Source: a bacterium (GTDB lineage Bacteria; Chloroflexota; Dormibacteria; UBA8260; Bog-877). Taken from it: 29,631 bases of DNA. Below are positions 1-29,631 of the stretch, piece by piece (position 1 is the first letter of the stretch; every line of letters begins with the position of its first letter). The position numbers and the translations under genes were made by a program. The stretch is from the NCBI GenBank assembly GCA_021802115.1, contig JAKABA010000034.1, forward strand, positions 1-29,631, read 5' to 3'. Below the pieces are notes generated by a model. That model did no database searches, had not been told where the DNA came from, and worked only from the letters and a program-made list of their open reading frames with translations.

Positions 1-135
1 TGGAGAGCTACCACGTGGGAAGCGTCGGCATGGCGGGTACCGGGTGCGAGGGCCAGTCCAAGCTCCGAAGGCGTCAGGGCAGCCACCCAAGTGGCGCAAG
101 ACCCGAAACGGCGACGGCAACCTTGGCAGCGTCCA

Positions 136-203
136 GGTCGGGAAAGACCGCTCGTCCCGACCGGGTGTCACTAATGGGCACTCCGTAGGAACGGTAGTGC
201 CCA
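136..203. other. Two consecutive hairpins in a gene-free end
   Basis: Two perfect 8-bp inverted repeats lie in tandem. The first has arms GGTCGGGA (136-143) and TCCCGACC (155-162) with an 11-nt loop. The second has arms TGGGCACT (175-182) and AGTGCCCA (196-203) with a 13-nt loop. They lie just downstream of the minus-strand gene ending at 256, so they could act as an intrinsic terminator, although neither is followed by a T-tract. I see no convincing gene in 1-255. The short ORFs there are Arg/Pro-rich and resemble nothing. Confidence 0.35.
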
Positions 204-255
204 GAGCTGGAGCCAGTGTGGCCCGCAGGCATCCTGGCCCGTCGGCGGCCACCAC

Positions 256-942
256 TCACCAGGGCTCAGACACGTGGCCAGCCAGGACCAGGCCCAGCCG
301 GACCGGGGCCAGCAGCCACGCACAACCCAGGAGGCCGATCAGGATCGTGTAGTCCATCTGGACACGAGCGTGGGCCCAGCCCACCCCAGCCTCCAGCGCG
401 CCAACGAAGAGAACGCCTTCGGCGGTCCAGCTGATGCCCAGGGCGAGTGCCCGCGGGCCACCCGCAGCCAGCAGCGGCGAGACCGCCGGGGGAGCGCAGA
501 TGGCCACCACCGCCACCACCAGACCCGCCAGGTCGAGCAGGTCGGCCGGCCCGTGTTGCCAACGCTGGTACTCGACCACGTAGACGGCCACGGCCGCCAC
601 CAGCGGCGGCAGGCCGAGCGCGAGGGCTAATCCGGCGGCAAGTCCCAGGGCGGCGTGGCCGCTGAGGTCGGCAGCGAAGCCGAAGCTGAGCGCCCACAGG
701 GTCAGTGCCGCCTGGCACAGCCGCCAGTAGCGAGGACTTGCCGCCGGCATGGGCAAGCCGAAGCTGGCCGCCGCCAAGATCATGAGTGCCGCCAACAGCA
801 GCTTGAGGTAGCCCCGGGCCAGTTGGTTGGGAGGGCCTCCGCGCACGGCCCCGGCCACAGCGGCCAGCACCACCAGATAGAGGGCCCCGGCCGCTACCAT
901 GAGCCAGGGTCTCAGGGTGGGCCTACCAGCTGCCGTCTCCAT
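256..942 (-). CDS. Polytopic membrane protein of unknown function
   Basis: A 228-aa protein made almost entirely of hydrophobic helices. I count about seven membrane segments, beginning at residues 12-33 (after a short TLRPW lead), separated by short loops with few charges. I recognise no family signature or catalytic motif. The ATG at 942-940 is preceded by AAGG nine bases upstream, with a second GGAG directly abutting it. It is the last gene of a minus-strand run and is separated by 118 bp from the VIT-type transporter upstream. That gap contains a near-perfect palindrome (990-1003), so it may have its own promoter. Function is unknown. It may be a small permease or a membrane-embedded sensor, but nothing in the sequence decides between these. 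Confidence 0.7.
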   Translation of the reverse strand: METAAGRPTLRPWLMVAAGALYLVVLAAVAGAVRGGPPNQLARGYLKLLLAALMILAAASFGLPMPAASPRYWRLCQAALTLWALSFGFAADLSGHAALGLAAGLALALGLPPLVAAVAVYVVEYQRWQHGPADLLDLAGLVVAVVAICAPPAVSPLLAAGGPRALALGISWTAEGVLFVGALEAGVGWAHARVQMDYTILIGLLGCAWLLAPVRLGLVLAGHVSEPW

Positions 943-989
943 CTCCGAAGACCTTGCCAGCCCCTTCGCGATCTGCTCCTTGTGGCTCG

Positions 990-1003
990 GTTACGATCGT
1001 GAC
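990..1003. promoter_or_regulatory. 14-bp near-palindrome upstream of the membrane-protein gene
   Basis: GTTACGATCGTGAC is palindromic except for one symmetric pair. It lies about 50 bp upstream of the ATG at 942 on the minus strand, in the only gap (943-1060) between this gene and the next. The position suits an operator. No regulator is assigned. Confidence 0.25.
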
Positions 1004-1060
1004 ACGTTCAGCGCCTGGGGGGCGCGTCCCGGCGCTCAGCGCTGCCCAACCCGGTGACCT

Positions 1061-1783
1061 TCAGAGGCCGGCGGAGCCCACCAGCTGGCCGACCAGCGCG
1101 GTGATCGCCATGGCTGCCGTGCCCCCGACCAGGACCCGCAGGGCACCGCGTCGCCAGTTGGCGCCTCCGGCCAGGGCGCCCAAGGTTCCGAGCAGCCCCA
1201 GGGCTGCCACGGCGACCACCGCCAGCACCGGAATCCGGGCCGGCGCCGGGGCCAGGACGAACGCCAGCACCGCGGGGAGCCCGCCCACCACGAAGGACGT
1301 CGCTGAGAAGCCGGCCGCCTGGAGGGGGCGAGCTCGGCCTGATTCCGTGATCCCAAGCTCGTCACGGGCGTGGGCCGCCAGCGGATCCACCTTGGTCAGC
1401 TGCACGGCCACTTGATGGGCCAGGTCGTAGTCAATGCCCCGAGCCACGTAGATCTGGGTCAGTTCCTCCAACTCGCCAGCCGGATCCGCCCGGAGCTCGG
1501 CCCCTTCCCTTGTGAGATCTGCCAGCTCGGCGTCTCGCTGGGACGACACCGAGACGTATTCCCCAGCTGCCATCGACATGGCACCGGCGACCACGCCCGC
1601 GATGCCAGCGGTGATGACCCCAGCATGAGACGCGCGCGAGGCCGCCACCCCCAGCATCAGGCTGGCGGTTGACACGATCCCATCGTCTGCGCCCAGGACC
1701 GCCGCCCGGAGCCCGCCGGTGCCACCGGCGCGGTGGTTCTCTCCGGACGGCTCCGACCGGGGGAACATCCATCTGAGCGCCAT
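1061..1783 (-). CDS. VIT1/CCC1 (DUF125) family divalent metal transporter
   Basis: A 240-aa protein of the vacuolar iron transporter/CCC1 family, which moves Fe2+ or Mn2+ across membranes. Two family blocks are visible: the GADDGIVSTASLMLGVA segment (about residues 30-46), and the MSMAAGEYVSVSSQ block that ends membrane helix 2 and carries the conserved Met and Glu/Tyr residues. A charged, helical cytoplasmic segment follows (residues about 85-150, rich in Glu, Asp and Arg), then a C-terminal membrane part with about three helices. The frame is open to 1888, but I chose the ATG at 1783 because the upstream stretch is Arg/Pro-rich and unlike the family, and because a CATAAT -10-like hexamer sits exactly six bases before it. 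It stands alone, which suits simple iron or manganese detoxification. Confidence 0.85.
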   Translation of the reverse strand: MALRWMFPRSEPSGENHRAGGTGGLRAAVLGADDGIVSTASLMLGVAASRASHAGVITAGIAGVVAGAMSMAAGEYVSVSSQRDAELADLTREGAELRADPAGELEELTQIYVARGIDYDLAHQVAVQLTKVDPLAAHARDELGITESGRARPLQAAGFSATSFVVGGLPAVLAFVLAPAPARIPVLAVVAVAALGLLGTLGALAGGANWRRGALRVLVGGTAAMAITALVGQLVGSAGL

Positions 1784-1789
1784 CGTCAG

Positions 1790-1795
1790 ATTATG
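1790..1795 (-). promoter_or_regulatory. -10-like element implying a leaderless VIT-family transcript
   Basis: Read on the minus strand, CATAAT is followed by six bases and then the ATG at 1783. Five of six bases match TATAAT, and the six-base spacing puts the predicted transcription start at or beside the start codon, which would give a leaderless mRNA. No good -35 is visible. The rest of 1784-2044 holds no gene I can support. Confidence 0.4.
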
Positions 1796-2044
1796 CCCGC
1801 CACAGCCGAAGGGCCGGTCCGAGCGGGGGCTCAGCGCACCGGCCGGACGGCGCTCCCCCGCGTGGCGGGTCGGACAACCAACGGACACGGGGATTCACCG
1901 ATGGGCCTGAGGCGCGCGATTCGAGTCCACAGCGGCCCCCCCCGGCCCAGATTCGCCACGACGCGCCCCTGGCCAGCTCGGACTGGAAGTCTCAGGTTGG
2001 CCTCTTGGCTCGCACTGGACCTGGCGAAAGCGGCTGGAGTTCCC

Positions 2045-2533
2045 TCAGCCCCTGAGCACCAGATGCTGCCGTTCGCTGGCGAAAACCGCGACCGCTAACC
2101 CGAACACCCCCAGATCGCGGGCCACGATGTCGGAGACCCCTCCGGTGAAGGACAGCGATAGCACAATCTCCAGGAGCAGCAGGGCACTCACGGCGGAGGC
2201 CACGCGCGGGGCTATCCCCAGCAGCAGCGCCGCGCCCAGTAGCACCAGCACCCAGCCATGCACCAAGACCATCCCCAGAGCCAGCCCCGAGGACTGGGGG
2301 ATGGCCGGCACGTACCCGGTCCAGAGGCTGGGCTGGATCAGCTCGTGGAGGCCGAACCACAGCAGGACCAGGCCCAGGGCGAGCCGGGCTACAGTCGGGG
2401 CCCAATCCTGGGCGGCCTCCAAAGCGCCTTTGGGCTCGGTCGGACTGCCCTCGAACGCTGGCACCGAGGCCAGAGGCATGGCGGCGTTTCGGGCGGCGGC
2501 GCGGGCCGTCCGACTTCTCCTTGCCACGGTCAA
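2045..2533 (-). CDS. DoxX family membrane protein
   Basis: A protein of up to 162 aa with four predicted membrane helices, in the arrangement of DoxX/DUF417-like proteins: helix 1 with ARLALGLVLLWFGLHEL (about 49-65), an amphipathic loop PSLWTGYVPAI, then three further helices ending in LGVFGLAVAVFASE. DoxX relatives are small inner-membrane proteins linked to redox or quinone chemistry, often of unclear activity. The longest frame starts at a TTG (2533) whose last two bases overlap the stop of the secreted-protein gene (TTGA). An internal ATG at 2479 would remove an Arg/Ala-rich lead of 18 residues, and no Shine-Dalgarno sequence decides between them. The overlap indicates co-transcription with the upstream secreted protein. 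Confidence 0.8.
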   Translation of the reverse strand: MTVARRSRTARAAARNAAMPLASVPAFEGSPTEPKGALEAAQDWAPTVARLALGLVLLWFGLHELIQPSLWTGYVPAIPQSSGLALGMVLVHGWVLVLLGAALLLGIAPRVASAVSALLLLEIVLSLSFTGGVSDIVARDLGVFGLAVAVFASERQHLVLRG

Positions 2534-3090
2534 GCCACCACGTGGCCGGTGGCGTCCGTGACCACCAGGCCGTCATCGCCGTAGTTGTACTCGGTGTTGG
2601 CCGAGTCGTCGCCGAGGTTGGCCTCCACGAAGTACACGTGGTCCGAGCTGGGGTAGCTCTTTGTGATGGGAGCCTGGCCGCCCGCGTTTATGGAAAGAGT
2701 GAACTTCACCGAGGACCCGGAGCTTTGCGCCTTGAATGAGAATCCGGCCAGCGCCACCTGGGCGCTCGCGCTCGGGGTCCCGGGATAGAGCTGATAGGTG
2801 TAGCTGGCGTAAGGGGTTGATGACAGCAACGGCCCCGGCGTCGCCGAACCAGTTGGCGCCGCGGTCGGCGACGAACTGCTGCTGGGGGCCGGGGAGCTGG
2901 CTCCGCTAGGTTGAGTAGACGGGGCGGTCGTGGGACGCCCGGTGCTGGTGCCGCTTATCGTGCTGCTCCCAGCCAAGCCGAGACTCCCAGGGTGGCCGTA
3001 GCCGTGGACCGCCAGAATCCCCGCCAGCACGGCCGCCGTTGAGAGCGCGACGGCGCCGCGCCTACCAACTGTCTCGCCCGCTATACGCAT
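2530..3090 (-). CDS. Secreted or membrane-anchored protein with Ser/Thr/Pro linker
   Basis: A 186-aa exported protein. Residues 1-12 are basic, residues about 13-30 form one hydrophobic segment (signal peptide or anchor; there is no lipobox Cys), and residues about 40-95 form a low-complexity Ser/Thr/Pro/Ala linker. Residues about 97-186 form a compact C-terminal domain with Tyr-rich strands and an acidic block, DHVYFVEANLGDDSANTEYN, ending DGLVVTDATGHVV. I recognise the acidic block only as a pattern seen in uncharacterised exported proteins of related high-GC bacteria, and no activity can be assigned. The start is well supported: AAGGTGG (3098-3104) lies seven bases before the ATG. It overlaps the DoxX gene downstream, suggesting a two-gene unit whose products both work at the cell envelope. 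Confidence 0.8.
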   Translation of the reverse strand: MRIAGETVGRRGAVALSTAAVLAGILAVHGYGHPGSLGLAGSSTISGTSTGRPTTAPSTQPSGASSPAPSSSSSPTAAPTGSATPGPLLSSTPYASYTYQLYPGTPSASAQVALAGFSFKAQSSGSSVKFTLSINAGGQAPITKSYPSSDHVYFVEANLGDDSANTEYNYGDDGLVVTDATGHVVA

Positions 3091-3140
3091 ACCTGTACCA
3101 CCTTGCTTGGCTCCCCGCTCCTTCAGGGTAACCGACAGCA

Positions 3141-3177
3141 GCCCAGCTGGGCCACTCGGGAGCTGGCGCCAGCTCCC
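3141..3177. terminator. Two adjacent perfect palindromes after the thioredoxin reductase gene
   Basis: GCCCAGCTGGGC (3141-3152) is followed five bases later by the 20-bp perfect palindrome GGGAGCTGGCGCCAGCTCCC (3158-3177). They begin ten bases past the stop of the minus-strand reductase gene and precede the next gene. Both share the core CAGCTGG. A terminator lacking a U-tract, or a regulatory protein-binding site, are the likely roles. Confidence 0.5.
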
Positions 3178-3186
3178 TCCCCGCGG

Positions 3187-4395
3187 TCAGGAGTTGATGT
3201 CCACCGCGGCGAGATGGTCATGCTTCTGCAGGTAGCTGCGCACCGATAGCAGAGCGGCCGCGCCTTCACCGACGGCGGACGCCAGCTGCTTGGTCGACCT
3301 GGCCCGGACGTCGCCCGCCGCATAGACTCCCGGAAGTGAGGTCCGGTAGGCGTCGTCGGTGATCACGAAGCCCCAGCGATCCAGGTCGGCGACCCCCCCC
3401 AGCAGCTGCGAGTTGGGAGTCTGGCCGATGAATATGAAGGCGGCGGCTGGGTGCCAGCGAATCTCCCGGCCGCTCTCGGTCTCCCGGGCCACCACCTCTT
3501 CCAGCTTCCCCTCGCCCCGGAACTCCTCCAGCACCGTACCGGTGTGGACCTCGAACCGAGGATCTGAGCCGATCTTGTCCTGGAGTAGCCGCGACGCGGT
3601 CAGGGCGGCCGCGTTCTGCACAATGCGGATCTTCTTGCTGAACTGGGCCAGGAACAGCCCCTCCTCCAGGCCGGCGTTGCCCCCTCCCACCACCAGCAGC
3701 TCGTCGGACCCTCGGTAGAACGGGCCGTCGCAGGTCGCGCAGAAGTGGATGCCAGCCCCGATCAGGGCGTCCTCACCGGGAATGCCCAAGCGACGGTAGG
3801 TGGACCCGGTCGCCACCAGCACGGCGTGGGCTTGAAGCCGCTGTCCGGTGTTGAGGCCGACCTCGAGGTCCTGGCCCGAGCGCAGCAGACTCTTCACCCC
3901 GACGCCGGCCACCAGCTCGACTTCATAGCGGCGGGCTTGGGCCTCGAAGCGGTCCATCAGAGCGGCGCCTCCGATGCCTTCGGGGAAGCCCGGGTAGTTG
4001 TCGATCCGCTCGGTCACCCCGGCATTACCACCCAGACCTCCCGAGTCGACCACGACCACGCTGATGCCCTCACGCGCCGCGTAGATGGAGGCCGAGAGGC
4101 CCGCCGGGCCACCCCCCACGATCACCAGGTCGTAGGCGCTGAGCTCGGCCTTGACCGAGATCCCCAGCTTGGTGGCCAGTTCTTCGTCCGAGGGCTCGAA
4201 GAGCTGGCTGCCATCGGGAAAGACGATGGTGGGGATGGTCCGGCCCCCCTTCTGGAGCCGCTCGACTACCGCCAGCCCCGCCTTGTCCTCATCGATGTCC
4301 ACCCACTGGAAGGCGATCCGGTGAGCGCTCAGGAAGGCCTTGCTGCGGTGGCAGTCGGGGCACCAGGAAGCACCGTACACAGTCAGGTCGGCCAT
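3187..4395 (-). CDS. Glutaredoxin-thioredoxin reductase fusion
   Basis: A 402-aa flavoprotein. Residues 1-80 are a glutaredoxin/mycoredoxin-type domain with the redox motif WCPDC (C12, C15) and the TIPTIVFPDG cis-proline region. From residue about 88 it is a complete thioredoxin reductase: the FAD loop GGGPAG (93-98), the reductase redox centre CATC (C219, C222), the NADPH loop GGGNAG (237-242), and the C-terminal AAGDVR FAD motif. Thioredoxin reductases pass electrons from NADPH via FAD to a disulfide substrate. Here the N-terminal CxxC domain may be the built-in acceptor, a mirror image of the known C-terminal thioredoxin fusion in Mycobacterium leprae. Freestanding homologues are about 310-330 aa, so the extra length is the added domain. 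The ATG start has no Shine-Dalgarno sequence, but an AAACTACCCGG element lies directly upstream. It is monocistronic, flanked by palindromes on one side and a 514-bp gap on the other. Confidence 0.92.
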   Translation of the reverse strand: MADLTVYGASWCPDCHRSKAFLSAHRIAFQWVDIDEDKAGLAVVERLQKGGRTIPTIVFPDGSQLFEPSDEELATKLGISVKAELSAYDLVIVGGGPAGLSASIYAAREGISVVVVDSGGLGGNAGVTERIDNYPGFPEGIGGAALMDRFEAQARRYEVELVAGVGVKSLLRSGQDLEVGLNTGQRLQAHAVLVATGSTYRRLGIPGEDALIGAGIHFCATCDGPFYRGSDELLVVGGGNAGLEEGLFLAQFSKKIRIVQNAAALTASRLLQDKIGSDPRFEVHTGTVLEEFRGEGKLEEVVARETESGREIRWHPAAAFIFIGQTPNSQLLGGVADLDRWGFVITDDAYRTSLPGVYAAGDVRARSTKQLASAVGEGAAALLSVRSYLQKHDHLAAVDINS

Positions 4396-4909
4396 GGCCG
4401 GGTAGTTTCACACACCTCGGCCACCGGCGACTACATAGCCACCGGCGGGCGGGCACGAGTTGAGAGCCCCGAGTCCCCTCTGCAACCTCATCAACTGACG
4501 GTGCGGCGAGGCACTCGCAAACCGCTGGCGGCGTTCGCGCCCGAGACGCGCGGCGCGGTCAGGCGGACATCGGAGCGCGGCCGGTCATTGCGGCCCCGGG
4601 GTGAACCGTATCAGGGCTCCGCGCACCTACTCAGGGTCAGCGCTCCGCCCGGCCGCCGAGGCGTGGGCGGTGACCGTGGCCTCCGCAAACGACGCTTGTG
4701 CGCCCCCACCCAGAGTCAGGCCCCCGGAGCAACGCGCGGGCACCGGCAGGGTGCCGCTTGGGACCCGTCGGCAGGCGGCCAGTGGCGGGACGCCAAGTGG
4801 CCCGGCTCGCCACTTCTAGGTCAGCGGCGCCGTCTCCGGTGGGCCCGTCGTCCCACCTGCGCCTCCTGGTTGGCGGTCTCACGAACTGGGCGCCGGCTGA
4901 GCCGGCCGC
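4396..4909. other. 514-bp gap without a supportable gene
   Basis: This stretch separates the start of the reductase gene from the end of the enoyl-CoA hydratase gene, both minus strand. The ORFs in it are Arg/Pro/Gly-rich and match no family. I find no tRNA-like T-loop or rRNA. It contains a perfect hairpin with arms AAGTGGC (4795-4801) and GCCACTT (4809-4815) and a 7-nt loop, about 95 bp past the hydratase stop. That hairpin could end the upstream operon or belong to an untranslated RNA. The reductase promoter occupies the low-coordinate edge. Confidence 0.5.
4398..4409 (-). promoter_or_regulatory. Start-proximal promoter-like element of the reductase gene
   Basis: On the minus strand GAAACT is followed by ACCCGGCC and then the ATG at 4395. 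The 11-base string AAACTACCCGG recurs exactly in front of the DUF503 gene (9317-9327), where the hexamer is TAAACT. A -10 hexamer this close to the start implies a leaderless or near-leaderless mRNA. The -35 region shows no clear match. Confidence 0.35.
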
Positions 4910-5686
4910 TCAGAGCGACCAGCCCGGCGGACGCCGTTCCTGGAAGGCGGCCATCCCCTCTTGCCCCTCGGGGCTGGAGAAGAGGCGCGCCGAGAGTTGG
5001 ATCATCATCTGGAAGGCGGCTCTTGGCTCGATCGAGGGCACGGCGGAGATCAGCCGCTTGGCCTCGGCCTGAGCTGTTGGAGCTCCCCGAAGCAACTCCG
5101 CCACCATCGCCGAAACCGCCTGGTCGAGCTCTCCCGGCTGGCTGGCGCGGGTCAGCAGCCCGGCTTGGAGTGCCTCATCGGCGGAAAAGACCCTCCCGGT
5201 CAGGAAGAGCTCCAGAGCCGCGCTCCGCGAGATCCTGCCCAGGACGGGGACCGAGATCACGGCCGGGGCAACGCCCACCCGGACCTCGCTGAACGCGAAG
5301 GACGAAGCCGGGCTGGCGATCGCCACGTCACTGGCGGCGACCAGGCCCATGCCGCCTCCGCGCACCGCTCCGTCGATGCGGCAGATGATCGGCTTGGGGC
5401 TCTCGAGCATGGCCTCCAGGATGGGAACCAGCCCCCCGGCTCCGGGACTGGCTCCGGTGGCCCGGTGGATCCGCGCCTGCTCCTTCAGGTCAGCTCCGGA
5501 ACAGAAGGCGCTGCCGGTGTGGCTGAGGACCACCAGCCTGACCTCGGGCGCCCCCACCGCAGCCACCAGGGCGGCCAGCAGCTGCTCCAGCATCGCCTCG
5601 GAGAGAGCGTTTCGGTTGGCCGGGGAGTCCAGGGTCAGGTAGGCGACCTTGGCGCGGATCTCCGCAGTGATCAGCCGATCAGACAT
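4910..5686 (-). CDS. Enoyl-CoA hydratase/isomerase family protein
   Basis: A 258-aa crotonase-fold protein of normal family length. The two oxyanion-hole segments are present: AFCSGADLKE (about 60-69) and GAVRGGGMGLVAASDVAIAS (106-125). Of the two acidic residues used by hydratases, the first can be placed at E134 in FSEVRVG. The second falls near ALELFLTG (E159), where the usual preceding glycine-rich loop (AGGTQRL) is replaced by SVPVLGRIS. The substrate therefore cannot be told; it may be an isomerase or a short-chain/branched enoyl-CoA hydratase. It acts in the cytosol on acyl-CoA thioesters, as in fatty-acid or amino-acid breakdown. It follows the helicase gene by 74 bp, and the TAGAAT hexamer there suggests partly independent transcription. 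Confidence 0.85.
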   Translation of the reverse strand: MSDRLITAEIRAKVAYLTLDSPANRNALSEAMLEQLLAALVAAVGAPEVRLVVLSHTGSAFCSGADLKEQARIHRATGASPGAGGLVPILEAMLESPKPIICRIDGAVRGGGMGLVAASDVAIASPASSFAFSEVRVGVAPAVISVPVLGRISRSAALELFLTGRVFSADEALQAGLLTRASQPGELDQAVSAMVAELLRGAPTAQAEAKRLISAVPSIEPRAAFQMMIQLSARLFSSPEGQEGMAAFQERRPPGWSL

Positions 5687-5701
5687 GGCCAGGACAGCTA
5701 T

Positions 5702-5737
5702 TCACAGCGTCCGCAATTCTAGATCGACCCCGTCCAT
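5702..5737 (-). promoter_or_regulatory. Short in-frame ORF and -10-like hexamer before the hydratase gene
   Basis: In the 74-bp gap, an ATG at 5737-5735 opens an 11-codon ORF (MDGVDLELRTL) that ends with TGA at 5704-5702. It is in the same frame as the hydratase, 15 bases before its ATG. The same stretch contains TAGAAT (5721-5716 on the minus strand), a five-of-six match to the -10 consensus, which would give a leader of about 23 nt. The two readings exclude each other, and neither is certain. Confidence 0.25.
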
Positions 5738-5760
5738 CCCGGCGCCGGCGCCACCTCCGC

Positions 5761-8181
5761 TCAGAGCCGGCGCACCAGATCGCGCTCCAGGCTCTGCCGG
5801 GCGCGCTGGACCGCCGGGAGCAGCGGCCAGCCCGCCAGTCCCTGCTCCAGCTGCCGGCAGAGCGCGTAGCCGGACTTGGTGGCTCGGACCGCGTCCCCGA
5901 CATCGACTCCCGGTGGGGGCTGCAGCTCGGTCAGGGGCACCCCTCGACTCCAGTTGTAGACGAACTCGACGTAGTCCAGTGACGGGGGCCGGCTCTCCGC
6001 GATCCCCGCCTCCTGTTCCCGCTCGGCCAGCTCCCGTTGCGCCTGTCGCAGACGGTGCGCCAGCTGCTCGATCCGGCGGGTGGGCATTCGTCGCCGGGGG
6101 GCAGCCCGGCCCGGGTTGCGGTCGTCAGCGGCCAGCATGACCAGCACCGCGCAGATCTCCTCCGGCTCGAGTCCAGTGAGCCAGCCCTGCAGCACCGCCT
6201 GGGACACCAGCAGGGTGTTTTCGCCGTAGACACTGGCCGCCAGCAGCCCCAACCGGGTCGGCTGATCGTGCTCCAGATGTCCCAGCTCGCTCAGCACTTG
6301 ACGGTAGGCACGCAGCTGGTCGCGGAACTCGTGCTGGCGCTCTCGGGCAGTCGCTTCAGCGCTCAGCAGCGACTGCTCCAGCTCTCGCACCTCCTGCTGG
6401 CATGCCTGGTGTTCGCCCAGCAGCGGACAGTGTCGGCAGGGGGACGCCGCCCACCGCTTCTCCTGTTCGTGGATGGCTCGGCGGGCATGCTCCAGCCTGC
6501 CCCCGGGGTCGCGAGTGTCGGCCCCATAACGACCTCCCCGGCGGTCTCGGAAGTGTTGGCGGCGGAGCTGGCGGGCGTCCGCGCGCGCCTTGTCGAGCGC
6601 CTGCTTGGCCCCCAGAAACTGGGAGAGGGTGCGTTCGCTGCAGCGCACCTTGGGGTGGTGGAACTGGCGCCGGCGGAGATCCTCGAGGCGGTCCTCCAGG
6701 TTTGGTCGGCGGGCCCGGAAGTCATCCAGAGCCTGGAGCCGCTGGTACTGCCCGAAGGACTGCTCCAGGAGCTCCTCAGACTGCTCCGGAGTATGCCGAC
6801 GGAGCAGGTTGAGGGTCATGTTGTAGGTGGGCGCGAACTTGGACTCGACCGCCATGTCGTTGCCCAAAAGGGTCTCGCAGATCACTCCCAGGTCCACCTC
6901 CGGGTCACGCAGGATGACGCCGTGGCCGATGGAGTCGATGCCGCGGCGCCCGGCCCTGCCCAGGAGCTGGCTGAGCTGGCCCGAGCGCAGCGGGGCAAAG
7001 TTCTGGCCGTCGAATTTTGTGAACGTCGAGATGACGCAGGCGCGGGCCGGCATGTTGAGCCCCAGCGCCAGCGTCTCGGTGGCGAAAACGACCTTGAGCA
7101 GGCCCTTCTGGAAGAGCTCCTCGACGGTTTCCTTGACGTAGGGCAGGAGCCCGGCGTGGTGGACCGCCACCCCCGCGCGCAGCATTTCCATGTTCAGCCC
7201 GGAGCTGTAGACGGCGGCCTCCTGGGGATCGTCCACGGCCGCCAGGCGCTCGGTCAGGACGTCGTCGATGGCGAACTTCTCCTCCAGGCTGGTCAGGTCG
7301 AGATGGTGGGTGGCGCACCGCGAGAGCGCCTCCCGGCAGCCCTTGCGGGAGAAGATGAAGTAGATCGCGGGGAGCATGTCCTGGACTCGCAGCTCCTCGA
7401 TGATCCGCAGCAGGTCGTTCTCCGCGGCCAGCACCGCCCGGTTGCCATAGAAGCGCCGGTCGCCCGCCGCCTCCCTGCCCGCCGCCTCCAGGGTGGCGCG
7501 ATCGAGCTGCCCCCGCGAGTCCAACAGCGGCAGCATCTGGTTCCGCACGCCCAGCCAGGTGCGGAGCTCGACTGGCCGGTCGGTCCGGAGCACCACCGCC
7601 ATCGGCCCCCGTCGCTGTGTCATCCAGGCCGCCACGTCATCGACGTTGGTGATGGTGGCGGACAGGCCGATGAACCTGATGTGAGCCGGGGCCTGGATGA
7701 TGACCTCCTCCCAGACCGTGCCCCGCGGATACTCGTCGATGTAGTGGATCTCGTCCAGGATCACCCAGCGCACCTGGGCCAGCGAAGAGGGGTCATCGTA
7801 GATCAGGTTGCGCAGGATCTCGGTGGTCATGACCACCACGGGGGCCTCGGGGTGGATCGAGGTCTCGCCCGTGACCAAGCCCACCTGCTGGGCTCCGTAG
7901 CGGCGGCACAGGTCGCCGTACTTCTGGTTGGAGAGGGCCTTGAGCGGAGTGGTGTAGAGCACCCGCTCGCCACAGGACCGGTCGCCCGCCGCCAGGCAGC
8001 GCCAGATCGCCCACTCGGCGACCACGGTCTTGCCGCTGCTGGTGGGGGCGCTGACCAGAACCCCCTGGTGGCGGCCGAGGGCCTCGATCGCCTGGCGCTG
8101 GAAGGGATCGAGCAAGAACGGGAGCGAGCCCTCGAACTCGGCCAGGTCGACGCTCCCAGCGGAGCGCTCGACCGCGGTCAC
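5761..8181 (-). CDS. Ski2/Mtr4-like (HelY-type) superfamily 2 RNA helicase
   Basis: An 806-aa ATP-dependent helicase. Visible motifs are Walker A APTSSGKT (45-52), TTPLKALSNQK (Ia), the DEIH box (143-146), SAT (174-176), a second RecA domain with VVFATETLALGLNMPA, and motif VI QLLGRAGRRG. A long charged helical insert with two Cys clusters (CRHC and, seven residues on, a single C) follows, then a C-terminal DSHCT-like helical region. Bacterial members of this Ski2 branch resemble mycobacterial HelY and eukaryotic Mtr4/Ski2, which unwind RNA for exonucleolytic decay. The substrate here is inferred only from the family. The GTG start overlaps the lgt stop as GTGA, so translation is probably coupled to the membrane-lipoprotein gene upstream. 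Confidence 0.93.
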   Translation of the reverse strand: MTAVERSAGSVDLAEFEGSLPFLLDPFQRQAIEALGRHQGVLVSAPTSSGKTVVAEWAIWRCLAAGDRSCGERVLYTTPLKALSNQKYGDLCRRYGAQQVGLVTGETSIHPEAPVVVMTTEILRNLIYDDPSSLAQVRWVILDEIHYIDEYPRGTVWEEVIIQAPAHIRFIGLSATITNVDDVAAWMTQRRGPMAVVLRTDRPVELRTWLGVRNQMLPLLDSRGQLDRATLEAAGREAAGDRRFYGNRAVLAAENDLLRIIEELRVQDMLPAIYFIFSRKGCREALSRCATHHLDLTSLEEKFAIDDVLTERLAAVDDPQEAAVYSSGLNMEMLRAGVAVHHAGLLPYVKETVEELFQKGLLKVVFATETLALGLNMPARACVISTFTKFDGQNFAPLRSGQLSQLLGRAGRRGIDSIGHGVILRDPEVDLGVICETLLGNDMAVESKFAPTYNMTLNLLRRHTPEQSEELLEQSFGQYQRLQALDDFRARRPNLEDRLEDLRRRQFHHPKVRCSERTLSQFLGAKQALDKARADARQLRRQHFRDRRGGRYGADTRDPGGRLEHARRAIHEQEKRWAASPCRHCPLLGEHQACQQEVRELEQSLLSAEATARERQHEFRDQLRAYRQVLSELGHLEHDQPTRLGLLAASVYGENTLLVSQAVLQGWLTGLEPEEICAVLVMLAADDRNPGRAAPRRRMPTRRIEQLAHRLRQAQRELAEREQEAGIAESRPPSLDYVEFVYNWSRGVPLTELQPPPGVDVGDAVRATKSGYALCRQLEQGLAGWPLLPAVQRARQSLERDLVRRL

Positions 8182-9023
8182 TCCGGGGTGGGCGCTGGCG
8201 GTGGCTCAGGGGCCGGCGACGGTCGCGGGTTGGTCCTGTACCAGGCGTAGATCAGCAGCGGCACACCCAACACCAGGACTCCAATTGACGTCAGCTGAGT
8301 CTGCTTCAGGCCGAAGGCGATGATGGGGACATTGACCGGGTTGCGCAGGAAGAATAGCCCGAACTGGGTGATCGGGTAGATGATGATGTAGGTGATGCCG
8401 ATCCAGCCGTCGGGCACCTGGCGTTTGCGCAGGTAGACCAGCAGGCCAAGGACCATCAGGATGAGGATCGCCTCGTAGGCGGCCGCGGGCTGGTAGGCGA
8501 CGTCCAGCCGGGGGGCGAAGGTGTGCGGGTTGGTGTACGCGGTGGCCCACGGCAGGTTGGATGGGTAGCCCAGGATGTCCCCGTTGATGACGTTCCCGAT
8601 CCGACCGATGGGTTGGCCCACGGCGGCGAAGAACGCGGCCGCGTCGAGCAGGATCCAGAAGCTCACCTTCTCGCGCCAGGCCAAGAAGAGCATGGTCGCG
8701 GCCGCCAGGAAGATGGCTCCGAAGAAGGCCATCCCGCCATTCCAAAAGGCCAGGATCTGGGCGGGGTGGGTGATGTAGTAGAGGGCGCCCGACTGCAGGT
8801 CATAGAACAGGCGCCCTCCGATCAGGCCGGCGATGACCGCCCAGAAGGCGATCCAACTGGTCTTGCTCCGGGGTATGCCGTGGCGCTCGGCATAGGGCAG
8901 CGCGACCTGGAGGCCGACCAAGATGGCGACCGCGTAGCCGACCCCGTACCAGTGGATGGTGAGCGGCCCCAGGTGGAAGATCGGGTCGATCCCAATCTTG
9001 ATTACCGCGACCAGCGGGCTCAC
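8178..9023 (-). CDS. lgt: Prolipoprotein diacylglyceryl transferase
   Basis: A 281-aa seven-helix inner-membrane enzyme. It transfers diacylglycerol from phosphatidylglycerol to the lipobox Cys of prolipoproteins, the first step of lipoprotein maturation. The Lgt signature is present as GRIGNVINGDILG (140-152) with its conserved Arg and Asn, along with WYGVGY near the N-terminus and ITYIIIYPITQFGLFFLR in the penultimate segment. The motif that in E. coli contains an important His (GGMSFHGG) reads GGMAFFGA here (96-103), so the His is Phe. Actinobacterial enzymes also depart from His at this point, so activity is still likely. The GTG start overlaps the DUF503 stop and the stop overlaps the helicase start, both as GTGA, which places it firmly in the DUF503-lgt-helicase operon. 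Confidence 0.95.
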   Translation of the reverse strand: MSPLVAVIKIGIDPIFHLGPLTIHWYGVGYAVAILVGLQVALPYAERHGIPRSKTSWIAFWAVIAGLIGGRLFYDLQSGALYYITHPAQILAFWNGGMAFFGAIFLAAATMLFLAWREKVSFWILLDAAAFFAAVGQPIGRIGNVINGDILGYPSNLPWATAYTNPHTFAPRLDVAYQPAAAYEAILILMVLGLLVYLRKRQVPDGWIGITYIIIYPITQFGLFFLRNPVNVPIIAFGLKQTQLTSIGVLVLGVPLLIYAWYRTNPRPSPAPEPPPAPTPE

Positions 9024-9316
9024 AGGCGAATCAACTCAATGTCCTGCCGGGTCAGTAGCGCTTCGCCGCCGCCGCCGTCCTCGGCCACCCAGTCGGCCAC
9101 CTTGCGCAGCATCTGCTCGGCATGCCGACCGTCGTTGCTGACGCAGGTGACCCCGATCACCGCCAACTGCCAACTGTCCAAGCTATCCACCTCCGCGACC
9201 GCGATGTTGAAGGTTCGCCGCATCCTGGCGGTCAGCGAACTCACCACCTGACGCTTGGCCTTGAGTGACTGACTATCGGGGAGATGGAGCGTGAGCACCA
9301 GGCTGCCGATCACCAC
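9020..9316 (-). CDS. DUF503 (YlxP-like) small protein
   Basis: A 98-aa protein of the DUF503 family, recognisable from the N-terminal block VLTLHLPDSQSLKAKRQVVSSLTARMRRTFNIAVAEVDS and the following QLAVIGVTCVSND strand. Members are small ferredoxin-like alpha/beta proteins, in Bacillus often sited near infB/rbfA (YlxP) and thought to work around ribosomes or RNA. Their exact role is unsettled. The GTG start at 9316 lies exactly six bases after TAAACT, suggesting it heads a leaderless operon. The stop overlaps the lgt GTG. Co-transcription with a Ski2-like RNA helicase is consistent with an RNA-related function, but this is inference. Confidence 0.85.
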   Translation of the reverse strand: MVIGSLVLTLHLPDSQSLKAKRQVVSSLTARMRRTFNIAVAEVDSLDSWQLAVIGVTCVSNDGRHAEQMLRKVADWVAEDGGGGEALLTRQDIELIRL

Positions 9317-9328
9317 CCGGGTAGTTTA
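9317..9328 (-). promoter_or_regulatory. Leaderless-type promoter of the DUF503-lgt-helicase operon
   Basis: On the minus strand TAAACT (9328-9323) is followed by ACCCGG and then the GTG start at 9316. TANNNT with a six-base spacer before RTG is the arrangement of leaderless transcripts in actinobacteria and relatives. No Shine-Dalgarno sequence is found between them. The extended string AAACTACCCGG is shared with the reductase upstream region. No -35 of note. Confidence 0.5.
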
Positions 9329-9396
9329 GGAACTCTCACCTCGGGTCCCCTGAAGCGGACTCAGGCAAGTGGGTGGGCGTCTCGAACCGGGACGGC

Positions 9397-9963
9397 TCAG
9401 CCCATCTGCCGGAGCATCTGCACCGCCACGTTCTGGCGCCGCTCCTGGCCCACCGTGGTGGTGGCGCCGTGGCCGGGGTAGATAACGGTGTTCTCCGGCA
9501 GCACCAGCAACTTCGAAAGCACCGCCATCAGCTGGCGGGACAGGTCGATGTCCGGTAGGTCGGTCGGTCCCAGGTCCCCGGCGCGCAGGGTATCCCCGGT
9601 GAAGAGGTGGTTGCCGACCTTGAAGCAAAGGCTGCCCGGGCTGTGGCCAGGAGTGAACAGGACCTCCAGCTCGAAGTCGCCGAAGGCGATTCGATCACCG
9701 TCGACCAAGTAGCGCTCGGCCGAGCGCAGGTAGGCCTTGGCGTCCAGCAGGCTGAGGGCGGTCTCTCCCCCGACCGCGGCCTTGACCTCATCCTTGGCGC
9801 CGGCGTGGTTGCGGTGGCCGTGGGTGCACAGGATGTGGCTCACGGTCAGTCCCTGGCACTGACTGACGATCTTGGCCGGGTCAGCCCCGGGGTCGATCAC
9901 CACCGCCTCCTGGCCGCGGGCACACGCCACCACGTAGCAGTTGCTGGGCTGGGTACCATCCAC
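9397..9963 (-). CDS. Metallo-beta-lactamase fold hydrolase (glyoxalase II-like), Asp to Asn in the metal motif
   Basis: At least 188 aa of the MBL/glyoxalase II-like family, typically thioester, persulfide or lactone hydrolases. Metal-ligand positions are visible: THGHRNH (47-53), H107 in FTPGHSPGS, D124 in FTGDTL, and H165 in YPGHGATT. The canonical motif is THxHxDH, but here the Asp, a ligand of the second metal, is Asn (N52, codon AAC), so metal loading or activity may differ. The start is also odd. The family normally begins with a strand such as LQIARLxV, and that strand is encoded just upstream in frame (LQIARVKV) behind a CTG codon at 9984, with no ATG, GTG or TTG. The listed GTG start would remove it. 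It follows the parA/113-aa pair by a short gap. Confidence 0.82.
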   Translation of the reverse strand: MDGTQPSNCYVVACARGQEAVVIDPGADPAKIVSQCQGLTVSHILCTHGHRNHAGAKDEVKAAVGGETALSLLDAKAYLRSAERYLVDGDRIAFGDFELEVLFTPGHSPGSLCFKVGNHLFTGDTLRAGDLGPTDLPDIDLSRQLMAVLSKLLVLPENTVIYPGHGATTTVGQERRQNVAVQMLRQMG

Positions 9964-10007
9964 CTTGACCCGGGCGATCTGCAGCCGGGGCCGGGGGGAG
10001 GGCGTGC

Positions 10008-10349
10008 TCAGAGACGTTCCTCGCGCTGCTGGGTGAGCTTCTGGCGGAGCGCCTCCAGCTCTTCGAACTCCTCCAGCGGAGGCTTGGGCAGACGCTGATA
10101 GGAGTGGGGGAACTTGGCGTGCTGGAGCGCACCCAAGAGCAGCTCGACATCGTTCTCGGTGAGCCGGTAAAGGTGCCCCTGCGGAGCGGTGGTGGGGATT
10201 GCCTCGGTCACCAGCTGGGGCTCGCGCTCCCGGGGCTCGAGCAGGAGCTCGGCGGGTTCGCCGGCTTCGCTTCCAGGCTCGCGCGGGGGCACCTTGGTGG
10301 GCTGGAACAGCTGCGCCGAGCCCGCCAGGCTGGCCCGTTTGAAGGCCAT
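10008..10349 (-). CDS. Small basic/coiled-coil protein coupled to ParA
   Basis: A 113-aa protein with no family I can name. The N-terminus is short and basic (MAFKRASLAGSAQLF), the middle (about 20-55) is Pro/Glu-rich and probably disordered, and a small folded segment follows (about 56-90, HLYRLTENDVELLLGALQHAKFPHS). The last 25 residues form a charged heptad-like helix (EEFEELEALRQKLTQQREERL). The ATG lies one base after the parA stop, so the two are translated together. Partners of orphan ParA-type ATPases (ParB, McdB, PpfA-type adaptors) often carry a basic N-terminal peptide that stimulates ParA plus a multimerising region. This layout fits that role, but it is inference from context and architecture. 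The frame is open further upstream, but that part overlaps parA and is discarded. Confidence 0.7.
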   Translation of the reverse strand: MAFKRASLAGSAQLFQPTKVPPREPGSEAGEPAELLLEPREREPQLVTEAIPTTAPQGHLYRLTENDVELLLGALQHAKFPHSYQRLPKPPLEEFEELEALRQKLTQQREERL

Positions 10350-10350
10350 C

Positions 10351-11154
10351 TCAGTTCGCCTCCCGGCTGCTGAGGACGAAGTCGGCAAGTTGGCGGTAGG
10401 CGGTGGCCCCATCCGAATCCTTGGCGTATTGCAGGATCGACTGGCCGGCCAGAGGACACTCCGCAAAGCGGATACTGTCGCCCACCTGGAAGGGGTAGAC
10501 CAGGTTCCCAAAGTTCGCCTGCACTTCGCGCAGGACCTCGTTGGCATGGACGGTGCGGCCCTTGTGGATGGTGGGCAGGATCCCGTGGATGTGGAGCCGC
10601 GGATTGAGCTTGGTCCGAACTCGTTCGATGGTCCGCTGCAACTGCTCCATGCCCTTCATCCCGAAGTACTCGCACTGGAGCGGGATGATCACGTCGGTGG
10701 CGACGACCAGCGCGTTGATCGCCAGCAATCCCAAGGAGGGAGGGCAGTCGATGATGATGAAGTCGTAGTCGGCCATCACGGGATGCAGCTTCTCCCGCAG
10801 CACCGATTCACGCCCGATTTCGGTCACCAGCTGGAGCTCGGCCCCGGCCAGCTCCACGTTGGCGGGCAGAAAGTCCACCCCCACGCCAGGGGAGTGGAGC
10901 CGGATGTCCTCAGCTGTGACATTGTGCTCACAGAGCATGTCGTAGACCGTGACTCGAAGCTCGTCGGGTTTGGCCACCCCCATGTTAACCGTGAGGTGGC
11001 CCTGGGGGTCCAGGTCCACGCAGAGCACCCGGGCGCCCCGTTCCGCCAGGGCGCTGCCCAGGTTGACGGCGGTGGTGGTCTTGCCGACGCCACCCTTCTG
11101 GTTGGCCACGGCGAACACCTGAACCTCAGGGGCGGAATGGTGATTTGAGGACAT
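10351..11154 (-). CDS. parA: ParA/Soj-type partition ATPase
   Basis: A 267-aa Walker ATPase. The deviant Walker A KGGVGKTT (20-27) has the signature Lys at K20 as well as K25. The switch region reads DLDPQGHLTVNMG and Walker B FIIIDCPPS, and IPLQCEYFGMKGMEQL is typical of Soj/ParA. These proteins bind DNA non-specifically as ATP dimers and position chromosomes, plasmids or cell structures. The true start is the ATG at 11154. The frame runs on to 11526, but that part does not resemble the family. No parB or parS-like site is visible in the window. The gene is instead followed immediately by the 113-aa protein and then an MBL-fold gene. A TATGAT -10-like hexamer lies about 60 bp upstream, in the shared divergent region with the TPR gene. 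Confidence 0.93.
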   Translation of the reverse strand: MSSNHHSAPEVQVFAVANQKGGVGKTTTAVNLGSALAERGARVLCVDLDPQGHLTVNMGVAKPDELRVTVYDMLCEHNVTAEDIRLHSPGVGVDFLPANVELAGAELQLVTEIGRESVLREKLHPVMADYDFIIIDCPPSLGLLAINALVVATDVIIPLQCEYFGMKGMEQLQRTIERVRTKLNPRLHIHGILPTIHKGRTVHANEVLREVQANFGNLVYPFQVGDSIRFAECPLAGQSILQYAKDSDGATAYRQLADFVLSSREAN

Positions 11155-11215
11155 GTCGGGCCGAACCTCGATGGGACACCCGGTCGCCTGTGACCGGTCT
11201 GGTGAGCCCGCCGCT

Positions 11216-11221
11216 ATCATA
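11216..11221 (-). promoter_or_regulatory. -10-like hexamer of parA
   Basis: TATGAT on the minus strand, five of six bases matching TATAAT, lies in the divergent region between parA and the TPR gene. It predicts a leader of roughly 55 nt before the parA ATG at 11154. The -35 is not recognisable. Confidence 0.35.
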
Positions 11222-11277
11222 TGGCCGCCCGCCGGTGCGGAGGGTGGCACCGCAAGGCAATTATCCCCAGTTCCTCG

Positions 11278-11307
11278 TTGCATCCCGGCCGGGCCGACCG
11301 GTACATT
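11278..11307 (+). promoter_or_regulatory. Promoter of the TPR-protein gene
   Basis: TTGCAT (11278-11283), an 18-base spacer and TACATT (11302-11307) form a plausible vegetative promoter, giving a leader of about 70 nt. The leader ends in a strong AAGGAG (11367-11372) ten bases before the TTG start at 11383. A perfect 6-bp hairpin (11233-11238 with 11247-11252) lies just upstream. Confidence 0.4.
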
Positions 11308-11382
11308 GCAGATCCCCTGCTCTGCCCGGGCCGCGCCGGAATCGACCGAAACCGACCCCCCGACACAAGGAGATCTGCCCTC

Positions 11383-12246
11383 TTGGCCGAACGCACCGAA
11401 CCGCCCAAGTCCAAGGTGCAGTCCGTCGACTACGCGATCCAGTTGGCGCTGGCCTCCAAGTGGGAGGAGGCGGTGGCTGTGAACCAGGAGCTGCTGGCCA
11501 GGTTCGGGGCCGATGCTGACACCCACAACCGGCTGGGCAAGGCCCTGCTCGAGCTGGGGCAGTGGTCCGAGGCGGAGGCGTCGTATCGAGCTGCGCTAGA
11601 GCTAAATCCACTCAACCAGATCGCCCAGCGACAGCTGGCCAAACTTCGGGATCGGCAGGGTGGAGCGGGCGGCAAGGTCCCGGTGGCCGCTGCCCTTGAC
11701 ATCAAGTTCTTCACTGAGGAGCCCGGCAAGACCGTGCTCACCCGGGTGGTTGCGGAGTCCGACGCGTCCTCCTTGAGGGTGGCTCCCGGGGAGCCCATCG
11801 AACTGGTCATTGGGTCTGGGCAGGTGGCGGTGCGGAGCGTCCGCGGAGTGGAGGTCGGCACCCTCGAGCCCCGCATAGCGCAGCGCCTGCGGCGCATGGT
11901 GGATGGCGGCAATCGTTACGCCGGGGCGGTAGCTCACGTCGACCAGAGTTCGGTCCAGGTGATTCTGCGCGAGATCTACCAGGCGCCAGCGATGGTGGGG
12001 ACGGTTTCCTTCCCGGTCCGCAAGGGACGTGAGCAGGACTACCGCCCCTACGCCAAGGAGACTCTGCTGGCCAGGAACGAGGAACCGGTCGTCATCGACG
12101 ACGACGATGCCGAGCCTCTGGCGCCCCGGTCCCCCCGGACCACGGATGACATGGAGGAGGGCTTCGGGGATTTCGAGGAGATGGATGACCCCGCCGACGG
12201 CCCGAGCCTGGATGATGACGGCGACGAAGCTGAGGACGACTACTGA
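11383..12246 (+). CDS. TPR protein with acidic C-terminal tail
   Basis: A 287-aa cytosolic protein. Residues about 13-79 form two tetratricopeptide-like helical repeats (WEEAVAVNQELLARFG and NRLGKALLELGQWSEAEASYRAALELNP). Residues about 100-215 form a beta-rich globular domain (IKFFTEEPGKTVLTRVVAE through MVGTVSFPVRKGREQDYRP). The tail from about 230 is strongly acidic, with Asp/Glu runs. TPRs mediate protein-protein contact, and the acidic tail could mimic nucleic acid or bind basic partners. No enzyme motif is visible. I chose the TTG at 11383 because AAGGAG stands ten bases before it and the frame upstream is unlike the rest. It is transcribed divergently from parA, which may mean shared control. 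Confidence 0.8.
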   Translation: MAERTEPPKSKVQSVDYAIQLALASKWEEAVAVNQELLARFGADADTHNRLGKALLELGQWSEAEASYRAALELNPLNQIAQRQLAKLRDRQGGAGGKVPVAAALDIKFFTEEPGKTVLTRVVAESDASSLRVAPGEPIELVIGSGQVAVRSVRGVEVGTLEPRIAQRLRRMVDGGNRYAGAVAHVDQSSVQVILREIYQAPAMVGTVSFPVRKGREQDYRPYAKETLLARNEEPVVIDDDDAEPLAPRSPRTTDDMEEGFGDFEEMDDPADGPSLDDDGDEAEDDY

Positions 12247-12254
12247 GCGAGGAG

Positions 12255-12272
12255 CGCTGGCCCCGGCCAGCG
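12255..12272. terminator. Bidirectional hairpin between convergent genes
   Basis: CGCTGGCC and GGCCAGCG form a perfect 8-bp stem around a CC loop, nine bases after the TPR-gene stop and 30 bases from the stop of the convergent Lrp gene. Its symmetry suits termination from both sides, though no U-tract follows. Confidence 0.55.
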
Positions 12273-12302
12273 TCCACCCGATCCGGCCGACCGTCGGTCA
12301 GG

Positions 12303-12779
12303 TCAGGGGCGGCTCACCGGGGCTGGTTGGTCTACCGGCCACAGCAAAGGCCTCTCAAAACAAGAGCGAAGGACCACTGAGGAGCGGCTGGTGAGCCCGG
12401 CGTGCTCATCTCGCAGCTGACGCAGGAAGGTCGCCAGCCCGGTCGGCGAGGAGACCCTGACCTTGGCCACGTAGCAGTCCTCGCCGGCCACTTCGTGAAG
12501 CTCGAGAACGTCCGGGCTCGCCGTCAGCCGGGCCTCCAGGCGTCGGCGCTCGTCGCCACTCCCGTCCAGACGCAGGAAGACTAGGGCGGCGGTCGATCGC
12601 TCCACCTGGTCAGGGTCGACGATCGCGGTGTAGCCTCTGATCACCCCGGCTGTCTCCAGCTTGTGCATGCGGTCATGCACGGCCGGAGCGGAGAGCCCAA
12701 CCCGTTCTCCCAGCGCGGCTAGGGTCATTCGCCCACTGCCCACGACCGCAGCCAGAAGCCGCCGGTCGATCTCGTCCAT
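12303..12779 (-). CDS. Lrp/AsnC family transcriptional regulator
   Basis: A 158-aa regulator. Residues 1-60 form the AsnC-type winged HTH (MDEIDRRLLAAVVGSGRMTLAALGERVGLSAPAVHDRMHKLETAGVIRGYTA), and the RAM ligand-binding domain follows, with the ELHEVAGEDCYVAKVRV strand characteristic of the family. Such proteins bind amino acids and assemble as octamers to control transport or metabolism genes. The ATG at 12779 is the family-typical start. The frame extends upstream, but only into the promoter. It is divergent from an EamA-type exporter with about 100 bp between them, and Lrp/AsnC regulators often control exactly such amino-acid or metabolite exporters next door. Autoregulation is likely, but the ligand is unknown. 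Confidence 0.92.
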   Translation of the reverse strand: MDEIDRRLLAAVVGSGRMTLAALGERVGLSAPAVHDRMHKLETAGVIRGYTAIVDPDQVERSTAALVFLRLDGSGDERRRLEARLTASPDVLELHEVAGEDCYVAKVRVSSPTGLATFLRQLRDEHAGLTSRSSVVLRSCFERPLLWPVDQPAPVSRP

Positions 12780-12787
12780 GAAAGCAC

Positions 12788-12816
12788 AGTTTGACTTAAC
12801 TTTCCAAGCTTGTCCA
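12788..12816 (-). promoter_or_regulatory. Promoter of the Lrp/AsnC gene
   Basis: On the minus strand TGGACA (12816-12811), a 17-base spacer and CAAACT (12793-12788) precede the ATG by eight bases, giving a very short or absent leader. Five of six -35 bases match TTGACA. It overlaps the plus-strand upstream region of the exporter, so one regulator could block both. Confidence 0.5.
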
Positions 12817-12818
12817 GC

Positions 12819-12824
12819 TAAACT
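12819..12824 (+). promoter_or_regulatory. -10-like hexamer of the EamA exporter gene
   Basis: TAAACT on the plus strand lies about 57 bases before the GTG start at 12882, beside the oppositely directed promoter of the regulator gene. The -35 is weak (TAACTT at a 17-base spacing). Confidence 0.35.
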
Positions 12825-12881
12825 GGCTTCCAATCTTCAGCCAGGCTACGGGACGCGCAATTGATCTTCGGAAGGATGCGG

Positions 12882-13832
12882 GTGGCAGTCGCCGCCAGCC
12901 AGGCGCTCCGAGGCGGGCTGGCCCTGCTGGTCGTGTACGTGGTCTGGGGCTCCACCTTCACCGGCATCCAGGTGGCGGTAAGGGCCATGCCACCGCTCCT
13001 GATGGCGGGTACCAGGTATCTCCTGGCCGGGGTCGTCCTGTACCTGGTGGCGGGTCGCAGCGGTCGCTGGCGGTGGCGGCGCCTCAGCTGGCCGGAGCTG
13101 TACAGCTCAGCGGCGGTCGGGTTGCTCCTGCTCCTGGGTGCCAACGGCCTGCTCAGCTGGTCGGAGCAGAAGGTGCCGTCCGGACTGGCCGCTCTGATCA
13201 TCGCCACCGTTCCGCTTTGGATGGCTGTCCTGGGCCTGGCCGGGAGGCACTCGGTTGGGCCAGGCCGGTTGGGCTGGCTGGGGGTGATGGTGGGCCTGGT
13301 CGGAGTTGGCGTCCTGGCCAGCCCAACCACCGCCGGGCACATGGCCCCGGTTTACACGGCGGTCCTGCTGGCGGCCGCGCTGTTCTGGGCCAGCGGGTCC
13401 CTCTACGCGCGGCGGGCCCCGCTGCCCGATAACATCTTCATCGCCTCCGCCGTGGAGATGGTCTTCGGTGGCCTGGGACTGGTGGTCGCGGGGCTGGCCT
13501 CCGGCGAGAGCACCCAGGTCCAGTGGGCGCACGTCGTGGGGGGGCCCCTGATTGCCTTCGCCTGGCTGGTGTTGGGAGGCTCGCTGCTGGGCTACACCTG
13601 CTACGCGTATGCGCTCAAGGTTCTGCCCACCAGCACCGTGGCCACCTATGCCTACGTCAACCCCGTGGTGGCCCTGGTGCTGGGCTTTTTCATACTCGGC
13701 CAGGGCCTCACCCGGGGGAGTGCGATGGCCGCCGCCCTGATCACGGTGGGGGTGGTTCTGATGGTCAGCGGGCCCCACCTGGCCCGGCGGCGCCGGCTGC
13801 GGGCGGGGGTGCCCAGCGTCGGTACCGGCTGA
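12882..13832 (+). CDS. EamA-family (DMT superfamily) exporter
   Basis: About 316 aa with ten hydrophobic segments, in the duplicated five-plus-five layout of drug/metabolite transporters. The first segment carries the EamA hallmark VYVVWGSTFTGIQVAV and the second half VLGGSLLGYTCYAYALKVLPTSTVATYAYVNPVVALVLGFFILGQGL, both typical of RhaT/YdcZ-like permeases. Family members export amino acids, nucleosides or drugs; the substrate here is unknown. GGAAGG (12870-12875) lies six bases before the GTG at 12882, the best ribosome site. An ATG at 12876 abuts it, and a TTG at 12861 has none. The divergent Lrp/AsnC gene is its likely regulator, which hints at an amino-acid-derived substrate. Confidence 0.88.
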   Translation: MAVAASQALRGGLALLVVYVVWGSTFTGIQVAVRAMPPLLMAGTRYLLAGVVLYLVAGRSGRWRWRRLSWPELYSSAAVGLLLLLGANGLLSWSEQKVPSGLAALIIATVPLWMAVLGLAGRHSVGPGRLGWLGVMVGLVGVGVLASPTTAGHMAPVYTAVLLAAALFWASGSLYARRAPLPDNIFIASAVEMVFGGLGLVVAGLASGESTQVQWAHVVGGPLIAFAWLVLGGSLLGYTCYAYALKVLPTSTVATYAYVNPVVALVLGFFILGQGLTRGSAMAAALITVGVVLMVSGPHLARRRRLRAGVPSVGTG

Positions 13833-13843
13833 TCCGGGAACCG

Positions 13844-13862
13844 CTGCCCCGATCGCGGTGGG
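13844..13862. terminator. Possible hairpin between convergent genes
   Basis: GCCCC (13844-13848) and GGGGC (13858-13862) pair around a 9-nt loop, in the 63-bp gap between the ends of the exporter and GNAT genes. It is short and lacks a U-tract. Confidence 0.3.
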
Positions 13863-13895
13863 GCCCGGGCCGCCTCTGGCCGGTCGAGACTGAGC

Positions 13896-14759
13896 TCAGA
13901 ACAGCACCGAGCGCATGGTCCCTATCCGTCGGAAGCCGATCCGCTCATAGACGTGGATGGCGACCGCATTGAAGTCGTTGACGAAGAGAGTGACGGTCTG
14001 GGTCTCGGCCAGCAGCAGCCGGCAGAGGCCCGCCATCGCCAGGGTCCCGCGCCCCTGGCCGCGGAACTTGGGATTGGTCCAGACCCCCTGAAGCTGGATC
14101 GCCTCGGCGGTAACGGCCGAGCACTCAGCCTTGAACACGATCTGGTCACCCTCCATCCAGACATACACCCAGCCGCGCCGGATCAACGTGAGCACCCGTT
14201 GCCGGAAGCCGATCGGGTCGGACGCCAAAGGGTCGAAGCCAACCTCCTCCAGATGCATGGCCGCCCCGGCCCGAACCGCCTGCTCCAAGTCGCCCACGGT
14301 GGCCTTCCGAAGCGGGGGGGGGTCCAGGGGCCACGCGACCAAGCCATCGAGATCCACCGCGTAATGGGGCTGTTCGGCGCGCAGCAGCCGGGCCGGACCC
14401 AACTGGGAGGCCAGCAGCCGCTGCAAGCCTGCCACCTGGTCCCGCGGTCCAACGATCAGTTGCACCAACCGGACCTGACTTCGCAGGGCGCCTGCCAGCG
14501 CCACCAGGTCGCGCTTCCCGGGGGCCCACGGGACCAACAGCGGGCCCTTCATGGCGACCGCGTGGAGACGATGGTCCTCGGGATGCTCGATGCCGACCAG
14601 GGCTCCCTGCCGCAGGGCGCCACACCGGATCTCGCTGCGTAGGTAGACCGTCTCCAGCGGGCTGGACTCCAAGCAGACATCGACGGCCAGCGAGTCGCCC
14701 GCCCAAAGCTGGCGAGCCCGCGGTTGGCGTAACGACGCCCGCCTCAGCACGGCAGGCAT
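13896..14759 (-). CDS. GNAT acetyltransferase with DUF4081-like N-terminal half
   Basis: A 287-aa two-part protein. The C-terminal half (about 155-287) is a GNAT fold with the acetyl-CoA pyrophosphate loop RGQGRG in VWTNPKFRGQGRGTLAMAGL, then LFVNDFNAVAIHVYERIGFRRIG, the usual C-terminal GNAT motif. The N-terminal half resembles the DUF4081 domain found ahead of GNATs in actinobacteria. Substrate is unknown. The start is the ATG at 14759, with GGAG eight bases upstream. The longer frame to 14798 would run into the ARG-box region. It is transcribed away from argC with the putative ArgR operator between them, so it may be co-regulated with arginine synthesis. An N-acetylglutamate-related role is conceivable, but nothing proves it. 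Confidence 0.87.
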   Translation of the reverse strand: MPAVLRRASLRQPRARQLWAGDSLAVDVCLESSPLETVYLRSEIRCGALRQGALVGIEHPEDHRLHAVAMKGPLLVPWAPGKRDLVALAGALRSQVRLVQLIVGPRDQVAGLQRLLASQLGPARLLRAEQPHYAVDLDGLVAWPLDPPPLRKATVGDLEQAVRAGAAMHLEEVGFDPLASDPIGFRQRVLTLIRRGWVYVWMEGDQIVFKAECSAVTAEAIQLQGVWTNPKFRGQGRGTLAMAGLCRLLLAETQTVTLFVNDFNAVAIHVYERIGFRRIGTMRSVLF

Positions 14760-14792
14760 TATCACTCTCCGGGGCCGGCCCGGTGCGTGGGG

Positions 14793-14826
14793 GCGCATAA
14801 ATATGCAACCATAAGCATATGTGCGC
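14793..14826. promoter_or_regulatory. Putative ArgR operator (tandem ARG-box-like palindromes)
   Basis: The AT-rich island here stands out from the GC-rich surroundings. It contains the palindrome GCATAAATATGC (14795-14806), close to the ARG-box pattern (TGNATWWWWATNCA), and a weaker one, CATAAGCATATG (14810-14821), with centres 15 bp apart. Tandem boxes are how ArgR hexamers usually bind. The argC ATG (14819) lies inside the second box, and the GNAT gene diverges on the other side. argR itself is in the operon, so autoregulation is expected. Confidence 0.7.
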
Positions 14827-15850
14827 TGCCTCTGGGGCCAAACTGCGGGTGGCGGTGGCCGGAGCCACCGGCTACGCCGGCGCCGGCTGCGTGCAACTGC
14901 TGATGGCGCACCCGGATGTAGAGGTGGTCCAGGTCGGCTCCCGCTCCCAATCCGGTCGCCGCCACCAGGACGTGTATCCCGGATCCACCTGCTCCTTGGA
15001 GCTGACGCCCGAGATAGACGCCGCCCGCTGCGATGCGGTGCTCAGCGCCCTGCCGCCCGGAGAGGCGGCCCTTGCAGCTGGGACATGGCTGGCTCAGGGG
15101 GCGGTGGTAATCGACGTGGCGGCTGATTTTCGGCTGCGCGACCCGGCCGCCTATCGCGCCTGGTACGGCCACGACCATCCCGCCCCGGAGCTGCTGGACC
15201 GGGCGGTCGTGGCCCTGCCCGAGCTGGACCCCGAAGGGATCGACGGAGCCTCCCTGCTGTCACTTCCCGGATGCTTCTCCACAGCTGCGATCCTGGCCTG
15301 TGGCCCGGCCGCTATGGCGCATCTGGTCGAACCTCAGGTGGTCGTGGATGCCAAGACGGGAACCAGCGGGGCGGGCCGTCAGGCCGACTCCGGGCACCTT
15401 TTCTCGGAGCTGAACGAGTCGGTTCGAGCCTATGCGGTCGCCGGCCATCGCCATCGGCCGGAGATGGAGCAGACCCTCTCGCAGCTGGGGGGAGAGGAGT
15501 TCGGGGTCACGTTCGTTCCTCACCTGACCCCGATGACCCGGGGGATCGTCGCCACCTGTTACCTCAGCTTGCGGGCGGGAGCGGGCCGCGAGGAGGTTCG
15601 GGCGGCCTACCGGGCCCGTTACCAGGCCGCGCCCTTCGTAGCGTTGGTGGAGCAGGCGGCACCGAGCAAGCTAGCCAGCCACACCAACCTCTGCTTCATC
15701 AGCGTCGAGGTCCAGGGTCCGCACCTGGTGGTCTGCGCGGTCCTCGACAACCTGGGCCGAGGCGCCTCCTCGCAGGCCGTCCAGGTGCTCAACCAGCGCT
15801 TCGGGATGGCGCTCACCGCCGGCTTGGAGGCGGCCCCGCAATGGCCCTGA
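14819..15850 (+). CDS. argC: N-acetyl-gamma-glutamyl-phosphate reductase
   Basis: A 343-aa enzyme that reduces N-acetylglutamyl-phosphate with NADPH to the semialdehyde, the third step of arginine synthesis. It has the NADP loop GATGYAGAG (15-23), the active-site Cys C152 in SLPGCFSTAAILA, and the family segment HRHRPEMEQTL. Length is normal. The ATG at 14819 sits within the putative ARG box, so the mRNA leader must be very short or absent, and ArgR bound there would also cover the start. It heads the arg operon, and its last 10 bases overlap argJ. Confidence 0.95.
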   Translation: MCAASGAKLRVAVAGATGYAGAGCVQLLMAHPDVEVVQVGSRSQSGRRHQDVYPGSTCSLELTPEIDAARCDAVLSALPPGEAALAAGTWLAQGAVVIDVAADFRLRDPAAYRAWYGHDHPAPELLDRAVVALPELDPEGIDGASLLSLPGCFSTAAILACGPAAMAHLVEPQVVVDAKTGTSGAGRQADSGHLFSELNESVRAYAVAGHRHRPEMEQTLSQLGGEEFGVTFVPHLTPMTRGIVATCYLSLRAGAGREEVRAAYRARYQAAPFVALVEQAAPSKLASHTNLCFISVEVQGPHLVVCAVLDNLGRGASSQAVQVLNQRFGMALTAGLEAAPQWP

Positions 15851-17067
15851 CCTCGCGGGTGGAGAGCGCGGTGGGAGGGGTCACCACACCCCGGGGCTTC
15901 CGCGCCGGCACCGCCAGCGCCGACGTCCGAGGCGACGGGTCGCAGCGGCCGGACGTGGCTCTCGTGATCAGCGACCGGCCGGCGGCGGCCGCCGGTGTCT
16001 TCACCCGCAACCTGGTCAGGGCGGCTCCGGTCGTGATCAGCCAGCTGCACCTCAAGCGAGGGGTGGCCCGGGCCGTGGTGGTGAACAGCGGCAACGCCAA
16101 CGCCTGCACTGGGGCCAGGGGCTTGGGAGACGCTCTCCGCATGGCCCAGGCCGCCTCGGACGCCGTCGAGTGTGCCCCTGGCGAGGTGCTGGTGGCTTCC
16201 ACCGGGGTGATCGGGCGGTCCATGCCGATGGCTCGGGTCCTGCCCGCCATCGCCATTGCCGCCGGGGCGGCCACGGAGCGAGGCGGCATGGCCGCGGCCG
16301 AGGCGATCATGACCACGGACACCCGCTCGAAGGAGGCCGTGGCCACCTTCGAGGCGGACGGGATCGTCCATCGCATCGGGGGCATGGCGAAGGGTTCGGG
16401 CATGATCCATCCCGACATGGCGACGCTGCTCGCCTTCGTGACCACAGACGCTCGGGTGGCTCCGGAACTGCTCCGGCCGCTGCTCCAGGCCGCGGTTCGA
16501 GACAGCTTCAATCTGATCAGCGTGGACGGTGACACCAGCACCAACGACTGCTGTCTCCTGCTGGCCAACGGTGCCGCCGAAGGACCTCTGCTGGAGCCCG
16601 GCTCCACAGCGGCAGACCTCTTCGCCAGCGCCCTGGGCCGGGTGCTCCAAGACCTGGCGGAGCAGGTGGTGGCGGATGGCGAGGGCGCCACCAGGACCTT
16701 CTCCGTGCGGGTCACCGGGGCCGTCGACCAGGCTCAGGCGCGGGCCGCCGCGCGCACCGTGACCAGCTCGCCGCTGGTGAAGACGGCGATCCACGGCGGC
16801 GACCCCAACTGGGGACGGATCCTGGCCGCGGTGGGTCGCTCCGGCGCCGAGCTCGCCCTGGATCGCTGCCGCCTATCAATCCAGGGAGAGGAGATGTTCG
16901 CCCTGGGTCAGGTGCTGGAGGCGTCTCTGCAGCGGCTGGTGCCCAAGCTGTCCCAACCTCGGATCGCGATCGAAATCAACCTTGGAGTCGGGGACGCCGA
17001 GGCCACCGCCATCGGCTGTGACCTGAGCTCCGACTATGTGAGGATCAATGCCGACTACTCCACCTGA
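15841..17067 (+). CDS. argJ: Glutamate N-acetyltransferase (ornithine acetyltransferase)
   Basis: A 408-aa enzyme that recycles the acetyl group from N-acetylornithine to glutamate and, in bifunctional members, also makes N-acetylglutamate from acetyl-CoA. The precursor self-cleaves before a Thr in KGSGMIHPDMATLLAF, here T195, giving alpha and beta chains. The VNSGNANACTG and STGVIGRSMPM motifs are present. No argA is found in the window, so this may be the bifunctional kind. The ATG at 15841 overlaps the argC stop by ten bases, and the C-terminal end overlaps argB by 20 bases. The frame is open upstream through argC, but that part is a shadow. Confidence 0.96.
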   Translation: MALTSRVESAVGGVTTPRGFRAGTASADVRGDGSQRPDVALVISDRPAAAAGVFTRNLVRAAPVVISQLHLKRGVARAVVVNSGNANACTGARGLGDALRMAQAASDAVECAPGEVLVASTGVIGRSMPMARVLPAIAIAAGAATERGGMAAAEAIMTTDTRSKEAVATFEADGIVHRIGGMAKGSGMIHPDMATLLAFVTTDARVAPELLRPLLQAAVRDSFNLISVDGDTSTNDCCLLLANGAAEGPLLEPGSTAADLFASALGRVLQDLAEQVVADGEGATRTFSVRVTGAVDQAQARAAARTVTSSPLVKTAIHGGDPNWGRILAAVGRSGAELALDRCRLSIQGEEMFALGQVLEASLQRLVPKLSQPRIAIEINLGVGDAEATAIGCDLSSDYVRINADYST

Positions 17068-17950
17068 CCCCACTCTGTCCACCATCAGCCCCGCCCTCCG
17101 GGCCCGCATCCTGGTGGAGGCCCTTCCCTACATCCGGCGGTTTCACGGCGAGCTGCTGGTGGTGAAACTGGGCGGGGCGGCCATGGACGACCCCCAAGCT
17201 CGTGACACCGTGCTCCAGGACCTGGTCCTGCTCCGATTGGTGGGGCTCCGGCCAGTGCTCGTGCATGGAGGCGGCCGGGAGATAACGGCGATGGCGCGCG
17301 CCCTCGGCCTGGAGACCCGGTTCATCGGCGGGCTGAGGGTCACCGACGAGCGCACCATGGAGGTCGCCAAGATGGTGCTGACCGGCAAGATCACGCCGGA
17401 ACTGGTGGCCGCCATCCACCGCCTGGGGGGGCGCGCGATGGGCCTCTCCGGCGAGGATGGCCCGACTCTGCTCGTGCGCCGTCAGATGGGGCCCCAGGGG
17501 GAGGACCTGGGCTTGGTGGGAGCGGTCGAGGAGGTCAACCCCGAGCCGGTGCTGGCCATCTCGGAGCGAGGTCTGATCCCGGTGGTGGCCTCGATCGGAC
17601 TCGGCTACGACGGGCTCAGCTACAACGTCAACGCGGACACCGTGGCGGCCGCCCTGGCGGCCGAGCTGAAGGCCGCCAAACTGCTGATGCTGACCGACGT
17701 GGTGGGCGTCCAGGGCCGCCAGGGAGAGCTTCTGAGCGAGCTGACCCTGGCCCAGGCGGAGGGGCTGCTGGCGGATGGGATCGCCCGGGATGGGATGATC
17801 CCCAAGCTGAAAGCCGCCTGCGACGCCGCCCGGGCTGGGGTCACCGTACACATCGTCGATGGCCGTGATCCTCATTCGATCCTGCTGGAGCTGCTGACCG
17901 CGTCCGGGGTTGGCACGATGATCGACGCGGCCCCTTCCGGGGCAGCCTGA
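17048..17950 (+). CDS. argB: Acetylglutamate kinase
   Basis: A 300-aa amino-acid kinase, the second step of the pathway. It has KLGGAAM (phosphate loop, about 39-45), LVHGGGREIT, GLRVTDERTMEV, and NVNADTVAAALAAEL near the nucleotide site. The N-terminal helix SPALRARILVEALPYIRRF matches the extra helix of arginine-inhibited hexameric kinases such as those of Thermotoga and Pseudomonas, so feedback inhibition by arginine is likely. The ATG overlaps argJ by 20 bases with GAGG a few bases before it, and the stop is one base before the GTG of argD. Confidence 0.95.
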   Translation: MPTTPPDPTLSTISPALRARILVEALPYIRRFHGELLVVKLGGAAMDDPQARDTVLQDLVLLRLVGLRPVLVHGGGREITAMARALGLETRFIGGLRVTDERTMEVAKMVLTGKITPELVAAIHRLGGRAMGLSGEDGPTLLVRRQMGPQGEDLGLVGAVEEVNPEPVLAISERGLIPVVASIGLGYDGLSYNVNADTVAAALAAELKAAKLLMLTDVVGVQGRQGELLSELTLAQAEGLLADGIARDGMIPKLKAACDAARAGVTVHIVDGRDPHSILLELLTASGVGTMIDAAPSGAA

Positions 17951-17951
17951 G

Positions 17952-19166
17952 GTGACCTCACCGACCCTGGCGGAGCGTGAGGCCGCCGCCCTTTGCGGGA
18001 CCTACCGGAGAGTTCCGGTGACCCTGGTGCGAGGGGACGGCTGCTTCGTGGAGACAGCCGACGGGCGCCGGCTGCTGGATCTGGTTGGCGGGATCGCGGT
18101 CAACCTGCTGGGTCACTGTCAGGCGGAGGTGGTGGCTGCCGCCACCGCGCAGATGGGCCGCCTGATGCACACCAGCAACCTGTACTACACCGAGCCCCAG
18201 GTGGAGCTCGCCGAGCGGCTGGCGGCGAGCGCATTCCCCAGCCGGGCCTTCCTCTGCAACAGTGGGGCCGAGGCCAACGAGGCCGCCATCAAGGTGGCCC
18301 GCAAGTGGGGCCAGCTCCACCGTCAGGGGGCCTACACCATCCTGACCCTGGAGGGCGCCTTTCACGGCCGCACCCTGGCCACTCTGGCAGCCACGGGCAA
18401 CGCTCATTACAGCGACCCCTTCCGGCCCCTTCCGGATGGCTTCCGCCAGGTGCCGCGCGATGACCTGGGCGCAGTCGAGCTGGCCCTCGCGGACGCAGGC
18501 CGCCCCGCGGTCGCGGTCATGGCCGAGCCGATTCAGGGCGAGAGCGGGGTGCATCTTCTGGAGGACTCCTATCTCCGCGGGCTGCGCGAACTCTGCGACC
18601 AGCACCAGGCTCTGCTGATCCTGGACGAGGTCCAGACCGGGATGGGGCGGACCGGCAGGATGTGGGCCCATCAGCACTCCGGCGCGGTGCCGGACGTGAT
18701 GACGGTCGCCAAGGGAGTTGGGGGCGGCCTGCCGTTGGGGGCGGCCCTGGTTGGGAAGCGGGCCGATGTGTTTGAGGCCGGTGACCACGGCAGCACTTTC
18801 GGAGGCAATCCTGTGGCCGCCGCCGCCGGCCTGGCGGTGCTCAGGGTGGTCGAGCGCGACCATCTATGGCAGCGGGCGGCAGTGGCAGGGGATCAATTCA
18901 AGGAGGCCATCCTGGGCCTCCGCCAGGAAGGCCACCCGGTGGTCGAGACCAGAGGTCGTGGGCTGCTGCTGGGGGTCGGGCTAGCCATTCCGATCGCAGC
19001 CGATCTGGGGCGCTTGGCGCTCGACGAGGGGATCTTGGTCAACCCGATCGGCGACTCGACCATCCGCCTGGCTCCGCCTCTGACGATTTCCGACGGTGAG
19101 ATCGAGATGGCGGTCGCAGCCCTCGGGCGGGCGCTGGGACGAGCCTCCGGAGCCAGCCGGCCATGA
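17952..19166 (+). CDS. argD: Acetylornithine aminotransferase
   Basis: A 404-aa class III PLP-dependent transaminase that converts N-acetylglutamate semialdehyde to N-acetylornithine with glutamate as donor. Key residues include the PLP-binding Lys K254 (TVAKGVGGGLPLG), D225 of LDEVQTGMGRTG, the CNSGAEANEAAIKVARK block (102-118) and FHGRTLATLAATG. The GTG start follows the argB stop by one base. The stop overlaps the argR ATG as ATGA, so the two are coupled. Confidence 0.96.
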   Translation: MTSPTLAEREAAALCGTYRRVPVTLVRGDGCFVETADGRRLLDLVGGIAVNLLGHCQAEVVAAATAQMGRLMHTSNLYYTEPQVELAERLAASAFPSRAFLCNSGAEANEAAIKVARKWGQLHRQGAYTILTLEGAFHGRTLATLAATGNAHYSDPFRPLPDGFRQVPRDDLGAVELALADAGRPAVAVMAEPIQGESGVHLLEDSYLRGLRELCDQHQALLILDEVQTGMGRTGRMWAHQHSGAVPDVMTVAKGVGGGLPLGAALVGKRADVFEAGDHGSTFGGNPVAAAAGLAVLRVVERDHLWQRAAVAGDQFKEAILGLRQEGHPVVETRGRGLLLGVGLAIPIAADLGRLALDEGILVNPIGDSTIRLAPPLTISDGEIEMAVAALGRALGRASGASRP

Positions 19167-19693
19167 CCTCGGTGGAGCTGAAGCGCGCTCGCCAGGCCGC
19201 CATCGTGGCCGTGCTCCGCAACCATCCCGTGGAGACCCAGGCTCAGCTCGCCGAGGAGCTGCGGCGCCTCCGAATTGAGGCTGATCAGGCCACCATCAGC
19301 CGAGATCTGCGCCAGCTGGGAGTGGCTCGCGTGGAGGGGTCATCGGGCCGCCGTTATCTGCCCCCACGGGAGGACCGCCAGGGACGGCTGGCCCAGGTGC
19401 TGCGGACCCAGCTAGTCCATGTGGAGCAGGTGGCCGCGATGGTGGTCCTGCACACCGCATCTGGGGCGGCCCCGGTGGTGGCGTCGGCGGTGGATGGGCT
19501 GAGCCTGCCCCAGGTGGCAGGCACGGTGGCGGGGGACGACACGGTCTTTGTCCAGGCTCGGTCGGCCACCGCCGCGCGGCAGGTGGTGGAGCGGCTGGAG
19601 CTGGCCCGAAGCGCAATGGACGACGACCACCTGGAGTGGTCGAGCTGGTTGCCAGCCGACAGCCCCAGGGGCGAGGATGGGGGGCATGGCTGA
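19163..19693 (+). CDS. argR: Arginine repressor
   Basis: A 176-aa hexameric regulator. The N-terminal winged HTH includes QLAEELRRLRIEADQATISRDLRQLGV (about 28-54), with TISRDL as the recognition helix. The C-terminal oligomerisation domain carries AGTVAGDDTVFV, whose D125 and D126 bind arginine between trimers. At about 150 aa the core is standard. The extra 20 or so residues at the C-terminus are Asp/Gly-rich. It binds ARG boxes and is the likely regulator of the site at 14793-14826. It sits inside the operon it controls, an arrangement known from Actinobacteria (argCJBDFRGH). The ATG overlaps argD and the end overlaps argG by 8 bases. Confidence 0.95.
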   Translation: MTSVELKRARQAAIVAVLRNHPVETQAQLAEELRRLRIEADQATISRDLRQLGVARVEGSSGRRYLPPREDRQGRLAQVLRTQLVHVEQVAAMVVLHTASGAAPVVASAVDGLSLPQVAGTVAGDDTVFVQARSATAARQVVERLELARSAMDDDHLEWSSWLPADSPRGEDGGHG

Positions 19694-20984
19694 GCACCGA
19701 CCGCGCTGCGTACTGGCATTCTCTGGAGGGCTCGACACCACGGTCGCAGTCCACTGGCTCACCCATGAGCGCGGCTTCGAGGTGATCACTCTGTCCGCCG
19801 ACCTCGGCGAGACCAAGGATGCTGAGGAGCTGCAGCGGCGGGCCCTCCACGCGGGGGCGACGGCTGCCCACGTGGTCGATGCCAAGGAGCTCTTCCTGAC
19901 CAATTTTGTGTGGCCGTCGCTGCAGGCCGGAGCCCTCTACCAGGGCGTCTATCCGCTCGCGACCGCCCTTGGGCGGCCGCTCATAGCCAGGCTGCTGGTG
20001 GAGGTGGCGCGCGAGACCGGAGCGGCGGCTGTCGCCCACGGCTGCACCGCCAAGGGCAATGATCAGGTGCGCTTCGATGTCGCGGTGGGGGCTCTTGCCC
20101 CGGCGCTCCAGGTGGTGGCGCCGCTGCGCGACTGGCAGATGGGGCGCAGCGAGGAGATCGCCTACGCCGCCGAGAACGGGCTGGCGGTCAGGGCCACCAA
20201 GGAGAGTCCCTACAGCATCGACGCCAACCTCTGGGGCCGCAGCGTGGAGACCGGAGTCCTGGAGGACCCCTGGGTCGAGCCCCCGGAGGACGCCTTCGAC
20301 TGGACCGTTGACCCGGCCAGGGCTCCCGAGGCCGGGCTGGTGGTGGAGGTGCACTTTGAGCAGGGGCTGCCCACCCGGCTCGACGGAGAGGAACTGGCGC
20401 CAGTCGAGCTGGTGACCAGACTCAACCTCTTGGCGGGCGCCCATGGCGTGGGTCGGATCGACCATATCGAGGACCGGTTGGTGGGGATCAAGTCACGTGA
20501 GCTCTACGAAGCGCCCGCCGCGGTGGTGCTCGACTTCGCCCACCGGGAGGTGGAGTCGCTCACGCTCGCCCGCGACGTGCTTCGCTTCAAGCGCTTGGTT
20601 GCCGACGAGTGGGCACAACTCACCTACGATGGACTCTGGTTCTCGGCGCTCCGGCAGAGCCTGGCCGCCTTTGTGGGTTCGACTCAGCATTTCGTCACGG
20701 GCGACGTGCGGTTGCACCTTCGCCAGGGCGCAATCCGTCTGCTCGGGCGGAGCAGCCCGAGCTCCCTGTACCGCCGGGAGCTCGCCACCTACGAGCGCGC
20801 CGAGGACCAGTTCCGCCATCAATCGGCCGAGGGGTTCCTCAACATCTTCGGTCTGCCGCTGCGGACCCAGGCGTCCATCCAGGGCAACCTCTGGGAGGAA
20901 TCCATCCCTCTGCTCCAGTCCGCTCCCCGGGGTATCGCCCAGGGCGGCCACCCCGCCGACCCTGCCGATGCCGACAAGCCCTGA
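19686..20984 (+). CDS. argG: Argininosuccinate synthase
   Basis: A 432-aa enzyme that joins citrulline and aspartate using ATP. It has the PP-loop ATP site AFSGGLDTT (11-19), then HGCTAKGNDQVRFD and the ANLWGRSVETG citrulline/aspartate segment. The C-terminal region is slightly longer than the usual 400 aa, ending in an Asp/Ala/Pro-rich stretch. I chose the ATG at 19686 (a second at 19677 lies three codons upstream) since it starts the family-typical segment. A G-rich run precedes both. It overlaps argR by eight bases and argH by 17. Citrulline requires argF, which is missing here. Confidence 0.95.
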   Translation: MAEHRPRCVLAFSGGLDTTVAVHWLTHERGFEVITLSADLGETKDAEELQRRALHAGATAAHVVDAKELFLTNFVWPSLQAGALYQGVYPLATALGRPLIARLLVEVARETGAAAVAHGCTAKGNDQVRFDVAVGALAPALQVVAPLRDWQMGRSEEIAYAAENGLAVRATKESPYSIDANLWGRSVETGVLEDPWVEPPEDAFDWTVDPARAPEAGLVVEVHFEQGLPTRLDGEELAPVELVTRLNLLAGAHGVGRIDHIEDRLVGIKSRELYEAPAAVVLDFAHREVESLTLARDVLRFKRLVADEWAQLTYDGLWFSALRQSLAAFVGSTQHFVTGDVRLHLRQGAIRLLGRSSPSSLYRRELATYERAEDQFRHQSAEGFLNIFGLPLRTQASIQGNLWEESIPLLQSAPRGIAQGGHPADPADADKP

Positions 20985-22404
20985 GCCGAAGCCCGGTTTC
21001 GCCAAGGCCTGGAGCGGCCGTCTGGAGGGGGGCAGCAACCCCACCCTCGAGGACTACACCAGCTCGCTCCAGGAGGACCTGCCCCTGGCGCCGTTCGATC
21101 TGGAGGGGTCTCGGGCGCACGCGCGGGCCCTCGCCAGGGCTGGGCTTCTCGACGCTGCCACCACTGTCGAGCTACTAGCTGGCCTGGAGCGCGTTGGCGA
21201 CGAGCTCGCGGCCGGTAGCTTCCAGTTTCTGAATTCGGATGAGGACATACACATGGCGGTGGAGCGCCGCTTGACGGAGCTCATCGGGGACCCGGCGCGC
21301 CGGCTTCACACCGGTCGCAGTCGCAACGACCAGGTGGCTCTGGACCTTCGCCTCTGGGCCAAGCAGGCGTGCTGGAGGCTGGTTGAAGCCGCAACTGGGC
21401 TGCAGGGAGTGCTGGTGGCCCGAGCGCGTCGAGAGCGGCTCACCCTGATGCCCGGTTACACCCACTTGCAGCGGGCCCAGCCGATCCACCTGGCTCACCA
21501 CCTGCTCGCCTATTTCGAGATGCTGGAGCGAGATGTGCAGCGGCTGCGGCAGTGCCGCCAACGGTTGGACCTCTCGCCCCTGGGGGCTGGAGCTCTGGCC
21601 GGCACGACGCTGGCGATCGAGCGGGCCGCGGTGGCGAGGGAGCTCGGTTTCGCCGGGGTCACCGGGAACAGCCTGGACGCGGTCTCGGACCGCGACTTCG
21701 CCGTGGAGCTGGTCTTCGACTGCGCTCTGGTCGCGGTCCACCTGTCGCGGCTGGCCGAGGACCTGATCCTCTGGAACACCAGGGAGTTCTCCTTCGTCAG
21801 CCTTCCGGACAGCTGGGCCACCGGGTCCAGTCTGATGCCCCAGAAGAAGAACCCGGATGTCCTGGAGCTGGTCCGCGGCCGGGCCGCGCGGCCGATCAGC
21901 TCCCTGATGGGGTTGCTGACCGTTCTCAAGGGGCTGCCCATGAGCTACAACCGCGACCTCCAGGAGGACAAGCACCATCTCTTCTCGGCGGTGGCCGCGA
22001 CCGAGGCCAGCCTGCTGGCCCTAACCGGGCTGCTGGCGGAGGCGCGCTTCAACCGGGAGCGGATGGAGCTGGCGGCCCGCGACCCCGAGCTGCTGGCGAC
22101 CGATCTTGCTGAGCACCTGGTGGCCCACGGGGTGGCGTTTCGAAGGGCCCACGAGCTGGTCGGCCAGGCGGTGCGCCAGGCCGAGGAGCGGGGCCAGAAG
22201 TTGGACTCATGGCTCAGGTCCAGCTGGCGGGAGCTGGGCTTACCCGACGATCCGGACAGCTCCGGTCTGTTCGACGCCCGGGCCGCCCTGGCTCGCCGGG
22301 AGCAGCCCGGGGCGCCCGGTCCAAGCGCGACCGAGGCGGCGCTGAGGGAGGCGGCAGCCCGTCTTCGCCGAAGCCGGGCGTGGGTCGCCGGGCAAAGGCG
22401 GTGA
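20968..22404 (+). CDS. argH: Argininosuccinate lyase
   Basis: A 478-aa homotetrameric enzyme of the fumarase/aspartase superfamily that splits argininosuccinate into arginine and fumarate. The family signature GSSLMPQKKNPD lies at 286-297 with catalytic Ser S287, and the HTGRSRNDQVALDLRLW block (114-130) and GYTHLQRAQPIHLAHH (163-178) are intact. The ATG lies inside the argG tail, giving a 17-base overlap. The stop is GTGA, whose GTG opens a short ORF that reaches the next gene. It is the last arg gene. Confidence 0.95.
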   Translation: MPTSPEPKPGFAKAWSGRLEGGSNPTLEDYTSSLQEDLPLAPFDLEGSRAHARALARAGLLDAATTVELLAGLERVGDELAAGSFQFLNSDEDIHMAVERRLTELIGDPARRLHTGRSRNDQVALDLRLWAKQACWRLVEAATGLQGVLVARARRERLTLMPGYTHLQRAQPIHLAHHLLAYFEMLERDVQRLRQCRQRLDLSPLGAGALAGTTLAIERAAVARELGFAGVTGNSLDAVSDRDFAVELVFDCALVAVHLSRLAEDLILWNTREFSFVSLPDSWATGSSLMPQKKNPDVLELVRGRAARPISSLMGLLTVLKGLPMSYNRDLQEDKHHLFSAVAATEASLLALTGLLAEARFNRERMELAARDPELLATDLAEHLVAHGVAFRRAHELVGQAVRQAEERGQKLDSWLRSSWRELGLPDDPDSSGLFDARAALARREQPGAPGPSATEAALREAAARLRRSRAWVAGQRR

Positions 22405-22490
22405 GGCGGCTGCGCGGTGCCGCCACCGGCCTGGCCGAGGCGGGAGTTGCTACGATCAGGAACACGGTGCAGGTTTACCAACTCTCCTGA
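22401..22490 (+). CDS. 29-codon bridge ORF between argH and the stress-protein gene
   Basis: A GTG overlapping the argH stop (GTGA) opens a frame that runs through the whole 87-bp gap and stops with TGA at 22488-22490, one base before the ATG of the next gene. The peptide (starting MRRLRGAATG, ending VQVYQLS) has no recognised features. An internal GTG at 22467 with AGGAA four bases before it would give a 7-codon version. It may carry ribosomes from argH to the stress-protein start, which has no clear Shine-Dalgarno of its own. A TACGAT hexamer at 22451 could alternatively be a promoter. Chance is not excluded. Confidence 0.35.
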   Translation: MRRLRGAATGLAEAGVATIRNTVQVYQLS

Positions 22491-22491
22491 G

Positions 22492-24447
22492 ATGTATCGC
22501 AAGCTCTATCTGCCGCTGGACAACTCCGATCACTCCACCGCCGCCGCCGAGGTGGCGATCCGCCTGGCCAAGGCCACCGGAGCGGAGATCGTGGGCAGTC
22601 ACGTGTATGCCGCCCGCATGCACGACTACCGCTTCAAGCAGATGGAGTACACCCTCCCCGAGGAGTACCAGGATGAGGTCGAGCTGGAGCGGCAGCGGAA
22701 GATCCACGACAGCCTGATCACGACCGGGTTGGGCCTGATCTCGGACTCTTATCTGGAGGTCGCCCAGAGGCGCTGCCTGGAGGAGGGGATTCCCTTCACC
22801 CCCAAGACCTTCGATGGCAAGAACTGGGAGGTCCTGGTCAAGGACATCGAGGAGTCCCAGTACGACCTGGTGCTGATGGGAGCGTGCGGCCTGGGCCAGG
22901 TGAAGGAGACGCAGATCGGGACCTGCGTGGACCGGGTGGTCCGGAGGGCGCACCAGGACACGATCGTGGTCCGCCATCGGGAGGGCCGTGACCCACTCGC
23001 AGGTCCAATTGTGGTGGCCATTGACGGCTCATCTCAGTCGTTCGCCGGGCTGCGCTCGGCGCTGGAGATGGGCCGGGCGCTGGACCTGCCGGTGGAGGCG
23101 GTCTCCGTCTACGACCCATACCTTCACTACGTTCTCTTCAACGGCATCGTGGGGGTGCTCTCCGAGAAGGCCAGCAAGGTATTCCGCTTCAAGGAGCAGG
23201 AGGCTCTCCACGAGGAGATCATCGACACCGGGCTGGCGATGATCTACTCCTCCCACCTCAAGGTGGCCAAGGAGGTCGCCAAGGCGGATGGGTACGACCT
23301 CCCGATCACATTGCTAGATGGCAAGGCCTTTGAGCAGGTGCTGCGCTACGTCCGCGACCGAGATGCCTCCCTGCTGGTGTGTGGCCGGATCGGGGTCCAC
23401 TCCGACCAGGACATGGACATCGGCGGCAACAGCGAGAACCTGCTCCGGCTCGCCCCCTGCAGTGTGATGCTCTCCTCGCGAACCTACGTGCCTCCCATCG
23501 ACATGAGGGGGGCAGCCTCGGTGGTCTGGACCCCGGAGGCCAATGGGGTGCTGGATCGGATCCCCTGCTCAGCTCAGGGGTTGGCAAGGACGGCGGTCCT
23601 GCGCTGGGCCATGGAGCGGGGCCACTCGATCATCTCGCAGGACCTGGTCAGCGCGGCCCTCGGGGACATCCTGCCCCCGGAGGCATCCGCGGCGATCGGG
23701 ATCCAGCGTGGGGCCCAGGCGGTGGCCATCACCGAGACCGAGGTCCACATCTGCCGTGAGTGTGGCTACACCGCCAGGGGCGTCCGTCCGGTGGCCTGCC
23801 CGGTGTGCGGGGCAGCTCAGGAGCAGTTCTCCAAGGTGGACCACGAGAGCATGCGGCGCGACGCCGAGGAGGAGGGCGAGGTGTCCGAGGAGGTCACCTT
23901 CGACAATCGCAAGATCGGATGGTCAACCGAGGCTCGAAACCTGCTCCATGAGATGCCCGCGGGCTACCTCCGGCGCCGGATCAAGGCCAAGGTTGAGAAG
24001 GTCGCCCGCACCAGGCGCCTGGCGGTGGTTACCGTGCAGGTTGCGGCCCCCATCATCGACCCGGAGCTGGGCCGGTCGGCTCACGCCCAACCCCACCGCA
24101 CCCCGCTCGAGGACGAGCTCGACGCCCCGGCGGCGGCCTTGGTCCCTGCCGGTGGCTTCGAGGATCCCGCAGCCGATGCCGACGAGGTGGACCTGGCCTT
24201 GCACACCTACGCCTCCGGTGGCAGTGGCGGCCGCTTCATCCCGCGTGAGGCGTCGCCGACCGTGGCCCGTCTGCGGCCGCGCGATGAGGGGACCACTCCT
24301 GGCCTTGGCGGCGTCCTGGATGGAGCGGAGGGGCCCGTTGGGACCGAAGGGAGCGCTCCGGCGCCTCAGTGCCCGTTCCACGGCCAGCCCGACGTCCAGC
24401 AGAAGATCGAGTCGGCGCTCTCGCAGGGGGTGGGGCGAGAGGGCTGA
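22492..24447 (+). CDS. Tandem USP protein fused to two PCP_red-like domains and a zinc ribbon
   Basis: A 651-aa protein of unusual build. Residues 1-162 form a universal stress protein domain with the complete ATP motif G130-x2-G133-x9-G143-T. Residues 172-330 form a second USP domain with a degenerate version of that motif. Residues 346-395 (VVWTPEANGVLDRIPCSAQGLARTAV onward) match the PCP_red domain pattern known from the C-terminus of light-independent protochlorophyllide reductase subunit B. Residues 421-439 hold a CRECG/CPVCG zinc ribbon like that of rubrerythrin. Residues 477-520 (WSTEARNLLHEMPAGYLRRR) look like a second PCP_red copy. The tail is Asp/Ala/Gly-rich. Whether it binds nucleotide, metal or a cofactor is unknown. 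The ATG has no Shine-Dalgarno; it may be coupled to the bridge ORF. The arg genes upstream do not indicate its function. Confidence 0.85.
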   Translation: MYRKLYLPLDNSDHSTAAAEVAIRLAKATGAEIVGSHVYAARMHDYRFKQMEYTLPEEYQDEVELERQRKIHDSLITTGLGLISDSYLEVAQRRCLEEGIPFTPKTFDGKNWEVLVKDIEESQYDLVLMGACGLGQVKETQIGTCVDRVVRRAHQDTIVVRHREGRDPLAGPIVVAIDGSSQSFAGLRSALEMGRALDLPVEAVSVYDPYLHYVLFNGIVGVLSEKASKVFRFKEQEALHEEIIDTGLAMIYSSHLKVAKEVAKADGYDLPITLLDGKAFEQVLRYVRDRDASLLVCGRIGVHSDQDMDIGGNSENLLRLAPCSVMLSSRTYVPPIDMRGAASVVWTPEANGVLDRIPCSAQGLARTAVLRWAMERGHSIISQDLVSAALGDILPPEASAAIGIQRGAQAVAITETEVHICRECGYTARGVRPVACPVCGAAQEQFSKVDHESMRRDAEEEGEVSEEVTFDNRKIGWSTEARNLLHEMPAGYLRRRIKAKVEKVARTRRLAVVTVQVAAPIIDPELGRSAHAQPHRTPLEDELDAPAAALVPAGGFEDPAADADEVDLALHTYASGGSGGRFIPREASPTVARLRPRDEGTTPGLGGVLDGAEGPVGTEGSAPAPQCPFHGQPDVQQKIESALSQGVGREG

Positions 24448-24469
24448 CCCGGCCCTTCCCGCCACCAGC

Positions 24470-24490
24470 CGCGCCGACCCGATCGGCGCG
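24470..24490 (+). terminator. Terminator hairpin after the USP/PCP_red gene
   Basis: CGCGCCGA (24470-24477) and TCGGCGCG (24483-24490) form a perfect 8-bp stem around CCCGA, 22 bases past the stop. The sequence after it is CTCTTGG-like rather than a run of T. Confidence 0.5.
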
Positions 24491-24744
24491 AGCGGCTCTT
24501 GGACGAGCTGGCTGCCGCACTTCAGGGCGGCAGCGTCGGCGCTCTGGTAGACGCATTGAGGCCTGGGCAGTCGACCCAGCTTTGGCGACCTCGAAGGCAC
24601 GTCCCGACGGGAAGGAGCCGGGGAATCGGCCGAGGCTGATGGGGTGCCTCCGTGGCCGGTTGCTGACCCAAAGCCGTTGGTCGCCAGGGCTGGCGCCCCG
24701 CGCCTGGCCCGCTTCGACTGGTACCTAGTTCCGGGGAGCGGGAT

Positions 24745-24761
24745 CCTGGCTTGGAGCCAGG
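24745..24761 (-). terminator. Hairpin after the zinc-ribbon gene
   Basis: CCTGGCT (24745-24751) and AGCCAGG (24755-24761) form a perfect 7-bp stem with a 3-nt loop, about 25 bases past the stop of the minus-strand gene. It probably ends the dusB operon. Confidence 0.45.
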
Positions 24762-24785
24762 GGTCCTCGGCAGCCCGCCGCTGCG

Positions 24786-25172
24786 CTATGGCCTCTCGGA
24801 CGCGTCCTCATCCGCGCTGAAGTCACCCAGCAGGTGGGGGCTGCCTTCCTCCAGGGAGAAGACGCTAGCGCATTCCGGGCACTCCATCTCGGCACCCACC
24901 TCGTAGTCTCCGGGGGGCAGCAGGACGGCGCCGCAGGCTGGGCAGGTGATGGAGATGTCGGGTGCGTATCGGCTCTCCCTGGCCATGGCAGCCGCGGCCG
25001 AGGCCAGGTCGAGAGCCACCGCGCCACAGCTGGCGCAGCGGAACGCGGCCAACTTGTCCTGGTGGTCCAGGTAGGAGCCGCTGGAGTCGACAAACACGGC
25101 ACCCCCCAGGAGCTCGAATCGAGCCGGCTGGCAGCCATAGGGACAGACCAACTTTCGCTTCGCGGAGGCCAT
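24786..25172 (-). CDS. Small protein with four Cys-pair motifs (putative zinc ribbons)
   Basis: A 128-aa protein. Four Cys pairs are visible: CPYGC (C10, C14), CASC (C46, C49), CPAC (C77, C80) and CPEC (C98, C101). They could make two zinc ribbons, the second pair-of-pairs (CPACGAVLLPPGDYEVGAEMECPEC) resembling ribbons in small transcription or translation factors. No enzymatic motif is present, and the C-terminus is acidic (DFSADEDASERP). I do not recognise a named family. The start ATG follows the dusB stop by six bases, so they form a two-gene operon, and a role in tRNA or RNA metabolism would fit that company. It could also be a metal-storage or chaperone protein. Confidence 0.75.
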   Translation of the reverse strand: MASAKRKLVCPYGCQPARFELLGGAVFVDSSGSYLDHQDKLAAFRCASCGAVALDLASAAAAMARESRYAPDISITCPACGAVLLPPGDYEVGAEMECPECASVFSLEEGSPHLLGDFSADEDASERP

Positions 25173-25178
25173 CCCGGC

Positions 25179-26255
25179 TCAGCCCTCCCCAGAGGTGAAC
25201 GCTGGCCGGTGCCAGCCTCCGGGGCCCTCACCGGCGCTGGCGATCTCGGCAAAAAGCTCCTCCAGATCGGCCCGGGTGTTCAGATCCGCCACCCGAGCGC
25301 GCAGCCGGGCCGCCCCGCTGCAACCCTTGATCGCCCATACCACGAACTTGCGAGCAAGACGCACTCCGAGGCGTTCGCCATGTTGGTCGACCACCGCATC
25401 CCAGTGCCGTCGGGCCAGCCACAGGCGCTCCTGAAACGAGGGTTCTGGGCCGGGATCACCCCGCCGCAGCTGCCGCACCGTCTGCTCCAGGAAATTCCAG
25501 TCTCCCAACATCCCCCGGGCCACCACGACTCCGTCGACCACGCCCTGGCGGATCCGAGCCTCCACCTCCGCTGGGTCGCGCACGTCCCCGGACCCGAAGA
25601 CTGGGATGTGGTCAACCGCCTCCCGAACTCGGGCAATCTCATCCCAGTCGGCCCAGCCGGTGTAGCGCTGGGCCCGGGTGCGACCGTGGACGGTGACCGC
25701 GGCCACGCCCACCTGCTCCAGTGCCCGGCACAGTTCCGGGGCATTGATGCTCTGCTGGTCCCAACCGAGGCGCATCTTGGCGGTGACTGGCACCGAGACC
25801 GAGTTCACCATGGCCTCCAGGACCGCCACGGTCTGGTCGATGTCACGGGCCAGCGCGGCGCCCGAACCCAACCTGACCACCTTGGGAACCGGGCAGCCCA
25901 GGTTCACGTCCACGATGTCGGCCCCACGAGCGACGCAGATCTGGGCGGCATCCGCCATCAGGCTTGGGTCGCAGCCCACCAGCTGAGCGGCCACCGGGCG
26001 CTCGTCCGAGCCCATGTCGAGAATCCGGTCGAGGGCCTCCTCCGGCGCTCTGACCAGCGCCGCAGCCGCGGTCATCTCGGTGCAGGTCAGGCCCGCGCCA
26101 AGCTCCCGCGCCAGGTCGCGGAAGGCGCGGTCCGTGATCCCCACCATGGGCGCGATGAACACCGGGCTGAAGAGCTCGACACTGCCGATCCGCAACCCCG
26201 CGCCAACTGGATAGCCGGTGGCGGCGGCTGGTTCGGTGTTGAGGGGCGTGATCAA
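25179..26255 (-). CDS. dusB: tRNA-dihydrouridine synthase (DusB-like)
   Basis: A 358-aa FMN enzyme that reduces uridines in the tRNA D-loop. The N-terminal TIM barrel has IAPMVGITDRAFRDLARELGAGLTCTEM (FMN and NADPH region), and the catalytic Cys C121 lies in DVNLGCPVPKVVRLGSGAAL. TAKMRLGW and VTVHGRTRAQRYTGWADW follow, then a GSGDV barrel strand and the C-terminal helical tRNA domain. The sequence is DusB/Dus1-like, but the exact tRNA position modified cannot be read from it. Start: TTG at 26255, with GAGG (26264-26267) eight bases before; an internal GTG could also serve. It is divergent from coaX with a 157-bp gap and heads a pair with the zinc-ribbon gene. Confidence 0.93.
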   Translation of the reverse strand: MITPLNTEPAAATGYPVGAGLRIGSVELFSPVFIAPMVGITDRAFRDLARELGAGLTCTEMTAAAALVRAPEEALDRILDMGSDERPVAAQLVGCDPSLMADAAQICVARGADIVDVNLGCPVPKVVRLGSGAALARDIDQTVAVLEAMVNSVSVPVTAKMRLGWDQQSINAPELCRALEQVGVAAVTVHGRTRAQRYTGWADWDEIARVREAVDHIPVFGSGDVRDPAEVEARIRQGVVDGVVVARGMLGDWNFLEQTVRQLRRGDPGPEPSFQERLWLARRHWDAVVDQHGERLGVRLARKFVVWAIKGCSGAARLRARVADLNTRADLEELFAEIASAGEGPGGWHRPAFTSGEG

Positions 26256-26368
26256 AGGGCTGGCCTCGTGACAGTTGCCTGTCGGGCTGGTCCCGGGGCC
26301 GGGCCCGACTAATGGGCTCAGTATCTCCCATCGCCCTCAGGGCGGCCCCACCGGGTCTCCAGCCTGGA

Positions 26369-26374
26369 TATAGT
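26369..26374 (+). promoter_or_regulatory. -10-like hexamer of coaX
   Basis: TATAGT in the dusB-coaX divergent gap, five of six bases matching TATAAT, would start transcription near 26381 and give a leader of about 30 nt before the GTG at 26413. No convincing -35 lies at the right distance. Confidence 0.45.
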
Positions 26375-26412
26375 CGGCAGGTCACCAGAGAGGCCGGATC
26401 CCCGGTCCCAGA

Positions 26413-27201
26413 GTGGCGGAGGCCAAGACTGTGCTGCTCGCCATCGACGTGGGCAATTCCAACTTGACCATAGGGGTCTTCGAGGGCGATGAGCTGAGGG
26501 CCCATGGTCGCTTCCCCACCCGCCGAGATGCGACCCCTGACGGGCTGGGCGGGCAGCTTCTCACTTTCCTTCAGCAGCGGGGCCTGCCGGTGCAGGTGGC
26601 GGCGGTGGCGGTGAGCTGCGTGGTCCCTACCCTGAATCAGCCCCTCCTGGAAATGGCCCAGACGTACCTGGGGCTGGAGCCATTGATGGTGGGCCCCGGG
26701 ACCCGGACCGGGATCGCCATCCACTACGACTCACCCCGTGATGTGGGTGCCGACCGGATTGCCACCGCCGTCGGGGTGCACCACCGCTATCACGGGCCCG
26801 CGATCATGGTCAGCTTTGGCACCGCTACCGTTTTCGATGTCATCGACGGGGCGGGCAACTACCTGGGTGGTGCGATCGCCCCCGGGCTGCAGCTCTCGGT
26901 CGATGCCCTGTTCGCGCGGGCAGCCAGGCTGCCACGGGTGGACCTGGTCGCTCCATCCCGGGTGCTGGGCCGGACCACGGTCGCCTCAATGCAGGCGGGC
27001 ATCATGTATGGTGCGGCCGCCCAGGCGGAGGGCTTGATCGACCGGATCCGGCGGGAGCTAGACTTCGAGGTGAAGGTGGTGGCCACCGGTGGCCTGTCGC
27101 CGCTGGTGGCGCCATTGGTGCGGGGAGTCGACTTCACCGATCCCTTGGTGTTGCTGGAGGGGCTCCGGGTGCTCGACGGGCTCAACCGGCCCCGCGCCTG
27201 A
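26413..27201 (+). CDS. coaX: Type III pantothenate kinase
   Basis: A 262-aa ASKHA-fold kinase making 4-phosphopantothenate, the first step of coenzyme A synthesis. It has the N-terminal phosphate motif AIDVGNSNLTIGVF (10-23), GADRIATAVG (112-121) with the catalytic Asp, SFGTATVFDVI (134-144) and GGAIAPGLQLS. Type III enzymes usually read DFGTATTFD in the second phosphate motif; here the first Asp is Ser. That is a departure to note, although the rest of the site is intact. Length is normal. The start is a GTG with a poor Shine-Dalgarno. It is followed by a minus-strand terminator/small-RNA region. Confidence 0.93.
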   Translation: MAEAKTVLLAIDVGNSNLTIGVFEGDELRAHGRFPTRRDATPDGLGGQLLTFLQQRGLPVQVAAVAVSCVVPTLNQPLLEMAQTYLGLEPLMVGPGTRTGIAIHYDSPRDVGADRIATAVGVHHRYHGPAIMVSFGTATVFDVIDGAGNYLGGAIAPGLQLSVDALFARAARLPRVDLVAPSRVLGRTTVASMQAGIMYGAAAQAEGLIDRIRRELDFEVKVVATGGLSPLVAPLVRGVDFTDPLVLLEGLRVLDGLNRPRA

Positions 27202-27212
27202 GCGCTCTGGGC

Positions 27213-27244
27213 AAAAAAAAGGGCGCCCCCCGAAAGGGACGCCC
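27213..27244 (-). terminator. Intrinsic terminator with U8 tail
   Basis: Arms GGGCG/CGCCC and CCC/GGG, with a single bulged A, enclose a 7-nt loop, and on the minus strand eight Ts follow immediately. It is the only classic intrinsic terminator I found in the window. Its tail points away from greA and towards the coaX end, so it ends a minus-strand transcript. It may also help end coaX in the other direction, where no U-run exists. Confidence 0.75.
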
Positions 27245-27293
27245 CGAGAGGGGGGGGTGTCTTAAAGGTTCAGGCAGCGCAACTCACCTGACG
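27213..27293 (-). ncRNA. Candidate ~80-nt small RNA between coaX and greA
   Basis: On the minus strand a good promoter (TTGCCG, 17 bases, TAGGCT, at 27327-27299) would start an RNA near 27291-27295. It ends at a GC hairpin (27221-27244) followed by eight Ts (27220-27213). The transcript has a 6-bp TCAGG/CCTGA-type hairpin at its 5' end (27269-27293), an open C8 run (27257-27250) and then the terminator. No ORF or known RNA family is recognised. C-rich loops in small RNAs commonly pair with G-rich ribosome binding sites, so an mRNA-regulator role is possible. It is not similar to 4.5S, 6S or tRNA. I infer it from promoter plus terminator only. Confidence 0.5.
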
Positions 27294-27298
27294 CTCGT

Positions 27299-27327
27299 AG
27301 CCTAGCACCAAGTCTGTCGGGCGGCAA
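27299..27327 (-). promoter_or_regulatory. Promoter driving the minus-strand small RNA
   Basis: On the minus strand TTGCCG (27327-27322), a 17-base spacer and TAGGCT (27304-27299) form a near-ideal spacing for a vegetative promoter, directed away from greA. It is divergent from the greA promoter about 50 bp away. Confidence 0.5.
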
Positions 27328-27373
27328 ATTGCGATCTGGTGAAGGAGTCGCTACGGGTGTGTTGAAGGTGAAG

Positions 27374-27402
27374 TTGCGACTCTCGCAAGGTTTCGGTAGA
27401 CT
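27374..27402 (+). promoter_or_regulatory. greA promoter overlapping a perfect palindrome
   Basis: TTGCGA (27374-27379), a 17-base spacer and TAGACT (27397-27402) form a good vegetative promoter. The -35 is one arm of the perfect inverted repeat TTGCGA-CTC-TCGCAA (27374-27388), an operator-like arrangement. The predicted leader is about 78 nt and contains a short ORF. Confidence 0.65.
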
Positions 27403-27451
27403 TCCCTTCCCCGGCCCGTGCCGCCATGGGCAGGCGCGGGAGGTGTCAGTC

Positions 27452-27487
27452 ATGCCGGCCACAGCCGGCGAGGAGCGTGTGGAGTGA
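27452..27487 (+). CDS. 11-codon leader ORF overlapping the greA start
   Basis: ATG at 27452 with GGGAGG (27438-27443) exactly eight bases before it is the best ribosome site near greA. The ORF reads MPATAGEERVE and stops with TGA at 27485-27487, whose final A is the A of the greA ATG (TGATG). A GCCGGC-CACA-GCCGGC hairpin lies inside it (27454-27469), just before AGGAG (27471-27475). Coupled re-initiation, or control of greA by translation of this peptide, is likely. It is too short for family comparison. Confidence 0.55.
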   Translation: MPATAGEERVE

Positions 27488-27954
27488 TGCAGGACAAGCC
27501 GGTACTCCTTACCCCCGAGGGTCTGCACAAGCTGCAGGAGGAGCTCGACAACCTAATCAGCGTGCGCCGCCCGGAGATCGCGCAACGGATCAAACACGCC
27601 AAAGAGTTCGGCGACCTCAGCGAGAATGCCGAGTACGAGGATGCCAAGAACGACCAGGGCTTCATCGAGGGTCGGATCATGAAGCTCGAGCAGATGATCC
27701 GTAATGCCAGTCTCATCGAGACCGATGACCAGACCGACGGCTGGGTCCACTTGGGCTCCACCGTGAAGGTGAAGGACGAATTCGGGGAGACCGACTACAC
27801 CATCGTGGGTTCGGCCGAGGCGGACGCCGGCTCCGGCAAGATCTCCCTGGAATCTCCGGTCGGGAAGGCGCTCCTGGGGCGCCGGAGTGGGGACGAGGTG
27901 GAGGTCGAGACGCCTGGCGGGGCGCGGACGGTCCAGATCCTTCAGGTGGCGTGA
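27487..27954 (+). CDS. greA: Transcript cleavage factor GreA
   Basis: A 155-aa RNA polymerase elongation factor that stimulates cleavage of backtracked RNA. The N-terminal coiled coil (about 1-75) carries the tip residues in KEFGDLSENAEYEDAKNDQGF, including D43 and E46, which are inserted into the secondary channel. The C-terminal FKBP-like domain begins near residue 80 (VHLGSTVKVKDEFGETDYTIVGSAEAD) and ends with SPVGKALLGRRSGDEVEVETPGG. Length and order are standard. The frame extends upstream to 27418, but the ATG at 27487 is the family start. It is preceded by the leader ORF and its stop overlaps the bridge ORF to lysS as GTGA. Confidence 0.95.
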   Translation: MQDKPVLLTPEGLHKLQEELDNLISVRRPEIAQRIKHAKEFGDLSENAEYEDAKNDQGFIEGRIMKLEQMIRNASLIETDDQTDGWVHLGSTVKVKDEFGETDYTIVGSAEADAGSGKISLESPVGKALLGRRSGDEVEVETPGGARTVQILQVA

Positions 27955-27989
27955 GCGGCGAGCGGCCCGCGCGCCGGAACTGGCGGTGA
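27951..27989 (+). CDS. 12-codon bridge ORF between greA and lysS
   Basis: A GTG overlapping the greA stop (GTGA, 27951-27954) opens a frame encoding MSGERPARRNWR that stops at TGA 27987-27989. That stop overlaps the lysS GTG at 27986 in the same GTGA form. Start/stop overlaps therefore link all three reading frames without a gap. It may pass ribosomes to lysS, whose own ribosome site is weak (GGA seven bases before). The peptide is Arg-rich and has no recognisable function. Chance is possible. Confidence 0.35.
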   Translation: MSGERPARRNWR

Positions 27990-29497
27990 GCTCTGTGCCG
28001 CCAACCGAAGGCGGTTCTCTGGCAGAGATCATGGCGGAGCGCCGACGGAAGGCGGCGGACCTGGCCATCCAGGGCACCGCTCCATGGGGCGTGGACTTTC
28101 AGCCTGACCACACCTGCGCCGAGGCGGTGGCGGCAACGCCCCTTGCCGCTGGCGAGACCGGCAACCGGGTTTCGGTCGCGGGCCGGATCCTAGGGCTCCG
28201 CCGAGCCGGCGGGATCGCGTTTGCGGACTGCCATGACCAGAGTGGCCATATCCAGTTGCTGGCAAGCCGCGACGTCGACGGCGGTTCGCTGCTGCGCCGA
28301 CTCGCCGACCTGGACCTGGGTGATCTGGTCGGGGCGAGCGGTCATCTGACCCGCTCCAGGGCGGGTGAGGCGAGCCTTGCTCTGGATGGCCTGACCCTGT
28401 TGGCGAAGTCCCTGCGACCGCCGGCCGACAAGCACCACGGCGTGGTTGAGCAGGAGTTGCGCTACCGCCGCCGCTATCTGGACCTGCTCACCGACCCCTC
28501 GCACCGGCGGATCTTCCGGCAGCGGTCCCGGGTGGTCAGCGCCTTGCGCCGAGTGCTCGACGAGCGCGGCTTCATGGAGGTTGAGACCCCCATTCTGCAG
28601 GCGATACCAGGCGGCGGTGCCGCTCGACCTTTCCGCACCCATCACCACTCCCTGGACACCGACTTCTACCTCAGAATCGCCTTGGAGTTGTATCTGAAGC
28701 GGCTTCTTGTCAGCGGCTTCGAGCGCGTCTTCGAAATCGGGCGCGTCTTCCGCAACGAGGGCTTGTCACCGCGGCACAACCCCGAGTTCACTCTTCTGGA
28801 GGCATATCAGGCCTACGGCAACCTCGAGTCCATGATGGACCTGAGCCAAGCCATGGTCTGGGCCGCGGCCGAGGCCGCCGCAGGCGAGGGTGAGGTAGCC
28901 GAGCGAACCTCGCAGCTGCGGCCTCCATACCCCAGGCGGAGCATGACAGAACTGGTGCGAGAGGTCACCGGCATTGACCCCGACTCGCTTTGGGAGAGCC
29001 CCACCCGGATGCTCCAGGAGGCGCGCCTCAAGGGGGCGAAGGTCGCGGACGGCACCAGTTCTGGAGTGATACTCTTCGCCGCCTACGAGCAGCTGGTGGA
29101 GCCAGGGCTGGAGGCCCCCGTGTTCGTCACCGACTACCCTCTCGAGGTGTCGCCCCTGGCCCGGATCAGCCCAGACCCTCGCTTCACCGAACGGTTCGAA
29201 CTGGTGATCGCGGGTCGCGAGTTGGCCAACGCCTTTTCCGAGCTGAACGACCCCATCGACCAACGACGGCGGCTGGAGGAACAGGCCAAACTGCTCGCGG
29301 CCGGCGACCTGGAGGCCCAGCCCTTCGACCAAGACTTTGTCGAGGCGCTGGAGTACGGGATGCCGCCAGCGGGCGGGATCGGACTTGGGGTCGACCGGCT
29401 GGTGATGCTGGTCACCGGGGCGCCCACCATCCGGGACGTTCTGCTGTTTCCCACCCTGCGCCCGGAGGCGGCTGGTTCCGCCGTTGCCACAGAGTGA
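27986..29497 (+). CDS. lysS: Lysyl-tRNA synthetase, class II
   Basis: A 503-aa enzyme charging tRNA-Lys. Residues about 45-150 are the OB-fold anticodon-binding domain (VSVAGRILGLRRAGGIAFADCHDQSGHIQLL). The class II catalytic domain follows with motif 1 RGFMEVETPIL (about 194-204), motif 2 FEIGRVFRNEG (249-259) and RHNPEFTLLEAYQAYG, and motif 3 GIGLGVDRLVML (464-475). ELNDPIDQ and the FVTDYPLEVSPLAR block are intact. It is slightly longer than the E. coli enzyme at the N-terminus. The frame is open to 27887. I chose the GTG at 27986 because it overlaps the stop of the bridge ORF after greA; the ATG at 28031 would cut off the N-terminal helix. It is the last gene of the greA unit. Confidence 0.94.
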   Translation: MSSVPPTEGGSLAEIMAERRRKAADLAIQGTAPWGVDFQPDHTCAEAVAATPLAAGETGNRVSVAGRILGLRRAGGIAFADCHDQSGHIQLLASRDVDGGSLLRRLADLDLGDLVGASGHLTRSRAGEASLALDGLTLLAKSLRPPADKHHGVVEQELRYRRRYLDLLTDPSHRRIFRQRSRVVSALRRVLDERGFMEVETPILQAIPGGGAARPFRTHHHSLDTDFYLRIALELYLKRLLVSGFERVFEIGRVFRNEGLSPRHNPEFTLLEAYQAYGNLESMMDLSQAMVWAAAEAAAGEGEVAERTSQLRPPYPRRSMTELVREVTGIDPDSLWESPTRMLQEARLKGAKVADGTSSGVILFAAYEQLVEPGLEAPVFVTDYPLEVSPLARISPDPRFTERFELVIAGRELANAFSELNDPIDQRRRLEEQAKLLAAGDLEAQPFDQDFVEALEYGMPPAGGIGLGVDRLVMLVTGAPTIRDVLLFPTLRPEAAGSAVATE

Positions 29498-29523
29498 ACT
29501 CTAGTAAGCCCACTGCTGGTGGC

Positions 29524-29538
29524 ACCCCTGCTCGGGGT
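29524..29538 (+). terminator. Weak hairpin after lysS
   Basis: ACCCC (29524-29528) and GGGGT (29534-29538) pair around a 5-nt loop, 26 bases past the lysS stop, followed by a T/C-rich stretch (TCCTCTCC) rather than a pure T-run. It could be a weak terminator. The remaining bases to the window end hold no feature I can support. Confidence 0.35.
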
Positions 29539-29631
29539 TCCTCTCCCGTTGCCGGGTTCGGTTCTGACCTCACCGCGGAACGCACACCGCCGAGGCAGTG
29601 GTCTTACATCCGCTCTCCAGGTGCCGCGGGC

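Follow-up and report, generated by a model that had tools for sequence, protein, structure and literature searches.

What does a protein do in which two universal stress protein (USP) domains are followed by PCP_red, a domain of protochlorophyllide reductase, when no photosynthesis genes are identified within the window (the whole stretch of 29,631 nucleotides analyzed here)? A sequence-only reading of this DNA, which comes from a soil bacterium, had described its product as a chain of two USPs, PCP_red, a ribbon and a second PCP_red, of unknown purpose, and as a candidate for a new stress-response type. Profile searches confirm the chain. Usp (PF00582) scores 123.3 bits against a curated cut-off of 24, PCP_red (PF08369) matches in two stretches with 56.1 bits against 32.5, and PF21349, the rubrerythrin-type rubredoxin domain, reaches 26.9 bits against a cut-off of 26.5. 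The PCP_red fold in the predicted structure matches 2kru, 2l09, and the ChlB chain of 2ynm, so that both checks proposed for these segments came out in favor of the fusion. Models of BchB itself score far under their cut-offs (35.9 bits against 509, and 35 against 490), and their matches are confined to the C-terminal part of the models. The coordinates of all features are collected in Table 1.

Table 1. Positions in the window of the USP-PCP_red gene, its parts, and the genes upstream.
Feature	Coordinates	Strand	Remarks
argC-argJ-argB-argD-argR-argG-argH	14819..22404	+	Same strand, upstream of the USP-PCP_red gene
USP-USP-PCP_red-ribbon-PCP_red protein	22492..24447	+	651 aa
USP domain 1, residues 1-161	22492..22974	+	Complete G-2x-G-9x-G-T motif: G130/G133/G143-T144
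USP1 insert, residues 44-59, HDYRFKQMEYTLPEEY	22621..22668	+	Strong conservation in alignment
USP domain 2, about residues 171-330	23002..23481	+	Glycines G298/G301/G311 kept; G, not S, after
USP2 insert, residues 207-256, YDPYLHY...FRFKEQEALHEEIIDTGL	23110..23259	+	Strong conservation in alignment
PCP_red domain 1, residues 340-389	23509..23658	+	PF08369
Rubredoxin-like ribbon, residues 418-448	23743..23835	+	C421, C424, C436, C439
PCP_red domain 2, residues 477-517	23920..24042	+	PF08369
C-terminal tail, residues 531-651	24082..24444	+	Mostly very low confidence in structure model
Cys-Pro motif CPFHG, residues 627-631	24370..24384	+	Candidate haem regulatory motif

The USP nucleotide-binding motif, G-2x-G-9x-G-S/T, is complete in the first USP of the window protein, while its last S/T is missing from the second, where a glycine takes its place; on this point the sequence-only reading was correct. 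The best match of the ribbon among solved structures is the rubredoxin domain of rubrerythrin, and on that ground the idea of a zinc finger for DNA was rejected; the ribbon presumably forms a metal site. The Pfam matches of the window protein include no DNA-binding family. The domain chain supports the earlier suggestion of a putative nucleotide-binding part coupled to a metal or redox module.

The protein has many relatives. A protein search returned at least 5299 at E 0.001 among 7999 scored candidates; the 120 best were listed, and many of the remainder may be plain USPs. From a genome scan 80 of 104 confirmed loci were kept, their sources being Dormibacterota, Acidobacteria, Rhodothermales, Methylomirabilota, Entotheonella, Myxococcales, and others. 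Sixteen of these loci (L001-L015 and L072), with at least 72% identity to the window, make up its clade, and the other 64 are referred to as non-clade. An alignment of the window protein with 33 relatives selected for length and spread (34 rows) reveals that the four cysteines of the previously proposed CxxC/CxxC ribbon are invariant in all rows, as are the motif glycines of both USPs and many residues of the inserts at 44-59 and 207-256. At E 0.01 the Usp and PCP_red profiles match all 34 rows and the ribbon profile PF21349 matches 19. The number of PCP_red copies varies. There are two PF08369 matches per USP frame in family f1 (the window's clade) and three in most f2 genomes with a match; by eye, a third PCP_red follows residue 530 in most of the aligned non-clade relatives and is absent from the window protein. 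Three minimal members (L155, L156, L157) have by eye one PCP_red and no ribbon, from which it follows that the PCP_red repeats and the ribbon are not essential everywhere. Among the sampled genomes, three (G173, G212, G253) have a member with a single PCP_red, by eye, and L158 and L159 possess about five or six copies, again counted by eye. Many of the Methylomirabilota matches cross one in-frame stop, the frames often being about 640 aa; this may represent the tail of the profile running past the true stop.

Within the window the gene sits behind argH, an arrangement that recurs in 12 of the 16 clade loci. Of the four without an argH match, three have less than 420 bases of upstream DNA and L004 has 2.3 kb; no argH match was found in the non-clade loci among the 80. 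A reading from the window only, as arginine linkage or a stress regulon, was rejected, since the arg neighbors were found in this clade and the recurrent neighbors elsewhere are respiratory. In family f1 two bd-like genes and a cytochrome b gene (bdA1-cytochrome b-bdA2) are found on contigs away from USP-PCP_red, in eight regions (L143-L150), with a Rieske gene called in seven of them. Because in this clade the gene lies behind argH and outside the oxidase operon, the respiratory tie is hidden in the window alone. The nearest genome (G001, 91% complete) carries the bdA1-cytochrome b-bdA2 set, and the oxidase operon of the window's clade is known from relatives. G001 and the genome of L012 are probably one and the same, with matches at identical contig coordinates; L012 is 99% identical over residues 1-456. 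All three PF08369 matches of G001 fall in USP-PCP_red and in a double-PCP_red protein, and none in a BchB-like frame, so that a link to photosynthesis, which the sequence-only reading had likewise found no sign of, was rejected. Downstream of the gene, the open reading frame at 24834-26312 (+) is probably no gene, because it has no family match and overlaps that for tRNA-dihydrouridine synthase (25179-26255, -).

Outside the clade, the neighbors recur. The ORFs of the 80 loci were clustered (Louvain), the main ORF being found in 76, and representatives were scanned with profiles. The clusters include antisense ORFs, and cluster 2 mixes bd-like with cytochrome c proteins; partner counts were taken from plus-strand members only, and bd-like genes were recounted with an HMM of their own. 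This HMM was built from 21 seeds, all from L143-L154, and its hits in L023, L025, and L041 are not independent, since these loci apparently come from genomes already represented among the seeds by L154, L151, and L152. The neighbors that recur are a divergent protein resembling subunit I of cytochrome bd, a cytochrome c-EB_dh protein and other cytochromes c, an NTPase of the Mrp/ApbC kind, a small PCP_red protein, and a protein that joins radical SAM/SPASM to PCP_red. The bd-like gene was detected in the fetched DNA of 47 of the 64 non-clade loci (on the opposite strand in L073), Mrp in 40, the small PCP_red protein in 39, and radical SAM-PCP_red in 30; the last was found in none of the 16 clade loci. 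At least one partner (bd-like, Mrp, small PCP_red, radical SAM-PCP_red, or cytochromes) is present in 60 of the 64, and the genomes of the remaining four (L019, L028, L053, L057) all carry a bd-like gene elsewhere. In five Dormibacterota/Chloroflexi loci (L018, L020, L023, L025, L041) the gene order is USP-PCP_red, bdA1, Rieske, cytochrome b, bdA2, and in six listed loci of these groups the gap between USP-PCP_red and bdA1 is -117 to +11 bp by longest-ORF calls. In Acidobacteriota, an Fe-S/molybdopterin-type protein (L077:26-2317 and relatives) is encoded upstream of bd-like, possibly an ActB-like subunit of ACIII. Dormibacterota also have a second PCP_red protein of about 240 aa with two PCP_red domains (L111:9779-10513 in G001, with relatives L112-L116 and L154:11563-12312), the gene of which adjoins that of a MarR-type regulator in L111 and is divergent from USP-PCP_red in L154.

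The association extends to whole genomes. Across 290 genomes in three phylum samples, 59 carry both USP-PCP_red and the bd-like gene, 2 only the former, 7 only the latter, and 222 neither, for which Fisher's test gives an odds ratio of about 936 that ignores kinship among genomes. In these samples USP-PCP_red was called at E 1e-80, and the bd-like score limits were set from gaps in the results, after inspection; the genomes are not independent, many are metagenome-assembled and possibly incomplete, and some (e.g., G042, G052, G068) also gave rows to the search alignments. Among 119 Acidobacteriota, 11 have both and 108 neither, the bd-like scores being at least 344.8 bits in the carriers and at most 109 in 16 other matched genomes. 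The phylum of G001 (101 genomes) is divided into 8 with both and 93 with neither; best bd-like scores are at least 207.9 in the carriers and at most 114 in 19 other matched genomes. The 70 Methylomirabilota comprise 40 with both, 21 with neither, and nine exceptions, two having USP-PCP_red only (G294, G339) and seven bd-like only (G331, G336, G341, G344, G348, G349, G350). There, the best bd-like score is at least 343.7 in all 47 bd-like carriers; the USP match of G326 is a 228-aa piece, and the bd-like matches of G341, G344, and G349 are partial ones, lying where contigs end. In a set of 17 genomes chosen from 41, all 13 with USP-PCP_red have a divergent bd-like gene and all four without PCP_red lack one, one of these four having canonical CydA only. 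Lastly, 26 genomes were checked in which the fetched DNA of the locus holds no bd-like gene (17 non-clade loci and 9 of the 16 clade loci, with three further genomes as positive controls); 24 carry it elsewhere, the misses being G045 (L031) and G058 (L068).

The purpose of the protein, which the sequence-only reading had left blank, can accordingly be narrowed, since comparative genomics ties it to a respiratory module of bd-like oxidase, cytochromes, and Rieske/cytochrome b. That the protein has a dedicated functional connection with the bd-like module is, in our judgment, very probable. The suggestion of a new stress-response type was not borne out; no stress function is indicated by anything found.

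What is the bd-like partner? Among five of these proteins scanned, PF01654 (cytochrome bd subunit I) gives 42-73 bits in three (L051, L023, L143:9003) and, at E 0.001, no match in L024:37-1296 and L143:12304-13692, which were assigned by the bd-like HMM or BLAST; divergent bd-like frames of the genomes compared score 30-57 bits. One alignment with two canonical CydA sequences, judged by eye, reveals that the first-helix His and a second His (IHR or similar) are kept and that the middle part differs; the L024 ORF, which starts later, is without the first-helix His. The partner may be described as a divergent cytochrome bd-like protein, putatively of the OR-N/CydAA' kind to judge from sequence likeness. 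Bd-like oxidases of Nitrospina conserve the ligands of haem b and lack residues for quinol binding (PMC3578206). OR-N CydAA' has been proposed to use cytochrome c; conservation of OR-N bd-like oxidases is seen in Nitrospinota, among other groups, and their exact subunits and function still await experimental confirmation (PMC10839748). USP proteins of N. marina that increase under low O2 adjoin induced operons that include electron transport (PMC8115632).

Leads to haem come from two neighbors and from the tail. The 30 radical SAM/SPASM-PCP_red ORFs include L024:4581-5885, for which the best models are NirJ2 (346 bits), AhbD (301), TIGR04053 (256), and NirJ (214), and L077:14880-16250, for which they are AhbD (298), NirJ2 (276), TIGR04053 (265), and NirJ (158). 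All scores of these two examples are under the model cut-offs of 395-650 bits. CxxxCxxC is present in 27 of the 30, the three without it being ORFs of 115 to 367 aa, and CX2CX5CX20-21C, the auxiliary-cluster motif of NirJ and AhbC (PMC12505453), in 29. The neighbor has this motif and top-two model scores of 276-346 bits in common with NirJ, AhbC, and AhbD, and differs from them in falling below the cut-offs and in its extra PCP_red domain, which suggests a sister group; we regard it as a candidate new tetrapyrrole enzyme. The 39 small PCP_red ORFs (e.g., L024:10848-11333, L077:14384-14863) often lie beside the Mrp-like NTPase; 38 have an N-terminal Cys ribbon and all 39 a CPF motif. The 244-aa double-PCP_red protein of G001 (L111) has two CP motifs near its N-terminus.

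In the window protein, the CP motif at C627 is located in a low-confidence, flexible part of the model. Haem regulatory motifs typically have a hydrophobic residue after Cys-Pro and lie in flexible regions. CP plus a hydrophobic residue occurs in 35 of 74 tails and is missing from 39, Rhodothermia included, by a pattern written after viewing the sequences of loci that are related. The 74 are what remains of 80 loci after removal of four without a main ORF and two without the anchor motif, L011 (tail length 0) being counted as lacking. Of the 51 tail cysteines 46 are in CP motifs. In 1000 shuffles the number averaged 1.6 and never exceeded 7, and a control set, the last 130 residues of each of 518 neighboring genes, gave 19 among 850 cysteines. 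The small PCP_red proteins that stand beside the CP-less tails in Rhodothermia do carry the motif. The haem regulatory motif is defined by its Cys-Pro dipeptide, and a haem-binding CP motif, GCPWHD, is described for Irr of Bradyrhizobium (PMC11442138). The tail and the tetrapyrrole-type neighbors are leads, not proof, for haem binding. That CP residues form a docking peptide or a metal site instead, which would be compatible with the other readings, is somewhat unlikely. It would suit the variable form of the motif (CPFH, CPVPHG, CPFSAL) and its loss from more than half of the tails, and is at odds with the close likeness to the Irr motif and with the recurrence of CP in two further types of PCP_red protein that these genomes encode.

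Being the near-constant companion of the bd-like gene in related genomes, USP-PCP_red is suggested to help build or control the oxidase. Our preferred reading, held tentatively and short of calling it probable, is that of a dedicated cytoplasmic partner of the module in haem handling or assembly. The protein would be a soluble partner, presumably located in the cytoplasm, of a divergent OR-N/CydAA'-like respiratory module. Its tandem USP part, to judge from motif and fold, would bind ATP, the conserved USP inserts would dock on the membrane or an assembly partner, and the PCP_red domains with the flexible Cys-Pro tail would serve to hold or to sense a tetrapyrrole, either haem or one related to it. 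The rubredoxin-like ribbon would add a metal or redox switch, and ATP and redox state would together decide when haem is handed over to the bd-like oxidase, or when an assembly step occurs. Haem binding is what we infer from the CP motif, the tetrapyrrole-type radical SAM neighbors, and the presence of PCP_red in protochlorophyllide reductase; that the protein serves assembly and not regulation, and in which direction it acts, is likewise surmised. Against this partner reading stand the 39 CP-less tails, the radical SAM-PCP_red protein being limited to 30 of 64 non-clade loci and absent from all 16 clade loci, the three minimal members without a ribbon, and the 9 of 70 Methylomirabilota genomes that break the co-occurrence. 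A wider proposal casts PCP_red as a general domain for handling haem or tetrapyrroles. On this view USP-PCP_red, the Mrp-like carrier, the NirJ/AhbD-like radical SAM-PCP_red enzyme, and the small CPF-PCP_red protein would make up a dedicated system that matures the cofactor of OR-N bd-like oxidases and that might produce a modified haem or insert it; we regard this as speculative and rather doubtful.

The main rival to the partner reading is a regulator that senses ATP and redox state or O2 and controls bd-like expression or activity, its PCP_red domains being docking modules with no part in haem handling. This is a somewhat unlikely reading, which leaves the tetrapyrrole-type radical SAM-PCP_red, Mrp-like, and CP-motif partners of the same clusters unexplained and is not favored by the Pfam matches of the window protein, DNA-binding families being absent from them. 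An electron-transfer or structural subunit, with ribbon and PCP_red passing electrons to a cytochrome complex or scaffolding it from the cytoplasmic side, would fit the invariant ribbon cysteines, the rubrerythrin match, and the cytochrome-rich gene neighborhood; nevertheless, the ribbon is absent from the three minimal members beside bd-like, and the cytochrome c and Rieske neighbors suggest that electrons may arrive elsewhere, which renders this role quite improbable. An ordinary USP with incidental linkage might be argued from the arg genes that precede the gene in the window and from the frequency of USP fusions (PMC12159084); the co-occurrence table for three phyla, in which genomes with one gene alone number 2 and 7, and the operon structure with bd-like in several phyla weigh so strongly against it that we give it very little credence.

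By comparison with the tandem USPs TTHA0350 (3ab8), Rv2623 (3cis), and UspE, the window protein adds conserved inserts, PCP_red, a ribbon, a CP tail, and an oxidase partner. It has a C-terminal domain in common with BchB/ChlB of the light-independent reductase DPOR (2ynm chain D residues 479-528, 1.1 A over 50), from which the family differs in having one to about six PCP_red copies (by eye) and, in the window, no photosynthesis genes. PCP_red, known from chlorophyll synthesis, would gain a role in bacteria that show no sign of phototrophy. PF08369 is among the most prevalent Pfams in phototroph-identified genomes and has been used to infer phototrophy (PMC12815261); genomes like G001 could be mislabeled as phototrophs by PF08369 alone, because there it occurs only in the proteins described here. 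In Methanomicrobiaceae an arrangement of USP with LI-POR_suB-like_C, the same C-terminal domain, has been noted as unusual (PMC12159084), and the bare fusion is for that reason not new. Those proteins come from automatic annotation, and the sections of that article available to us do not mention a ribbon, repeats, or a bd-like partner. Among the matches listed in the open-licence literature, taken from titles and the beginnings of abstracts, there is no earlier description of the ribbon, the repeats, the bd-like partner, the set of radical SAM, Mrp, and small PCP_red proteins, or the CP motifs. The OR-N CydAA'/bd-like oxidases of Nitrospira and Nitrospinota have two subunit I His residues in common with the neighboring bd-like genes. 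The portions of the published accounts at hand mention neither a USP-PCP_red partner nor PCP_red. The USP-PCP_red family, which accompanies bd-like genes across the samples of three phyla, provides a direct handle on the assembly of these OR-N oxidases and on the haems that they contain.
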